From Rubrivivax sp. (lineage in GTDB: Bacteria > Pseudomonadota > Gammaproteobacteria > Burkholderiales > Burkholderiaceae_C), in assembly GCA_026125665.1 (NCBI GenBank), contig JAHCKS010000011.1:1-64000 (forward strand): a DNA stretch of 64,000 bases. Direction: 5' to 3'. The notes beneath the pieces were generated by a model. The model did no database searches and had not been told where the DNA came from. It saw only the letters and a list, made by a program, of their open reading frames with translations. The translations under genes and the position numbers were made by a program. Positions 1 to 64,000 of the stretch are shown here, piece after piece. How positions within the stretch are numbered: the stretch's first letter is position 1; each line of letters opens with the position of its first letter.

Positions 1-67
1 CGAAAGAGGACATTCGCGGAGCAGGGCACCCGCCGGCCCGATCCCGCCACCACCTGCACAGGTTTCA
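1..67 (-). repeat. Copy of composite intergenic repeat, abutting purL
   Basis: This stretch is the reverse complement of 34353-34422, in the gap before ureC, and differs by one missing C inside a run of Cs. The shared sequence begins at the TGA that is the purL stop codon (65-67), so the element touches or overlaps the end of purL. It probably continues beyond the left edge. It carries the 20-nt segment that forms one arm of a long inverted repeat in the larger copy. Confidence 0.85.
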
Positions 68-3000
68 CTTCAGCCACGCGCGGGCATTGTGGAACATGCG
101 CATCCACGGGCTCGGCGCCGAGACATCGCCTCCCGCCGCAAAGCTCATCTGCACGTTGCGGAACACACGCTCCGGGTGCGGCATCAGCGCGGTGAAGCGG
201 CCGTCGTCGGTGGTGACGGCGGTGAGACCCCCCGGACTGCCGTTCGGATTGAAGGGGTAGCGCTCGGTGGCGCGCCCGTGGTGGTCGACGAAACGCATCG
301 CGCGCCGCACCCTGGCCGCGTCGCCGCGCTGCGAGAAGTCGGCGTAGCCCTCGCCGTGCGCCACGGCGATCGGCAGCCGGCTGCCGGCCATGCCGGCGAA
401 GAAAAGGCTGGGGCTGTCCAGCACCTCCACCAGCGCGAGCCGCGCCTCGAACTGTTCGCTCAGGTTGCGCATGAACTTCGGCCACGCCGCGGTACCCGGG
501 ATCAGCGTGCCGAGCGCGGCCATCATCTGGCAGCCGTTGCACACGCCGAGCGCAAACACGTCGGGCCGTGCGAAGAAGGCCGCGAAGGCCTCGGCGAGCG
601 CCGGGTTGAAGAGGATCGAACGCGCCCAGCCCTCGCCGGCACCGAGCGTGTCGCCGTAGCTGAAGCCGCCGCAGGCCACCAGGCCCTGGAACTGCGCCAG
701 CTTCGCGCGGCCGGCCTGCAGGTCGCTCATGTGCACGTCGTGCGTGTCGAAGCCGGCCTTCGCCATGGCGTAGCTCATCTCGACGTGCGAGTTGACGCCC
801 TGCTCGCGCAGGATGGCCAGGCGCGGGCGCGTCGTGTGCACGGCGGCCCACGGCGCGGGCTCGGTGGCGTCGAACGTCAGGTGCCGGTGCAGCCCGGGGT
901 CGTCGGCCACGCCGGCCGCCTCGTGCTCCGCGTCGGCACACGAAGGGTTGTCGCGCTGCCGCGCGATGCGCCAGCTCACCTCGTCCCACTGCCGGTGCAG
1001 CTCCGCCAGCGGCGCGCCGAACACGCACTTCGTGTCGCGCCACACCTCCATCACGCCGCGGTCGTTGGGCTTGCCGATGACGTGCGCGTGCCGCGCCAGG
1101 CTGTGCCGGCGCAGCGTCGCCATCACTGCGTCGCGCTCGGCCGTGCGCACCTGCAGCACGGCGCCGAGCTCCTCGTTGAAGAGGGCCTTGAGGGTCAGCT
1201 CGTTGCGCCGTTCGCCGACCTGCGCCGCCCAGTTCTTGCTGTCGCCGTACTCGGCGCGGCTGTCGGCGATGCCGTCGCTCTCGGTGACGAGGATGTCGAC
1301 GTTCAGGCTCACGCCCAGGTGGCCGGCAAACGCCATCTCGCACACGGCGGCCCACAACCCGCCGTCGCTGCGGTCGTGGTAGGCGAGCAGGCGGCCTTCG
1401 GCGCGCAGCTCGTTCACCGCGGCGACGAGCGCCTTCAGCGCCGCCGGGTCGTCGAGGTCGGGCACGCCGTCGCGCACGCGGCTGCCGAAGCGGCCGAGCA
1501 CCTGTGCCAGCATCGAGCCGGCCACGCGCATGCGCCCTGCGCCGAGGTCCACCAGGATCAGCGTCGTGTCGCCCGCCTCGGCCGGCGCGCGCAGCTGCGG
1601 CGTCAGCGTGCCGCGCACGTCGGCCAGCGCCGCGAAGGCGCTGACGATCAGCGACACCGGGGCCGTCACCTGCCTTTCCTCGCCGTCCGCGTCGCGCCAG
1701 CGCGTGCGCATCGACAACGAGTCCTTGCCCACCGGGATGCCGATGCCGAGCGCCGGCGCAAGCTCCAGGCCCACCGCCTTCACCGTGTCGTACAGCGCCG
1801 CGTCCTCGCCGGGCTCGCCGCAGGCGGCCATCCAGTTGGCGCTGAGCTTGACGCGTTCGAGCTCGATCGGCGCGGCCAGCAGGTTCGTGATCGCCTCGCC
1901 CACCGCCATGCGTCCTGAAGCCGGCGCATCGAGCGCGGCCAGCGGCGTGCGCTCGCCCATCGCCATCGCCTCGCCGCGGAAGCCGGCGTAGTCCGCCAGC
2001 GTCACCGCGCAGTCGGCCACGGGCACCTGCCAGGGGCCGACCATCGGGTCGCGGTGGCTCAGGCCGCCCACCGTGCGGTCGCCGATCGTCACGAGGAAAC
2101 GCTTGCTCGCCACCGTCGGGTGGCGCAGCACGTCGCGCGCCACGACGTCGAGCCTGACGCCGGTGAGGTCGAGCGGCGCGTCGTCGCGCGCCACGCGCCG
2201 CACGTCGCGGTGCATCTTCGGCGGCTTGCCGAGCAGCACCTCCATCGGCATGTCGATGACGCGCTCGCCGCCTTCGCGCTCGTGCACGACGAGCACGGGC
2301 TCGCCCTGCGCCACGCCGACGACGGCGAACGGACAGCGTTCGCGCGCGCACATCTGCTCGAACACCGGCAGCAGGTCGGGCGCGAGCGCGATGACGTAGC
2401 GCTCCTGGCTCTCGTTGCACCAGATCTCGCGCGGCGCCAGCCCGCTCTCCTCGAGCGGCACCTTGGCCAGGTCGAACGCGGCGCCGAGCCCGGCGCCGTC
2501 GACGAGCTCGGGGAAGGCGTTCGACAAGCCGCCCGCGCCGACATCGTGGATGGCGAGGATCGGGTTTGCGTCCCCGAGCGAGGCGCAGTGGTTGATGACC
2601 TCCTGCGCGCGGCGCTGGATCTCGGGGTTGCCGCGCTGCACGCTGTCGAAGTCGAGCGCCGCGGTGTTGGTGCCGGCGGCCATCGAGCTGGCGGCGCCAC
2701 CGCCCATGCCGATGCGCATGCCGGGCCCACCCAGCTGCACGAGCAGCGTGCCGGGAGCGAAGCGGCGCTTGTGCGTCTGCGTCGCGGCGATCTGCCCCAG
2801 GCCGCCGGCGATCATCATCGGCTTGTGGTAGCCGCGGCGCACGCCGGCCACTTCCTGCTCGAAGACGCGGAAGTAGCCGCCGAGGTTGGGGCGGCCGAAC
2901 TCGTTGTTGAACGCGGCCCCGCCGAGCGGCCCCTCGGTCATGATCTGCAAGGCGCTGGCGATGTGATCCGGCTTGCCGGCATCGGCGCCGGGCGCCTGCT

Positions 3001-4135
3001 CCCAGGGTTCGCGTTCGCCGCCCAGGTGCAGGTGGCTCACCGAGAAGCCCGTGAGCCCGGCCTTCGGCCGCGCACCGCGGCCGGTGGCGCCCTCGTCGCG
3101 GATCTCGCCGCCGGCGCCGGTCGCCGCGCCGGGGAACGGCGAGATCGCGGTGGGGTGGTTGTGGGTCTCCACCTTCATCAGCACGTGCGCCGTCTCTTCG
3201 CGTGCGCCGTAAGCCGGTGCGTTCGTGAAGCCCTGCGGCGCCCAGCGCTCGATCGGCCCACCTTCCATCACGGCGGCGTTGTCGCTGTAGGCGACCACCG
3301 TGTGTCGGCCCGAACGCTTCTCGGTGTGCCGGATCATCTGGAACATCGACAGCGCCTGCCGCTCGCCGTCGATCGTGAAGTCAGCGTTGAAGATCTTGTG
3401 CCGGCAGTGTTCGCTGTTGGCCTGCGCAAACATCATCAGCTCGACGTCGCTCGGGTTGCGCGCCAGCCGCGTGAAGGCCTCGGTGAGGTAGTGGATCTCG
3501 TCGTCCGAGAGCGCCAGGCCGAACTCGCCGTTGGCCTGCACGAGCGCGGCGCGGCCGCGGCCGAGCACGTCCACGTGCGCCAGCGGCGGCGCCGGCTGCG
3601 GCGCGAAGAGCGCCCGCGCCGCGTCGCGCTCGAAGGCCACGCTCTCGGTCATGCGGTCGTGCAGCAGCGCGGCGACCGCGGCGCGCTCGTCCGCCGAGAG
3701 CGGCTTCGCGCCGCCGCCGAGCAGCCCGCCAAGGCCCGCCTTCAGCGCCAGCCGATACTCGGTGACGCGCTCGACGCGGTGCAGCGGCGCTGCCGTGCTG
3801 CCCACGCCGCCCACGCCGCCCACGCCGCAGTTGCGCGCGATGTCCGTGGCCTTGCTCGCCCACGCCGACACGGTGCCCAGCCGCGGCATCACGAGCACGA
3901 GCTCGCCGCCGCCCGGCCCGGCGTAGGCGTCGCCGCAGGTGAGCAGCCCCTCGAGCTTGTCCAGCGTCGCGCGGTCCGGTGTGCCTTCGAACGCCGCCCA
4001 GTGCACGTGCCGCGCGGCCACGCCGGCGATGCGCGGGCAGGCCGCCTGCAGCCGCTTCAGCAGCGCTTCGGCCCGGAACGGGCGCAGCGCATCGCCGCCC
4101 TCGTGGAACTGCAGGAACAAGGGCTCGGCGGCCAT
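65..4135 (-). CDS. purL: Phosphoribosylformylglycinamidine synthase
   Basis: This enzyme makes FGAM from FGAR, ATP and glutamine in purine biosynthesis, in the cytoplasm. At 1356 residues it is the large single-chain PurL form: N-terminal PurS-like region, two AIRS-like ATP-binding halves (look for [12 protein letters not shown] and the VGKDSLSM segment), and a C-terminal class I glutaminase. The glutaminase triad is visible as Cys1199 in GVCNGCQMM and His1320/Glu1322 in PHPER. A Gly-Val-rich slip ([12 protein letters not shown] near 3798-3830) sits in the N-terminal region and is probably a small simple-repeat expansion. It diverges from map across a 59-nt gap. The ATG at 4135 gives the expected N-terminus. 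Confidence 0.97.
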
Positions 4136-4165
4136 GCAATCGTTGCGGGTGCTGGTGAACGGGGG

Positions 4166-4187
4166 ATTTTAGGTGGGTGGGCATAAT
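4166..4187. promoter_or_regulatory. Overlapping divergent -10 boxes for purL and map
   Basis: On the plus strand CATAAT (4182-4187) lies 7 nt before the map ATG, which would put the transcription start at or next to the start codon. On the minus strand TAAAAT (complement of 4166-4171) faces purL with a leader of about 25 nt. No convincing -35 hexamer is visible for either. The two promoters would overlap within about 60 bp. Confidence 0.5.
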
Positions 4188-4194
4188 CTCCCCC

Positions 4195-5085
4195 ATGCCG
4201 ATCCCCATCAAGACCGGCGCCGAGGTCGACGGCATGCGCCTGGCGGGGCGCCTGGCGAGCGAGGTGCTGGACCTGCTCACGCCACACGTGCGCGCAGGCA
4301 TCACGACGCTCGAGCTGGACCGCATCGCGCACGAGCACATCACGAAGGTGCAGCAGGCCGTGCCGGCCACGCTCGGGTACGCGCCGCCCGGCTATCCGGC
4401 CTATCCGGCGTCGCTGTGCTCGTCGGTCAACGAGGTCGTCTGCCACGGCATCCCGGACGAGCGGCCGCTGAAGAACGGCGACATCGTCAACATCGACGTC
4501 ACCGTCATCAAGGACGGCTGGCACGGCGACAACAGCCGCATGTTCGTCGTCGGCGAAGGCACCATCGCCGCCCGGCGCCTCGTGCGCATCACCTTCGAGG
4601 CGATGTGGAAGGGCATCGTCAAGGTGCGGCCCGGTGCGCGCCTCGGGGACATCGGCCACGCCATCCAGACCTTTGCCGAAGCGGCCGGCTTCTCGGTCGT
4701 GCGCGAGTTCTGCGGCCATGGCGTGGGCGCCCGCTTCCACGAGGAGCCGCAGGTGCTGCACTACGGCCGCCCGGGCACGCTGGAGGAACTGGTGCCGGGC
4801 ATGATCTTCACGATCGAGCCGATGATCAACGCCGGCCGCCGCGAGATCAAGGAAGACCGGCGCGGCAACCGCCCCTACGACGGCTGGACCATCGTCACGC
4901 GCGACCGTTCGCTGTCGGCGCAGTGGGAGCACACGGTGCTCGTCACCGACACGGGCTACGAGGTGCTCACCGTCTCGGCGGGCAGCCCGCCGCCGCCCGA
5001 GTTCGCGCCGCTCGGCTACGGCACGCCAGCGGCTGCCGGGGCATCGGCAGCGAGGCAGGCGGCGGCCACGGTGGCGGCGCCCTGA
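4195..5085 (+). CDS. map: Methionine aminopeptidase type I
   Basis: This cytosolic enzyme removes N-terminal methionine from nascent proteins. The pita-bread fold with its dinuclear metal site is readable: NIDVTVIKDGWHGDNSRMF carries the two Asp ligands, GHGVGARFHEEP the His, and MIFTIEPM and WEHTVLV the Glu ligands. At 296 residues it is about 30 longer than the E. coli enzyme because of a Pro/Ala-rich tail. I chose the ATG at 4195 over the GTG at 4177, since MPIPIKTGAEVDGMR is the usual family N-terminus and the -10 box sits between them. It is followed after 33 nt by glnD, as is common in this order. Confidence 0.96.
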   Translation: MPIPIKTGAEVDGMRLAGRLASEVLDLLTPHVRAGITTLELDRIAHEHITKVQQAVPATLGYAPPGYPAYPASLCSSVNEVVCHGIPDERPLKNGDIVNIDVTVIKDGWHGDNSRMFVVGEGTIAARRLVRITFEAMWKGIVKVRPGARLGDIGHAIQTFAEAAGFSVVREFCGHGVGARFHEEPQVLHYGRPGTLEELVPGMIFTIEPMINAGRREIKEDRRGNRPYDGWTIVTRDRSLSAQWEHTVLVTDTGYEVLTVSAGSPPPPEFAPLGYGTPAAAGASAARQAAATVAAP

Positions 5086-5118
5086 TGCGCCGCTAGCGCC
5101 CTCTTCGAGCTCCCGCCC

Positions 5119-7842
5119 ATGTCGGCCTTGCCCGAGCCGGGCCGCGGCCCCGGGCCCGGCCCGACCGCCGCGAAGATGCCAACGCCAGCGGCACAGTGGC
5201 TGCCGGCATTGCGCCAGCGTCACAAGGACGGCAAGGCGGAACTGGTCGCGCGCTTCCGGCACACCCCGCGGCCCAACGCCGCCTCGGCGGCGCGGCTGCT
5301 GCGCGCGCTGGCCCGCCACGTCGACTCGACGCTCGCCGCGCTGTGGGAGCAGCAGCGCATGGCCGAGCGCGCGCCGGGCACGGCCCTGGTGGCCGTGGGC
5401 GGCTTCGGCCGCGGCGAGCTGTTTCCGTCGTCCGACGTCGACCTGCTCGTCCTGCTGCCCGATCGGCCTGCCGCAGGCCCGAGGGTTCGTGGCGGCAGCC
5501 CCCCCGGTGGCGACACACCCGCCGCCTTGCCCGACGACAGCGGGTCGCGCGAGGCCGTCGCCGGGTTCGTCACCGCCTGCTGGGACATCGGCCTGGAGTG
5601 CGGCTCCTCGGTGCGCACGGTGGCCGAATGCCTGGCCGAGTCGGCACGCGACGTCACGGTGCAGACCTCGCTGCTCGAGGCACGCCTGGTGTGCGGCACC
5701 CGGCGCCTGTTCGGCGAGCTGCAGCACGCGCTGGCGCAGGCGATGGACGCGCGCGCCTTCTTCACGGCCAAGACGCTCGAGATGCGCCAGCGGCACGTCA
5801 AGTACGAAGGCACGCCTTACGCGCTGGAGCCCAACTGCAAGGAAAGCCCCGGCGGCCTGCGCGACCTGCAGGTGGTCATCTGGGTGGCGCGTGCCGCGGG
5901 CCTCGGCCGCACCTGGACCGAGCTCGCCGCCAAGGGGCTCATCACGCCTTTCGAGGCGAGCCAGCTCGTCAAGCACGAGGGCACGCTGCGCCTCATCCGC
6001 GCCCGGCTGCACGCCGTGGCCGAGCGGCGCGAGGACCGGCTCGTGTTCGACCTGCAGACGGCCGTGGCCGAGAGCTTCGGCCTCAGGCCGACCAAGGGCC
6101 AGCGCCCGTCCGAGGCGCTGATGCACCGCTACTACTGGGCGGCCAAGGCGGTGACGCAGCTCAACCAGATCCTGATGCTCAACATCGAGGAGCGCATCGC
6201 CGGCTCGGAGAAGGCGCCGATGCGACCGCTGACGATCCGCTTCTTCGATCGCGGCGGTGCCCTCGAGGTGGCGCACGACGACGTCTACACGCGCGACCCG
6301 CACGCCATCCTGGAGACCTTCCTCGTCTTCGTGCAGACGCCGGGGCTGCAGGGGTTGTCGGCGCGCACGCTGCGGGCGCTGTACAACGCGCGCACCGTCA
6401 TGGACGCGGCGTTCCGGCGCGACCCGGTGAACCATCGCCTGTTCATGCAGATCCTGCGCCAGCCGCAAGGCCAGACGCACGCGCTCAGGCTGATGAACCA
6501 GACCTCGGTGCTCGGGCGCTACCTCTGGGTCTTCCGGCGCATCGTCGGGCGCATGCAGCACGACCTGTTCCATGTCTACACGGTGGACCAGCACATCCTG
6601 ATGGTCGTGCGCAACGTGCGCCGCTTCTTCATCCCGGAGCACGCGCACGAGTACCCGTTCTGCAGCCAGCTCGCGGCCCAGTGGGACAAGCCGTGGATCC
6701 TGTACCTCGCCGCCATCTTCCACGACGTCGCCAAGGGGCGCGGCGGCGACCACTCCGAGCTCGGCGCCGCCGAGGTGCGCCGCTTCAACCGCGACCACGG
6801 CGTCGAAGGCGAGGACGCGCGGCTGGTCGAGTTCCTCGTGCGCCACCACCTGACGATGAGCTACATCGCGCAGAAGGAGGACCTGGCCGACCCGGACGTG
6901 GTGCTGAACTTCGCAAGGCTCGTGGCGACGCCGCGCCGCCTGACCGCGCTGTACCTGCTGACGGTGGCCGACATCCGCGGCACGAGCCCCAAGGTGTGGA
7001 ACGCCTGGAAGGGCAAGCTGCTCGAGGACCTGTACCGCCTGACGCTGCGTGCGCTGGGCGGCGCGCAGCCCGACCCGGCGGCCGAGATCGAGGCACGCAA
7101 GGTCGAGGCGCGGCAGCTGCTGGCGCTGCACTCGGCGCTGCCGGGCACCGAGGAGCCACTGTGGAAGACGCTCGAGGTCAGCTACTTCGCGCGCCACGAC
7201 GCGGCCGAGATCGCCTGGCACGCCCGGTCGCTGTGGCGGCACGTGCAGACCAAGGTGCCGGTCGTGCGCGCGCGGCCATCCTCGGTCGGCGAGGGGCTGC
7301 AGGTGCTCGTCTACTCGCCCGACCAGCCCGACCTCTTCGCGCGCATCTGCGGCTACTTCGACAACGCCGGCTTCAGCATCCAGGACGCGAAGATCCACAC
7401 CACGCGCGCCGGTTTCGCGCTCGACACCTTCCAGGTCTCCAGCACGCTGGCCGAGGAAGGCAGCGAGGTCGACTACCGCAGCCTGATCTCGCTCGTCGAG
7501 ACGCAGGCGGCCGCGGCGCTCGCGGCCACCGGGCCGCTGCCGGAGCCGCGCCGCGGCCGCGTCTCGCGCCGCGTGCGCTCGTTCCCGGTCATCCCGCGTG
7601 TCTCGCTGGTGCCCGACGAACGCGCGCAGCGCTGGCTGCTGACCGTCTCCGCCAGCGACCGCAGCGGCCTGCTCTACGCCGTGGCGCGCGTGCTCGCCGC
7701 GCACCACATCAACCTGCAGCTGGCGAAGGTGACGACGCTCGGCGAGCGGGTCGAGGACACGTTCCTCGTCGACGGGCCGGCGCTTCAGCGGCCCAAGGCG
7801 CAGCTGCGCATCGAGAGCGAGATCCTCGACGCGGTGGAATGA
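5119..7842 (+). CDS. glnD: Bifunctional PII uridylyltransferase / uridylyl-removing enzyme
   Basis: GlnD senses glutamine and adds UMP to, or removes it from, PII proteins, setting nitrogen control. In 907 residues it shows the nucleotidyltransferase core (GGFGRGELFPSSDVDLL, about residues 94-110), the HD-type removing domain (HDVAKGRGGDHSELG, from about 535), and two C-terminal ACT domains (from about 730 and 840). A Gly/Pro-rich insertion at about residues 117-140, right after the transferase motif, is unusual but keeps the frame. The start is uncertain: no Shine-Dalgarno precedes the ATG at 5119, and the ATG at 5176 is an alternative. Confidence 0.95.
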   Translation: MSALPEPGRGPGPGPTAAKMPTPAAQWLPALRQRHKDGKAELVARFRHTPRPNAASAARLLRALARHVDSTLAALWEQQRMAERAPGTALVAVGGFGRGELFPSSDVDLLVLLPDRPAAGPRVRGGSPPGGDTPAALPDDSGSREAVAGFVTACWDIGLECGSSVRTVAECLAESARDVTVQTSLLEARLVCGTRRLFGELQHALAQAMDARAFFTAKTLEMRQRHVKYEGTPYALEPNCKESPGGLRDLQVVIWVARAAGLGRTWTELAAKGLITPFEASQLVKHEGTLRLIRARLHAVAERREDRLVFDLQTAVAESFGLRPTKGQRPSEALMHRYYWAAKAVTQLNQILMLNIEERIAGSEKAPMRPLTIRFFDRGGALEVAHDDVYTRDPHAILETFLVFVQTPGLQGLSARTLRALYNARTVMDAAFRRDPVNHRLFMQILRQPQGQTHALRLMNQTSVLGRYLWVFRRIVGRMQHDLFHVYTVDQHILMVVRNVRRFFIPEHAHEYPFCSQLAAQWDKPWILYLAAIFHDVAKGRGGDHSELGAAEVRRFNRDHGVEGEDARLVEFLVRHHLTMSYIAQKEDLADPDVVLNFARLVATPRRLTALYLLTVADIRGTSPKVWNAWKGKLLEDLYRLTLRALGGAQPDPAAEIEARKVEARQLLALHSALPGTEEPLWKTLEVSYFARHDAAEIAWHARSLWRHVQTKVPVVRARPSSVGEGLQVLVYSPDQPDLFARICGYFDNAGFSIQDAKIHTTRAGFALDTFQVSSTLAEEGSEVDYRSLISLVETQAAAALAATGPLPEPRRGRVSRRVRSFPVIPRVSLVPDERAQRWLLTVSASDRSGLLYAVARVLAAHHINLQLAKVTTLGERVEDTFLVDGPALQRPKAQLRIESEILDAVE

Positions 7843-7845
7843 CGC

Positions 7846-7940
7846 CGCCCCCCCCGAAGCGCCTTCGGCGCCTCCCCCCAGGGGGCACCGCCGGCGGCCC
7901 GGCAAAGCCGGTTCCTCGGCGGTCGCTTGGCTGGCCGCGC
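7846..7940 (+). repeat. REP-like intergenic repeat, copy 1
   Basis: This sits between the glnD stop and the next start codon. It contains the palindromic core GCGCCTTCGGCGC followed by a C-run/G-run hairpin and a second GC-rich arm pair. The reverse complement of 21079-21160 matches it over about 80 nt with a few substitutions and small gaps, so it is a dispersed element. It could also act as a hairpin at the 3' end of the glnD transcript. Confidence 0.8.
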
Positions 7941-7949
7941 GACTAGCCC

Positions 7950-9035
7950 ATGGCAGTGCAGCGCATCTGCGCAGAAGAGGCGATCGAGCGCCTAGCCTCG
8001 TTCAACGCCGTCATCGACGCGCGCAGCGAAGGTGAGTTCGCCGAGGACCGGCTGCCGGGAGCCGTCAACTGGCCTTCCCTCACCGATGGCGAACGCGCCG
8101 ACATCGGCACCGTCTACAAGCAGGTCTCGGCCTTCGAGGCGCGCAAGCGCGGCGCGGTGCTGGTGGCGCGCAACATCGCGCGCCACGTCGAGCGGGAGGT
8201 GCTGTCGCTGCCGCGCGAGTGGTCGCCGCTCGTCTACTGCTGGCGCGGCGGCCAGCGCTCGGGCGCGCTGGCCACGGTGCTCGACACGATCGGCTTTCGC
8301 GTCACGGTGCTCGAAGGCGGCTACCGCGAGTTCCGCCGCGCCGTGCTGCGCGAGCTCGAGCTGCTGCCGCAGCGGCTGTCGTTCCAGGTGCTGTGCGGGC
8401 GCACCGGCAGCGGCAAGAGCCGCCTGCTCGCCGCGCTGGCCGACGCCGGCGCGCAGGTGCTCGACCTCGAGGCGCTGGCGTGCCACCGCGGCAGCGTGCT
8501 CGGGCCGCTGCCGGGGCAGCCGCAGCCTTCGCAGAAGGCGTTCGAGACGGCCTTGTGGCGCTCGTTGCGCGGTTTCGATTCGAGGCGGCCCGTGTGGGCC
8601 GAAAGCGAGAGCCGCACCATCGGCCGCCTGCGCGTGCCCGAGGCGCTGCTGGCGCGCCTGCGCGCCGCGCCCTGCGTGGCGCTGGAGATGCCGGTGGCCG
8701 CGCGCGTGCGGCTGCTGCTGCAGGACTACGGCCACTTCGTGCGCGACAGCGAGAGCTTCTGCGAGCGCCTGGCCGCGCTGCGCGAGCTGCGCGGCGCCGA
8801 GACGGTGGCACGCTGGCAGGCCATGGCGCGGGCCGGCGCACACGCCGAGGTCGTGCACGAGCTGCTGGAGATGCACTACGACCCGACCTACCTGCGCTCG
8901 ATGAGCCGCAACTACGCCGGCTTCGCGCAGGCCCGCGTGCTGCCGCTGGACGATGGCGAGCCGCCGGCACTCGCCGCTGCGGCGCGCGATCTGACCGGAC
9001 CCGTGCCGGCGGCACGCGCCGTCGGCCCGGCATGA
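7950..9035 (+). CDS. selU: tRNA 2-selenouridine synthase
   Basis: This enzyme (SelU/MnmH, YbbB family) replaces sulfur with selenium at the wobble 2-thiouridine of some tRNAs through a geranylated intermediate. The 361 residues have a rhodanese domain with the catalytic Cys97 in VYCWRGGQRSG, then a P-loop domain starting at CGRTGSGKS (about residues 149-157). The conserved N-terminal Asp/Arg stretch (VIDARSEGEFAEDRLPGA) is present. The selenophosphate synthetase gene selD is not in this window. The ATG at 7950 directly follows the intergenic repeat. Confidence 0.92.
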   Translation: MAVQRICAEEAIERLASFNAVIDARSEGEFAEDRLPGAVNWPSLTDGERADIGTVYKQVSAFEARKRGAVLVARNIARHVEREVLSLPREWSPLVYCWRGGQRSGALATVLDTIGFRVTVLEGGYREFRRAVLRELELLPQRLSFQVLCGRTGSGKSRLLAALADAGAQVLDLEALACHRGSVLGPLPGQPQPSQKAFETALWRSLRGFDSRRPVWAESESRTIGRLRVPEALLARLRAAPCVALEMPVAARVRLLLQDYGHFVRDSESFCERLAALRELRGAETVARWQAMARAGAHAEVVHELLEMHYDPTYLRSMSRNYAGFAQARVLPLDDGEPPALAAAARDLTGPVPAARAVGPA

Positions 9036-9125
9036 ACGGCATCAAGCGGCCGGCCGCCGCCCGCCCCTAGACTTCGTCGGGCCCGCGCCCGGCCGGCGAA
9101 AAAAGAGAGCCGATCCCACGCGACG

Positions 9126-9980
9126 ATGCCATCCCCCTCTGCCCCACCCGCATCCGCGCCGCCGGCACAGCCGCCGGTGCCAGCGCCTGTCGTGCGCGAG
9201 GTCGACCTCGCCCGGCCCTTCACGTGGCTGGCACGCGGCTTCGCGGATCTGCGGCGCTGTCCCGCCCCGGGGCTCGTGCATGGCATGGTCGCCGCGCTGT
9301 TCGGCCTTGTCGTCTTCAGGCTCGCGCACGAGCACTTCTGGATCCTCGCCGGCGCCTTCAGCGGCTTCCTGCTCGTCGCGCCGATCGTCGCCACCGGCCT
9401 GTACGCGATCAGCCGTGCGCTGCAGCAGCGCGAGCGGCTGGGCTTCGGCGCGGCGATGCACGAGGCCTGGTCGGTCTGGCGCGGCCACGACCCGCGTCTC
9501 GTGCACTTCGGCGTGCTGCTGGCGTTTGCCGGCACCGGCTGGGTGGTGACCTCGGCGTCGCTGGTCACCAGCTTCGCGCCGCTGCCGGTGGAGCGGCCGC
9601 TCGACTTCGTGCGCCACGTCGTGCTGCACCCGGGCTCGTGGCTGTTCGAGATCTGGCTCGTGTTCGGCGCGCTGCTCGCCGCCCCGGTGTTCGCGAGCAG
9701 CGTCGTGGCCATCCCGCTGCTGCTCGAGCGCCGCGTCAGCGTGCTGCAGGCGGTGCTGACGAGCTGGCGTGCCGTGCTCGCCTCGCCGGCCCCGCTGGCG
9801 CTGTGGGCGGCGCTGCTGCTGGCGCTCACCCTCGCCGGCATGCTGACGCTGCTCGCCGGGCTGGTCGTCATCGTGCCCTGGCTCGGCCACGCCAGCTGGC
9901 ACGCCTACCGCGACCTGATCGCGCCGGCTCCCCTGCACGAGACGGCCGGGGCGGAAGGCGAAGGCGCGGAGCCGCGCTGA
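9126..9980 (+). CDS. DUF2189 integral membrane protein
   Basis: This 284-residue inner-membrane protein belongs to the DUF2189 family, recognised from the N-terminal DLARPFTWLARGFADL type motif and about six hydrophobic segments separated by short loops. The first 25 residues are Pro/Ala-rich and probably cytoplasmic. The function of the family is not established. It overlaps the next gene by one base (TGATG at 9978-9982), implying translational coupling. No enzyme motif is visible. Confidence 0.85.
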   Translation: MPSPSAPPASAPPAQPPVPAPVVREVDLARPFTWLARGFADLRRCPAPGLVHGMVAALFGLVVFRLAHEHFWILAGAFSGFLLVAPIVATGLYAISRALQQRERLGFGAAMHEAWSVWRGHDPRLVHFGVLLAFAGTGWVVTSASLVTSFAPLPVERPLDFVRHVVLHPGSWLFEIWLVFGALLAAPVFASSVVAIPLLLERRVSVLQAVLTSWRAVLASPAPLALWAALLLALTLAGMLTLLAGLVVIVPWLGHASWHAYRDLIAPAPLHETAGAEGEGAEPR

Positions 9981-10195
9981 TGTTCGGCTACACCGAAGAG
10001 CAGATCGCGTGGTTCGGCCTGACGTTCGGCGTCGGCGCCTTCATGCTCTACATGGTGTTCATCATCTTCCAGCTCGCCCGCGAGTCGAAGGCCGGCCGCT
10101 TCGGCACCTTCGTGCTGTTCCTGGCGCTCGGCGTCGGCCTGGTGGGCTTCGTGGCCAAAGGCCTCATCAAGCTGTTCATCGGCGGCGTCGAATAG
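9980..10195 (+). CDS. DUF2788 small membrane protein
   Basis: This 71-residue protein has two hydrophobic helices separated by a short polar loop (QLARESKAGRFG). It begins MFGYTEEQIAWFGLT, typical of the DUF2788 family found next to DUF2189 genes in Burkholderiales. Its start codon overlaps the preceding stop, so the two are probably co-translated. No function is known; it may be a small partner of the DUF2189 protein. It was identified from the reading frame and start, since it lies downstream in a frame open from further upstream. Confidence 0.85.
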   Translation: MFGYTEEQIAWFGLTFGVGAFMLYMVFIIFQLARESKAGRFGTFVLFLALGVGLVGFVAKGLIKLFIGGVE

Positions 10196-12079
10196 CTCGC
10201 GCGCCGAAGGCAGCGGGGCGGTCTTGCGCCCGGTTGCAGCCGCCCCGGCAAGGTCGTGGCATAGTGACCGGCCCGCCCCCGGAAGAGCCGAGCGTCGACC
10301 ACAACCCGTCGGCCACAACAATCAACCGGCGCCGCGGCGTAGCCAGTGGAGGTGTCACCTGGTCGTTGAGTGGCTTGCCGGCCGCCGCCGCGCCGTGCCG
10401 GAACGTATCGCGCCCGCCCCGCGCGCCCCCGGTTCCCGGGTCATCGCCACCGCGCTGCTGGCCGTGCTGGGTGCCACGTGGTTCGCCGCCGGGGCCGCCG
10501 CGCAGCGCCCGGCCGAAGACGACTGGCTGCACACCATCGAGCCGGGCGACACGCTCATCGGCCTGCGCGATCGCCTCATGCGCCCCGCGGCCGACTGGCG
10601 CGTGGTGCAGCGCCTCAACCGCGTGGCCGACCCGCGCCGGCTGATGCCGGGCCGCACGCTGCGCATCCCGGCGGCGCTGCTGAGGGAAGAGGCCGCCACT
10701 GCCGAGGTGCTGCACGTGCACGGCGAGGTGTGGGTGCAGCGCGCCGGTGCGGCGCGCGAGGCGCTCGCGGCGGCGGCGCCGCTGCGCGCCGGCGACATCG
10801 TCGGCACCGGCGCGCAGTCTTCGGTCTCGCTGCGTTTCGTCGACGGCTCGCGCACGCAGCTGGGGCCCGACGGGCGGCTCGTCGTCGAGCGGCACGTTCG
10901 GCTGGGCGCGGCGGCCGGGGGCGGCGAGCGCGTCGAGACGCGGGTACGGCTGGAAGCCGGCCCGGCCGAGGCGCATGTGCCTCCGCCGCCGCCCTCGCCG
11001 CGCGGCCGGCCCGCGCCGCAGCGCTTCGAGATGCGCACGCCGGTGGTCAACCTCGGCGTGCGCGGCACGGACTTCCGCAGCCGCGTCGACGGCGAACGCA
11101 CGTGGGCCGAGGTGCTCGAGGGCCACGTCGCCGCCGGCACGCAGGCGCTCGAGGCGGGCCAAGGCACGGTGGCCACCGTGGCCGGCGTGGCGCCTGCCCG
11201 GCCTCTGCTGCCCGCCCCCGACCTCGCGGCGCTGCCGGGGCGCATCGAGCGGATGCCGCTGCAGTTCGCGCTGCCGCCTCTGGAAGGCGCGGGCGCGGGC
11301 GCTCGCGCCTGGCGCGTGCAGGTGCTGGCGCCAGGCGACGTGCCACGGCTCGTGCTCGAGAGCCTGTTCAGCGAGCCGCGCGCTGCCTGGACCGACGACC
11401 TGCCCGACGGCGGCTACGAACTGCGCGTGCGCGGCCGCGACGCCGACGGCATCGAGGGCCAGGCGGCACGCCACGCCTTCACGCTGAAGGCGCGGCCCGA
11501 GCCGCCTTTCCTGCTGCGCCCGCGCGCCGGCGAGAAGGTGCTCGACGAGCAGGTGCCCTTCGCCTGGGCGCGCAACCCGCAGGCCGCGAGCTATCGCCTG
11601 CAGGTGGCGCCGAGCGCCGACTTTGCCGCGCCTTCGGTGCAGCGCGACGACCTCGCGGGGCCCGAGGCGCGGGTGGCCCTGCCGCTCGGCACGCACCACT
11701 GGCGGGTGGCCAGCGTGCGTGCCAACGGCGACGTCGGCCCGTGGGGCGACGCCCAGGTGCTGGAGCGCGTCGCGCAGCCGCCCCCGCCGCCGCCACCCGC
11801 GGCCCCCGGCAGCCAGCGCGCGCGCGCTGCCGGCGAGGGGGTCGCCGTCAACTGGGCGGCGGCGCCCCTGTCCGGCGTCAGCTACCAGGTGCAGATCTCG
11901 CGCGATGCCGCCTTCACCGACATCGTGCTCGACGAGCGCACCGAGCGCACCGAGGCGCTGCTGGCCAGGCCCGACCCCGGCCTGTACCACGTGCGCGTGC
12001 GCACCATCGGTGCCGACGGGCGTGCCGGTGCGTTCGGCGCGCCGCAGGAGATCGAGGTCCCGCGCTCTTGGTGGTGGCT

Positions 12080-14968
<2,889 letters not shown>

Positions 14969-14989
14969 GCGTGCCGCGCCTCCCGGCTC

Positions 14990-15011
14990 ACGCCCGGGGC
15001 GGGCCGGGCGT
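14990..15011. terminator. Possible convergent terminator hairpin
   Basis: Between the convergent kinase and phbB genes, ACGCCCG (14990-14996) can pair with CGGGCGT (15005-15011) around a G-rich loop. There is no T-run on either side, so this is a weak candidate. Confidence 0.3.
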
Positions 15012-15025
15012 CGCCGGGGGGCGTG

Positions 15026-15763
15026 TCAGCCCATGTGCAGGCCGCCGTTGCAGCTGAAGTCGGCCCCGGTGGTGAAGCCGGAGTCCTCGCCCGCCAGCCA
15101 GGCGACGATCGAGCCGATCTCGTCGGGCGTGCCCAGGCGCTTCACCGGGATCGTCGCGACGATCTTCTCCAGCACCTCGGGCTTGATCGCGCGCACCATG
15201 TCCGTGCCGATGTAGCCCGGGCTCACGGTGTTGACGGTGACGCCCTTGCTCGCCAGCTCCTGCGCCAGCGCCATCGTGAAGCCGTGCATGCCGGCCTTGG
15301 CCGCGCTGTAGTTCGTCTGCCCCGCTTGGCCCTTCTCGCCGTTCACCGAGCTGATCTGGATGATGCGGCCCCAGCCCTTCTCCACCATGCCCGGCACCAC
15401 CTGCTTGGTGACGTTGAACATGCTGTTGAGGTTGGTGTCGATCACCGCGTCCCAGTCGTCGCGCGTCATCTTCAGGAACATGCGGTCGCGCGTGATGCCG
15501 GCGTTGTTCACCAGCACGTCGATGGCGCCGTGCTCGGCCGTCGCCTTGGTGAAGGCGGCCACGGTGCTGTCCCAGTCGGCCACGTTGCCCACCGAGGCGT
15601 GGAACGTGAACCCGAGGGCCTTCTGCTCGCCCAGCCACTTGTTGAAGTCGCGGCTCGGGCCGCAGCCGGCGATGACCTTGAAGCCTTCCTTGTGCAGGCG
15701 CTGGCAGATCGCGGTGCCGATGCCGCCCATGCCGCCGGTGACGTACGCGACTTTCTGTGCCAT
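15026..15763 (-). CDS. phbB: Acetoacetyl-CoA reductase
   Basis: This NADPH-dependent reductase makes (R)-3-hydroxybutyryl-CoA for polyhydroxybutyrate synthesis. The 245-residue SDR has the cofactor motif TGGMGGIG (residues 9-16), NNAG near 86-89, the catalytic serine around residue 139 and YSAAK (Tyr152, Lys156). The N-terminus MAQKVAYVTGGMGGIG and the TNYSAAKAGMHGF region are characteristic of PhbB rather than FabG. A strong Shine-Dalgarno (GGAG) precedes the ATG. It lies 109 nt downstream of phaC on the same strand; no phaA thiolase is adjacent, so that step must be encoded elsewhere. Confidence 0.95.
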   Translation of the reverse strand: MAQKVAYVTGGMGGIGTAICQRLHKEGFKVIAGCGPSRDFNKWLGEQKALGFTFHASVGNVADWDSTVAAFTKATAEHGAIDVLVNNAGITRDRMFLKMTRDDWDAVIDTNLNSMFNVTKQVVPGMVEKGWGRIIQISSVNGEKGQAGQTNYSAAKAGMHGFTMALAQELASKGVTVNTVSPGYIGTDMVRAIKPEVLEKIVATIPVKRLGTPDEIGSIVAWLAGEDSGFTTGADFSCNGGLHMG

Positions 15764-15872
15764 GGGTTCGCTCCTTGATGATGGATGTGTTGTGGGGGAA
15801 GGGTCGCAGTATCTGCCTCGGCCCGCGGCCACGGCACCGAGGAAACACTGCCCGGCGGCCGCGCCTGCCGGC

Positions 15873-17708
15873 TCAGGCCTTGGCCTTGACGTAGCGGCCG
15901 GGTGCGGGCTCGATGACCAGGAACCGCCGGCTGCCGTAGCCCTTCGGCGCCGGCACCTTGCGGCCGGCCTGCTTCTCGAGCCACCTCGACCACACCGGCC
16001 ACCAGCTGCCCGGCTGCTCCGTGGCGCCCTCCAGCCAGGCCTGTGCCGTGGCAGGCAGCCTGGCGTCGGCCTTGTCACCGACCTTGTCGTTGACCCAGTG
16101 GCTGCGCTTGCCCTTGGCCGGCGGATTGATGACGCCGGCGATGTGGCCGCTGGCACCGAGCACGAACGTGCGCGGGCCCCTGAGCAGCGGCACCGAGCGG
16201 TAGGCCGCCTCCCACGGCACGATGTGGTCCTCGCGCGAGCCGTAGACGAAGGTGGGGATGTCGATGCGGCCGAGGTCGACCTTCTCGCCGCAGACGGTGA
16301 GACGGTTCGGCACCTTCAGGTCGTTCTGCAGGTACATGTGGCGCAGGTACCAGCAGTACATCGGCCCGGGCAGGTTGGTGCTGTCGCCGTTCCAGTACAG
16401 CAGGTCGAACGGCGGTGGCGTCTCGCCCTTCAGGTAGTTGCCGACGACGTAGTTCCAGACCAGGTCGTTCGGGCGCAGGAAGCTGAAGGTCGTGGCGAGC
16501 TCCTTGCCCTTCAGCAGGCCGGGGCCGCCGGGCGCCTGCTCGCCGATCGTCATCTCGCGCATCTGCACGCTCGCCTCGTCGACGAAGATGTCGAGGATGC
16601 CCGTGTCGCTGAAGTCGAGCAGCGTCGTCAGCAGCGTCAATGACTGCACGGGGCGCTCGCCCCGTGCCGCCAGCACCGCCAGCGCCGTGGCGATGATCGT
16701 GCCGCCGACGCAGAAGCCGAGCGCGTTGATCGTCTTCGCGCCGGTGATCGCCTGCACCGTGCGGATGGCGGTGATCGGCCCCTCGTCGATGTAGTCGTCC
16801 CAGGTCTTGGCGACGAGGCTCTGGTCGGGATTGCGCCAGCTCACGACGAACAGCCGGTGGCCCTGCTCGACCGTGTAGCGCACGACCGAGTTCTCGGGCT
16901 GCAGGTCGAGGATGTAGTACTTGTTGATGCACGGCGGCACGAAGAGCATCGGCCGCTCGTGCACCTGCGCGGTCAGCGGCTTGTACTCGATGAGCTGGAA
17001 CAGCTCGTTCTCGAACACCACCGCGCCTTCGGTCGTGGCGACGTTGCGGCCGACCTCGAACACGCTCTCGTCGGTCTGCGAGACATGGCCCTTCTGCAGG
17101 TCTTCCAGCAGGTGGCGCATGCCGTTGGTGATGCTCTCGCCCTTCGTCTGCAGCGCCTTGGCCAACGCCTCCGGGTTGGAGGCAAGGTAGTTGCTCGGGC
17201 TCGCCGCGTCGACCCACTGCTGCACCGCGAAGCGCAGCCGTGCGCGCGCCTTCGCGTCGCCTTCCACCGCCTCGGCCATCTGCATCAGCGTGCGGGCATT
17301 CAGCAGGTACAGCTGCGCGTTGAAGGCCGCGGCCGGGCTCTTCAGCCACTCCTCGCCGGCGAAGCGGCGGTCGGCCACGCGCGGCGCCGTGGCCGCGGCG
17401 TGGCTGTCGTTCTGCAGCGCCGTGAGCGACTGGTTCCACAGCTCGGTGGCGCTCTTCAGGTAGTCGCCCTGCAGCGCGGCCATGCGCTCCACCGGCAGCG
17501 TCAGGCCGGACACCGACTTCCACACGCCACCGAAGGCGGCGCCGAAGGCCTGCGCCGCCGCTTCGGCGCTGCCGTGGGCGGCACCTGCATCCGCTGCCGC
17601 AGCCGGCCCGCCCGGTGCCGCAGCGGCCTCCGGCGCGCGCCGGTTGCGCGGAGCCGCGGCGCGGTTCGTGCCCGACATCGTGCGGGGTGCCTTGGTGCTC
17701 GTCTTCAT
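15873..17708 (-). CDS. phaC: Class I polyhydroxyalkanoate synthase
   Basis: This enzyme polymerises (R)-3-hydroxyacyl-CoA on the surface of PHA granules. At 611 residues it matches class I synthases. The lipase-like box GFCVGG holds the nucleophile Cys333; Asp494 (REDHIVPW) and His522 (GASGHIAG) complete the triad. The region WNGDSTNLPGPMYCWYLR is typical of the family. A Pro/Ala-rich N-terminal segment of about 50 residues is variable in this group. I placed the start at the ATG at 17708, which follows GGAGGAGACC. It is probably transcribed with phbB. Confidence 0.97.
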   Translation of the reverse strand: MKTSTKAPRTMSGTNRAAAPRNRRAPEAAAAPGGPAAAADAGAAHGSAEAAAQAFGAAFGGVWKSVSGLTLPVERMAALQGDYLKSATELWNQSLTALQNDSHAAATAPRVADRRFAGEEWLKSPAAAFNAQLYLLNARTLMQMAEAVEGDAKARARLRFAVQQWVDAASPSNYLASNPEALAKALQTKGESITNGMRHLLEDLQKGHVSQTDESVFEVGRNVATTEGAVVFENELFQLIEYKPLTAQVHERPMLFVPPCINKYYILDLQPENSVVRYTVEQGHRLFVVSWRNPDQSLVAKTWDDYIDEGPITAIRTVQAITGAKTINALGFCVGGTIIATALAVLAARGERPVQSLTLLTTLLDFSDTGILDIFVDEASVQMREMTIGEQAPGGPGLLKGKELATTFSFLRPNDLVWNYVVGNYLKGETPPPFDLLYWNGDSTNLPGPMYCWYLRHMYLQNDLKVPNRLTVCGEKVDLGRIDIPTFVYGSREDHIVPWEAAYRSVPLLRGPRTFVLGASGHIAGVINPPAKGKRSHWVNDKVGDKADARLPATAQAWLEGATEQPGSWWPVWSRWLEKQAGRKVPAPKGYGSRRFLVIEPAPGRYVKAKA

Positions 17709-17850
17709 CCTGGTCTCCTCCGGCGACCCCGGCACGAAGGGACCGCCGCGATCAGCGGGTGTTGTAGGCGCCGCGCCTTACCCGCCCATGACGGACCGGT
17801 GCGGCGGCATGCGCGCGCGGCACCGACCGAAACGCGCAATCATTCTAGGC

Positions 17851-18201
17851 ATGCTCATCGTGGCGCTCGCCTGGATCTACGTCGTCGGCATGGCGGCCAT
17901 CGCCGAGGCCCTGTCGCCGCAAGGCAGCGTGCTCGGTGCGCTGGCCACCTTCGTCTTCTACGGCGTGCTGCCACTCGCGATCGTGCTGTACCTGCTGGCG
18001 ACCCCGGCGCGCAAGAGGGCATTGCGGCGCGCCGAGCAACGCGCGGCAACGGCTGCACCAACCCCTCCCGAGGCCGTGGCCCCGGGCGGCGCCGAACCCG
18101 CAACGCCCTCAGCCCCGCTCGATCCAGACGGCGGCCGCCATGCGCCCGCCGGCGCAGCCGGGGTGGCGCGCGCTGTCGCGCCGGAACGAGAAGAACCGTA
18201 G
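17851..18201 (+). CDS. Small membrane protein with hydrophilic tail
   Basis: This 116-residue protein has two predicted TM helices (LIVALAWIYVVGMAAIAEAL and the segment GALATFVFYGVLPLAIVLYL), then ATPARKRALRRAEQR and a long Pro/Ala tail. The core resembles a small conserved hypothetical protein of Burkholderiales with no assigned function. The last 93 bp overlap the end of the convergent pgeF gene, so the tail may be a read-through extension rather than selected sequence. Alternative starts lie at 17788 and 17809 in the same frame; I chose 17851 because the protein then begins directly with the first helix. Confidence 0.6.
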   Translation: MLIVALAWIYVVGMAAIAEALSPQGSVLGALATFVFYGVLPLAIVLYLLATPARKRALRRAEQRAATAAPTPPEAVAPGGAEPATPSAPLDPDGGRHAPAGAAGVARAVAPEREEP

Positions 18202-18999
18202 CTCGTCGGCATGCGTGCAGGGCGGGTCGACGGTGATCGCGCCGACGCCCAGCCGCCGCAGGCGATCGTGCGCCAGGGCGCGCAGGTCGGCATGCCAGCG
18301 CGCAGTGCCGTCGGCGCGCGGCGTGTAGCGGAAGAACCGTGTGCCGGCGCCATGCTCGTCGCTGGCGGGCTCCGCACCGAAGGCACGCAGCACGTCGGCA
18401 CCGACCTCGAAATGCTGCGCGCCGATGCACGGCCCGAGCCACGCGACGAGCCGGGCGGGCTCGACGCCGCCGTCGCGTGCCAGTGCCCGCACTGTCGCTT
18501 CGAGCACGCCGCCCGCCAGCCCGCGCCAGCCGGCGTGCGCAGCAGCCACGGCGCGGCCGTCGCGCGCAGCCAGGAGCACGGGCAGGCAGTCGGCGGCGCC
18601 GACGACGCAGGCGATGCCGGGCGTGCGCGTCCACGCCGCATCGGCGGGTTCGTCCACGTGCTCGGGCGTGTCGGCGCCGAGCTCGAGCACCTGCGTGCCG
18701 TGCACCTGGTGCAGCCACACCGGCCGTGCCGGTGCGGCACCGCCGCCGGCACGGCACAGGCTGGCGCTGAAGCGGCGGCGGTTCTCGGCCACCGCCTGTG
18801 CGTCGTCGCCGACCGAGCGGCCGAGGTTCAGGCTCGCCCACGGGCCGCGGCTCACGCCGCCGCGGCGCGTCGTCATCAACCCGCCCACGTTGGGTGGTGC
18901 CGGCCATGCCGGGCGCAGCACGTCGTCCTCGTCCAGCGCAGCGCTCGCGGCCACTTCGCCACCTCGCGTGCCGCCGGCGGCCGGCGCCCGCGTGCTCAC
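18109..18999 (-). CDS. pgeF: Peptidoglycan editing factor / laccase-domain protein
   Basis: This is a YfiH-family protein, described as a polyphenol oxidase-like enzyme that removes misincorporated residues from UDP-MurNAc precursors. In 296 residues the conserved HQVHG, GAADCLPVLL (Cys ligand) and AHAGWRG (His ligand) motifs and GPCIGAQHFEVG are present. The GTG start at 18999 overlaps the stop of the upstream isomerase gene (GTGA), so translation is probably coupled. Its 3' end overlaps the convergent small membrane protein gene by 93 bp. Confidence 0.9.
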   Translation of the reverse strand: MSTRAPAAGGTRGGEVAASAALDEDDVLRPAWPAPPNVGGLMTTRRGGVSRGPWASLNLGRSVGDDAQAVAENRRRFSASLCRAGGGAAPARPVWLHQVHGTQVLELGADTPEHVDEPADAAWTRTPGIACVVGAADCLPVLLAARDGRAVAAAHAGWRGLAGGVLEATVRALARDGGVEPARLVAWLGPCIGAQHFEVGADVLRAFGAEPASDEHGAGTRFFRYTPRADGTARWHADLRALAHDRLRRLGVGAITVDPPCTHADELRFFSFRRDSARHPGCAGGRMAAAVWIERG

Positions 19000-19628
19000 T
19001 CCGCGTCCGGGCAGGCCTCGGGCCGCGTGCGCTCGAAGGCCGGGAGCTTCATGCAGGCGTCGAAGACGCGCATCACCTGCGGCACGTGGTCGAGCTTGCA
19101 GTCGAAGCGCTTCGCGTTGAAGATCTGCGGCACGAGGCAGCAGTCGGCGATCGTCGGCGCGTCGCCGTGGCAGAAGGTGGCCGGCGCGGCGGCGAGCTGG
19201 CGCTCGACGACCTCGAGCCCCGTCTCCACCCAGTGCCGGTACCAGCGGTTCTTGTCGTCCTCGCCGACCTTCAGGTCGCGCGTCAGGTAGCGCAGCACGC
19301 GCAGGTTGTTCAGCGGGTGGATCTCGCAGGCGATGTCCAGCGCCAGCGCACGCACGCGCGCGCGGCCGGGCGGGTCCGGCGGCAGCAGCGGTGGCCGCGG
19401 ATGCGTCTCCTCGAGGTACTCGATGATCGCCAGCGACTGCGTCAGCGAGTGCGCGCCGTCGCGCAGCAGCGGCACCAGGCGCGCCGCCGACACCGCGGCA
19501 TAGCTCTCCTGGAAGTGCTCGTTCTTCGCCAGGTGCACCGGCTTGTAGTCGTAGGCGATGTCCTTCAGCGCCAGCGCGATGCGCACTCGGTACGACGCCG
19601 ACGAGCGGAAGTAGTTGTAGAGCTCCAT
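18996..19628 (-). CDS. Maleylacetoacetate / maleylpyruvate isomerase (zeta-class GST)
   Basis: This glutathione-dependent cis-trans isomerase has 210 residues. The zeta-class signature SSASYRVRIAL (residues 9-19) is intact, and the thioredoxin-like N-terminal half and helical C-terminal half have normal lengths. Downstream of a fumarylpyruvate-type hydrolase, it fits the gentisate or homogentisate ring-cleavage pathway; the ring dioxygenase is not in this window. The pairing is common in Burkholderiales, so the true substrate (maleylpyruvate or maleylacetoacetate) cannot be fixed from sequence alone. Confidence 0.88.
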   Translation of the reverse strand: MELYNYFRSSASYRVRIALALKDIAYDYKPVHLAKNEHFQESYAAVSAARLVPLLRDGAHSLTQSLAIIEYLEETHPRPPLLPPDPPGRARVRALALDIACEIHPLNNLRVLRYLTRDLKVGEDDKNRWYRHWVETGLEVVERQLAAAPATFCHGDAPTIADCCLVPQIFNAKRFDCKLDHVPQVMRVFDACMKLPAFERTRPEACPDAE

Positions 19629-19674
19629 GCGCGTGCAGACCCTTCGTTCCCGGCCCCCGGTGGCGATGCCGCTC

Positions 19675-20376
19675 TCAGCGCACCTGCACGCGCAGCGTCG
19701 GCAGGCCGGCGATGGCGCCTTCCATCACGTCGCCGCGCACGACGGCGCCCACGCCGGCCGGCGTGCCGGTGAAGACGAGGTCGCCGGGTTGCAGCGTCCA
19801 GGCGCGGCTCAGCTGCTCGATCGTCTCGTTGACGCTCCAGATCAGCTCGGACAGGTCGCCCTTCTGGCGCAGCTGGCCGTTCACCGCGAGCGTGATGGCG
19901 CCCTTCAGCAGCTCGCCGGTGCGCGCCTTCGGCACCAGCGGCGAGATCGGCGCCGACTGGTCGAAGCCCTTGCCGATGGACCACGGCCGGCCCTGCTTCT
20001 TCATCTCGCCCTGCAGGTCGCGCCGGGTCATGTCGAGCCCCGTGCCGTAGCCCCAGATGTGCTCGGCCGCGCGGGCCGCGGGGATGTCGCGGCCGCCCGT
20101 GCCGATGGCCACCACGAGCTCGATCTCGTGGTGGAAGTTGGCCGTCAGCGGCGGGTAGTCGATGACGCCGGTCTCGCCCTCGGGGACCGCGACGATGGCG
20201 TCGGCCGGCTTCAGGAAGAAGAACGGCGGCTCGCGGCCGGTGAAGCCCATCTCCTGGGCATGCTCGGCGTAGTTGCGGCCCACGCAGTAGATGCGGCGCA
20301 CCGGGAACAGCCCGCCGCCGGCGGCAGCGACCACGGGAACCGCGACGGCGGGTGGCGGCGTGATGACGTAGTTCAT
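19675..20376 (-). CDS. Fumarylacetoacetate hydrolase family protein
   Basis: The 233-residue protein has the FAH C-terminal fold. CVGRNYAEHAQEMG, the metal-binding Glu pair in NFHHEIELVVAIG and the Asp in GYGTGLDMTRRDLQ are visible, and VFTGTPAGVGAV closes the domain. Length and motifs fit a fumarylpyruvate hydrolase (NagK-like), cutting fumarylpyruvate to fumarate and pyruvate. It is 46 nt upstream of the isomerase, which would supply its substrate. Confidence 0.87.
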   Translation of the reverse strand: MNYVITPPPAVAVPVVAAAGGGLFPVRRIYCVGRNYAEHAQEMGFTGREPPFFFLKPADAIVAVPEGETGVIDYPPLTANFHHEIELVVAIGTGGRDIPAARAAEHIWGYGTGLDMTRRDLQGEMKKQGRPWSIGKGFDQSAPISPLVPKARTGELLKGAITLAVNGQLRQKGDLSELIWSVNETIEQLSRAWTLQPGDLVFTGTPAGVGAVVRGDVMEGAIAGLPTLRVQVR

Positions 20377-20451
20377 GACAGGCGGCTCGATTCGATGCGG
20401 ACAGCCGCGATGCTACGCGTCCGCCACGCGGCGCCTCGCCGCGACGCTGTT

Positions 20452-20457
20452 TACACT
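20452..20457 (+). promoter_or_regulatory. -10 box placed for leaderless transcription
   Basis: TACACT lies 7 nt before the Nudix ATG at 20465. That spacing would put the transcription start at about the first base of the start codon, and no Shine-Dalgarno is present. Confidence 0.45.
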
Positions 20458-20464
20458 GCCCCGG

Positions 20465-21010
20465 ATGTTCCTGCCGCACCGCATCCAGCACTGCCGCCGG
20501 TGCGGCGCCGCCACGGCCTACCGCACGCCGGCCGACGACAACCGCGAGCGCGCGGTGTGCACCGCCTGCGGCGAGATCCACTACGAGAACCCGATCAACG
20601 TCGTCGGCACGGTGCCGGTGTGGGGCGAGCAGGTGCTGCTGTGCCGCCGCAACATCGAGCCGCGCTACGGCATGTGGACCCTGCCCGCCGGCTTTCTCGA
20701 GCACGGCGAGACGGCCCGCGAAGGGGCGCTGCGCGAAACCGACGAGGAAGCCGGCGCCCGCGTCGAGCTCGAGGGCCTGTTCACCGTGCTCGACGTCGTG
20801 CGCGCCGGGCAGATCCACCTCTTCTGGCGGGCGCGAATGCTCGACACGCACTTGGCGCCGGGCCCGGAGACGATCGAGGCGCGCCTCTTTCGCGAGGAGG
20901 AGGTGCCTTGGGATCAGATCGCCTTCCGCACGGTGCGGCAGACGCTGGAGCACTTCTTCGCCGACCGCCGGCTCGGGCGCTTCGGCTTCCACGAGGGCCA
21001 CATCGCCTGA
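20465..21010 (+). CDS. Nudix hydrolase with N-terminal zinc ribbon
   Basis: The 181-residue protein hydrolyses a nucleoside diphosphate derivative, probably NADH or ADP-ribose like. A zinc ribbon is formed by Cys10, Cys13, Cys32 and Cys35 and is followed by the Nudix fold, with the box core RETDEEAG at residues 90-97 preceded by GFLEHGET. The HYENPINVV segment after the ribbon is typical of the subgroup. It diverges from the hydrolase/isomerase pair. Substrate is not determinable from sequence. Confidence 0.9.
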   Translation: MFLPHRIQHCRRCGAATAYRTPADDNRERAVCTACGEIHYENPINVVGTVPVWGEQVLLCRRNIEPRYGMWTLPAGFLEHGETAREGALRETDEEAGARVELEGLFTVLDVVRAGQIHLFWRARMLDTHLAPGPETIEARLFREEEVPWDQIAFRTVRQTLEHFFADRRLGRFGFHEGHIA

Positions 21011-21078
21011 CCCGGCACGGCCTGCCGTGTGCAGGTGCCGTGAGGTGCACACGAGCGCCACACCGCCGGGCCGCAATG

Positions 21079-21160
21079 CAGCCGGGCGACCGCCGCGGAT
21101 CCGGCTCTGCCTGCCGGCGGTGCCCCCCGGGGGGAGGCGCCGAAGGCGCTTCAAGGGGGG
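21079..21160 (-). repeat. REP-like intergenic repeat, copy 2
   Basis: This is the inverted copy of the element at 7846-7940, including the palindrome around GCGCCTTCGGCGC and the facing C-run/G-run arms. It lies in the convergent gap between the Nudix gene and the EAL-domain gene, where it could also serve as a hairpin at both 3' ends. Confidence 0.8.
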
Positions 21161-21166
21161 TCGAAG

Positions 21167-23254
21167 TCACGCGCCTTCCTCGACGCGCCCGCTGAGCACG
21201 TCGCCCGCTTCGCCGAGGCCCACCGCGCTGCCGGTGGCCCCGTCGAAGCCGAGTGTCCACAGCACCTCGAGCTGGCGCGCGTCGGCCACGCCTTCGGCCA
21301 GCGCATGCAGGCCGAGGCCGTGAATGAGCGCGACGAGGCTCTCGACGTAGCTGCGCGCCGCCTCGTCGTCGGTGACGCCGAGCAGGTGGCGCGCGTCGAC
21401 CTTCACGTAGTCGATGCCGATCTCCTTCAGCGCCGGCAGCGAGCGCGGCGACGCGCCCGCGTGCTCGACGCCGACCCGCACCCCCAGCCGCCGCCAGGCC
21501 GGCACCGCCTCGCGCAGCGCCGCACCGGTGGCGGCATCGGGCAGGTCGGACCACTCGATCGACAGCCGCGCGGCGTGCGCGCCACCGGCCTTCAGCCGGG
21601 CCAGCAACGCGCGCGCGAAGCCGGGGCTGGCCAACGAACGCGGCGACACGTGCACGCAGCGCGGCTGGGCGTCCTCGGCGATGGCGGCCAGCGCCAGGTT
21701 CACCGCCGAGAGGTCAACCATCGGCATGAGGCGGCTGCGCGCGGCCATCGCCAGCCAGCGCCGCGCGACGAGGAACTCGCCGCCGCGCTCGACCTGCACG
21801 CGCAGCGGGCACTCGAGGTGGATGAGGCGGCCTTGCGCATCGACGACCGGGAAGGCCCCCAGGCGCACGTGCGACTCGTCCAGCGCCGCGGCGAGCAGCT
21901 CGCGCCAGGCGCGTGCGCCGGTCGTGCCGGGCTCGGGGCGGTCCTCGACGACGCAGTCCTCTCCCGCTTCGGCGCGCGCGAGCGCCGAGTCGGCGGCAGC
22001 CAGCGCCGCGCTGGCCGACAGGCCGCGCAGGCCGTCGCAGCCGCCGACCACGACGCGCACGCCGGGCAGGCGCGCCGCCGGGGCCGCGGCCAGCGCCGCC
22101 TGGATGGCCGCAGCCGTCTCGCGAGCCGCGCCCGCAGCCGGCAGCGCGAGCGCGAAGTCCGCACCGGCCAGGCGACCGGCGGCCGCCCCGGGAATGCGCT
22201 CGACGTAGGTGAGCAGCACGTCCGCCACGGCGGCCAGCAGGCGGTCGGCCACCTCGCGGCCATGGCGCTCGTTCAGGCCGGCGAGGTCGGGTATGCGCAC
22301 CAGCAGCAAGGAAGCGGCCGGCAGCCGTGCGTCGGCCAGCAGGTCCGCCAGGCGCGAGACGAAGAAGCCGCGCAGCGGCAGGCCGCTGACAGCGTCGGTC
22401 TGCGCCTGCCGCTGCAGCGCCGCCACCTGCTCGGCCTGCGCCGCCACCTGTTCGCGCAGGCGCCGCACGACGGCGTTCAGCGCGCGGGTCAGCTGGCCCA
22501 GTTCGGGCCAGCGCGGCTCGGGCGCCTCGACGAACTGCAACTGCGCCAGCCCCTGCGCCTGCGCCACGGCGGCCCGAAGCGAACGCTGCCAGCGCCGACC
22601 CAACCAGACCAGGGCCGCCACCACGAGCAACGTCGCTGCGGCGCACGCCAGCGCGACGCCGCGCACGACCTGCCAGGCCAGGCGCTGCAGGTCGGCAGCC
22701 CGTGCCTGCACGAGCACATCGACGCGCAAGGTGGGTGATGGGCCGATCCCGGCCGCCGCGGGCGCGGCTGGCGCCGCCGCGGTGGCTTCGGCGGGCACCG
22801 AAGGCACGTCGGCGCCGCCAGGCCCGGCCGCACCAGACGGCGCGAGCGGCGCGAGCGGCGCGGCTTCTGCCGACGCCACGGGTGCCGGCAACGGAGCCGC
22901 CGCCTCGGCTGCCGTGGGCAGCAGCGCGGCGAACCAGGCCGGCACGTCGCCCGGCGCGGCGGAGGCGGCATCGCGGCGATGCTCCACCAGCGTGGCATGG
23001 GGCGCGCCGCGCAGTGCCAGCAGTTGCAGGTCGCCGCGCGCGAAGCGCGTCGCGAGCCACTGCCGGCGCGAGTCGCCCTCGGCAGGCAGGCGGGCCAGGG
23101 CGGTCGCGCTCGCAGCTGCCTCGGCTCGGTTGCGCTCGGCCCACAGGCGTGCCTGCGCATCACCGGCCAGCCACGCGGCCACTCCCAGTGCAAAAGCGGC
23201 AACCAGCAACCAGACGCCGACCAGCCACAGCACGACGCGCGGAGTCAGGCTCAA
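21167..23254 (-). CDS. LapD-like receptor with degenerate GGDEF and EAL domains
   Basis: This is a 695-residue inner-membrane protein: TM helix at residues 5-28, periplasmic domain, second TM (about 200-220), a HAMP-like linker, GGDEF (about 285-430) and EAL (about 460-690). The GGDEF signature reads AGADF (about residue 365) and the EAL motif reads ECP (about residue 480), so neither cyclase nor phosphodiesterase activity is expected. This architecture matches c-di-GMP receptors of the LapD type, which regulate a periplasmic protease. An Ala/Pro-rich insert of about 55 residues splits the periplasmic domain. No lapG neighbour is present. Confidence 0.85.
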   Translation of the reverse strand: MSLTPRVVLWLVGVWLLVAAFALGVAAWLAGDAQARLWAERNRAEAAASATALARLPAEGDSRRQWLATRFARGDLQLLALRGAPHATLVEHRRDAASAAPGDVPAWFAALLPTAAEAAAPLPAPVASAEAAPLAPLAPSGAAGPGGADVPSVPAEATAAAPAAPAAAGIGPSPTLRVDVLVQARAADLQRLAWQVVRGVALACAAATLLVVAALVWLGRRWQRSLRAAVAQAQGLAQLQFVEAPEPRWPELGQLTRALNAVVRRLREQVAAQAEQVAALQRQAQTDAVSGLPLRGFFVSRLADLLADARLPAASLLLVRIPDLAGLNERHGREVADRLLAAVADVLLTYVERIPGAAAGRLAGADFALALPAAGAARETAAAIQAALAAAPAARLPGVRVVVGGCDGLRGLSASAALAAADSALARAEAGEDCVVEDRPEPGTTGARAWRELLAAALDESHVRLGAFPVVDAQGRLIHLECPLRVQVERGGEFLVARRWLAMAARSRLMPMVDLSAVNLALAAIAEDAQPRCVHVSPRSLASPGFARALLARLKAGGAHAARLSIEWSDLPDAATGAALREAVPAWRRLGVRVGVEHAGASPRSLPALKEIGIDYVKVDARHLLGVTDDEAARSYVESLVALIHGLGLHALAEGVADARQLEVLWTLGFDGATGSAVGLGEAGDVLSGRVEEGA

Positions 23255-23474
23255 GGCACTCCCAGGACACTCCGTTGCGCGCGATTATCATCGCCGCGCC
23301 CGCGCCGCAGGATGGCGTCATGCCCGTGCCGCGCAGACCACGGTGCGCGTCGGCATGTCGGCGGCAACCCTGTCGGCCCAGCCGGCCCGGGCCCCGTTGA
23401 CGACGGTGTTGCCGCCCGGCGGGCGCAGGCCCCCGTCGGCGACCGACTTCCTTCCAACCACGGAGCTTTGACGC

Positions 23475-23783
23475 ATGACCTCACGCCGCCGCTTCATCCA
23501 GATCGTGCCCGTCGCGGGCGCCGCCTTGCTGGGCGCACACACCGCCTCGGCGCAGGCCGACATGGTCAGCGAGAAGGACCCGCAGGCCGTGGCCCTCGGC
23601 TACGTGGCCGACGCCACGAAGGCCGACAAGGCGAAGTTCAAGCAGTACGCGGCCGGCCAGACCTGCTTCAATTGCGCCCTGTACCAGGGCAAGGCCACCG
23701 ATGCCGTCGCCGGCTGCCCGCTCTTCGGCACGAAGAAGGTGGCCGGCAAGGGCTGGTGCTCGGCCTGGGCGAAGAAGGCCTGA
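23475..23783 (+). CDS. High-potential iron-sulfur protein
   Basis: This small periplasmic electron carrier (102 residues) binds one 4Fe-4S cluster through Cys64, Cys67, Cys81 and Cys95 (TCFNCALYQG, AGCPLFG, GWCSAW), the HiPIP pattern. The N-terminus SRRRFIQIVPVAGAALLG is a twin-arginine signal, consistent with export of a folded, cofactor-loaded protein. In purple and related betaproteobacteria HiPIPs donate electrons to reaction centres or terminal oxidases; the partner here is unknown. A clear terminator follows. Confidence 0.95.
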   Translation: MTSRRRFIQIVPVAGAALLGAHTASAQADMVSEKDPQAVALGYVADATKADKAKFKQYAAGQTCFNCALYQGKATDAVAGCPLFGTKKVAGKGWCSAWAKKA

Positions 23784-23831
23784 GAGGGCCGAGCAAGGCC
23801 CCGCCGGACTTCCCGGGGCCTGCAAGAAGAA

Positions 23832-23852
23832 GGGCCCGCAATCGGCGGGCCC
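23832..23852 (+). terminator. Rho-independent terminator after the HiPIP gene
   Basis: GGGCCCGC (23832-23839) pairs perfectly with GCGGGCCC (23845-23852) around a 5-nt loop, followed by a T-rich stretch (TTTCTCTGTT). On the other strand CTTCTTG follows the hairpin, so it may also stop the convergent desaturase transcript. Confidence 0.85.
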
Positions 23853-23902
23853 TTTCTCTGTTGGGCGGCTTCTCGCCGGGCCAGCAGCACCCGGCAACCG
23901 GC

Positions 23903-25126
23903 TCAGGCGTGCGCCGCGCGCAGCTTGAACGAGAACTCCTGCAACGCGGCGATACCGCTCTCCTCGGCGCGACGGCACCAGGCCTGCAGCTCGGCCACCA
24001 GCTGCTCGGCCGACACGTTGGTGCGCGTCCACAGCGAACGCAACTCCTCGCGCATGGCCACGAGCTTGGCCAGCTTGGGGCTGACGTGCAGCACCTGTGC
24101 GAGCTGCGGCTTCAGACGCTTCGGGATCTTGTCCTCGTCGCGGTGCAGCCACTGGCGGGCGGCACGCAGGCTGGCCCAGCTGGCCGGATTCGGCATGCCC
24201 TGCGCCTTCAGGTGCCGCATCTCGGCCACGACGGCGCGTTTCATCTCGGCGGCATAACGCGCCATCACCTCGTAGCGGTTGGCGATCAGCGCCTCCAGCG
24301 TCTGGTTGTCCGCCACCGGCTTCACGGCGCCGAGCGCCAGCCGCGGCGGCGTCTTGCGCACCTTGGCCAGCCCCAGCATCTCGAGGCCGCGGATGTACAT
24401 CCAGCCGATGTCGAACTCGTAGGGCTTCACCGACAGCTTGGCCGACGTGGGATACGTGTGGTGGTTGTTGTGCAGTTCCTCGCCGCCGATGACGATGCCC
24501 CACGGCGAGATGTTCGTCGAGGCGTCGGGCGCCTCGAAGTTGCGGTAGCCCCACCAGTGGCCCAGCCCGTTGATGATGCCGGCCGCGGTGACCGGGATCC
24601 ACGCCATCTGCACCGCCCACACGGCGGCACCGGCGGCGCCGAACAGCACGAGGTCGAGGATGAGCGCCAGCCCCACGCCCTGCCACGTGTAGCGGCTGTA
24701 GACGTGGCGCTCGAGCCAGTCGTCGGGCGTGTTGTGGCCGTACTTGGCGAGCGTCGCGGCCACCTTGGCTTCGGCGCGGTACAGCTCGCTGCCCTGCAGC
24801 AGCACGGTGCGGATGCCGCGCGTCACCGGGCTGTGCGGGTCGTCCTCGGTCTCGCACTTGGCGTGGTGCTTGCGGTGGATGGCCACCCACTCCTTCGTGA
24901 CCATGCCGGTGAACAGCCACAGCCACAGGCGGAAGAAGTGCGAGGGCAGCGCGTGCAGCTCGAGCGCCCGGTGCGCCTGCGCACGGTGCAGGAAGATCGT
25001 GACCGAGGCGATCGTCACGTGCGTCGTCGCCAGCGTGAAGAGCACGATGCCCCACCACGGCCAATCGACGAGGCCGTTGGCGAGCCAGTCCACGAGAGCG
25101 TCGGCAGCGAGCCAGAGTTGTTCCAT
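23903..25126 (-). CDS. Acyl-CoA delta-9 type fatty acid desaturase
   Basis: This membrane di-iron desaturase inserts a cis double bond into acyl chains. The His boxes are HRAQAH (47-52), HRKHH (84-88) and HNNHH (near 221-225), plus GHWWGYRN. Four hydrophobic helices surround them. The desaturase fold ends around residue 265; the remaining 140 residues are a charged, helical extension that I cannot assign. The coding region is preceded by a hairpin and a TAGAAT -10 box, so expression may respond to temperature or membrane state. Confidence 0.93.
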   Translation of the reverse strand: MEQLWLAADALVDWLANGLVDWPWWGIVLFTLATTHVTIASVTIFLHRAQAHRALELHALPSHFFRLWLWLFTGMVTKEWVAIHRKHHAKCETEDDPHSPVTRGIRTVLLQGSELYRAEAKVAATLAKYGHNTPDDWLERHVYSRYTWQGVGLALILDLVLFGAAGAAVWAVQMAWIPVTAAGIINGLGHWWGYRNFEAPDASTNISPWGIVIGGEELHNNHHTYPTSAKLSVKPYEFDIGWMYIRGLEMLGLAKVRKTPPRLALGAVKPVADNQTLEALIANRYEVMARYAAEMKRAVVAEMRHLKAQGMPNPASWASLRAARQWLHRDEDKIPKRLKPQLAQVLHVSPKLAKLVAMREELRSLWTRTNVSAEQLVAELQAWCRRAEESGIAALQEFSFKLRAAHA

Positions 25127-25132
25127 CGAGTT

Positions 25133-25149
25133 CCGATCCGCAGGATCGG
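25133..25149 (-). promoter_or_regulatory. Hairpin in the desaturase 5' leader
   Basis: CCGATCC (25133-25139) and GGATCGG (25143-25149) form a perfect 7-bp stem with a 3-nt loop, ending 6 nt before the desaturase start codon, where a ribosome binding site would lie. A second GGATCC-containing palindrome (25161-25168) lies just upstream and could pair alternatively. A thermosensor role is only a hypothesis. Confidence 0.4.
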
Positions 25150-25171
25150 CAGTTGAGAATCGGATCCGGCA

Positions 25172-25177
25172 ATTCTA
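25172..25177 (-). promoter_or_regulatory. Candidate desaturase -10 box
   Basis: On the minus strand TAGAAT lies about 46 nt upstream of the desaturase ATG, leaving a leader of about 40 nt that contains the hairpin at 25133-25149. No clear -35 is visible. Confidence 0.45.
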
Positions 25178-25232
25178 CCGGCGCGCCTGACACGGCCATT
25201 GCGGCTGATCCGGAGAGGAACGAGGCAAAACG

Positions 25233-25250
25233 CCCCCGATTTGCCGGGGG
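25233..25250 (-). terminator. Rho-independent terminator after the RsmB-type gene
   Basis: CCCCCG (25233-25238) pairs with CGGGGG (25245-25250); on the minus strand it is followed by CGTTTTGCC. It lies about 50 nt after the stop of the methyltransferase gene. Confidence 0.7.
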
Positions 25251-25301
25251 TCAAGGTCCTCGCCGCTGCCGCCCTGCCCGCGGTCTTGGGGTCCGGCGGC
25301 C

Positions 25302-26576
25302 TCAGTCGCGCCGGCGCCAGGCCGCGGCGAAGAAGCCGTCGGTGCCATGCCGATGCGGCCACAGGCGCAGCCAGGGACCGGCCACCAGCTCGTCGGCCTT
25401 CGGCACCTGCGCCTGGCGCAGCAACTCGGCCGCCGCGAGCGGCTCGAAGTCGCGGGCCATCTCGGCGTCGAAGCCTTGCACGACCTCTTCGTTCTCGGCC
25501 GCCAGCAGGCTGCAGGTGGCATAGACGAGTCGGCCACCGGGCTTCAGCAGGCGCGCCGCGCCGGCGAGGATGGCGCGCTGCCTGCCCTGCAGTTCGGCCA
25601 CCGCCTTCGGCGACTGCCGCCACTTGAGGTCGGGGTTGCGGCGCAGCGTCCCCAGCCCCGAGCACGGCGCATCGACGAGCACGCGGTCGATCTTGCCGGC
25701 CAGCCGCTTGACGCGCTCGTCGCGCTCGTGCGCGATCTGCGCCGGATGCACGTTGGCCAGGCCGCTGCGCGCCAGGCGCGGCTTCAGCTCGGCCAGCCGG
25801 TGACCCGACGTGTCGAAGGCGTACAGGCGCCCGGTGTTGCGCATCGACGCGCCGAGCGCCAGCGTCTTGCCGCCGGCGCCGGCGCAGAAGTCCACCACCA
25901 TCTCGCCGCGCCTGGCGTCGGTGAGCAACGCCAGCAGCTGGCTGCCCTCGTCCTGGACTTCGACGCGGCCGTCGAGGAAGGGCGCCGCCTTGTTCAGCGC
26001 CGGCTTGCCCTCGACCCGCAGGCCCCACGGTGAATAGGGCGTCGGCGCCGCGGAGATGCCCGCTTCGGCCAGTGCCGCCCGGGCTTCGTCGCGCTTGCAC
26101 TTCAGCACGTTGACCCGCAGGTCCAGCGACGCCGGCTGGCCGAGCGCCTCGACGAGCGGCCAGAACTCGCCGGCGCACGCCTGCCCCAGCGACTCGCGCA
26201 GCGCGGCGGCCAGCCAGTCCGGAAGGTTGTGGCGCAGCTTCTCTGGCAGGGCGGTGCGATCGATCTTCGTCACTTCGTCGAGCCAGGCCTGCTCGCGCGG
26301 CCCGATCGCCCCGCGCAGGAACTGCGGGGTCCCCTGCCACGCCAGCATGGCGAGGCGGCGCTCGAGTGCGCCGCTGCCGCTTTGGGCCAGGTGCTGGAAC
26401 AGCAGCCGCTGCCGCAGCAAGGTGTAAGTCGTCTCGGCCAGCGTGTGGCGCTCCCGCGCGCCGAGCGCCCGATGCCGGCGGAAGAACGCCGACAGCACCG
26501 CGTCGGCCGGCTGGTCGAGCTTCAGCACCGCGCGCAGCAGCTCGGTGGCCAGGTCGAGCAGCGCGCCCGGATGCAT
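25302..26576 (-). CDS. RsmB/NOP family RNA 5-methylcytosine methyltransferase
   Basis: This 424-residue enzyme probably methylates a cytosine in 16S rRNA (RsmB-like, C967). The N-terminal NusB-like helical region is followed by a Rossmann methyltransferase with VDFCAGAGGKTLAL (SAM binding), VDAPCSGLGTLRRNP (Cys near residue 307) and VYATCSLL (catalytic Cys near residue 354), the two-cysteine pattern of m5C enzymes. It is 18 nt downstream of purN. The exact target RNA cannot be proved from sequence. Confidence 0.9.
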   Translation of the reverse strand: MHPGALLDLATELLRAVLKLDQPADAVLSAFFRRHRALGARERHTLAETTYTLLRQRLLFQHLAQSGSGALERRLAMLAWQGTPQFLRGAIGPREQAWLDEVTKIDRTALPEKLRHNLPDWLAAALRESLGQACAGEFWPLVEALGQPASLDLRVNVLKCKRDEARAALAEAGISAAPTPYSPWGLRVEGKPALNKAAPFLDGRVEVQDEGSQLLALLTDARRGEMVVDFCAGAGGKTLALGASMRNTGRLYAFDTSGHRLAELKPRLARSGLANVHPAQIAHERDERVKRLAGKIDRVLVDAPCSGLGTLRRNPDLKWRQSPKAVAELQGRQRAILAGAARLLKPGGRLVYATCSLLAAENEEVVQGFDAEMARDFEPLAAAELLRQAQVPKADELVAGPWLRLWPHRHGTDGFFAAAWRRRD

Positions 26577-26594
26577 GACGGCTCGCGTGTCGGG

Positions 26595-27221
26595 TCAGGC
26601 GAGCAGCTGCGACGCGCCGCGCTTGTGGCGCACCAGCGCACCTTCGCGCTGCAGCTCGTCGTCGACGAACCAGCGCACGGCCAGCGGGTAGATGACGTGC
26701 TCGCTTGCCAGCACGCGCGCGGCCAGCGTCGCCTCGTCGTCGCCGGCGCGAACCGGCACGACGCTTTGCATCACGATCGGCCCGTGGTCGAGCTCGGGTG
26801 TCACGAAGTGCACGGTGGCACCGGTCACCTTGCAGCCGGCCTCCAGGGCACGCCGATGCGTGTGCAGGCCCGGGAACGCCGGCAGCAGCGACGGGTGGAT
26901 GTTCATCATCCGCCCTTCGTAGCGGCGCACGAGGTCGGCACCCAGGATGCGCATGAAGCCGGCCAGCAGCACGAGGTGCGGCGAATGGCGGTCGATCGCC
27001 GCGGCCAGCGCGTGGTCGAACTCGGCGCGCCCGGCATGGGCCCGATGGTCGACCACGGCGGTGGCGATGCCCCGCTGCGCGGCCCAGGCCAGCCCCGCCG
27101 CGTCGGGCCGGTTGGCGATGACGGCGGCGACGCGCGCAGGCCACTGCTCGGCCGCGCAGTGCTCGACGATGGCCTGCATGTTGGAGCCGCGGCCCGAGAT
27201 CAGCACGACGATTGACTTCAC
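26595..27221 (-). CDS. purN: Phosphoribosylglycinamide formyltransferase
   Basis: PurN transfers a formyl group from 10-formyl-THF to GAR in purine synthesis. The 208-residue protein has the N-terminal ISGRGSNMQAI, the catalytic block MMNIHPSLLPAFPGLHTH and VHFVTPELDHGPIV, with the Asn, His and Asp of the active site. Start: GTG at 27221, giving MKSIVVLISG; no in-frame ATG fits better, and a TACACT box ends 6 nt upstream, so the mRNA may be leaderless. Confidence 0.95.
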   Translation of the reverse strand: MKSIVVLISGRGSNMQAIVEHCAAEQWPARVAAVIANRPDAAGLAWAAQRGIATAVVDHRAHAGRAEFDHALAAAIDRHSPHLVLLAGFMRILGADLVRRYEGRMMNIHPSLLPAFPGLHTHRRALEAGCKVTGATVHFVTPELDHGPIVMQSVVPVRAGDDEATLAARVLASEHVIYPLAVRWFVDDELQREGALVRHKRGASQLLA

Positions 27222-27227
27222 GCAAGC

Positions 27228-27233
27228 AGTGTA
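27228..27233 (-). promoter_or_regulatory. -10 box placed for leaderless purN transcription
   Basis: On the minus strand TACACT ends 6 nt before the GTG start codon of purN, with no ribosome binding site between them. Confidence 0.45.
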
Positions 27234-27291
27234 GCCAGCGCGCCTGGACAGAATCGCGGCGCTGGCGTGGCCGGCGAACGCGACACGCACG

Positions 27292-28551
27292 ATGCATCCG
27301 ATCGCTCGACGCACCTTCGGCCTGCTTGCGCTGGGGGCATCGGGCCTGTTCGGCCTGCTGGCGCTGCTGCTGCTGGCCATGCTCGTGGTGTATCCGACCG
27401 AGTACGTTCGCCGCACGACGCTGTGGCTGGAGTCCGACGTCGACGACCGCTTCCGCTTCCCGGCGCGCGAGGTGGCCGCGCGGGCCGGCGCGCGCGAGCT
27501 GCCGGCCGACCCGCAGACGGCGCGCGTCCGGGCGGCCTTCGCCGCGGCCAGACCCGGCGTGGACCTCGATGCGTGGATGGCACGGCAGCACACGATGGGC
27601 CTGGTGGCGCTGCAGCACGGGCGCGTGCTCTTCGAGGGCTACTACAACGGCCACCGGCGCGACGAGCGCGCAACCTCGTTCTCCGCCGGCAAGTCGGTGC
27701 TCTCGACTCTCGTCGTCGCCGCGGCCGACGACGGCCTGCTCGACCTCGACGAGCCGGTGACGAAGCGCCTGCCGGAGCTGCGCGGGCGCGATCCGCGCTT
27801 CGAGCGATTCACTCTGCGCCACCTGCTCGGCATGCGCACGGGCATCCGCTACCGCGAGACCGGGCTGCCGAGCGGCGACGATGCAAAGACCTACTACTGG
27901 CCCGACCTGCGCGCGCTCGCGCTCGAGCACACCCGGATCGCCAGCGAGCCGGGCCCGGACTGGCTCTACAGCAACTACCACCCGCTGCTGGTGGGGCTGG
28001 CGCTCGAACGCGCCACTGGCATGCCGGTGGCGAAGTATCTCGAGCGGCGCCTGTGGCAGCCGGCCGGCATGGCGGCCGGCGCGAGCTGGAGCCTGGACAG
28101 CGAGGCGAGCGGCTTCGAGAAGATGGAAAGCGGCGTCAACGCGCGCACGCTCGACTTCGCGCGCCTCGGTCAGCTGATGCTCGACCGCGGCGTGGCCACC
28201 GACGGCCAGCGCGTGCTGAGCGAACGCTCGGTGCAGTGGCTCACCCACCCCGACGGCGCGGCCAGGCTCGACCATCGCCTGCCGGGGCAGTACTACCAGC
28301 TCTTCTGGTGGGGCCGGCGCGACTTACAGCAAGGCGGCCACGACTTCTACGCGCACGGCAAGTACGGCCAGTTCATCTACGTCTCGCCCCCGAACGGCGT
28401 CGTCATTGCGCGCAACGGGCGCCTTTACGGCGTGCCGGCGGCGGAGTGGATCGAGCTCTTCGGGCGCATGGCGAGCGAGCTCGGTCGCGCCGCCCCGCCT
28501 GCGGCCCGGCCGCCGCCGATCGCCCCGGCTGCGAGCAGGCCCGCCTCGTAG
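27292..28551 (+). CDS. Membrane-anchored serine hydrolase (beta-lactamase class C fold)
   Basis: This 419-residue protein starts with a signal-anchor helix (LLALGASGLFGLLALLLLAM) and has a periplasmic class C/EstB-like domain. The catalytic SxxK is Ser131-Lys134 (FSAGKS), the YxN is Tyr226 (YSNYH), and HGKYG near residue 357 is the third motif. Such proteins are esterases or peptidases as often as beta-lactamases; the substrate is unknown. A Pro/Ala tail of about 20 residues ends the protein. Confidence 0.88.
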   Translation: MHPIARRTFGLLALGASGLFGLLALLLLAMLVVYPTEYVRRTTLWLESDVDDRFRFPAREVAARAGARELPADPQTARVRAAFAAARPGVDLDAWMARQHTMGLVALQHGRVLFEGYYNGHRRDERATSFSAGKSVLSTLVVAAADDGLLDLDEPVTKRLPELRGRDPRFERFTLRHLLGMRTGIRYRETGLPSGDDAKTYYWPDLRALALEHTRIASEPGPDWLYSNYHPLLVGLALERATGMPVAKYLERRLWQPAGMAAGASWSLDSEASGFEKMESGVNARTLDFARLGQLMLDRGVATDGQRVLSERSVQWLTHPDGAARLDHRLPGQYYQLFWWGRRDLQQGGHDFYAHGKYGQFIYVSPPNGVVIARNGRLYGVPAAEWIELFGRMASELGRAAPPAARPPPIAPAASRPAS

Positions 28552-28554
28552 AAT
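28549..28554 (+). promoter_or_regulatory. -10 box directly upstream of trpS
   Basis: TAGAAT lies 9 nt before the trpS ATG and overlaps the last codon and stop of the serine hydrolase gene. Transcription starting 6-9 nt downstream would give a leaderless or nearly leaderless mRNA. Confidence 0.45.
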
Positions 28555-28563
28555 CGCGCCCCC

Positions 28564-29772
28564 ATGCGAACCCGCGTCCTCTCCGGCATGCGCCCCACCG
28601 GCAGCATGCACCTCGGCCACTACCTCGGCGCGCTGAAGAACTGGGTGCGCCTGCAGGACGAGCACGAGTGCTTCTTCTTCGTCGCCGACTGGCACGCGCT
28701 GACCACGCACTACGACGAACGCGAGATCATCGGCCAGAGCGTCTACGAGATGGTGATCGACTGGCTCGCCGCGGGCCTCGACCCCGAGCGCAGTACCATC
28801 TTCCTGCAAAGCCGCCTGCCCGAACACGCCGAGCTCTTCACGCTGCTGGCCATGGGCACGCCGCTCGGCTGGCTCGAGCGCGTGCCGACCTACAAGGACC
28901 AGATGGAGAAGCTGAAGGACCGCGACCTCGCGACCTACGGCTTCCTCGGCTACCCGCTGCTGCAGGCGGCCGACATCCTCATCTACAAGGCCACCTACGT
29001 GCCGGTGGGCGAGGACCAGGCGAGCCACGTCGAGCTCACGCGCGAGGTGGCGCGCCGCTTCAACCACCTCTACGGCCGTGGCGCCGGCTTCGAGGACCAC
29101 GTGGCCGCCGCGCTCGAGAAGCTCTCGAAGGACGACCAGCGTTACTACGAGCGCCAGCGCAAGGCCTTCGGCGAGACCGGCTCGCACGAGGCGTGGGCCA
29201 AGGGCGAGGCGCTGGTGCGACGCAACGCCGCGGCGATCGCCGGCTGGACCGACACCGAGACCGAGCTCCTGCTCGGCCACCTGAAGGGCAGCGGCCGCAG
29301 CGTGCTCGTCGAGCCGCAGGCCTTGCACACCGAGGTGCTGCGCCTGCCCGGCCTGGACGGCGCGAAGATGAGCAAGAGCTACGGCAACGCCATCCTGATG
29401 CGCGACGACGCAGAGACGGTGACGAAGAAGATCCGCGGCATGGCCACCGACCCCGCCCGCGTGCGCCGCACCGACCCCGGCGACCCGGCCAAGTGCCCGG
29501 TGTGGGATTTCCACGTCGCCTACAGCGACGAGGCGACGAAGGACTGGGTGGTCAAGGGCTGCAAGAGCGCGGGCATCGGCTGCCTGGACTGCAAGCAGCC
29601 GGTGATCGACGCCGTCGTCGCGCAGCAGAAGCCGTGGCGCGAGCGGGCCGCGGCGCTGATGGCCGAGCCGAAGAAGGTGCACTGGATCGTCGAGACCGGC
29701 ACCGAGCGCGCCCGCACGGTGGCGCGCCAGACGATGAAGGACGTGCGGGCAGCAATGGGGCTCGACTACTGA
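28564..29772 (+). CDS. trpS: Tryptophanyl-tRNA synthetase
   Basis: This class I synthetase charges tRNA-Trp. HLGH (residues 16-19) and KMSKS (268-272) are the two ATP-binding signatures, and GYPLLQAADILIYKA is typical. At 402 residues it is about 65 longer than the E. coli enzyme; an insertion between about residues 170 and 245 (from EDHVAAALEKLSKDD onward) accounts for this and is usual in Burkholderiales. The C-terminal part carries GCLDCKQP. Confidence 0.96.
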   Translation: MRTRVLSGMRPTGSMHLGHYLGALKNWVRLQDEHECFFFVADWHALTTHYDEREIIGQSVYEMVIDWLAAGLDPERSTIFLQSRLPEHAELFTLLAMGTPLGWLERVPTYKDQMEKLKDRDLATYGFLGYPLLQAADILIYKATYVPVGEDQASHVELTREVARRFNHLYGRGAGFEDHVAAALEKLSKDDQRYYERQRKAFGETGSHEAWAKGEALVRRNAAAIAGWTDTETELLLGHLKGSGRSVLVEPQALHTEVLRLPGLDGAKMSKSYGNAILMRDDAETVTKKIRGMATDPARVRRTDPGDPAKCPVWDFHVAYSDEATKDWVVKGCKSAGIGCLDCKQPVIDAVVAQQKPWRERAAALMAEPKKVHWIVETGTERARTVARQTMKDVRAAMGLDY

Positions 29773-29847
29773 GGGCGCGCACTGTGCCGTGACGCAGGCA
29801 CTCGGCGCCGGATGGTTCGCATGCGCGCGCCTCGGGCGCAGGGGCGC

Positions 29848-31221
29848 TCAGCGGATCCGCCGCGCCTCGACGTAGTACCTCTTCTCGTGCGCCTCGCCCA
29901 TCGAGAAGGTCTTGCGCGGCAGCGGGCCCTCGGCGAGCACGCGCTTCAGCAGCTCGCCCTTGCCCACGGTGGGGAGGTGGAAGCCGGCCTGGCCCGGCTG
30001 CTGCGCCAGGCGCACGAGCGCCTCGTCGCCGTGCACGTAGTCGACGTCCGAGGCGCCACGCCGCGCGATGAAGTCGTCGGCGAACGCCTGCACGGTGCCC
30101 ACGGCGAGCGTCGCCGGCGGCTCGGCGATGCGCACCACCGCAAAGCGCGGGCCGGGCTCGACCAGGCCGAACGCCTGCATCGGCCTCGTCGCAGCGGCCG
30201 ATCCGGCGCCCGGCGCGCCCGCGGCGTCGGCCTCGGCCGCCCGCAGCAGGGCCTGCATGGCCTCGGCGCTCGGCACTTCCTCCAGCACGAGGCGGTGGCC
30301 GAAGGCCGCAGCCAGCGCGGCCCGCACATCGGCCCGCACGCCCACCAGCAGCCGGTGGATCGGCGCGAAGTGCAGCGCCGCGTCGTGGATGTTCTCCACC
30401 TCGACGAGCGCGAAGCGCGCCGGGTGGTCCGCAGAGGCGCCTTCGGCCTTCATCTGCTGCCAGATCGACTTCGCCGTGGCCAGCGAGTGATTGCCGTCGC
30501 CGACGGCGAAGAGCATCGGCGGCGTGTCGGGCGGCATGCCGTACCGGCGCGCCATCGCCGCGGGTGTGCCCAGCGCCGCCAGCGCCGCCGCCACGGCCGC
30601 GGCACGCGGCGCGTCCACCGCGCAACCTGCCACGTGGCCGCCGCCCATCATCAGCTCGGTCTCGTACATCTGCGACAGCTGCGCGCGCGCCGCGGCGATC
30701 GGCTCGATCACCGTGCCCTCGCGGTCGTCGATCAGCACCAGGACATGCGGCAGCTCGAGCTCGGCGCCGCGCCGCACCTCGATGCGCGGGGCCAGGCGCG
30801 CGACGATCGTGCCTTCGGTCGGGCGCACGAGGCTCGTCGAGTGGGGCGAGAAGTCGTAGTGCTCGAGGTCGAGCTCGAGCATCAGGCCGCGCCGCGTGCG
30901 GCCGTCCACCGTGCGCTCGACGAGCACCGGGCCGGCGTGCTCGACGAGCAGCCCATCGGCCAGGTAGCGCCGCATCGTCGCCTGGATGCGCGCGACGCGC
31001 TGCGCCCGGTCGCCGGCTTCGAGGTGCACCTCGGGGAAGATCAGGTGCAGCGTCGAAGGTGCATCACCCACCACCTGTTCGACCTGCTGCCAGTAGGCGG
31101 GCTCCGCGGTGTGCTGGTCGCAGGCGATGACGGCCCACCTGGCCAGGTCGAGCCCGGGCCGCGGCAGCAGCAGGCGCGGCAGGCGGAAGCCGGCGGGTGC
31201 CGGCTCTGGCGCTCGCACCAT
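29848..31221 (-). CDS. DUF1015 family protein
   Basis: This 457-residue cytoplasmic protein belongs to DUF1015, recognised from RWAVIACDQHTAEPAYW near the N-terminus and FAVGDGNHSLATAK in the middle. No catalytic function is established for the family; a HipA-like or kinase-like role has been suggested elsewhere but is not shown here. Its ATG overlaps the stop of the upstream DUF3297 gene by one base (TGATG), so the two are co-translated. Confidence 0.85.
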   Translation of the reverse strand: MVRAPEPAPAGFRLPRLLLPRPGLDLARWAVIACDQHTAEPAYWQQVEQVVGDAPSTLHLIFPEVHLEAGDRAQRVARIQATMRRYLADGLLVEHAGPVLVERTVDGRTRRGLMLELDLEHYDFSPHSTSLVRPTEGTIVARLAPRIEVRRGAELELPHVLVLIDDREGTVIEPIAAARAQLSQMYETELMMGGGHVAGCAVDAPRAAAVAAALAALGTPAAMARRYGMPPDTPPMLFAVGDGNHSLATAKSIWQQMKAEGASADHPARFALVEVENIHDAALHFAPIHRLLVGVRADVRAALAAAFGHRLVLEEVPSAEAMQALLRAAEADAAGAPGAGSAAATRPMQAFGLVEPGPRFAVVRIAEPPATLAVGTVQAFADDFIARRGASDVDYVHGDEALVRLAQQPGQAGFHLPTVGKGELLKRVLAEGPLPRKTFSMGEAHEKRYYVEARRIR

Positions 31222-31493
31222 CAGCCCTCCCCTTCGCCGCCGGCCGGGCGGTAGAAGGCCTCGACCTTGCCCTTCAGCTTGATCAGCAGCGGGTTGCCGC
31301 GGCGGTCCACGGTCTTGCCCGAGGGCACCCTCACCCAGCCTTCGCTGATGCAGTACTCGGCCACGTCGTGGCGCTCGCGGTCGTTGAAGCGGATGCCCAC
31401 ATCGTGCTCCAGCACCGCGGCCACGTAGTGCGGGCTCGTCGGGTCGGTGCTCAGCCGGTCGGGCATCGGTGGCTTCGGCGTGGCGTCGTTCAT
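31221..31493 (-). CDS. DUF3297 small protein
   Basis: The 90-residue protein matches DUF3297 by its core HDVGIRFNDRERHDVAEYCI and EGWVRVPSGKTVDRRGNPLL. It is small, charged and lacks a signal peptide, so it is presumably cytoplasmic. Function unknown. It is the first gene of a two-gene unit with the DUF1015 gene. Confidence 0.85.
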   Translation of the reverse strand: MNDATPKPPMPDRLSTDPTSPHYVAAVLEHDVGIRFNDRERHDVAEYCISEGWVRVPSGKTVDRRGNPLLIKLKGKVEAFYRPAGGEGEG

Positions 31494-31636
31494 CGCGTGC
31501 TTCCTCTTCTCGCCTCGGTGCCGGGCGTTCGCAGGGGCGGGGCGCGATTCTGCGGCACCGCGCGCGCGGACCGGGAGCCGCCGGCCGAACGCACGCAGCG
31601 GCGAGGCGGCGGCGCGCCCGCCACCGGCATCGCCGC

Positions 31637-31642
31637 TAGCAT
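31637..31642 (+). promoter_or_regulatory. -10 box directly upstream of the esterase gene
   Basis: TAGCAT ends 6 nt before the ATG at 31649, again with no room for a Shine-Dalgarno. Confidence 0.4.
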
Positions 31643-31648
31643 CGCCGC

Positions 31649-32332
31649 ATGACCCCGCCCGAAACGCTCGAGCTTCACCCTGGCGAGCCGCCGCGCGCCA
31701 GCGTCGTCATCCTGCACGGCCTGGGCGCCGACGGCACCGATTTCCTGCCCTTCGCCGACGAGCTCGATCTGGCGGCCGTCGGGCCGGTGCGCTTCGTCTT
31801 CCCGCGCGCGCCGGTGCGGCCGGTGACGGCCAACGGCGGCCACCGCATGCGCGCCTGGTACGACATCGTCGAGTTCGGCGCCAAGGCCGGCGCGGCCGCG
31901 GAGGACGAAGCCGGCCTGCGCGCCAGCTTCGCCGCCGTGCATGCGCTGCTCGAGCGCGAGGTGGCGCGCGGCATCCCGGCCTCGCGCATCGTGCTCGCCG
32001 GCTTCTCGCAGGGCTGCGCCATCACGCTGGGGGCCGGGCTGCGCTACGGGCAGCGGCTCGCCGGGCTCGTCGGCATGTCGGGCTACCTGCCGCTGGCCGG
32101 CACCACCGCCGGCGAACGCCACACGGCGAACGCACGGACGCCCGTGCTGCTGGCGCACGGCACACGCGACCCCGTGGTCGGCGTGGCGCGCGGCCAGGCC
32201 TCGCACGAGGCGCTGGCCGCGCTCGGCCAGCCGGTGGAGTGGCACGACTACCCGATGGAGCACTCGGTGTGCATCGAGGAGCTGCGCGAAGTCGAGCGGT
32301 TCCTGCGCCGCGTGCTCGCGCCCGTCACGTGA
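31649..32332 (+). CDS. Carboxylesterase / phospholipase of the alpha/beta hydrolase fold
   Basis: The 227-residue enzyme belongs to the small carboxylesterase/acyl-protein thioesterase family. HGLGADGTDF forms the oxyanion loop, the nucleophile is Ser120 in GFSQG, Asp lies in HGTRDPVV and His in YPMEHSVC. The length is typical. Its stop overlaps the GTG of the following gene (GTGA at 32329-32332), indicating co-translation. Confidence 0.92.
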   Translation: MTPPETLELHPGEPPRASVVILHGLGADGTDFLPFADELDLAAVGPVRFVFPRAPVRPVTANGGHRMRAWYDIVEFGAKAGAAAEDEAGLRASFAAVHALLEREVARGIPASRIVLAGFSQGCAITLGAGLRYGQRLAGLVGMSGYLPLAGTTAGERHTANARTPVLLAHGTRDPVVGVARGQASHEALAALGQPVEWHDYPMEHSVCIEELREVERFLRRVLAPVT

Positions 32333-33411
32333 GCGAGCCGCCGCCCGCAGCCGCGGCGGCGCCGGCGCTGCCGCCGCTGCGCCTCGTCCGGCCGCAGGCC
32401 GTGCACCTCGCGGCCTATCGCGCCGCGCTCGAGCGCGGCTACAGCCCGGACAACGTGCGCGGCGCCGCTGCGGCACGCGAGCAGCTCGAGGAGATCGCGC
32501 GCGACCCCCAGGCGTTCCTCGCGCAGATGGACGACCCCGAGGCGAAAGGCCCGCCGGTGACGATGCCCGACGGCAGCACGCGGCCGCGCATTCCGGGCCT
32601 GCGCCGCTGGATGTGGCTGGGGCCCGACGACGCACCCGACGGGTTTGTCGGCAGCGTCGGCCTGCGCTGGACCGCCGACGGCTCGCCGCTGCCGCCGCAC
32701 GTGCTGGGCCACATCGGCTACGCGGTCGTGCCGTGGCAGCAGCGGCGCGGCCACGCCACGCGTGCACTGGCGCTGACCCTCGAACTGGCCGCCGCGCGGG
32801 GCCTCGCGGAAGTGCAGATCACGACCGACCCGGACAACATCGCGTCGCAGCGCGTCATCGAAGCCAACGGCGGCCGCCTCGTCGAGCGCTTCGACAAGGG
32901 TGCGGTCTACGGCCACGCGGAAGGCCTGCGCTACCTCATCACGCTCGGAGACAGCACCATGCTCGAAGGCACCTGCCACTGCGGCGCCGTGCGCATCCGC
33001 ATCCCGCACCGCCCGGCCGAGATCACCAACTGCAACTGCTCGATCTGCCGGCGGCTGGGCGCGCTGTGGGCCTACTACGACGTGGGCACGGTGGCGTTCG
33101 CGGGCCACCCGGAGAACACCGAGGAGTACATCCAGGGCGACCGCACGCTGCGCACCGTGCGTTGCCGCACCTGCGGCTGCACGACACACTGGGAGCCGCT
33201 GGACCCGGCCAAGCACCCGCGCATGGGCGTGAACATCCGCAACTTCGATCCGCACGCCATCGGCGACGTGCGCATCCGCCTCTTCGACGGCGCCGACACC
33301 TGGCGCGCGTACACCTGGGAGGAACTGCAGCGACCTCGCCAGGCGGCAACGTCACGGCGCGAGGCGCCGCGCAAGGGCGCGGCCCGCAAACGCACGGCCC
33401 CAGCGCGGTGA
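32329..33411 (+). CDS. GNAT acetyltransferase fused to a GFA domain protein
   Basis: One open frame of 360 residues encodes two domains. Residues 1-207 form a GNAT N-acetyltransferase (GHIGYAVVPWQQRRGHATRA is the acetyl-CoA loop, with NIASQRVIEANGG). Residues 211-335 form a GFA / Mss4-like zinc domain with CHCGAVR, CNCSICRR and CRTCGCTTHW. They join at LGDST-MLEGTCHCG with no intervening stop. The ATG at 32959 has GGAG eight bases upstream, so the GFA part may also be made separately. The tail is Arg/Lys-rich. Substrates are unknown. Confidence 0.82.
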   Translation: MSEPPPAAAAAPALPPLRLVRPQAVHLAAYRAALERGYSPDNVRGAAAAREQLEEIARDPQAFLAQMDDPEAKGPPVTMPDGSTRPRIPGLRRWMWLGPDDAPDGFVGSVGLRWTADGSPLPPHVLGHIGYAVVPWQQRRGHATRALALTLELAAARGLAEVQITTDPDNIASQRVIEANGGRLVERFDKGAVYGHAEGLRYLITLGDSTMLEGTCHCGAVRIRIPHRPAEITNCNCSICRRLGALWAYYDVGTVAFAGHPENTEEYIQGDRTLRTVRCRTCGCTTHWEPLDPAKHPRMGVNIRNFDPHAIGDVRIRLFDGADTWRAYTWEELQRPRQAATSRREAPRKGAARKRTAPAR

Positions 33412-33483
33412 CGCCGCGCCCCAAAGCGAGGCGCCCGGGTTTGCGCTTGGTGCGCCCCGTTGCCGGCGCCGCAGAATGCGCGC

Positions 33484-33499
33484 TGGCATCGCCCTTGCT
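33484..33499 (+). promoter_or_regulatory. Candidate sigma-54 promoter before ureA
   Basis: TGGCAT-N5-TTGCT matches the sigma-54 consensus (TGGCAC-N5-TTGCA) at the key GG and GC positions with correct spacing. It would start transcription near 33510, only about 4 nt before the ureA ATG, which is unusually close and lowers confidence. No enhancer site was recognised. Confidence 0.35.
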
Positions 33500-33513
33500 G
33501 CTGGCCCCCCGAG

Positions 33514-33816
33514 ATGGAACTGACTCCGCGCGAGAAGGACAAGCTGCTCGTCTTCACCGCCGCCCTTCTGGCCGAGCGCCGGCGCGCGCGCGGGCTGAAG
33601 CTCAACTACCCGGAAGCGGTGGCCTTCATCAGCGCCGCCATCCTCGAAGGCGCGCGCGACGGCAAGACGGTGGCGCAGCTGATGAGCGAAGGCCAGCAGG
33701 TGCTCACCCGCGCCGACGTGATGGAAGGTGTGCCGGAGATGATCCCCGAGATCCAGGTCGAGGCCACGTTCCCCGATGGCACGAAGCTCGTCACCGTGCA
33801 CCACCCGATCGCCTGA
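33514..33816 (+). CDS. ureA: Urease subunit gamma
   Basis: This is the smallest structural subunit (100 residues) of the nickel urease, which hydrolyses urea to ammonia and carbamate. [20 protein letters not shown] and [21 protein letters not shown] are characteristic. The length is that of a separate UreA, not a fused gamma-beta subunit. I placed the start at the ATG at 33514, which gives the family N-terminus. It begins the urease cluster. Confidence 0.97.
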
Positions 33817-33841
33817 ACCCCGCCCGAGCGAGAAAGGACCG

Positions 33842-34030
33842 ATGAAGACGACGCTGACCGCCGCCCTGCTTGCCGCTGTCGCCGCCGCACCGGCGCTGGC
33901 CCATCCCGGGCACGGCGCGCCGCCGCTGCACCTGCACGAGGCCGAGTGGTTCGGCCTCGTCGCGCTCGGTGCACTGGCCGCCGCCGTGGCGGGCGGGCTC
34001 GCGTGGCTGTGGCTGCGCGGCCGCCGCTGA
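33842..34030 (+). CDS. Small His-rich membrane peptide inside the urease cluster
   Basis: This 62-residue protein has a signal peptide ([20 protein letters not shown]), then [16 protein letters not shown] with five His in 16 residues, one TM helix ([20 protein letters not shown]) and a basic end RGRR. It would be a periplasm-facing histidine cluster anchored by one helix. The start follows GAGAAAGGACCG, a good ribosome site. The HPGH opening recalls the N-terminus of HupE/UreJ nickel permeases, but the protein is far too short to be one. A nickel-handling role is an inference from context only. Confidence 0.7.
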
Positions 34031-34046
34031 ACCCGACGGGCCACCC

Positions 34047-34352
34047 GTGATCCCCGGCGAACTGCTGCCCGCCGCAGGCGAGCATGAGCTCAACCCCGGC
34101 TGCACGACGCTGACGCTGCGCGTGGCCAATACCGGCGAGCGCCCGATCCAGGTCGGTTCGCACTACCACTTCGCCGAGACGAACGCCGCGCTCGACTTCG
34201 ACCGCACCGCCGCCCGCGGCATGCGCCTGAACATCCCGAGCGGCACCGCGGTGCGCTTCGAGCCGGGGCAGGCGCGCACCGTCGAGCTCGTCGCCTTCGC
34301 CGGCGCGCGGCGCGTGTTCGGCTTCCGTGCGCAAGTGCAGGGGGACCTCTGA
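34047..34352 (+). CDS. ureB: Urease subunit beta
   Basis: This is the 101-residue beta subunit of urease. MIPGELLPA (from a GTG start), [19 protein letters not shown] and [17 protein letters not shown] are diagnostic. GTG at 34047 is the only start that gives the normal length. It ends at a TGA directly touching the structured repeat that separates it from ureC, unlike the tight ureB-ureC spacing normal for urease operons. Confidence 0.96.
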
Positions 34353-34659
34353 GATGAAACCTGTGCAGGTGGTGGCGGGATCGGGCCGGCGGGGTGCCCT
34401 GCTCCGCGAATGTCCTCTTTCGGCGGCCCTGCTCCGCAAGCTGCGCAGGGCCCCCGAACGCCCCCTTGATTTCGCTGCGCAGGGCACCCCGCCGGCCCGA
34501 TCCGGCACCGGCAGTGGCGCACCATCGAAGACAAACCACGGTGCCACGCCAAGGACGGCGGGTGGTCGGCGTAGCGAAATCAAGGGGGCATTCGAGCGCC
34601 CAGCGAAGCTGGTCGCTCGAAAGAGGACATTCGCGGAGGCGACCACCCGGCGGCCTTGG
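34351..34659 (+). repeat. Composite element of interlocking inverted repeats between ureB and ureC
   Basis: No gene fills the 377-nt gap. It contains exact or near-exact inverted pairs: 34378-34401 with 34480-34503 (24 nt, perfect); 34403-34422 with 34618-34637 (20 nt, perfect); 34461-34476 with 34573-34588 (16 nt, perfect); 34549-34568 with 34640-34659 (20 nt, two mismatches). A hairpin at 34592-34620 has 13-nt arms with one mismatch. The first 70 nt recur inverted at 1-67. The remaining bases to 34729 show nothing recognisable beyond the ureC leader. It looks like a mobile or repeatedly rearranged noncoding element. Confidence 0.85.
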
Positions 34660-34729
34660 CGCGCCACGACCTCGATCGTGTCGAGATTCATGGATCGCCG
34701 TTCGCGCGGCGCGCGCTGGAGCGACTGAC

Positions 34730-36457
34730 ATGGCGAAGATCGGCCGCCGCGCCTACGCCGAGATGTACGGCCCCACGGTCGGCGACCGGCTGCGCCTCGC
34801 GGACACCGCGCTCGTCATCGAGGTCGAAGAGGACCACACGCTGAAGGCCGGCGGCTACGGCGAAGAAGTGAAGTTCGGCGGCGGCAAGACCATCCGCGAC
34901 GGCATGGGCCAGAGCCAGCGCGCCAACGGCCCGGGCGCCGACGACGCCGTGGACACCGTCGTCACCAACGCCGTCATCGTCGACCACTGGGGCATCGTCA
35001 AGGCCGACATCGGCATCCGCGGCTGCCGCATCGCCGCCATCGGCAAGGCCGGCAACCCCGACGTGCAGCCGGGCGTGGACATCGTCATCGGCCCGGGCAC
35101 CGAGGTCATCGCGGGCGAGGGCATGATCGTCACCGCCGGCGCCATCGATTCGCACATCCACTTCATCTGCCCGCAGCAGATCGACGAGGCGCTGGCCAGC
35201 GGCGTGACGACGATGTTCGGCGGCGGCACGGGCCCGGCCACCGGCACGCTCGCCACCACCTGCACGCCGGGGCCGGCGAACCTGGCGCAGATGCTGCGCG
35301 CCGCCGACGCCTTCCCGATGAACCTGGGCTTCCTCGGCAAGGGCAACGCATCGCGGCCGCAGGCGCTGATGCAGCAGGTCGAAGCCGGCGCCGTCGGCCT
35401 GAAGCTGCACGAGGACTGGGGCACCACGCCGTCGGCCATCGACACGTGCCTGGGCGTGGCCGAAGCCACCGACACGCAGGTGTCGATCCACTCCGACACG
35501 CTGAACGAATCGGGCTTCGTCGAGGACACGATCGCCGCGACGAAGGGCCGCACGCTGTGCGCCTTCCACACCGAAGGCGCCGGCGGCGGGCACGCGCCGG
35601 ACATCCTGCGCGTGGTGGGCGAGGCGAACTTCCTGCCCTCCTCCACCAACCCGACGATGCCGTACACCGCCAACACGGTGGACGAGCACCTGGACATGCT
35701 GATGGTCTGCCACCACCTCGATGCGTCGATCGCCGAGGACCTGGCCTTCGCCGAGAGCCGCATCCGCAAGGAGACGATCGCCGCCGAGGACGTGCTGCAC
35801 GACCTGGGCGCCATCAGCATGATGAGCAGCGACAGCCAGGCGATGGGCCGCGTCGGCGAAGTCATCATCCGCACCTGGCAGACGGCGCACAAGATGAAGG
35901 TGCAGCGCGGTGCGCTGCCGGGGGACGGGCCGCACAACGACAACGCGCGCGTCAAGCGCTACGTCGCCAAGATCGGCATCAACCCGGCGCTGGCCAACGG
36001 CCTGGCGCACGAGGTCGGCAGCATCGAGGTGGGCAAGTGGGCCGACCTCGTGCTGTGGAAGCCGGCGCTCTTCGGCGTCAAGCCGAGCCTGGTGCTGAAG
36101 GGCGGCTTCATCGCGCTGGCGGCGATGGGCGACGCCAACGCCAGCATCCCGACGCCGCAGCCGGTGCACTACCGGCCGATGTTCGGCAGCTACGGCGGCG
36201 CGGTGGCGCGCGGCTCGCTCACGTTCATGAGCCAGGCGGCGGTGGCCGCGAGCGTCGCTCAACGGCTGAAGCTGCAGAAGACGGTGAGCGCCGTGCGCGG
36301 CTGCCGCACGGTGAAGAAAGCCGACATGGTGCTGAACGCCTACACGCCGCGCATGGAGATCGACGCCCAGACCTACGAGGTGCGCGCCGACGGCATCCTG
36401 CTCGGCTGCGAGCCGGCCACGGAGCTGCCGATGGCGCAGCGGTACTTCCTGTTCTGA
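34730..36457 (+). CDS. ureC: Urease subunit alpha
   Basis: This is the catalytic subunit (575 residues). The nickel-bridging carbamylated lysine is Lys225 in GLKLHEDWG; nickel-binding histidines lie in [10 protein letters not shown] and in [12 protein letters not shown], and the flap His is in [20 protein letters not shown] (His328-329). Numbering runs about eight ahead of the Klebsiella enzyme. The ATG at 34730 gives [20 protein letters not shown], the normal N-terminus. The segment upstream is the structured repeat. Confidence 0.98.
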
Positions 36458-36500
36458 GAGGCCGGGCGGACGCTCGTCCAACGGCTTGCCGGGTGCTGTG

Positions 36501-37205
36501 ATGTCGCGTGTGCTGCTGCACCTGCTGTGGCTCGCCTCGCCCGCCCTGCCGGTGGGCGCGTTCAGCTACTCCGAGGGCCTGGAGTGGGCGGTGCACGAAG
36601 GCACGGTGCACGACGAGGCGAGCGCGCGCGAGTGGCTCGTCAACCAGCTCGCGCTGGTGGTGGCGCGCTCGGAGCTGCCGGTGATGGCGCGCGCCTTCGC
36701 GGCGGCCCATCGTGGCGACAGCGGCGACGCAGAGGCGCTCGCCGAGCTCAACCGCTGGGTGTGCGAGACGCGCGAAGCCGCCGAGCCGCTGGCGCAGGCG
36801 CAGCAGATGGGGCGCAGCCTGGTCGCGTGGATCGAGTCGCTGCAAGGCGACGCCCCCGCCGCGCCGGCGTCGCCCTGCCCCACCTTGGCGGTGCTGCGTT
36901 CCCTGCAGCCTGCGCCGACCTGGCCGGTGGTTCTGGGGTGCGTGGCCGCGTGGCGCGACGCGCCGCTGGACGACGCGCTCGCCGCCGCCGCCTTCGGCTG
37001 GGCCGAGAACCTCGTGCAGGCGGCCGTGCGCGCCGTCCCGCTCGGCCAGAGCGCCGGGCAGCGGCTGCTGGCGCGCCTGGTGGACGTGATTCCCGGCGCC
37101 GTGAGCACGGCGCTGGCGGCCGACGAACCGGTGGCCTTCGCGCCGCGGCTGGCGATTGCCAGTGCACGGCACGAGGTCCAGTATTCGCGGCTCTTCCGCT
37201 CCTGA
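36501..37205 (+). CDS. ureF: Urease accessory protein UreF
   Basis: UreF binds the UreD-urease complex and gates GTP-dependent nickel insertion by UreG. The 234-residue all-helical protein shows [24 protein letters not shown] at the N-terminus (family hallmark [16 protein letters not shown]). The ATG at 36501 follows the ureC stop by 43 nt. No ureE reading frame lies between ureC and ureF, where it is usually found. Confidence 0.95.
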
Positions 37206-37212
37206 CGAGATC

Positions 37213-37863
37213 ATGAACACGCAGCTGCATCACATCGCCCATCGCACGAAGAAGCTGCCGCCGCTGCGCGTGGGCGTCGGCGGGCCCGTCGGCTCGGGCA
37301 AGACGACACTGGTCGAGATGCTGTGCAAGGCGATGCGCGAGCGCTGGGACCTGGTCGTCGTCACGAACGACATCTACACGAAGGAGGACCAGCGGCTGCT
37401 CACGGTGGCCGGCGCGTTGCCGGCCGAGCGCATCATGGGCGTGGAGACGGGCGGCTGCCCGCACACGGCGATCCGCGAGGACGCCTCGATCAACCTCGAG
37501 GCGGTGGACCGGATGCTCGAGAAGTTCCCGGACGCCGACATCGTGTTCATAGAGAGCGGCGGCGACAACCTGGCCGCGACCTTCAGCCCGGAGCTCTCGG
37601 ACCTGACGATCTACGTCATCGACGTCGCCGCCGGCGAGAAGATTCCGAGGAAGGGCGGCCCCGGCATCACGAAGAGCGACCTCTTCGTCATCAACAAGAC
37701 CGACCTCGCGCCGCACGTCGGCGCCAGCCTCGACGTGATGCGCGCCGACACCGAGCGCATGCGCCCCAACCGCCCGTGGGTGATGACGAACCTGAAGACG
37801 CGCGAAGGGCTGGCGGAGGTGGTGCGCTTCATCGAGCGCAAGGGCCTGCTCGTTGAGGCGTGA
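37213..37863 (+). CDS. ureG: Urease accessory GTPase UreG
   Basis: UreG is the SIMIBI GTPase that carries nickel into apo-urease. In 216 residues the P-loop GPVGSGKT (24-31), the nickel-binding Cys-Pro-His (Cys82, His84 in [13 protein letters not shown]), [10 protein letters not shown] and the NKTDLAP guanine motif are all visible. The N-terminus has three His in ten residues ([10 protein letters not shown]), fewer than in UreG proteins that store nickel. It starts 7 nt after ureF. Confidence 0.97.
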
Positions 37864-37870
37864 CGACGCG

Positions 37871-38788
37871 ATGGCGGTGCCGGCCGCAGCGGCCCCGGCG
37901 CGCCCCGGCTGGGCCGCGCGGCTGGCGCTGCGCGTCTGGCGCGACGGGCCGGCCACGCGCGTGCACGCAGCGCACGAAGGGCCCCTTCGGCTGCTGAAGG
38001 CGCTGCACCCCGAGGGGCCGGGCATCGCGCACGCGGTGTTGCTGCACCCGCCGGGCGGGCTCGTCGGCGGCGACCGGCTCGACGTGGAACTGCAGGTCGA
38101 GGCCGGTGCGCATCTGCTCGTCACGACCCCGGCGGCGAGCCGCTTCTACCGCAGCGTCGCGGGCGAGGCGGCGCAGGTGATGCAGGCGAAGGTGGCCGAA
38201 GGGGCGCGGCTCGAGTGGTTGCCGCAGGAGACGCTGGCCTACGACGGCTGCGACGCGCGCAACGCCTGGCAGGTGCAGCTCTCGCCGCGCGCTTCGCTGA
38301 TGGCGACGGAGGTGCTGGCGCTCGGCCTCGGTGCGGCGGGGCGCCCCTTCGCGCAGGGGCGGTTCGTGCAGCAGCTGGCCATCGAGGGACTGTGGCGCGA
38401 GCGCGGCGTCATCGACGCAGCCGACGCGGCGCTGCTCGACGGACCCTGCGGGCTGGCAGGTCGGCACGTGCTCGGCACGCTGCTGCTCGCGGCGGCCGAG
38501 GCTTTGTCGCCGCAGGTGGCCGAGCATGCGCTTGCCGCGGCCCGGCAGGCGATCGACGCGGCCACGAGCACCCTGCCGGGCGAGAGGTCCGCCCAGGTGC
38601 ACGGCGGTGTGCCCGGCAGCGAGCCGATGCTCGCCGGCGCGACGCTGCTGCAGGGCCGATTGCTGCTGCTGCGGGCGCTGGCGCACGACGTGCAGCCGCT
38701 CGCGCGGCTGCTGCGCGACGTGCGCGGCCACTGGCGCCGCGCCGTGTGGGGCCTCGGCGCGAACGAACCGCGCCTGTGGGCGCTGTGA
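37871..38788 (+). CDS. ureD: Urease accessory protein UreD
   Basis: UreD (UreH) is the scaffold that docks UreF and UreG onto urease. The 305-residue protein contains LLHPPGGLVGGDRLDVELQV and TTPAASRFYRS, then LEWLPQETLAYDGC, all typical. The start at 37871 lies 8 nt after ureG. Its position at the end of the cluster is unusual; in most betaproteobacteria ureD comes first. Confidence 0.95.
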   Translation: MAVPAAAAPARPGWAARLALRVWRDGPATRVHAAHEGPLRLLKALHPEGPGIAHAVLLHPPGGLVGGDRLDVELQVEAGAHLLVTTPAASRFYRSVAGEAAQVMQAKVAEGARLEWLPQETLAYDGCDARNAWQVQLSPRASLMATEVLALGLGAAGRPFAQGRFVQQLAIEGLWRERGVIDAADAALLDGPCGLAGRHVLGTLLLAAAEALSPQVAEHALAAARQAIDAATSTLPGERSAQVHGGVPGSEPMLAGATLLQGRLLLLRALAHDVQPLARLLRDVRGHWRRAVWGLGANEPRLWAL

Positions 38789-38947
38789 CGGCGACGGCGC
38801 TGCTCTCGCGAGAAGCTGAACCTTGCTTCGTGCGGACTCGCGGCGCGCAAGTCCGAGGCGCTCGTGGTCTTGACGCGCGAACACTCGAACGGCGGCACGG
38901 CGCTGCGAGTCCCCGCCCGCCCGGGCGCCACCCACGTACGTCGAGGG

Positions 38948-39064
38948 CCGATGCCGTGGGGCCGCTCAGGGCGTGGCACCCGAGGCGCGGCGGCGGCGGT
39001 GACGTTCGCTTGGACCTTCGTCGTGTGTTCGGGTGCCATGCCCTGAGTGGCCCCACGGCATCGG
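38948..39064. repeat. Long inverted repeat (37-nt arms) between ureD and the next gene
   Basis: Arms 38948-38984 and 39028-39064 are complementary apart from three positions, separated by 43 nt. This dominates the 349-nt gap 38789-39137 between the convergent ureD and DUF4340-LuxR genes; I see no reading frame or promoter there. There is no T-run after it, so it is not a classic terminator, but the arms could form a very stable hairpin at both 3' ends. Confidence 0.8.
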
Positions 39065-39137
39065 CCCGGCGCGCCCGAATCGTGCGGCGCCCACCGCTTC
39101 TTCGCGAACGCCGGGCGCAGTCGCGGGCCTGGAATGC

Positions 39138-40676
39138 TCAGGCGCGCCCGGCGAGCAGCTTGTGCACCAGCTCCGGTGTGGTCGCCGCGCCGGTCTTGCG
39201 CATCAGCCGTGCGCGGTACACGTCGACCGTGCGCGGGCTCACCGCCAGGCGCCGGCCGATGCCCTTGCTGGTGAGGCCCTCGATCAGCAGCGCGGCGATC
39301 TCGCGCTCGCGTGGCGTGAACTCGACGCGCAGGACACGCTGCGACGAGAGATCCTCGAAGGCCCAGATGCCTTGCGCATGCGGCTGATCGGGGTCGAGCG
39401 CGCGGCCGGAGACATGGCACCAGAAGAGCTCGCCGGCCACCGCGCCGCCGAAGGGACCCAGGCGCTTCATCACCCGTTCGTCGCTGTAGCGGCCTTCGCC
39501 GTCGAGCTGCGCGCCGATGCGCTCGGCGATGCGCGCGCCGGTGCGCTCGAACTCCACCGCCGTGGGGTAGAGCAGCTCGAAGCTGCGGCCCACCAGCATC
39601 TCGCGCGTGGCGCCGAACATCTTCAGCAGCTCGCGGTTGACGTCGACCATCAGCCGCTCGCGGGAGATGACGAGCCCCACCGGGGCCATCTCGAAGGCGA
39701 CGCGGTGGTCGAGCGTCGCCGGCGCGGCGACCGACGTGCCAGGCGCTCGGCTCGCCCAGGCCCCGGCGCGCGCCGCTTCGTCGCGGCCGCGCAGGCCCGT
39801 GAAGCCGAGCTCGGCGATCGCCTGCGCGCCGCTCGGCGGCGCCGTCGAGCTTGCGCCTGCGGGCAGCCCGCTCGCCTGCCACGCGGCGCCGGCAGCGGAG
39901 TGCGTGGCAGCACCCGCCGCCGGGGCACTGCCCGCGCCATCGGCCGCCGTCCCGCTGGCCGCCGCCGCCGGGTCGGCCACGGCCGAAGCCGCAGCCCCCG
40001 CGGCCGGTGCCACTGCGGCGCGCGCCAGGCGCAGCCCGTCGATCTCGATCGCGTCGATCTCGGCCCGCGGCACGCGCAGCGCGTTCTTGTCGAGCCATTC
40101 GTCGGGCTTGGCCGGCAGGTCGTAGGTCGGCCAGTCCACGCTCAGCACGGCCGCTTCGCCGGCCTTGCGCGCGTGCGTGCGGCGTGCGCCCTGCGAAGTG
40201 CCGAGCAGCAGCGTGGCCACCACCTTGCCGCCGGCCCCTTGGGCCCCTTGGGCCTCTTGGGCCCCTTGGGCCACTTCGGCCTGCACGCGGCGCTCGAAGC
40301 CCTGGTCGGCGACCTTGAAGCGTTCGATCGCCTCGGCGCTCGTGGCCACCGGGTCGCCGGCCTTCAGGCCGTGCAGCTTGTCGATCACTTGGCGCACGCG
40401 CGCCGCATCGGCCGGGAAGTCGCCGGCATCGGCGACGACCCAGGCGGCCTCTGCGCCCGCGCCGCGCCGCCGCAGCTCGACGCGCGCGTTGTCCGGGCCC
40501 TCGATCACCAGCCGCTGCACGGCCACCACGTCGAACGTGAAGAGCGCGCGCGGCTCGCCGCCGCCGCTCGTGCGCCCCTGCCACCAGGCCAGGGCCGCGG
40601 CCAGCGCCAGCTGCGCCGCCAGCAGCAGCGCCAGGCCGCGCAGCGGCGCGTTCGTCTTCATCGCGAGGGTGGTCAT
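39138..40676 (-). CDS. DUF4340 domain protein fused to a PAS-LuxR transcriptional regulator
   Basis: This 512-residue protein joins two unrelated parts. Residues 1-304 are a DUF4340 protein: a TM helix (about 12-34, LRGLALLLAAQLALAAALAW), then VAVQRLVIEGPDNARVELRR and WPTYDLPAKPDEWLDKNAL, ending abruptly after LRGRDEAARAG. Residues from about 318 form a PAS domain (DHRVAFEMAPVGLVISRERL), and about 445-505 a LuxR helix-turn-helix (FTPREREIAALLIEGLTSKG, SPRTVDVYRARLMRK). No ATG, GTG or TTG in frame lies just before the PAS part. The N-in helix would place the HTH in the periplasm. It ends an exporter operon, 16 nt after the permease gene. Confidence 0.85.
   Translation of the reverse strand: MTTLAMKTNAPLRGLALLLAAQLALAAALAWWQGRTSGGGEPRALFTFDVVAVQRLVIEGPDNARVELRRRGAGAEAAWVVADAGDFPADAARVRQVIDKLHGLKAGDPVATSAEAIERFKVADQGFERRVQAEVAQGAQEAQGAQGAGGKVVATLLLGTSQGARRTHARKAGEAAVLSVDWPTYDLPAKPDEWLDKNALRVPRAEIDAIEIDGLRLARAAVAPAAGAAASAVADPAAAASGTAADGAGSAPAAGAATHSAAGAAWQASGLPAGASSTAPPSGAQAIAELGFTGLRGRDEAARAGAWASRAPGTSVAAPATLDHRVAFEMAPVGLVISRERLMVDVNRELLKMFGATREMLVGRSFELLYPTAVEFERTGARIAERIGAQLDGEGRYSDERVMKRLGPFGGAVAGELFWCHVSGRALDPDQPHAQGIWAFEDLSSQRVLRVEFTPREREIAALLIEGLTSKGIGRRLAVSPRTVDVYRARLMRKTGAATTPELVHKLLAGRA
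40233..40277 (+). repeat. 9-nt tandem repeat inside the DUF4340 gene
   Basis: Five 9-nt units, GGCCCCTTG with single substitutions in the third and fifth, encode Gln-Ala-Gly/Glu triplets (GAQEAQGAQGA) in the DUF4340 part. The copy number could vary between strains without changing the frame. Confidence 0.85.
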
Positions 40677-40692
40677 CGCATCGGCCTCCTCG

Positions 40693-43623
40693 TCATGCCG
40701 CCTGCAGCACGAGCTGCGCGCGGCGGTCGTCGGCGCGGCGCACCCAGCGCCGCCAGCCCCACACCGCGGCCAGCGCCGCCAGCGCGGCCAGGTAGTTGCC
40801 CATCTCCCAGCGGCGCTGCGCGCCTTCGGGCAGTGCCTCGAGCGTGCGCGCGAGCTGCGTGCGCCCGCGCAGCTCGAGCAGCGCCGGGTCCTCGAGCGCC
40901 CAGTCGATCGTGTTCTGCAGGAACTCCAGCGGCTTCGTGTACAGCGTCTGCAGCCCCTGCGACGCGAGGTCGATCGCGAGGTCGGAAGCGAACGTGTTGC
41001 TGGCCACCAGCACGAGCCGCGCCGTGGCCGGCGACTGCTCGATGACGCTCGTGGGCCGGCTGTCCTCGGCCGCTGCGGGCGCCGACGCCGCGGCCCCGCG
41101 GGCCGAGGCGGCCGGCCCGGCCGCCGCCAGCGGCGAGGGCTTGCCCTTGTAGAACGACGTGAAGCGCCCCTGCAGCGCCACCGCGAGCGGCCGCGGCGCC
41201 GCCTCGCCCTCGAGCTTGAAGCCGAGCGGCGGCTGACCGCGCGTGTCGGGCACGAGCTGCAGGTCCTTCGACAGCCGGCTGCCGGCCGAGCTGCGCAACA
41301 GCTCGGTCACCGCGAGCCCCTGCGCCTTGGCCGGGTCGACCCTGACCGGCGAGGCCCAGTTCAGCGTCAGCTGCTGCAGCGAGCGCGTGATGGGGCTGTC
41401 GCCGTCGAGCGACTCGCCGCGCAGGTCGGCGAAGTGCGGGTACTTCAGCAGCCGGATCTCGCGCACGGGCAGGCCGCCAAGCGTGCGCTCCACGGGCACG
41501 GGCAGCGCGGCGCTGCGCGGATCGACCACCATCGCCTCGTCGATCGTGACGCCGAAGCCGGCCAGCCACTCCTCCAGGCCCGAGGCCTGCTTCACCGCGT
41601 CGATGCCCGAGCCCATGCGCACGTCGAAGGGCGATGTCGCGAGCACGACGGGGCCGCCGCGCATCAGGAACTGGTCGATCGCGAAGCGCTGCCGGTCGGT
41701 GAGCGCGCGCGGCGCGGCCACGAGCAGCAGGTCCACGTCGTCGGGCACGCGGCCGTCGGCGAGGTCGGCGTAGCGCAGCCGCGTGCCCTCGCCCAGCACC
41801 TGCTCCAGCCGCTGGTAGCTCGGGCCGGGCGGCGCCATGCCCGGCGGCATGCCGGGCAGCGCGGGCGTGGCCGGTGGCGACACCAGCCCCACCGTCCTCA
41901 GGAAACCCGGCGCCATGCGCTTGAGCGCCGACTGCAGCGTGCGCTCGAGCGCGGGCCGGTCCAGCGTGTCGGGAAGCGGCACCTGCACGAGCTCGGCGCC
42001 GTCGTCCAGCAGCATCGTGAACCAGAACGGCTGCGGGTCCGCAAGGCTCGCGATCTGCGGCGCGAGGCCGTACTTCTGGCGCAGCTCGCGCGCGAGGGCA
42101 CCGCCGTCGGCGTCGGGGTCGGCGAAGCGCACCTCGAGCTTGCCGCCGCTCTTGCCGCGCTGCTCGTCGAGCACCGCCTGCAGCTCGGCGCGCAGCCGGC
42201 GCAGCGGCGCGGGCAGCCGCGCGTCGGGCGAGACGTAACCCCTGAACGTGACAGGCCGCGCGAGCGTCTGGAACGCATTGCCGCCGGCCTGGTACGCGCC
42301 CACGGCCTTGCGGATGGCGCGCGTGATCGCGTACTCGGGGTTCTTCAGCACGACGGTGAGCGCCTCCTCGCCGCGGCCCTTCACCTCGATCAGGTCGCGG
42401 AAGCCGAGCTTCTCCACCTGGTCGCCGTAGCTCACGACGACGTCGAAGTACGAGCTCACCACCGCGGCCTGGTAGCGGTCGGCGGTCTGGAACGGCACCG
42501 GGCGCACGCCGTAGCGGCTCGCGGCCTCCTCCTCGGCGGCGCGGTCGCGCGTCGGGTCGACGATCTCCACCCGCGCGCGCGGACCGGCCGCCGCGGCGTA
42601 CTCGCGCAGGAGGTCCTGCAGGCGCGGCACGAGCGGCGCCAGGTACGGGTGCGTGCGGGCCGAGAAGTAGCCGCGGATGACCAGCGGCTCGCGCAGCCCC
42701 TGCAGCTGCGTGCGCGTGGCCGGCGAGAGAGTGAAGCCGCGCTCGGCCGTCAGGTCCAGCCGCAGCCACGGCACGGCGGCCAGCCACAGGTTCACCGCCG
42801 CGAGGTTGGCCGCCAGCAGCGCCGCGAGCGCCGTGCGCGCATGGTGGCGAGGGCTCGCGGGGTTGCCGGCCCAGCGCAGCCGCTCCAGGCTGTAGACGTT
42901 GAGCACGAGGAACAGGCCGGCGAGCGTCGCGAAGTAGGCCAGGTCGCGCAGGTCGAGCACGCCGCGCGTGATGGCCTCGAAGCGCGCGCCGGTGCCCAGC
43001 GCCTCGAGCCAGCGGCCCATCGGCTGGCCCACGAGCGAGGTCAGCACGGGCGAGCCCACGAAGTGCAGCAGCGCGCACACCACCACCGTGCCGATGAGGG
43101 CGATGATGGGGTTGTCGCTGCGCGCGCTCACTGCCAGGCCGATGGCCGCGTAGGCGGCGGCCAGCAGCAGCGTGGCGACGTAGCCGCCAGCCACCGGGCC
43201 CCAGTCCAGCGGCCCGAGCAGCGCCACCGTCAGCGGCAGCGGCAGCGTCAGCAGGAGCGCCAGCGCCACCAGCGCCAGCACGGCGAGGAACTTGCCCAGC
43301 ACCAGCGACCACGGCGCCACCGGCGCGGTGAGCAGGCTCTCCAGCGTGCCCATGCGCCGCTCGTCGCTCCACGAGCGCATCGTCAGCGCCGCGACGAGGA
43401 AGACGAGCAGCAGCGGCAGCCAGCGGAACAGCGGCCGCGCGTCGGCGATGTTGCGCGCGAAGAAGGTGTCGATCCAGAAGAAGGCGAACAGCACCGCGGC
43501 CAAGAAGGCGCCGAGGAATAGGTAGGCCGCGGGCGAGGCGAAGAAGGCGCGGAACTCCTTGCGCGCCACGCGCAGCGCCGTGGGCCACGGCGCGAGCTTG
43601 CGCCCGAGGGCGGGTTCAGGCAT
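40693..43623 (-). CDS. ABC-2 permease fused to a GldG-type auxiliary domain
   Basis: This 976-residue membrane protein combines the two subunits usually called GldF and GldG. Residues 1-240 are an ABC-2 permease with about six TM helices (AYLFLGAFLAAVLFAFFWID and others); then a TM and a large extracytoplasmic ABC_transp_aux region begin at TLSPATRTQLQGLREPLVIRG. A last TM (NYLAALAALAAVWGWRRW) is near the C-terminus. It overlaps the ATPase gene by 8 nt and precedes the DUF4340 gene. Similar systems occur in many nonmotile bacteria, so a gliding role should not be assumed; the cargo is unknown. Confidence 0.88.
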   Translation of the reverse strand: MPEPALGRKLAPWPTALRVARKEFRAFFASPAAYLFLGAFLAAVLFAFFWIDTFFARNIADARPLFRWLPLLLVFLVAALTMRSWSDERRMGTLESLLTAPVAPWSLVLGKFLAVLALVALALLLTLPLPLTVALLGPLDWGPVAGGYVATLLLAAAYAAIGLAVSARSDNPIIALIGTVVVCALLHFVGSPVLTSLVGQPMGRWLEALGTGARFEAITRGVLDLRDLAYFATLAGLFLVLNVYSLERLRWAGNPASPRHHARTALAALLAANLAAVNLWLAAVPWLRLDLTAERGFTLSPATRTQLQGLREPLVIRGYFSARTHPYLAPLVPRLQDLLREYAAAAGPRARVEIVDPTRDRAAEEEAASRYGVRPVPFQTADRYQAAVVSSYFDVVVSYGDQVEKLGFRDLIEVKGRGEEALTVVLKNPEYAITRAIRKAVGAYQAGGNAFQTLARPVTFRGYVSPDARLPAPLRRLRAELQAVLDEQRGKSGGKLEVRFADPDADGGALARELRQKYGLAPQIASLADPQPFWFTMLLDDGAELVQVPLPDTLDRPALERTLQSALKRMAPGFLRTVGLVSPPATPALPGMPPGMAPPGPSYQRLEQVLGEGTRLRYADLADGRVPDDVDLLLVAAPRALTDRQRFAIDQFLMRGGPVVLATSPFDVRMGSGIDAVKQASGLEEWLAGFGVTIDEAMVVDPRSAALPVPVERTLGGLPVREIRLLKYPHFADLRGESLDGDSPITRSLQQLTLNWASPVRVDPAKAQGLAVTELLRSSAGSRLSKDLQLVPDTRGQPPLGFKLEGEAAPRPLAVALQGRFTSFYKGKPSPLAAAGPAASARGAAASAPAAAEDSRPTSVIEQSPATARLVLVASNTFASDLAIDLASQGLQTLYTKPLEFLQNTIDWALEDPALLELRGRTQLARTLEALPEGAQRRWEMGNYLAALAALAAVWGWRRWVRRADDRRAQLVLQAA

Positions 43624-44647
43624 CGGCCACCTCCTTCACGGCGGCGGCCGCGGGGGCCGCCGATGCGGCTTCGTGGGCGGGCACGGCGCCGGCATGCGCC
43701 GGCGCCTCGTTGACGCGGGCGAAGACGGTCTCCAGGTCCTGCCGCGCGGGCTGCAGCGCGTGCAGCGGCAGGCCGGCGCGCGCCAGGGCCTGCACGAGCT
43801 GCGGCGCCAGCGTGCGCTCGGCCTGCACGTGGTAGTGGCGCAGCCCGGCGGGCGCGGCTGCCGCACCGGGCTCGCGGCCCGCGTCGGCGCCCGGCTCGGG
43901 GCCGAGTTCCTGCACGGCCTGCACGCCGTGCACGCCGGCCAGCACGGCGCGGGCGTCGCCGGCCACGGTGAGCCGCAGCCCGTCGTCGTGCGCCAGATCG
44001 GCCAGCCGCGCGTCGACGACGAGGCGGCCGCCGCGCATGATGAGCGCGCGCTGGCACACCGCCTGCACCTCCTGCAGGATGTGCGTGGAGACGATGACGG
44101 TGGCGTGGGCGGCGAGCTCGCGGATGAGGTCGCGCATGTGCCGGATCTGCGTCGGATCGAGCCCGTTGGTGGGCTCGTCGAGGATCAGGATGTCCGGCGC
44201 ATGCAGCAGCGCCTGCGCCACGCCGACGCGCTGCCGGTATCCGCGCGACAGCATGCCGATCTGCGCCGTGGCCCGGCTGCCGAGCTCGGTGCGGCGCACG
44301 GCGCGCGCCACTGCGCCGTCGCGCTCGTGCGCCGGCACGCCGTGCAGCGCCGCCTGGTAGTCCAGGTACTCCAGCACCGTCATCTCGGGCCACACCGGGC
44401 AGTTCTCCGGCAGGTAGCCGATGCGCCGCCGCGTCGCCGCGGACTCCGGCCGCACCTCCTCGCCGTCGATCAGCACGCGGCCCGAAGTCGGCTCGAGGTA
44501 GCCGGTCATCATCTTCATGATCGTCGTCTTGCCGGCGCCGTTGTGCCCGAGCAAGCCGACGATCTCGCCGCGGCCGATGTGGAAGCTCACGTCGTCCACG
44601 GCCACCAGGTCGCCGTAGCGCCTGCACAGCTGCTGTGCATCGATCAT
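43616..44647 (-). CDS. ABC transporter ATP-binding protein (GldA/NatA type)
   Basis: This is the ATPase of the exporter (343 residues). Walker A is GHNGAGKT (about residues 34-41), the signature is LSRGYRQRVGVAQAL and Walker B is ILILDEPTNGLDP, followed by STHILQEV. The C-terminal 100 residues carry an Ala/Gly/Pro-rich insert not needed for catalysis. The ATG at 44647 gives MIDAQQLCRRYGDLVAVDDV, the normal start. It is the first gene of the three-gene unit. Confidence 0.93.
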   Translation of the reverse strand: MIDAQQLCRRYGDLVAVDDVSFHIGRGEIVGLLGHNGAGKTTIMKMMTGYLEPTSGRVLIDGEEVRPESAATRRRIGYLPENCPVWPEMTVLEYLDYQAALHGVPAHERDGAVARAVRRTELGSRATAQIGMLSRGYRQRVGVAQALLHAPDILILDEPTNGLDPTQIRHMRDLIRELAAHATVIVSTHILQEVQAVCQRALIMRGGRLVVDARLADLAHDDGLRLTVAGDARAVLAGVHGVQAVQELGPEPGADAGREPGAAAAPAGLRHYHVQAERTLAPQLVQALARAGLPLHALQPARQDLETVFARVNEAPAHAGAVPAHEAASAAPAAAAVKEVADA

Positions 44648-44865
44648 GGTTGCCAGTCCCGATGTCAAGGTCGCGCGCAGGCTCGCGGCGCGGCGACGCC
44701 CGCCGGCCCGCGTGCGCGAATCCCGTGGCCACGAAAGCCCGGGCGCGCGCGAAATGCGGGCGGCCGCGGGCGTTTCAAGGGCCCCCTGGCCCGGCTCCGG
44801 GCGACGTTGCAGTGATGCCCGGCGGTGCGTGACGGCGATGCTCCGGCCACGCTCCCCGGCGCGCC

Positions 44866-45285
44866 TCAGGCACGGTGGTGCGACGGCGGCGCGGAGGCGG
44901 GCGCGGACGGCGGCGCGGACGGAGGGAAGCGGCCCGCGGCCTGCAGCCGCTTGCGCACCGGCGTGAACGCCCACCAGTCGAGTGCCTCGCCGGTGCGCGC
45001 CTGATGGATGACGGCGGCGAAGACGTCCCACACGCAGGGATCCTGCCGCCGGCCGGTGCGCGCCTGCAGCGCCGCGTAGAGCGCATCGGGCTCGCAGGCG
45101 GCAAGCTGCTCGAGCGTGTCGACGCCCAGCAGCGCGAGGTCGGCGCGCATCGCCGGCCCGATGTTGCGCAGCCCGCTCAGAGCGTCGTGGGTCATGGGGC
45201 GGCGCGGGCCGCGGCGCGCGCCGGCAGGTGAGGCGGACGGCGAGGCGGGCGAGGGAACCGGAGCACGGGCGGCACGGGTCTTCAT
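44866..45285 (-). CDS. Cdd1-like helix-hairpin-helix protein
   Basis: This 139-residue protein has a basic, Pro-rich N-terminal stretch, then a helix-hairpin-helix domain of the Cdd1 (pathogenicity locus) type. LRNIGPAMRADLALLGVDTL is the hairpin, and DPCVWDVFAAVIHQARTGEAL and WWAFTPVRKR complete the domain. Such domains bind DNA nonspecifically in other families; no direct role is known here. A good Shine-Dalgarno (GGAAAGGAG) precedes the ATG. It starts 16 nt after imuB, so it may belong to the same damage-induced transcript. The downstream 218 nt up to the ABC ATPase gene hold no clear feature. Confidence 0.75.
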   Translation of the reverse strand: MKTRAARAPVPSPASPSASPAGARRGPRRPMTHDALSGLRNIGPAMRADLALLGVDTLEQLAACEPDALYAALQARTGRRQDPCVWDVFAAVIHQARTGEALDWWAFTPVRKRLQAAGRFPPSAPPSAPASAPPSHHRA

Positions 45286-45301
45286 GCGAGTCTCCTTTCC
45301 T

Positions 45302-46981
45302 TCATGCAAACCTCCCTTGCAGCATCCACTGCACGTCAGTCGTCGCGGCTGCGCCCCCACCTCCTGGCCCGGCCGCAGAGGGCAGGCGTTGGCGCCACAC
45401 CCACACCAGCGAGCCGTCGGCGGCCAGCGCGATGAAGTAGTCGCGCGCTGCGGGTTCGCCGTCCCACCAGCCGGCCTCGATGCGCTCGGGGCCTCTCACC
45501 AGCTGCAACGGCTGGCCTTCCAGCAGCGGCAGGCCGTGGCGCTCGGGCAGCGGCAGCGGCTCGGGCAGGAGCCACACCGGGCGATGCAGCGGCAGCGCCC
45601 GGTCTTTGGGAGGAACCTTGCGATGCAGCGGCAGCGCCCGGCCTTCGCGCGGGCTCGCTCCGGCGGTGTCCGACCTGCCGGCACGCTCGGCGCGCTGAGG
45701 GCGCCTGCCTGCCAGCGGCGCAGCCGAACGCGCCACCGCCGCGCTGCCGGACAGCGCAGGCAGGCTGCGGCTGGCGCGCTCGGGTCGGTGGTCGGCGACA
45801 GGCTCGAGCCGCTGCACCTGTGCATCGCCCAGGCGCGCGCGCAAGCGCTCGAGCAGGCGCGCCAGGCCCAGCGACTCGCTGCCGCGCGTGGGAAACAGCT
45901 CGGCGTTGGGCGGCGCGCAAGCCACGGTGTCGCGGCAGCGCAGGTGCAGCTCCAGCGTCGGCGCGGCGAGCTGCACGTGTGCCAGGCGTTCGCGCAGCAG
46001 CAGCTGCAGGTGCGCCGGGTCGAGCGCCGGTTCGGCCAGCTCGATGCGCAACACGGTGGCCGGCGGCGTGCCGCCTCTTTCGCGGTGGCGTGGCTCGTGC
46101 TGCATCGACAGCGTGAAGGCGGCGATGCGCACCTGCCGCGCGCCGGCCCACGCGACGAGGCGCGCCAGCAGCACGGAGGCGGCCACGAGCACCTGCTCGG
46201 CATGGTCGGCACGCTGGTGCAGCTCGAGCCTCGCCTCGAAGGCGGCTGGCAGCTCGATCCAGCGCCGCGGGTCAGGCGCGCGGCCGAAGGCGCGGTCGAG
46301 CTCGTCGAGCAGCCCTTCGCCGAAGCGGCGCGCCAGGCCGGCACGAGGCAGGTCGCGCAGGTCGGCCAGCGTGTGCAGGCCCATGCCCTGCAGGGCTTCC
46401 CAGTGCTCGCGCCCGGGACCGAGCAGCCACACCGGCGCGGCGGCAAGCAGCTGAACGAGCGCGGGCAGGCGGGTGGCGTGCGGGCCGAGCACCGGGTCGA
46501 AGGACGCGCTGGCCGCCGCGCCCTTCCCCCAGCGCGCCAGCAGGGCCGCACCGAGTGCCGTGGGCGCCGCAGCGATGCGCACGCGGTGTGCCAGAGGCGC
46601 CAGCGCCGCGCGCAGCTGCTCTACGAGCTGCGCCACGCCTCCGTACAGCCTCAAGCTCGCGCGGACCTCCATCAGCACGCAGGGCTGGCCGTCGTGCAGC
46701 GCGACGGCGGGCGTGAAGGCGAGCGCGGTGAAGGCCACGGCCTGCAGCGCCGCGGCGTCACGCGCGGCGTCGGCTTCGCCAAGCAGCAGCTCGCGGGCGA
46801 GTGCCAGCGCGGTGGCGCGTTTCATGCCCGCACGCACGCCGCGCGCCGCCGCAGCGGCGTTGACGGCCGTGATGCGGTGCTCGGCCAGCAGCGCCACCGG
46901 GCCCTGCGCTGCCCCGGGCGGCAGCGTGGCGCAGAAGGCCTCCAGCGAGAGCAGCGGCAGATGCAGGGCCAGCCACAACAT
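45302..46981 (-). CDS. imuB: Mutasome protein ImuB, Y-family polymerase homolog
   Basis: ImuB is the hub of the mutagenic translesion cassette: a catalytically inactive Y-family polymerase homolog that links ImuA and ImuC (DnaE2) to the sliding clamp. The 559-residue protein shows the palm/fingers region (HRITAVNAAAAARGVRAGMK, then PTALGAALLARWGKG) and helix-hairpin motifs (LQGMGLHTLADLRDLPRAGL), with a C-terminal Pro/Arg-rich region. Catalytic acidic residues of Y-family enzymes do not appear conserved. It overlaps nothing and lies 69 nt after imuA. Confidence 0.88.
   Translation of the reverse strand: MLWLALHLPLLSLEAFCATLPPGAAQGPVALLAEHRITAVNAAAAARGVRAGMKRATALALARELLLGEADAARDAAALQAVAFTALAFTPAVALHDGQPCVLMEVRASLRLYGGVAQLVEQLRAALAPLAHRVRIAAAPTALGAALLARWGKGAAASASFDPVLGPHATRLPALVQLLAAAPVWLLGPGREHWEALQGMGLHTLADLRDLPRAGLARRFGEGLLDELDRAFGRAPDPRRWIELPAAFEARLELHQRADHAEQVLVAASVLLARLVAWAGARQVRIAAFTLSMQHEPRHRERGGTPPATVLRIELAEPALDPAHLQLLLRERLAHVQLAAPTLELHLRCRDTVACAPPNAELFPTRGSESLGLARLLERLRARLGDAQVQRLEPVADHRPERASRSLPALSGSAAVARSAAPLAGRRPQRAERAGRSDTAGASPREGRALPLHRKVPPKDRALPLHRPVWLLPEPLPLPERHGLPLLEGQPLQLVRGPERIEAGWWDGEPAARDYFIALAADGSLVWVWRQRLPSAAGPGGGGAAATTDVQWMLQGRFA
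45581..45641 (-). repeat. Internal duplication in imuB
   Basis: The 22-nt sequence at 45581-45602 recurs at 45620-45641, giving the peptide RALPLHR twice (GRALPLHRKVPPKDRALPLH). It looks like a 39-nt tandem duplication with drift in the Pro-rich part of ImuB. Confidence 0.75.
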
Positions 46982-47050
46982 GGGCGGGAACCGGAAGAGG
47001 AGCGCGAAGAGGGCGGCAGTGGCACAGCGGCATGACAGGCCGGTCAGGCA

Positions 47051-47944
47051 TCACGCCCACGACCCTTGCGGTTGCTGCGGCTGCTGTGGCGGCTGAGGCC
47101 GTTGCGGCAGCGGGAACGGCGGCGCTGCCACGACCTCCCATCCTGCCTGCGCCGGCCAGGCACCCGCCAAGGCAACCCCTTCGACCTTGTCGGCCACCGT
47201 GCCGGCAAGCGCGCGAGCCTGCGCCGGCGCAGCAAGCACCGGCTGCAACTGCAGCAGCAGAGGATGAGACGGAGGGGGGCCGCGCCGCTTGAGCACATGC
47301 ACGCGCAGCCAGTCGGGTGCGGCAGCGCAGAGCTGCAGGCGCAGCGGAGCCGGGCTCGCCTGGCGCGCCGCTTCGTCGCCGCGCAACACGAATGCCGGTC
47401 CCGCGTGCGCCTGCACTGCCAGCTGCAGGCGGCGCAGGGCATCGGTCGGCAGACGCGCCGGCAACCACGCCAGCACGGCGCCTGCATGGCCGCTCTTCAG
47501 CGCGTGTTCCAGCGCCCACAGCACAGGAAGCTGCCGAACACGCTGTCGGCCAGGACCCGACACCCCGCTCCGAGGCGAGCCTGAACCTGGCCCCTGGCCG
47601 AAGCCCGAGCGCACCAGCACCATCTGCGCTGCAACGAGGCCGAGCTCCTCGATCGCCCAGGGGCAGGGAAGCGCCGGCGGGTCGAACCACATCACGCAGC
47701 GGCCGGCCGGCTCGTCAGGGCACTCCTGCTGCAGCCGCGCCAGCACCGGCGCAAGCAGCCGCAGTTCACCCACGCCAGGGTGAGGCAGCAGCAGCTCGGT
47801 CAGCACACCGGACGGCCAACCTCCTCCGGGCAGCAAGGCATCGAGCGCTGCAAAGCCGCTCGGATAGGCGCTCGCCCGCGGCCTGCCGAGCTGGCTGGCG
47901 CGCCAGAGGGCGGGGTGCAGGGCTTCGGCGGACGTGGGGAGCAC
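47051..47944 (-). CDS. imuA: Translesion DNA synthesis-associated protein ImuA
   Basis: ImuA is the RecA/SulA-like partner of ImuB in damage-induced mutagenesis. The 297-residue protein contains ASAYPSGFAALDALLPGGGW, a RecA-like start, ALLRLL-type helices, and a Pro/Gln-rich C-terminal tail (PQRPQPPQQPQQPQ). The classical Walker A lysine is not evident, as usual for ImuA. The start is the GTG at 47944, 32 nt after a LexA box. The dnaE2 (imuC) gene that usually follows imuB is absent from this window. Confidence 0.85.
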   Translation of the reverse strand: MLPTSAEALHPALWRASQLGRPRASAYPSGFAALDALLPGGGWPSGVLTELLLPHPGVGELRLLAPVLARLQQECPDEPAGRCVMWFDPPALPCPWAIEELGLVAAQMVLVRSGFGQGPGSGSPRSGVSGPGRQRVRQLPVLWALEHALKSGHAGAVLAWLPARLPTDALRRLQLAVQAHAGPAFVLRGDEAARQASPAPLRLQLCAAAPDWLRVHVLKRRGPPPSHPLLLQLQPVLAAPAQARALAGTVADKVEGVALAGAWPAQAGWEVVAAPPFPLPQRPQPPQQPQQPQGSWA

Positions 47945-47967
47945 GGGGCAGAGCCGGCTGGCATGGA

Positions 47968-48002
47968 CCGGCGATACTGTATGAATATACAGATATCGCC
48001 GG
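47968..48002 (-). promoter_or_regulatory. LexA box with extended palindromic arms before imuA
   Basis: CTGTATGAATATACAG at 47977-47992 is a textbook SOS box (CTG-N10-CAG). It is framed by CCGGCGATA (47968-47976) and TATCGCCGG (47994-48002), extending the dyad to 35 bp with one extra base. The box lies just upstream of the imuA GTG start, so LexA binding should block transcription of imuA-imuB and perhaps the following Cdd1-like gene. Confidence 0.88.
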
Positions 48003-48066
48003 CTCCCGTGTCAACCGGTCTGCGGGTCCTGCCCTGTTCCGGCCCCCTCTGCGTCGTCTTCCGCGC

Positions 48067-49440
48067 CTAAGCCGAACTCTCCAGCCAGCGCATCGTGTCG
48101 CCCATCGCCAGCTCGAACTTCGCCAGCAGCTCGTCGATCTCGGCCTCGGTGATGACGAGTGGCGGCGAGAAGGCGATGATGTCGCCGGCCATCACGCGCA
48201 CGATGAGGCCGTGCTCCTGCGCCGCCTTCGCGAGGTAGGCACCCACCCCTCGCGCGGCATCGAAGGGCTTGCGCACCTTCGGGTCGGCGGCCAGCTCGAC
48301 GGCGCCGATGAGGCCGATGCCGCGCACGTCGCCGACGATCGGGTGCCCCGCGTACTTGCGCAGCCCCGCCTGCAGGCGCGGGCCGACGCGCTGCACGTGC
48401 TCGACGATGCGGTCGCTCTCGTAGATGCGCAGCGTCTCCAGCGCCACCGCGCAGGCCACCGGGTGGCCGCTGTAGGTGTAGCCGTGGCCGAAGGTGCCCA
48501 CGCTCGCCGCCGCGTCGGCGATGGCCTGGTAGACCTTGTCGTTGATGAAGAGCGCCGACATCGGCACGTAGGCGCTCGTCATCATCTTCGCCACGGTGAT
48601 GAGGTCGGGCTGCAGGCCGAAATACTGCGTGCCGAAGTTCGTGCCCAGGCGGCCGAAGCCGGTGATGACCTCGTCGGCGATGAACAGCAGGTCGTACTTG
48701 CGCAGCACGGCCTGCACGCGCTCGAAGTAGCCGGGCGGCGGCACGATGACGCCGCCGGCGCCCTGAACCGGCTCGGCGATGAAGGCGGCCACCGTGTCCG
48801 GGTCTTCCTTCAGGATCGTCTGCTCGAGCTCGTCCGCGAGACGGGCGGCGAAGGCCTCGGGCGACTCACCGTCCTTCGCGAACTGGTACGCGTGCGGGCA
48901 ACCGACGCGCACCACGTCGGGCAGCGGCAGGTCGAAGTGCTGGTGCATCACCGGGATGCCGCTCATCGACGCGGCGGCGACGGTGACGCCGTGGTAGCCC
49001 TTGACGCGTGCCAGGATCTTCTTCTTCCTCGGCAGCCCACGCGCGTTGTTGTACATGCGCACGAGCTTGTAGGCGGTGTCGTTGCTCTCCGAGCCCGAGT
49101 TGGCGAACAGCACGCGCGCCATCGGCACCGGCGCCCAGCGCATCAGCGCCTCCACCAGCTCGGCCACCGGCCCCGGCACCTTGCCCGAGAACGCGTGGTA
49201 GTACGGCAGCACGTTCATCTGCCGCGCCGCCGCGTCGGCCAGGCGCTTCTCGGAGAAGCCGAGCGAGGCGCACCACAGGCCCGCCATCGCCTCGAGGTAC
49301 TTGCGGCCGTCCTCGCCATGGACGTAGACGCCTTCGCCGCGCGTGATGACGAGCGGACCCTCGCGCTCGAGCTGCCGCGGCTGCGTGTACGGGTGCAGGT
49401 GGTAGCGGGTGTCGGCGAGCGCGGTGGCGGTGAGCGTCAT
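48067..49440 (-). CDS. Class III omega-aminotransferase
   Basis: This PLP enzyme has 457 residues. PLP-Lys285 lies in VAKMMTSAY, the Asp of ADEVITGFGRLG binds the pyridine nitrogen, and FANSGSESNDTAYKL with YHGVTVAAASMSG are the usual cofactor-binding stretches. The best match by eye is the beta-alanine:pyruvate / putrescine-type omega-aminotransferase group. The amine substrate is not determinable. The ATG at 49440 is the first good start. It stands alone, upstream of the imuA promoter region. Confidence 0.93.
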   Translation of the reverse strand: MTLTATALADTRYHLHPYTQPRQLEREGPLVITRGEGVYVHGEDGRKYLEAMAGLWCASLGFSEKRLADAAARQMNVLPYYHAFSGKVPGPVAELVEALMRWAPVPMARVLFANSGSESNDTAYKLVRMYNNARGLPRKKKILARVKGYHGVTVAAASMSGIPVMHQHFDLPLPDVVRVGCPHAYQFAKDGESPEAFAARLADELEQTILKEDPDTVAAFIAEPVQGAGGVIVPPPGYFERVQAVLRKYDLLFIADEVITGFGRLGTNFGTQYFGLQPDLITVAKMMTSAYVPMSALFINDKVYQAIADAAASVGTFGHGYTYSGHPVACAVALETLRIYESDRIVEHVQRVGPRLQAGLRKYAGHPIVGDVRGIGLIGAVELAADPKVRKPFDAARGVGAYLAKAAQEHGLIVRVMAGDIIAFSPPLVITEAEIDELLAKFELAMGDTMRWLESSA

Positions 49441-49553
49441 GGGCGGTCCGTCGGATCCTCGTGCGGCACCGTGCCGACGAGTGCAGTTGCACAGCAGCGG
49501 CGAATGTAGCGTGGCCCCCGCCGCGGTGCTGCGGCGAGTTCTTTCCAGCCTGT

Positions 49554-51467
49554 TCAGCCCTGCTGCAGCAGGCCGGCGACGCGCTCGCGCAGCAGCGCCG
49601 GCGACACCTCGGCCGCCGGCACCGCCGGCCCGGCCGCCAGCCCCACCGGCGTGAACAAGCCGCGGCGGAAGGGTTTCACCATCGCCACGCCCTTCTCGAC
49701 GCGCGAGAAGAACGAGCCCCACAGGTTCGTGAGCGCCAGCGGCACGACCGGCACCGGGTGCGTGGCCAGCACCTTCATCACGCCGCCCTTGAACTCGGCC
49801 AGCTCGCCGTCGCGCGTCAGGCCGCCTTCGGGGAAGATGCACAGCAGGTCACCTTCGTCGAGCACCTTGCGCGCCTCGGCGAACGCGCGTTCGTAGGTCG
49901 CCGGGTCCTCGCGTTGCGGCGCGATCGGGATCGCCTTGCCGAGCCTGAACAGCCAGCCGAGCACGGGAATCGCGAAGATGCGGTGGTCCATGATGAAGCG
50001 GATCGGCCGCGGGCTCGCCGCCATCAGCAGCACCGCGTCGACGAAGCTGACGTGGTTGCTGACGAGGATCGCCGCGCCCTCGGCGGGGATGTGCGCCTCG
50101 CCGCGCACGCGGAAGCGGTAGACGAGGTGCGTCAGCACCCAAGCGAGGAAACGCAGCAGGTACTCCGGCACGAGCAGGAAGATGTACACGGCGACGACGG
50201 CGTTCAGCAGCCCGACGACGAGGAAGACCTCGGGAATGGTGAAGCCGAGCTTGAGCAGCAGCCCGACGCCGAGCGCGCTGGCGATCATGAACAGCGCATT
50301 GAGGATGTTGTTCGCGGCGATGATGCGCGCGCGGTGCGACGGCTGCGCGCGCAGCTGGATCAGCGCGTACATCGGCACGCTGTACAGGCCGGCGAAGAGG
50401 GCGAGCAGCGCCAGGTCCATCAGCACGCGCCAGTGCGCCCAGGCCTCGGGGCCGGCCGTGAACTGGCCGATCGTCCACGCTGCGGCCGGCGCCGGCAGCC
50501 CGCGCGCCGCGAAGTAGAGATCGACCGCGAAGACCGTCATGCCGAACGCGCCCACTGGCACGAGGCCGATCTCCACGTGCCGGCGGCTCAGCGTCTCGCA
50601 CAGCAGCGAGCCGATGCCGATGCCCACCGAGAACACCACCAGCAGCAGCGACGCGACGTGCTCGTTGCCGTGCAGCACGTCCTTCGCGAAGGCCGGGAAG
50701 AGGCTCAGGAAGGCCGCGCCGAAGAACCACATCCACGAGATGCCGAGGATGGAGCGGAAGAGCACCACCTGCTCGTGCGCAAGCTTGAGGTTGCGCCAGG
50801 TCTCCGAGAACGGGTTCCAGTTGACGACGAGCCCCGGCGCCGTGGCCGCCGTGGCCGGGATCCACTGCGCCACCACGCGCCCGGCCACCGCGAGTGCCAG
50901 GCTCGCGAAGGCCACCGCCCTGGCGCTCGGCAGCCAGTGGTCCTCGGGCAGCGAGACGAGGATGCCACCCACCACGTTGCCGAGCAGGATGGCGACGAAG
51001 GTCCCCATCTCGATCATGCCGTTGCCGCCGGTGAGCTCGCGCTCGCCGAGGTGCTGCGGCAGGTAGGCGTACTTCACCGGGCCGAAGAGCGTGCTGTGCA
51101 GCCCGAGGCCGAAGATGCAGAACAGCAGCAGCGGCACGTTCGTCGTGAACAGGCCCGCGGCGCCCAGCACCATGATGCCGATCTCGAGGTTCTTCACCAT
51201 GCGCGCGAGCATCGCCTTGTCGTACTTGTCGGCGAGCTGCCCGGCGGTGGCCGAGAAGAGCAGGAACGGCGCGATGAAGACGGCGCCGATGACGAGCCCG
51301 GCCATGGCCGGCGGCATCCAGCTCACGCTCAACCGGTAGGTCACCAGCATCGTGAACGCGAACTTGAACACGTTGTCGTTGGCCGCGCCGAGGAACTGCG
51401 TCCAGAAGAACGGCGCGAAGCGGCGCTGCGACAGCAGCGCGAACTGGTTCGGGTGCGGGTCGGCCAT
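49554..51467 (-). CDS. MFS transporter fused to a lysophospholipid acyltransferase
   Basis: This 637-residue protein joins an MFS carrier (residues 1-410, about 12 TM helices, starting FAPFFWTQFLGAANDNVFKF) to a PlsC-type acyltransferase (about 440-620) with NHVSFVDAV (HX4D) and CIFPEGGLTRDGEL. It resembles E. coli LplT-Aas, which imports and reacylates lysophospholipids, but here the acyl-ACP synthetase domain of Aas is absent. Membrane phospholipid repair is an inference by analogy. It starts at an ATG at 51467. Confidence 0.9.
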   Translation of the reverse strand: MADPHPNQFALLSQRRFAPFFWTQFLGAANDNVFKFAFTMLVTYRLSVSWMPPAMAGLVIGAVFIAPFLLFSATAGQLADKYDKAMLARMVKNLEIGIMVLGAAGLFTTNVPLLLFCIFGLGLHSTLFGPVKYAYLPQHLGERELTGGNGMIEMGTFVAILLGNVVGGILVSLPEDHWLPSARAVAFASLALAVAGRVVAQWIPATAATAPGLVVNWNPFSETWRNLKLAHEQVVLFRSILGISWMWFFGAAFLSLFPAFAKDVLHGNEHVASLLLVVFSVGIGIGSLLCETLSRRHVEIGLVPVGAFGMTVFAVDLYFAARGLPAPAAAWTIGQFTAGPEAWAHWRVLMDLALLALFAGLYSVPMYALIQLRAQPSHRARIIAANNILNALFMIASALGVGLLLKLGFTIPEVFLVVGLLNAVVAVYIFLLVPEYLLRFLAWVLTHLVYRFRVRGEAHIPAEGAAILVSNHVSFVDAVLLMAASPRPIRFIMDHRIFAIPVLGWLFRLGKAIPIAPQREDPATYERAFAEARKVLDEGDLLCIFPEGGLTRDGELAEFKGGVMKVLATHPVPVVPLALTNLWGSFFSRVEKGVAMVKPFRRGLFTPVGLAAGPAVPAAEVSPALLRERVAGLLQQG

Positions 51468-51495
51468 GCGGGTTCCCTCGGCGGCGTGTCTTCTT

Positions 51496-52323
51496 CTACG
51501 GGCGGACGATTGTCGGGGCAGCGTCGCCGAGGCGGCTGCGCGCCAGCCACTCGAACACCGAGTCGGCCGTCACGGTCTCGATGCGATCGGCGAAGCGCTT
51601 CGCGTTCGGGTGGTCGTCGAAGGCGACATGCGCCATGCCGACGCGCGCCCCCAGGCGCGTCAGCGCGCCCAGGCGCAGTGCGTGCGGCTGGTAGCCCATC
51701 ACCCCCAGCCACACCTGCGCCTGCGCACGCGCATGAGGGCTGCGCGCGGCCACCGGGTCCAGCGCGCCGGCCATCGTCTCGATGACCCACTGGTTGCTCT
51801 GCTGGTACTTCGTCGCCCAGGGGTAGGCCACCATGCTGTAGCGCGGCTCGTGCCAGCGTGCGACCTCGTGGTTGCTGCGCAGCACCGGCAGCAGCGTCGC
51901 CTGCGCCCCGGGCGCCAGCGGCACGAAAGCCGCCTCGTAGCGATGCGGCCGGTCGAGGAAGAACTCGCCCAGGCCCTGGCGATAGACGGCACCCTCGGCC
52001 GTGCCGCAGTGGTTGAGCTTGTGCACGACGCGCCAGTGGGAGGCCGCGCCATCGCCGCTCTTGTAGGCGAAGCCGATGTGCGACCACTGCAGCCGGTAGC
52101 GCGCCAGGTCCTGGCCGGCGCGCGCCAGCACCACCACCTGCGCGCCGCTCGCGTCCAGCGCGCGCGCCGTCGCGTCGGCAAGGGCCATGCCTTGCGCCAC
52201 CTCGTCGGCGGTGGCCGGCTGCTGGTCGCAGGGCCGGCCGGCACGGGCCGGGGCGGCCGCCGTGCCCAGCGCCGCCACCAGCGCCAGCGCGGCGGCGGTG
52301 CGGCGTGCGGCAGCCGCGTTCAT
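51496..52323 (-). CDS. DUF2145 exported protein
   Basis: This 275-residue protein has a signal peptide (AALALVAALGTAAAPARAG) and matches DUF2145 by its core RAGQDLARYRLQWSHIGFAY and HWRVVHKLNHCGTAEGAVYR, with FFLDRPHRYEAAFVPL. The invariant-looking His and Cys suggest a papain-like or metal site but no function is established. Its ATG overlaps the stop of the upstream gene (ATGA), so the two are co-expressed. Confidence 0.85.
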   Translation of the reverse strand: MNAAAARRTAAALALVAALGTAAAPARAGRPCDQQPATADEVAQGMALADATARALDASGAQVVVLARAGQDLARYRLQWSHIGFAYKSGDGAASHWRVVHKLNHCGTAEGAVYRQGLGEFFLDRPHRYEAAFVPLAPGAQATLLPVLRSNHEVARWHEPRYSMVAYPWATKYQQSNQWVIETMAGALDPVAARSPHARAQAQVWLGVMGYQPHALRLGALTRLGARVGMAHVAFDDHPNAKRFADRIETVTADSVFEWLARSRLGDAAPTIVRP

Positions 52324-52808
52324 CGCGTGATCCGCTCGTTGTGCAGCAGCGCGCGCCCCAGCTCGTTCGGGATGAAGGCCAGCGCTGCGCCGGCGGCCGA
52401 GATCACCCAGCCGGTGGCCAAGGCGCTGACGACGACCGCCGTGCCCACCGAAGCCGCGACGTGCCCGGCGAAGTGCACGCTCGCGCGAACGCCGTCGCTG
52501 GCGCGCTCGAGCACCCACACCGTGCCGGTGGTCGAGGCCTCGACGGCGACGATCGTGAAGGCTGCGCTGCCGGCCGCCAGCAGCAGCGGCGCGGCGACCG
52601 ACACCGCCACCGGCAACGACAGCGACAGCGAGCTTGCCTCCGACGGATTCGCGCCGTGGGCGCGCGCCGGCGTCGTGGCGGCGAGCACCAGCGCCGATGC
52701 GGCAGCGAGCGCGCCGAGGCGCGTGGCGAAGGACGGCGAGCACGCCTGCCTCCAGGAGGGTGCGGCGGGCACGGAAGGCACGGAGGGGATCGAACGGATC
52801 GTGGACAT
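52320..52808 (-). CDS. Exported membrane protein, partner of DUF2145
   Basis: This 162-residue protein has an N-terminal signal (ATRLGALAAASALVLAATTP, cleaved around ARA-HG) and two hydrophobic segments around SVAAPLLLAAGSAAFTIVAV and SVGTAVVVSALATGWVISAA. A strong ribosome site AAGGAG precedes the ATG. I do not recognise a family. It overlaps the DUF2145 gene by 4 nt, so the two probably work together in the envelope. Confidence 0.7.
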   Translation of the reverse strand: MSTIRSIPSVPSVPAAPSWRQACSPSFATRLGALAAASALVLAATTPARAHGANPSEASSLSLSLPVAVSVAAPLLLAAGSAAFTIVAVEASTTGTVWVLERASDGVRASVHFAGHVAASVGTAVVVSALATGWVISAAGAALAFIPNELGRALLHNERITR

Positions 52809-52911
52809 GCGTGGCTCCTTGACGGCCGCGTTGGCGGGCGGCCGCGTTGATCGCGTGGAGGGGACGGGAGGGAAGTCGCGCGCCGCCGCGGCGCGCCGTC
52901 GGGGCCGGTGC

Positions 52912-53403
52912 TCAGCCGCCCTGGCCGCGGCCTTCGGCCGGGGCCGCCAGCGTGCCGGCGCGGCCCGCCCGGCCGGCGAGGTGCGCCTCGGCCAGGTCGG
53001 CCTCGTGCTTGTCGCGCAGCGTCTTGGCCAGCGTGAACACGGTCGAGATCAGGAACAGCCAGCTCACGAGCAGGAAGCTCTTGTAGGCGGGGTTGATGTC
53101 CATGCGCGCGAGGCCCCACCCTGTGAGGCCCATCGCGACAAGGAAGCCGCCCCAGACGACGGCCGAGAACATCGGCGTGTCGACCTTGCGGCGTTCGTTG
53201 TCGCGCACGAACTTGGCGAGCGCGAACGCCGCCGACATGCAGAACACGTAGCCCATGACCATGAAGGTGCGGTCGAGGTCGTCGCCCGGCAGCCAGGCCA
53301 GGCCCACCGCGCACAGCGTCACCGCGACACCGAAGGAGAGCCACACCTGGATCTGCCAGGCGCGGGTGTCGCGCTTCACCAGCATGGGAACTTGTTCGTT
53401 CAT
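52912..53403 (-). CDS. YiaA/YiaB-type inner membrane protein
   Basis: The 163-residue protein has four hydrophobic helices in two pairs, the YiaAB two-helix pattern: LSFGVAVTLCAVGLAWLPGD, RTFMVMGYVFCMSAAFALAK, then AVVWGGFLVAMGLTGWG and FLLVSWLFLISTVFTLAK. The tail is charged and Ala/Gly-rich. Function unknown. I used the ATG at 53403, which follows GCGAGGG, rather than the one 36 nt upstream. Confidence 0.83.
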   Translation of the reverse strand: MNEQVPMLVKRDTRAWQIQVWLSFGVAVTLCAVGLAWLPGDDLDRTFMVMGYVFCMSAAFALAKFVRDNERRKVDTPMFSAVVWGGFLVAMGLTGWGLARMDINPAYKSFLLVSWLFLISTVFTLAKTLRDKHEADLAEAHLAGRAGRAGTLAAPAEGRGQGG

Positions 53404-53520
53404 CGAATCCCTCGCAGGGCTGTTGGACATGGCGGCCATTCTGCGAAGCGGCCTCGTGCACCGTCAAAGCGAAAGCCGCGCGTGGCGCAACGGCGGCCCG
53501 CCGGTATCGGCCGGCGCGCC

Positions 53521-54903
53521 CTACTTCCGGGGGGAGGGTGGCGGCCGTGTGGCGCCCGTCACGGCCGGCGCCGGCAGCGCGGCCGACGACGCACCGAAGT
53601 GCCGCCGCGTCGCGAACACCGCGCCCGCCAGCCCGGCCCCGCCACGCGGGCGCAGGCAGCGCTTGAGCGCCAGGTCGAACAGCAGCGGGTTGTGCTCGCG
53701 CAGCTGCGCGAGCGGCGCCTCGTCGGCCTCGGCCAGCAGCCCGGCCGCAACGAGCCGCGGCAGGCTCGTCAGCCACTTCAGCCCCGGCAGTGGGTGGTCC
53801 GATCCGTGCAGCACGCGCGCCGCCCACGGCCCGCCGGACGCGGCGCGTTCCAGCAGCGCGCGCCACACCTCGGGCTCGCGGTTGCGCTGGAACACGGCGG
53901 AGATGTCGCCGAACAGCCGGCCCTCGAACGTGCGCTCGGCCATCAGGCGCGTGAAAAGCTCGAACGCCGGCGCCTTCGGCGCCGAGCGCCGGTCGAGGTC
54001 CGCCGCGTGGCCGAGCGACGCGCAGTGCGCGACGACCACGCACACGCCGCGCTCGAGCAGCGGCCGCACGTGCAGCGGGTTGACGAGATCCTCGCGCTGC
54101 GCACCGGGCACCGCCTTCTCCTCGCCGCAGTGCACGACGAGCGGCAGGCCGAGCGCCGTGGCCGCTTCGCCGAAGGCGAGGCTGCGCGGCTCGCGCAGGT
54201 CGATGTTCATCGAGCTCGGCAGCCACTTCACGGCCAAGGCCCCGTTGGCATGCGCGCTGCGCAGCGCCGCCAGCGCATCGGGCCGGTAGGGGTGGATCGA
54301 CGCCACCCAGGCGAAACGCAGCGCGTGCGCCGACGCCACCTGCGCCGCGTACGCGTCGGGCACGTGCACCGTCGTGCGCTCGGGTTGCACACGGCCGGCG
54401 TCGTCGTGCGCCTGCTCGAACGCGAAGAGCAGCCAGCGCGCGCCGGGTGGAAAGGCCTCGGCCAGCGCCGCGAGCCGCTGCACGTAGGCCCGGTCGACCG
54501 ACGGGCTGCCGCCATCGACACACGCGGCGTCGAGGATGACCCGGCGGCGCAGCCGCTCGACGACGTCGAAGCCGCTGGTCAGGCTCGGGTGCAGATAGCA
54601 GCCCGAGCTGCTGTCGCCGGTGCCGAGCAGGTGGCAGTGCATGTCCCACAGCTGCGCGGCATCGAGCCCGTCGAAGGCGCGTGCCAGCAGCGCATCGGCG
54701 CCGGCGGGCAGCGCCGGGCGGCACTCGCTGGCCCAGGGCCCGGCGGCGCGCGCTTGGCGCGGCGTCAGCGCGAGGCCGCCGAAGAGGCCCGCGGCGGCCG
54801 CGCCGCAGCAGCACAGGAACGCACGGCGACCGCGGCCACGAACGATCGCCGCGTCGCGGCATGCGGGAGCGGCATCGCGGCGGGCAGGGGTGGACGGCTT
54901 CAT
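53521..54903 (-). CDS. Tat-exported amidohydrolase-like protein
   Basis: The 460-residue protein has a twin-arginine-like signal (GRRAFLCCCGAAAAGLFGGL, ending near ARA) and an amidohydrolase TIM barrel. WDMHCHLLG gives the HxH metal pair, LPLVVHCGEEK and VVVAHCASLG the further His ligands and RVLHGSDHPL the final Asp. Residues up to about 430 are barrel; a Pro/Ala tail follows. The substrate is unknown. The ATG at 54903 is the start that gives the signal peptide. Confidence 0.82.
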   Translation of the reverse strand: MKPSTPARRDAAPACRDAAIVRGRGRRAFLCCCGAAAAGLFGGLALTPRQARAAGPWASECRPALPAGADALLARAFDGLDAAQLWDMHCHLLGTGDSSSGCYLHPSLTSGFDVVERLRRRVILDAACVDGGSPSVDRAYVQRLAALAEAFPPGARWLLFAFEQAHDDAGRVQPERTTVHVPDAYAAQVASAHALRFAWVASIHPYRPDALAALRSAHANGALAVKWLPSSMNIDLREPRSLAFGEAATALGLPLVVHCGEEKAVPGAQREDLVNPLHVRPLLERGVCVVVAHCASLGHAADLDRRSAPKAPAFELFTRLMAERTFEGRLFGDISAVFQRNREPEVWRALLERAASGGPWAARVLHGSDHPLPGLKWLTSLPRLVAAGLLAEADEAPLAQLREHNPLLFDLALKRCLRPRGGAGLAGAVFATRRHFGASSAALPAPAVTGATRPPPSPRK

Positions 54904-55036
54904 CGGCAGGGGCACCGCGGCATGCTGCACGAAGGGCGCACTGGCCTGTCTCGCCCGTTCCGCGGCAAGTTCACGACGGGGCACGATGCTGCCGCGCCGC
55001 GGCGCCGCGCGCCAGCCCAGGCCACACGGGCGCTGC

Positions 55037-55069
55037 TAGAGTGCGCCGCCCGTATCACGCGGCGATACG
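55037..55069 (+). promoter_or_regulatory. Candidate promoter and operator of the XRE regulator
   Basis: TAGAGT (55037-55042) could be a -10 box. CGTATC (55051-55056) and GATACG (55064-55069) form an inverted repeat with a 7-nt spacer right at the expected transcription start, where an autoregulator could bind. Confidence 0.35.
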
Positions 55070-55104
55070 CGCGCACTTCCGGCGGCCCTTCGCCCTCACT
55101 GCCC

Positions 55105-55857
55105 ATGTCCACCACGCGCGACCTCGTCGATGCCCTGAAGACCGAGCTGAAGGCCGCTGGCGTCACCTACGCCGAGCTGGCCGAGCACCTCGGCATGGCC
55201 GAGAGCAGCATCAAGCGCATGTTCTCGCATGCCGACATGCCGCTCACGCGCATCGACGAGGTGCTGCGTGTGCTGCGCATGGACTTCGCCGAGCTGGCGC
55301 GGCGCGTCGCCGACACGCCGCCGCTGCGCCGCGAGCTCAGCGACGAGCAGGAGCGCGCCGTCGTCGCCGACCGCAAGCTGCTGCTGGTGGCCATCTGCTG
55401 CATGAGCCAGTGGACCTTCGAGCAGATGCTGGCCACGTACACGCTGGCCGAGCCCGAGCTGGTGGGCCACCTGCTCAGGCTCGACAAGCTCGGCGTCATC
55501 GAGCTCAGGCCGCTCAACCGCTACCGCCTGCTCGTCGACAAGACCTTCCGCTGGCGCCCCGACGGCCCGTTGATGCGCTACTTCCGCGAGCAGGTGGTGG
55601 GCGACTACTTCAGCGGCGGCTTCGACGGCGACGGCGAGATGCTGATGCTCGTGCACGGGCAGATCGGCCAGAGCCTGGCCAACGCCTTCAACGAGCGCCT
55701 GGCGCGGCTGGCGCAGGACTTCGCGCGCCAGCACCTGGCGGACCAGAAGCTGCCCGCCGCGCACAAGCGGCCGTACACGCTCGTGCTCGGCATGCGCTCG
55801 TGGCTGTTCGCGGCCTTCCGCGACCTGAAGCGCGACGAAGGCGCGGCGCCGCGCTGA
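55105..55857 (+). CDS. XRE-family helix-turn-helix regulator with a large C-terminal domain
   Basis: The first 70 residues form a Cro/C1-type helix-turn-helix (VTYAELAEHLGMAESSIKRM), followed by a winged-like region (LRLDKLGVIELRPLNRYRLL) and a helical C-terminal half (250 residues in total). Such proteins are common in Burkholderiales and may regulate a neighbouring transport or stress gene. No ligand-binding motif is obvious. An inverted repeat near its transcription start suggests autoregulation. Confidence 0.83.
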   Translation: MSTTRDLVDALKTELKAAGVTYAELAEHLGMAESSIKRMFSHADMPLTRIDEVLRVLRMDFAELARRVADTPPLRRELSDEQERAVVADRKLLLVAICCMSQWTFEQMLATYTLAEPELVGHLLRLDKLGVIELRPLNRYRLLVDKTFRWRPDGPLMRYFREQVVGDYFSGGFDGDGEMLMLVHGQIGQSLANAFNERLARLAQDFARQHLADQKLPAAHKRPYTLVLGMRSWLFAAFRDLKRDEGAAPR

Positions 55858-55919
55858 GAGGGCCCGGCGATGCCGACGGCGGGCCGCCGAGAGGAGCTGC
55901 CGAGAGGAGGCGCAGAGGC

Positions 55920-56879
55920 TCAGCCCGCCGCACCCCAGCACTGGCGCAGCCACGCGCCAGCCAGCGCCACCGCGCTGAGCGCCTCGTCGATGACGCGGCT
56001 CATCGTGATGAACCCGTGCACCTGGCGTTCGAAGCAGACGTACTGCACGCGGTTGCCGGCGGCCGACAGCGCATCGGCGTACTGCCGCCCTTCGTCGCGC
56101 AGCGGGTCGAAGCCGGCCGTGAGCACCAGCGCCTGCGGCAGGCGCGCGTGGTCCTTGGCCAGCAGCGGCGAGGCACGCCAGTCGCTCCAGTTCGCGGCCT
56201 CGGGCAGGTAGTGGCCGCGGTAGTAGGCGATGCTGTCGGCGGTGAGCAGGTAGCCCTGCGCGTTCGTCTGGTGCGAAGGAGCGAGGGCGCGCTGATCCGT
56301 GGCCGGGTAGATCAGCAGCTGCGCGGCGAGCGGCGGCACGCCTGCGGCGTCGCGCTCGACGATCGACACCACGGCCGCGAGGTTGCCGCCGGCACTGTCG
56401 CCGCCCACGGCGATGCGCGCCGCGTCGATGCCGAGCACGCCGGCCTCCTGTCGCGCCCAGCGTGTGGCGGCCACGCAGTCGTCCACCGCGGCCGGGAACC
56501 GATGCTCCGGCGCGAGGCGGTAGTGCACGGCGAGCACGGCGCAGCCGCCGGCCAGCGCCAGCTGGCGGCACAGCACGTCGTGCGTGTCGAGGTCGCCGAT
56601 GGTCCAGCCGCCGCCATGGAAGTAGACGAGCAGCGGCATCGGCGCGCCCCCTGCCACCGCACCCGCGGCCTGCGGCCGGTACAGCCGCAGCGGCAGCGAC
56701 CCGCCCGGGCCGGGCATCGTCAGGTCACGCACCTCGGCCATCGGCGGTGGCTCGGGCTGCGTGAACGTGCGGCGTTCCAGGTACAGCCGGCGGGCCTCGG
56801 CCGGCGCCAGCGTGTGCACGGGGGGCACGCGGCGCTCGACCATCAGGTCGATGAGTGCACGGGCTTGCGGGTCGAGCAT
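55920..56879 (-). CDS. Alpha/beta hydrolase of the hormone-sensitive lipase family
   Basis: The 319-residue protein is an HSL-type esterase: HGGGWTIGD forms the oxyanion hole, the nucleophile Ser is in GGDSAGGN, Asp in TAGFDPLRDEG and His in QVHGFI. The N-terminal 55 residues form the cap region usual for the family. The ATG at 56879 gives MLDPQARALIDLM, a normal start. It is not clustered with a dedicated pathway. Confidence 0.92.
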   Translation of the reverse strand: MLDPQARALIDLMVERRVPPVHTLAPAEARRLYLERRTFTQPEPPPMAEVRDLTMPGPGGSLPLRLYRPQAAGAVAGGAPMPLLVYFHGGGWTIGDLDTHDVLCRQLALAGGCAVLAVHYRLAPEHRFPAAVDDCVAATRWARQEAGVLGIDAARIAVGGDSAGGNLAAVVSIVERDAAGVPPLAAQLLIYPATDQRALAPSHQTNAQGYLLTADSIAYYRGHYLPEAANWSDWRASPLLAKDHARLPQALVLTAGFDPLRDEGRQYADALSAAGNRVQYVCFERQVHGFITMSRVIDEALSAVALAGAWLRQCWGAAG

Positions 56880-57100
56880 GGGGTCTCCTGCGGCGGCGGT
56901 CACCGTGCCTGGCGGATGACGGCTTCGGTGACGGCCGTGGACGCGGAGTCTACGGGGCGGGTTCGCCGCGTCGCCGGTCGGGCCTGGCAGGAGGCGGCCG
57001 GTGCCGGCCCGGCCACCCCGGCCACCCTGGCCGCTTGCCGGTCGGCGGGTCGCGGCGCCCTGCCGCGCAGACGCGCCGTGCTCCGCGGCCCGCGGCCCGT

Positions 57101-57122
57101 GCCAAATACTTGCCTTTGGCAA
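57101..57122 (+). promoter_or_regulatory. Candidate MarR operator
   Basis: GCCAAA (57101-57106) mirrors TTTGGC (57115-57120), and within it TTGCC-TTT-GGCAA (57110-57122) is a perfect short dyad. It lies 22 nt before the MarR-GNAT start codon, where a MarR dimer would autoregulate. Confidence 0.5.
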
Positions 57123-57144
57123 CTGTTTGCCCGATGCTGCACGC

Positions 57145-58188
57145 ATGCACACCTCCCCCGCCGTCGAGCGCGCGCAGGCCCTGCGCGCCTTCAACCGCTT
57201 CTACACGCGCCGCATCGGCGTCGTCGGTGAACGCGTGCTGGGCTCGCCGTTCTCGCTCGCCGAGACACGCGTGCTGTGGGAGATCGCGCACGACGGCGCC
57301 GGGGGGCGCGCCGCCCACGCGGACGGCACCATCACGCCACGCGGCAGCGGCCCGACGGCGAGCTCGCTCGCGCGCGCGCTCGAGCTCGACGCCGGCTACC
57401 TGAGTCGCCTGCTCGCGAGCCTGCGCCGGCGCGGGCTCGTGCAGGCCGTCGTCGACGCGGCCGATCGCCGGCAGCGCCACCTGCGCCTCACCGCGGCCGG
57501 CCGGCGCGCCTTCGCGCCGCTGGAGCGGCGTTCGCAGCAGCAGATGCAGGCCCTGCTGGCGCCGCTGTCCGACGCGCAGCAGCGCGAAGTGCTCGCGGCG
57601 GCCGAGCGGCTCGGCACGCTGCTCGGCGAACGCGGGCGCCAAGCCGCGGGGCCGGGGCGCGAGCCGCTCACCCCCATTCACCTGCGCCCGCCGCGGCCCG
57701 GCGACATCGGCTGGGTCGTCTCGCGCCACGGCGCGCTGTACGCCGACGAGTACGGCTGGGACTGGACCTTCGAGGCGCTGGTGGCGCGCATCGCCGCCGA
57801 CTTCGTCGAGCGCTTCGACGCGTCGCGCGAGGCCTGCTGGATCGCCGAACGCGAGGGCCCCGCCGGCCCCGAGCGAGCGGGCTGCGTCTTCCTCGTGCAG
57901 GCGCGGCACGAGAAGACCGGCGAGGTCGAGCCCGGCATTGCGCAGCTGCGCATGCTGATCGTCGAGCCGGCGGCGCGCGGCCACGGCCTCGGCCGCCGGC
58001 TGGTGCAGGAGTGCGAGCGCTTCGCGCGCGAGCGCCGCTACCGGCTCATCCGCCTGTGGACCAACAGCGTGCTGCTCGCCGCGCGCGCCATCTACGAGGC
58101 CGAGGGCTACCGGCTCGTGGCGCGGGAGAAGCACCGGAGCTTCGGCAAGAAGCTCGTCGGCGAGACGTGGGAGAAGGCGCTGCCGTAG
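57145..58188 (+). CDS. MarR regulator fused to a GNAT acetyltransferase
   Basis: The 347-residue protein has a MarR winged-helix domain (residues 1-150: SSLARALELDAGYLSRLLAS is the recognition region, with the wing DAADRRQRHLRLT) and a C-terminal GNAT fold (residues 170-345: IAQLRMLIVEPAARGHGLGR is the acetyl-CoA loop). This MarR-GNAT fusion is common in proteobacteria, where acetylation of a small molecule and gene control may be coupled. The dyad at 57101-57122 suggests autoregulation. Confidence 0.93.
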   Translation: MHTSPAVERAQALRAFNRFYTRRIGVVGERVLGSPFSLAETRVLWEIAHDGAGGRAAHADGTITPRGSGPTASSLARALELDAGYLSRLLASLRRRGLVQAVVDAADRRQRHLRLTAAGRRAFAPLERRSQQQMQALLAPLSDAQQREVLAAAERLGTLLGERGRQAAGPGREPLTPIHLRPPRPGDIGWVVSRHGALYADEYGWDWTFEALVARIAADFVERFDASREACWIAEREGPAGPERAGCVFLVQARHEKTGEVEPGIAQLRMLIVEPAARGHGLGRRLVQECERFARERRYRLIRLWTNSVLLAARAIYEAEGYRLVAREKHRSFGKKLVGETWEKALP

Positions 58189-58200
58189 CCGCCGGCGCGC

Positions 58201-59277
58201 TCAGCCGAAACGCACGGCGGCGATCGGCGGCAGGTTCGACGACACCACCGACCAGCTGTCGCCGGCATCGCCACTGGCCCACAGGTTGCCGGTGGTGCTG
58301 CCCATCATCAGCGAGCGGCCGTCGGCGGCCACGTCGAGGCCGTGCCGGTACACGAGGTCATAGCAGTCCTTCTGGGGCAACCCCTCGCGCAGCGTCTCGA
58401 AGGTCCTGCCGCCGTCGCGCGTGCGGTTGACGACGAGCGCACCGTCCACCGGCACGCGCCGCTCGTCCTTCACCGCGGGCACGAACCAGGCCGTATCGGC
58501 ATCGCCCGGGTGCACCGCTACGGCGAAGCCGAAGCTCGACGCCGGCGCGGCCACCTCCTGCCAGCTGGCGGCGTTGTCGGTGCTGCGCCAGATGCCGCAA
58601 TGGTGCTGGCACCACAGCACCTCGGGCCGCGCGGCGCAGCGCACGATGCGGTGCGGGTCCTGCGTGTTCTCGTCCTCGGCCTTCTCCGGCGGCATGAAGT
58701 CGGCACGCATGCCCTTGGCGCGCGAGTGCCAGCCTGCGCCGCCGTCGGTGCTGCGCCACGCACCACCGCAGCTGATGCCGAGCAACAACTCGCTCTCGTC
58801 GTGCGGATGCGGGCAGATCGAATGGATGCCCGGCGCGTCGTAGCCGCCGCCGAACCACTCCAGCCGCTCGGGCTTGTGCCACAGCGACTCGACGAGCTGC
58901 CAGCTCGCGCCGCGGTCGGTGCTGCGGAAGAGGCCGCCGGGAATCGTGCCGGCCCACAGCGCCCCCGCGGCACGCTCGAGCGACCAGATCAGCACCATCT
59001 TCCAGGCCGGGCCTGCCGCATCCTTGGGTTGCTCGGGGTAGACGGGCGTCGGCAGCTCTCGCCACGTGGCGCCGGCATCTTCGCTGGCGTGCAGCTTCAC
59101 GCCGAAGTGGCCGAGGTTCAGCGCCGCGAGCATCAGGTTGTCGCCGTCGGCAGGCGGCAGCAGCATCGTCACCGGGTCGCCGAGGAAGCTCGTGCGCTCT
59201 ACGCCCCAGCGCGCGCCGCGCCGGCGCAACTCGACGAGGCCCTTGCGCGTGGCGGCCCAGGCACGGTCGTGGTTCAT
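58201..59277 (-). CDS. BNR/sialidase-like beta-propeller protein
   Basis: The 358-residue protein is a six- or seven-bladed propeller of the BNR/VPS10 type with repeated Asp-box motifs (SEDAGATWRE, STDRGASWQL, STDGGAGWHS, STDNAASWQE). There is no signal peptide, so it is probably cytoplasmic, and no sialidase catalytic Arg triad or Asp/Tyr pair was recognised. It is followed after 27-31 nt upstream by a ubiquitin-like gene on the same strand, a gene pair I recall in other proteobacteria. Confidence 0.82.
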   Translation of the reverse strand: MNHDRAWAATRKGLVELRRRGARWGVERTSFLGDPVTMLLPPADGDNLMLAALNLGHFGVKLHASEDAGATWRELPTPVYPEQPKDAAGPAWKMVLIWSLERAAGALWAGTIPGGLFRSTDRGASWQLVESLWHKPERLEWFGGGYDAPGIHSICPHPHDESELLLGISCGGAWRSTDGGAGWHSRAKGMRADFMPPEKAEDENTQDPHRIVRCAARPEVLWCQHHCGIWRSTDNAASWQEVAAPASSFGFAVAVHPGDADTAWFVPAVKDERRVPVDGALVVNRTRDGGRTFETLREGLPQKDCYDLVYRHGLDVAADGRSLMMGSTTGNLWASGDAGDSWSVVSSNLPPIAAVRFG

Positions 59278-59308
59278 GCGAGCTTCTCCTTCGTCTTCTT
59301 GGTGCCGT

Positions 59309-59581
59309 TCAGCCGCCCGACAGCGCCTGCAGCACGTGCACCGTGCTGTCCGGGGCCAGCCGCTCCTCGTCCAGGCGCATGCGCTCGGTGCTGCGGCGCC
59401 CGTCGACGAAGACGACGACGTTGGGTCGCAGGTGCCCCTGGTCGTCGAGCACGTAGCCGCGCAGCATCGGGTTCAGTTCGAACGCCTCGTCCAGCAGCGC
59501 GCGCAGCGTCACCGCGCCACTGGCGAGCTCGGGCGTGCTCGTGAAGCGGCGCAGCTGCGGCGTGAAGACGAGGCGCGGCAT
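59309..59581 (-). CDS. ThiS/MoaD-like ubiquitin-fold protein with C-terminal Gly-Gly
   Basis: The 90-residue protein has a beta-grasp profile (VTLRALLDEAFELNPMLRGY, VVFVDGRR, STVHVLQALSGG) and ends exactly in Gly-Gly, the feature of sulfur carriers that become thiocarboxylated or are conjugated. It is slightly longer than MoaD. No moaE, thiG, JAB protease or E1-like adenylating enzyme is adjacent. It is transcribed just upstream of the propeller gene, with which it may form a functional pair. Confidence 0.88.
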   Translation of the reverse strand: MPRLVFTPQLRRFTSTPELASGAVTLRALLDEAFELNPMLRGYVLDDQGHLRPNVVVFVDGRRSTERMRLDEERLAPDSTVHVLQALSGG

Positions 59582-59625
59582 CGCCAGCCGATGATGGAAG
59601 ATCGCGCTGCCGAGAACCAAGCGGG

Positions 59626-60957
59626 TCAACCCGCGGCCGCCCCGGCCTCGACGTCGGGGGACGCGGCGGCCGCGGCGCCGCCGCGCAGCCCGCGCAGCCG
59701 CCACGCCGCGAACAGCGCAGCCGCTGCCAGCACGGCGGCGCAGGCGGCGAGCACGGCACGTGCGCCGAAGGCATTGCCCGCGGCGCCGCCGGCCAGCGCG
59801 CCGGCCAGCGTGGCCGCCTGGCCGATGCCGCGCAGGCCGGCATCGGTGCGTGCCAGCAGGGCCGGTGCGACGCTGGTCTGTCGCAACGTGCGGTCGTGCA
59901 CCGCGAACAGCGTGTGCCCGGCGTCGCCGACGATCTGGTGCGCGACGAGCAGCGCGATGGCGAGCAAGCCGGCGCCCGCCGCGAGCGGAATGAACGCTGC
60001 GCCGAGCGCCGCGGCGGCGAGGCCGAGCGCCATCGTGCGGCCGGCACCGAAGCGTCGCGCCGCCGGCGCGGCAAGGCGCGCGCCGACGAGCGCGCCCAGG
60101 CCGCCGAGGGCGAAGACCACACCGAGCTGGCCGGTGGGAATGGCGAGGTCGCGCGCCACGTAGATCATGTAGTTCGCGCCGGCCAGGCTGCCGGCCAGCG
60201 CCAGCAGCACCTCGAGCACGGCCAGCGCACGCAGTGCGGGGTGACGCGCGACGGCGGCGACACCGGCGGTCGTCTCGCGCCACATCGCTCGCGCGGCGGC
60301 CACCGGGCGCGCGGCAGGCGCGGCCGCGCCATCGGCCGCGCCCGGCGAGGAGGCCGACGCACCGGCCGGCCGCTCCTCGGCCGCAGGCACTTCGCGCACG
60401 CCGCGCAGGCACAGCGCCGACGCGAGATACGACACCGCGTCGGCCACCAGCGCCGCCGCGGCCCCGAGCCACTGGAACAACCAGCCGCCGAACGCGAAGG
60501 CCGCCGTCTCCGACAGGCTCGTGGCGGTTTGCATCTGCGCGTTGCGGCGCACGAGCTCGCCGGCCGCAAGGCGCTGCGCCATCCAAGCCGAGCGCGCCAC
60601 CTCGAAGGCCATCGTCAGCATGCCGTTGGCCGCCGCCGCCAGCGCAAGCGTCGCCATGCCCCACGGGCCGGCGAGCCCGCCGCGCCAGGCGAGCCCTGCC
60701 AGCGCGCCGAGCACGAGCGCGCGCGCCACGTCGCACGCCAGCATCACGGCCCGCTTGCCGTGCCGCTCGACCCAGGCACCGAGCAGCAGTGCACCGACCG
60801 CCGCCGCGGCCACGTCGGCCACGAGCAGTGCCGCCATCTCGAGCGGCGTGGCTTCGAGCACCAGCGCCGCCAGCCACGGGATGGCCAGGCGGCTCAGCAT
60901 TGCGCCGAAGTTGGAGATGCCCTCGGCGGCGAGCAGGCGGTGGAACTCGTGCCTCAC
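59626..60957 (-). CDS. MFS transporter
   Basis: The 443-residue carrier has about 12 hydrophobic helices with a central loop rich in Ala/Pro (around residues 190-230). LLLGAWVERHGKRAVMLACD is the conserved loop-2/3 region of the MFS. It begins at a GTG (60957) giving MRHEFHRLLAAEGISNFGAM, characteristic of the EntS/MFS_3 group of exporters. The substrate is unknown. Confidence 0.85.
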   Translation of the reverse strand: MRHEFHRLLAAEGISNFGAMLSRLAIPWLAALVLEATPLEMAALLVADVAAAAVGALLLGAWVERHGKRAVMLACDVARALVLGALAGLAWRGGLAGPWGMATLALAAAANGMLTMAFEVARSAWMAQRLAAGELVRRNAQMQTATSLSETAAFAFGGWLFQWLGAAAALVADAVSYLASALCLRGVREVPAAEERPAGASASSPGAADGAAAPAARPVAAARAMWRETTAGVAAVARHPALRALAVLEVLLALAGSLAGANYMIYVARDLAIPTGQLGVVFALGGLGALVGARLAAPAARRFGAGRTMALGLAAAALGAAFIPLAAGAGLLAIALLVAHQIVGDAGHTLFAVHDRTLRQTSVAPALLARTDAGLRGIGQAATLAGALAGGAAGNAFGARAVLAACAAVLAAAALFAAWRLRGLRGGAAAAASPDVEAGAAAG

Positions 60958-61041
60958 GCCGCGATGATGCAGCGTCGGGGTCGCAGCGGCGTCCGCGCGG
61001 GCGGGCGCGCGGGCGCCCACGGCGGCTCGCCGGCCAACGCA

Positions 61042-61047
61042 TAGCAT
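61042..61047 (+). promoter_or_regulatory. -10 box placed for leaderless transcription of the SDR gene
   Basis: TAGCAT lies 7 nt before the ATG at 61055, the same layout as for the esterase gene at 31649. Confidence 0.4.
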
Positions 61048-61054
61048 CGCCGGC

Positions 61055-61867
61055 ATGACCTCCCCCACCTCCGGCGGCGCCGGTGCCGCGCCGAGCGGCC
61101 TCGCCGCCTTCCGCCTCGACGGCCGCACGGCCGCCATCACCGGCGGCGCGAACGGCATCGGGCTGGCCTGCGCGCGCCTCTTCACCGAAGCCGGCGCGAA
61201 GGTGCTGCTGCTGGACCGCGACGCCGACGCGCTGGCCGCCGCCGTGCGCACGCTGCCCGGCAGCGCTGGCCGCGTGCTCGACGTCGCCGACGCGCCGGCG
61301 GTGGAACGTGCCTTCGCCGAGCTGGCGGCCGAACACGGGCCACTGCACGTGCTGGTGAACAACGCCGGCCGCGCCATCCGCCGGCCCTCGCTCGAGCTCG
61401 ACGTGGCCGACTGGAACGAGGTGATCGCCGTCAACCTGACCGGTGCGTTCCTCTGCGCGCGCGCCGCGGCACGCCACATGCCGCCCGCCGTGCCGGGCAG
61501 CGCGCTGGCGCCCGCGATCGTCAACACCGCGTCGATGATGGGGCTGTCGGGTGGCGGCCTGTACCCGAACATCTCGTACCAGGCGAGCAAGGGCGGCCTC
61601 GTCAACATGACCCGCGCGCTGGCCGTCGAGTGGGCCGAGCGCGGCATCCGCGTCAACGCCGTCGCGCCGACCTGGACGCGCACCGGCTTCATCGGCCAGC
61701 TCCAGGCGCAGCCGGAGCTGATGGCGCGCATCCGCGCCGTCACGCCACTCGGCCGGCTGGCCGAACCCGAGGAGGTGGCGGCCGCGGTGCTCTACCTGGC
61801 CGGCCCCGCGTCGTGCATGGTCACCGGGCACGTGCTGGCCGTGGACGGCGGCTTCCTCGCGCAATAG
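61055..61867 (+). CDS. Short-chain dehydrogenase/reductase
   Basis: The 270-residue oxidoreductase has the cofactor motif TGGANGIG (near residue 29-36), an acidic residue (LLDRDA) that favours NAD(H), NNAG, the catalytic serine region NTASMMGLSGG and YQASK (Tyr and Lys). The insert between strands is normal. The substrate is unknown, probably a small alcohol or ketone. It diverges from the MFS gene. Confidence 0.9.
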   Translation: MTSPTSGGAGAAPSGLAAFRLDGRTAAITGGANGIGLACARLFTEAGAKVLLLDRDADALAAAVRTLPGSAGRVLDVADAPAVERAFAELAAEHGPLHVLVNNAGRAIRRPSLELDVADWNEVIAVNLTGAFLCARAAARHMPPAVPGSALAPAIVNTASMMGLSGGGLYPNISYQASKGGLVNMTRALAVEWAERGIRVNAVAPTWTRTGFIGQLQAQPELMARIRAVTPLGRLAEPEEVAAAVLYLAGPASCMVTGHVLAVDGGFLAQ

Positions 61868-61937
61868 GCGCCGCGCCGGCCTCGCACCGCACCGCCTCCA
61901 CCGCTGCCCGCTCCCGCAGCGCCGGAGCGGCCGACGA

Positions 61938-62519
61938 TCAGCGCAGGTCCCCGGCCAGGCTGGCCAGCGTCTCCGGCGGCACCATCACGTGAGCCGGGTA
62001 GTTCGTGTGATCGCAGCCGATCTTCACCGCCGCGCCGGCGCGCACCGCCTCGCGCATCGGCTTCGTGAGCTCGAAGCGCACGAAGTGCACCGAGGAGGTC
62101 TTCTCGTCGTTCTCGCGGTCGAGGTCCTCGTCGGCGATGGCGTAGACGCGCTTGTCGCCTTCCACCTCGACGAACAGGCGGTCCTCGATGCCGATCAGCC
62201 GCGCCAGCTCGCGCTTGCGCTCGTGCGGGTCGGGGTACTCGATGAGCATCGTCGCCTTCCAGTTCGTGCCGTCCGGGATCAGCGGCGCGTAGGCGTCGAT
62301 CTCCGACTGGATGCCGTCCTCGTCGAAGATCTTCTCGATCAGCAGCATCTCCTGGATCTGGCGGCGGACCGTCTGCTCGTCCTCGAACTGCAGCGTCACG
62401 TGCTCGCCGAGGTGCACCGTGCGCAGCCGCCGGTGCGCGATGGCCTCGGCGCGGCTCGTCTTGCGGATCTTCGAGTAGGCCTCCAGCGTGAGCAGGCTGT
62501 CGCGGGCGATGGTCACCAT
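61938..62519 (-). CDS. DUF3501 family protein
   Basis: The 193-residue protein matches DUF3501 (TLQFEDEQTVRRQIQEMLLI, PDGTNWKATMLIEYPDPHER, KIGCDHTNYPAHVMVP). The family accompanies iron-sulfur oxidoreductases and rubrerythrins; its exact job is not known. It starts 7 nt after the iron-sulfur protein gene, so they share a transcript. Confidence 0.87.
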   Translation of the reverse strand: MVTIARDSLLTLEAYSKIRKTSRAEAIAHRRLRTVHLGEHVTLQFEDEQTVRRQIQEMLLIEKIFDEDGIQSEIDAYAPLIPDGTNWKATMLIEYPDPHERKRELARLIGIEDRLFVEVEGDKRVYAIADEDLDRENDEKTSSVHFVRFELTKPMREAVRAGAAVKIGCDHTNYPAHVMVPPETLASLAGDLR

Positions 62520-62526
62520 CGTGGGG

Positions 62527-63873
62527 TCACTCCATTCCGTAGGCGTAGCGAACGAGCGAGAGCGGATGCTGCAGCGCCCTGGCCGGCGTGCCGGCCTGCG
62601 CCATGCCCTGCGCGATGTGGTGGCCGGCGAGCGCGCAGTCGCTGCTGATGAAGTCGGGCTCGTCCTTGGCCATGGCCTTGAAGACGGGACGGCCGATCTT
62701 CATCGCCACCGCGTGCGTCGCCGTCTTCACGCCGTAGGTGCCGGCGTGGCCCGAGCAGCGCTCCACCGTGTTGAGCTTCACCTCGACGCTCCTGCCGATG
62801 AGCTTGAACATCTCCTCGGTCTTGCGGCCGATGTTCTGCACCCGGCCGTGGCAGGGGATGTGGTAGCTGACCTTGCCGAGCGCCTGCTTGAAGTCGGTCT
62901 TCAGCAGGCCGTCCTTGTGCCGCGCCACGAGGTACTCGAACGGGTCCCACATCGCCTCCTTCACGAGCTGCGTGTCGGCATCCTGCGGGAACATCAGCGG
63001 CAGCTCCTGCTTGAACATCAGCGTGCACGAGGGCACCGCCGAGAGGATCGCGTAACCCTCGCGCGCGTAACGCGCCAGCACCGGGATGTTGGCTTCCTTC
63101 GCCTTCGCCACCGAGGCGAGGTCGCCGAGCTCGAACTTCGGCATGCCGCAGCACTGCTCCTTCTCGACGATCTCGTACGGGATGGCGTTGTGCTCCAGCA
63201 CCTTCAGCAGGTCCTCGCCGATGCCCGGCTCGTTGTAGTTGACGTAGCAGGTGGCGAAGATGGCCACCTTGCCCGGCGTGCGCTCGCCGTTCGTCACGAC
63301 ACGCGCATTGCCGTTCATCGCGCGGCCCCAGCGGAAGCGCTGCTCGGCGAGGCCCGGCATCCACGCCTGGGCGTTCACGCCGAGGCGGCCCTGCAACAGC
63401 TTGCGTATCGGCCGCATCGAGTTCACCTTGTTCACGGCCTGCACGACGATGGGGATGCCGGCGAACTGCCCGTGCACGTCGGTGGAGGCGAGCAGCCTCT
63501 CCTTCGCCGTCACCTCGCCCTTGCTGAACTTGAAGGCCTTGGCGCGCAGCATGAGATGCGGGAAGTCGAGGTTCCACTCGTGCGGCGGCGTGTACGGACA
63601 CTTCGTCATGTAGCACAGGTCGCACAGGTAGCACTGTTCGACGACCTTCCAGTAGTCGGGCTTGGCCACGCCGTGCAGCTCGCCGTCGTCGGTGGCGTCG
63701 ACCAGGTCGAACAGGTTCGGGAAGCTCTGGCACAGGCTCACGCAGCGGCGGCAGCCGTGGCAGATGTCGAACACCCGCTCCATCTCGGCGAAGAGCTTGG
63801 CCTCGTGGAGGAAGTCGGGGCTCTGCCAATCGACAGGGTGGCGGGTGGGGGCTTCGAGGTTGCCTTCGCGCAT
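62527..63873 (-). CDS. Iron-sulfur oxidoreductase of the GlpC / heterodisulfide reductase type
   Basis: The 448-residue protein has two 4Fe-4S sites near the N-terminus (CHGCRRCVSLCQ and CYLCDLCYMTKCP) and two CCG-type domains (EKEQCCGMP, VERCSGHAG). This resembles GlpC and HdrD-like subunits that pass electrons to or from a quinone or thiol partner. It lies between DUF3501 and, beyond the edge, a gene that I infer to be rubrerythrin, a trio likely involved in peroxide or redox defence. Confidence 0.9.
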   Translation of the reverse strand: MREGNLEAPTRHPVDWQSPDFLHEAKLFAEMERVFDICHGCRRCVSLCQSFPNLFDLVDATDDGELHGVAKPDYWKVVEQCYLCDLCYMTKCPYTPPHEWNLDFPHLMLRAKAFKFSKGEVTAKERLLASTDVHGQFAGIPIVVQAVNKVNSMRPIRKLLQGRLGVNAQAWMPGLAEQRFRWGRAMNGNARVVTNGERTPGKVAIFATCYVNYNEPGIGEDLLKVLEHNAIPYEIVEKEQCCGMPKFELGDLASVAKAKEANIPVLARYAREGYAILSAVPSCTLMFKQELPLMFPQDADTQLVKEAMWDPFEYLVARHKDGLLKTDFKQALGKVSYHIPCHGRVQNIGRKTEEMFKLIGRSVEVKLNTVERCSGHAGTYGVKTATHAVAMKIGRPVFKAMAKDEPDFISSDCALAGHHIAQGMAQAGTPARALQHPLSLVRYAYGME

Positions 63874-63931
63874 GGCGGGTCGCGGTGGGGTTGAGCGGCT
63901 GGCCGGGAACGGCAGCGTGCTGCAGAAACGG

Positions 63932-63954
63932 ACAAGGGGCGCTGAGCCCCTTGT
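63932..63954 (-). terminator. Terminator-like hairpin between the edge gene and the iron-sulfur gene
   Basis: ACAAGGGGC (63932-63940) pairs with GCCCCTTGT (63946-63954) around a 5-nt loop; on the minus strand it is followed by CCGTTTCTGC. It would reduce transcription from the edge gene into the iron-sulfur gene. Confidence 0.6.
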
Positions 63955-63976
63955 CGCGCGGACGGCCGGCTTGCGA

Positions 63977-64000
63977 TCAGTCGACCAGCTGATCCAGCGC
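63977..64000 (-). CDS. C-terminal end of an edge gene, possibly rubrerythrin
   Basis: Only the last seven codons and the TGA are inside the window (encoding ALDQLVD). The identity cannot be read from this. Rubrerythrin is suggested solely because it commonly precedes the iron-sulfur/DUF3501 pair. Confidence 0.35.
   Translation of the reverse strand, partial: ALDQLVD

Follow-up and report, generated by a model that had tools for sequence, protein, structure and literature searches.

Does this organism make a transporter subunit that runs on into a DNA-binding regulator, or were two separate genes joined in the assembled contig? The question is raised by one minus-strand frame (39138-40676) in the window, the 64,000-nucleotide stretch of Rubrivivax sp. 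DNA analysed here, whose contig (C13) is one of 268 in the genome (G000). We consider the fusion frame most likely to be an assembly chimera.

The open frame and its two halves

The features of the region are given below in window coordinates, with G, C and L numbers standing for genomes, contigs and loci.

37853-38788, plus strand: ureD, left neighbour (Pfam); near an IMS gene without the ABC operon in G012, G073 and G083
38795-39141, no strand: copy of a dispersed repeat, which matches 136 stretches of the genome including the window's own
38945-39067, no strand: inverted repeat within the dispersed repeat, with 39-nt arms at 38945-38983 and 39029-39067
39138-39713, minus strand: PAS and LuxR/GerE regulator (Pfam/NCBIfam; DNA similarity to G012 and G009)
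39716-39772, minus strand: junction zone, sharing words with the end of contig C192
39765-40676, minus strand: truncated DUF4340 part, ending about 65 residues before its 358-aa homologue in G021 (Pfam; G021 alignment)
40693-43623, minus strand: fused GldF/GldG-like ABC permease and auxiliary domain, upstream of DUF4340 (Pfam, NCBIfam; same gene order in G021)
43616-44647, minus strand: ABC transporter ATPase, its start at 44647 picked by eye
45302-46981, minus strand: IMS (impB/mucB/samB) family gene, flanking the inserted block on the right

An open-reading-frame check of the window confirmed that the frame encodes 512 aa from an ATG start without internal stop, and the earlier note's description of DUF4340, PAS and LuxR parts in one frame was borne out by Pfam and NCBIfam. 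DUF4340 (PF14238) was found at residues 79-211 (7e-14; 52.9 bits against a cut-off of 25), which places this part in the family, with a match that spans only profile positions 1-119 of 183. GerE (LuxR) was found at residues 453-505 (2.1e-13; 50.1 bits, above cut-off). The PAS models of Pfam, at about residues 325-445, all scored below their cut-offs, and the S-box PAS model TIGR00229 of NCBIfam passed (25.9 against 22.9 bits); by these two models, GerE is preceded by PAS, as in a PAS-LuxR regulator. A single hydrophobic stretch, judged by eye, lies near the N-terminus at about residues 13-33. Long open frames are frequent in this DNA, where 56 frames of at least 100 aa overlap 13 kb.

The two halves in related genomes

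The DUF4340 profile matched ten of 61 genomes, and within the genus these were G000 and G021; in a sequence search of 61 genomes, residues 10-288 were matched in G021 only among the other same-genus genomes. With the N-terminal part as query, three of 81 genus genomes gave a match (G000, G021 and G076). Neither the G021 nor the G076 DUF4340 frame has a regulator attached; each is closed by a stop codon of its own. The G021 homologue, of 358 aa, was aligned with the window protein cut at residue 304 and extends for about 65 residues after the alignment ends; the complete C-terminus present in G021 is missing from the fusion. When the final 88 residues of the G021 protein were searched against G000, the missing DUF4340 C-terminus was not found elsewhere in the genome (best E 0.65, not meaningful). 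A distant relative from Desulfonema magnum (27% identity), the sole match of a contig scan, was left unused.

Between ureD and the IMS gene, the window has a 6.5-kb block (38790-45300); this interval was compared with loci L110, L112 and L113. The genomes G012, G073 and G083 were picked from a ureD search that matched 59 of 80 genomes. The gap between ureD and IMS is about 80-90 bases in G012; in G083 it holds a gene with a VTT domain, and G073 has, as judged by eye, a similar one there. Since all three are without the ABC operon at this place, the operon is, as judged from gene order, accessory content at a variable place. The ureF and ureG genes are separated by about 4.7 kb in G012 (L110:4514-9213) and adjacent in the window.

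The regulator part (about residues 310-512) was matched in 27 of 36 other same-genus genomes of the 61-genome search, at E 3.1e-42 or better; a close LuxR match is absent from the other nine, so the gene is not universal. By BLAST, residues from about 317 to 512 share about 69-88% identity with 26 same-genus loci and 43% with a paralogue in G020. Twenty stretches were examined, 19 with a PAS-LuxR gene and one (L066, from G021) with the DUF4340 operon. A divergent CoA-transferase A gene lies 5' of the regulator in all 19 of these longer loci, and a thioesterase gene directly before it in 15. CoA-transferase A is also found beside PAS-LuxR in 11 of another 12 loci, which are shorter, and is lacking only at the 43%-identical paralogue. 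The count is then 30 of the 31 related loci tested; a weak G046 match (L033) and three matches of 41-48% identity (G035:C292, G002:C316, G009:C31) fall outside this count. In several of eight relatives compared, the regulator start lies near or overlaps the thioesterase stop. Gene labels such as scoA, ybgC and yceH are presumptive; the families were verified separately.

These addresses bear directly on the origin of the frame. The earlier note had proposed a deletion that fused two neighbouring genes, and DUF4340 and LuxR genes were never neighbours in the relatives examined, so this reading was rejected. It had also held that relatives with two adjacent genes and an independent start for the regulator would speak against a fusion; a separate LuxR gene with its own start does exist in relatives, but at a different locus and not next to DUF4340.

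Further fusions were sought more widely. Among the matches listed in an order-wide search of 399 genomes, with three candidates scored in each, none spans both halves except that of G000, and none of 69 matching plasmid records covers 80% of the fusion query. A G027 match (query 79-510, one TGA) was considered as a second fusion and rejected: G027 has no DUF4340 match, its LuxR gene is preceded by a thioesterase gene among the usual neighbours (L061), and its BLAST matches begin at residue 316. Likewise, matches in G009, G031, G036 and G028 that start at query residues 215-236 were taken as extension into the Ala-rich linker, as these genomes give no DUF4340 match and their BLAST matches begin at residues 313-323.

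We also weighed a functional regulator anchored in the membrane and released by proteolysis, which would link the export operon to transcription. One open frame, an N-terminal hydrophobic stretch and PAS plus LuxR sequence without internal stops are all as this reading would have them. However, the arrangement is seen in one genome, with no second example among the matches listed, and in a truncated DUF4340 protein; the topology argument would put the regulator in the periplasm; the usual address of LuxR and its likely start codon are elsewhere, and PAS-LuxR stands alone in the related loci tested. The processed, tethered regulator suggested by the earlier note is thus very improbable.

Contig ends around the native LuxR slot

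When 20 kb of G012 was used as query against G000, the neighbourhood of the LuxR gene was found in three pieces: the CoA-transferase/thioesterase side at C192:51-3686, that of the response regulator on contig C152 (3162 bp), and LuxR itself at C13:39138-39713. The native flanks of the displaced piece therefore both terminate at contig ends, as expected for a chimera. C192 stops 57 bases past the thioesterase stop, and its final 60 bases are 93% G+C. When C192 and C13 are joined at the 9 bases that they share, a LuxR regulator of 212 aa is obtained, comparable to the proteins of relatives, with a GTG start overlapping the thioesterase stop. A start codon of its own and the CoA-transferase address are both absent from C13 and both appear on reading C192 into the LuxR part. 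This fits the observation of the earlier note that no ATG, GTG or TTG lies near the LuxR part, the likely native start being on C192. In our view it is nearly certain that LuxR is native to this genome and that the assembly shows it away from its normal position.

C152 ends with 14 bases, CTCTCGAGAAGCTG, that form the left terminus of the dispersed repeat as in L117, in the same orientation as the C13 copy; its last three bases, after CTCTCGAGAAGCTG, are unlike the repeat copies. The order C152, repeat, LuxR, C192 fits that of the relatives with the repeat added. Contigs C109 and C152, adjacent by synteny, have ends of 83% and 93% G+C without exact overlap, which indicates that breaks in G+C-rich ends do occur in this assembly.

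The right end of the repeat copy in C13 lies at the LuxR stop codon and its left end 6-14 bases after ureD. Each copy accounts for several of the 136 matching stretches, since there are inverted repeats within the element. The repeat measures at least about 350 bp, its termini lie near CTCTCxAGAAGCTGAACC and GGGATGCTCA, and copies are found at L114-L123 and elsewhere in the genome. A second repeat is present at 34341-34740, between the ureB-like and ureC genes, and part of it recurs on the opposite strand at bases 1-73, the contig start (96% identity over 74 bases).

The position of the junction, near residue 304, is resolved only to 39716-39772. DNA similarity to the G012 regulator begins at 39713 (86% over 576 bases), and 39716-39724 is identical to the last 9 bases of C192. 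A 14-base word at 39759-39772 also occurs near the C192 end; it was considered as the crossover and set aside, since the bases beyond it disagree and the 9-base word fits better. A 9-base match by itself is modest; its position and frame make it telling.

Origin of the join

A probable assembly error is suggested because LuxR is a separate gene elsewhere in relatives and its slot here is broken by two contig ends. The real genome would then carry a stand-alone PAS-LuxR gene in the order CoA-transferase, thioesterase (C192), LuxR, repeat, response regulator (C152), and the ABC export operon with a complete DUF4340 gene would lie between ureD and the IMS gene. A piece composed of the repeat and LuxR would have been joined into C13 through the many-copy repeat on the ureD side and within G+C-rich sequence on the DUF4340 side. 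Many-copy repeats and G+C-rich sequence are usual points at which assembly fails. Several observations stand against such a chimera. The overlap of 9-14 bases is shorter than the exact overlap that assemblers normally need, and the mode of join is unexplained. The contig is otherwise collinear with relatives (with G012, save for insertions in either), and the join contains no Ns and keeps the frame open. Across the junction, 60-base windows are 78-85% G+C, not clearly richer than the adjoining DUF4340 coding sequence at 82%. Moreover, the 9-base word is frequent, with 19 occurrences in the window on both strands; similarity to the G009 regulator begins at 39727, slightly before this word; and the deviating last three bases of C152 and the patchy presence of LuxR in the genus count on the same side.

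The same evidence may be read as a real, recent rearrangement without function, in which the repeat together with LuxR was transferred, by a move or by a copy, into the 3' end of the DUF4340 gene. One side of the insertion would be due to recombination between repeat copies and the other to joining at short homologies, and the resulting protein would be a broken transporter subunit whose regulator domain would lie on the wrong side of the membrane. A many-copy repeat offers the homology, the junction has 9-14 bases in common with the C192 end, and the ureD-IMS interval is variable in relatives. A copy would leave both native flanks ambiguous, which could explain the ends of C192 and C152. However, a simple move gives no reason for contig breaks at the old site, whereas a copy should yield overlaps of a full assembly word at the contig ends, where C192 has only 9 bases and C152 14, and the genome yielded a single LuxR of this kind. 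We regard such a rearrangement as unlikely, though far less so than a working tethered regulator; if real, the junction would illustrate repeat-assisted gene displacement and be of modest interest. Of the three origins offered by the earlier note (deletion, protein processing, misassembly), it is misassembly that is best supported, and the other two are unsupported. With the assembly chimera as the preferred reading, we infer that the DUF4340-LuxR join is absent from the cell. The case shows a way to check an in-frame "novel domain fusion" when the assembly is fragmented and G+C-rich: one locates the normal home of each half, and asks whether the old neighbours stop at contig ends.

The frame can be compared with three known systems. 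The DUF4340 subunits of GldF/GldG-like ABC transporters in G021 (L066:7194-8270) and G076 have DUF4340-like sequence and an Ala-rich linker, as here; the N-terminal hydrophobic stretch is common to the G021 subunit and the fusion, the G076 start being off its contig, and the gene order ATPase, permease, DUF4340 is the same in G021 and the window. In contrast to these subunits, the fusion lacks the last 65 or so residues and runs on into LuxR. Its regulator half is like the stand-alone PAS-LuxR (GerE) genes beside CoA-transferase A, at about 69-88% identity, but here a DUF4340 part takes the place of the 5' end and the usual neighbours are not alongside. Regulators of the ToxR/CadC type, whose DNA-binding domain is of the winged-helix kind, resemble the fusion in that a single chain carries both a membrane segment and a DNA-binding domain. 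In ToxR the DNA-binding domain is cytoplasmic (PMC7496328). The domain order and the predicted topology of the fusion, the latter based on one hydrophobic stretch judged by eye, are opposite to those of the ToxR/CadC type.
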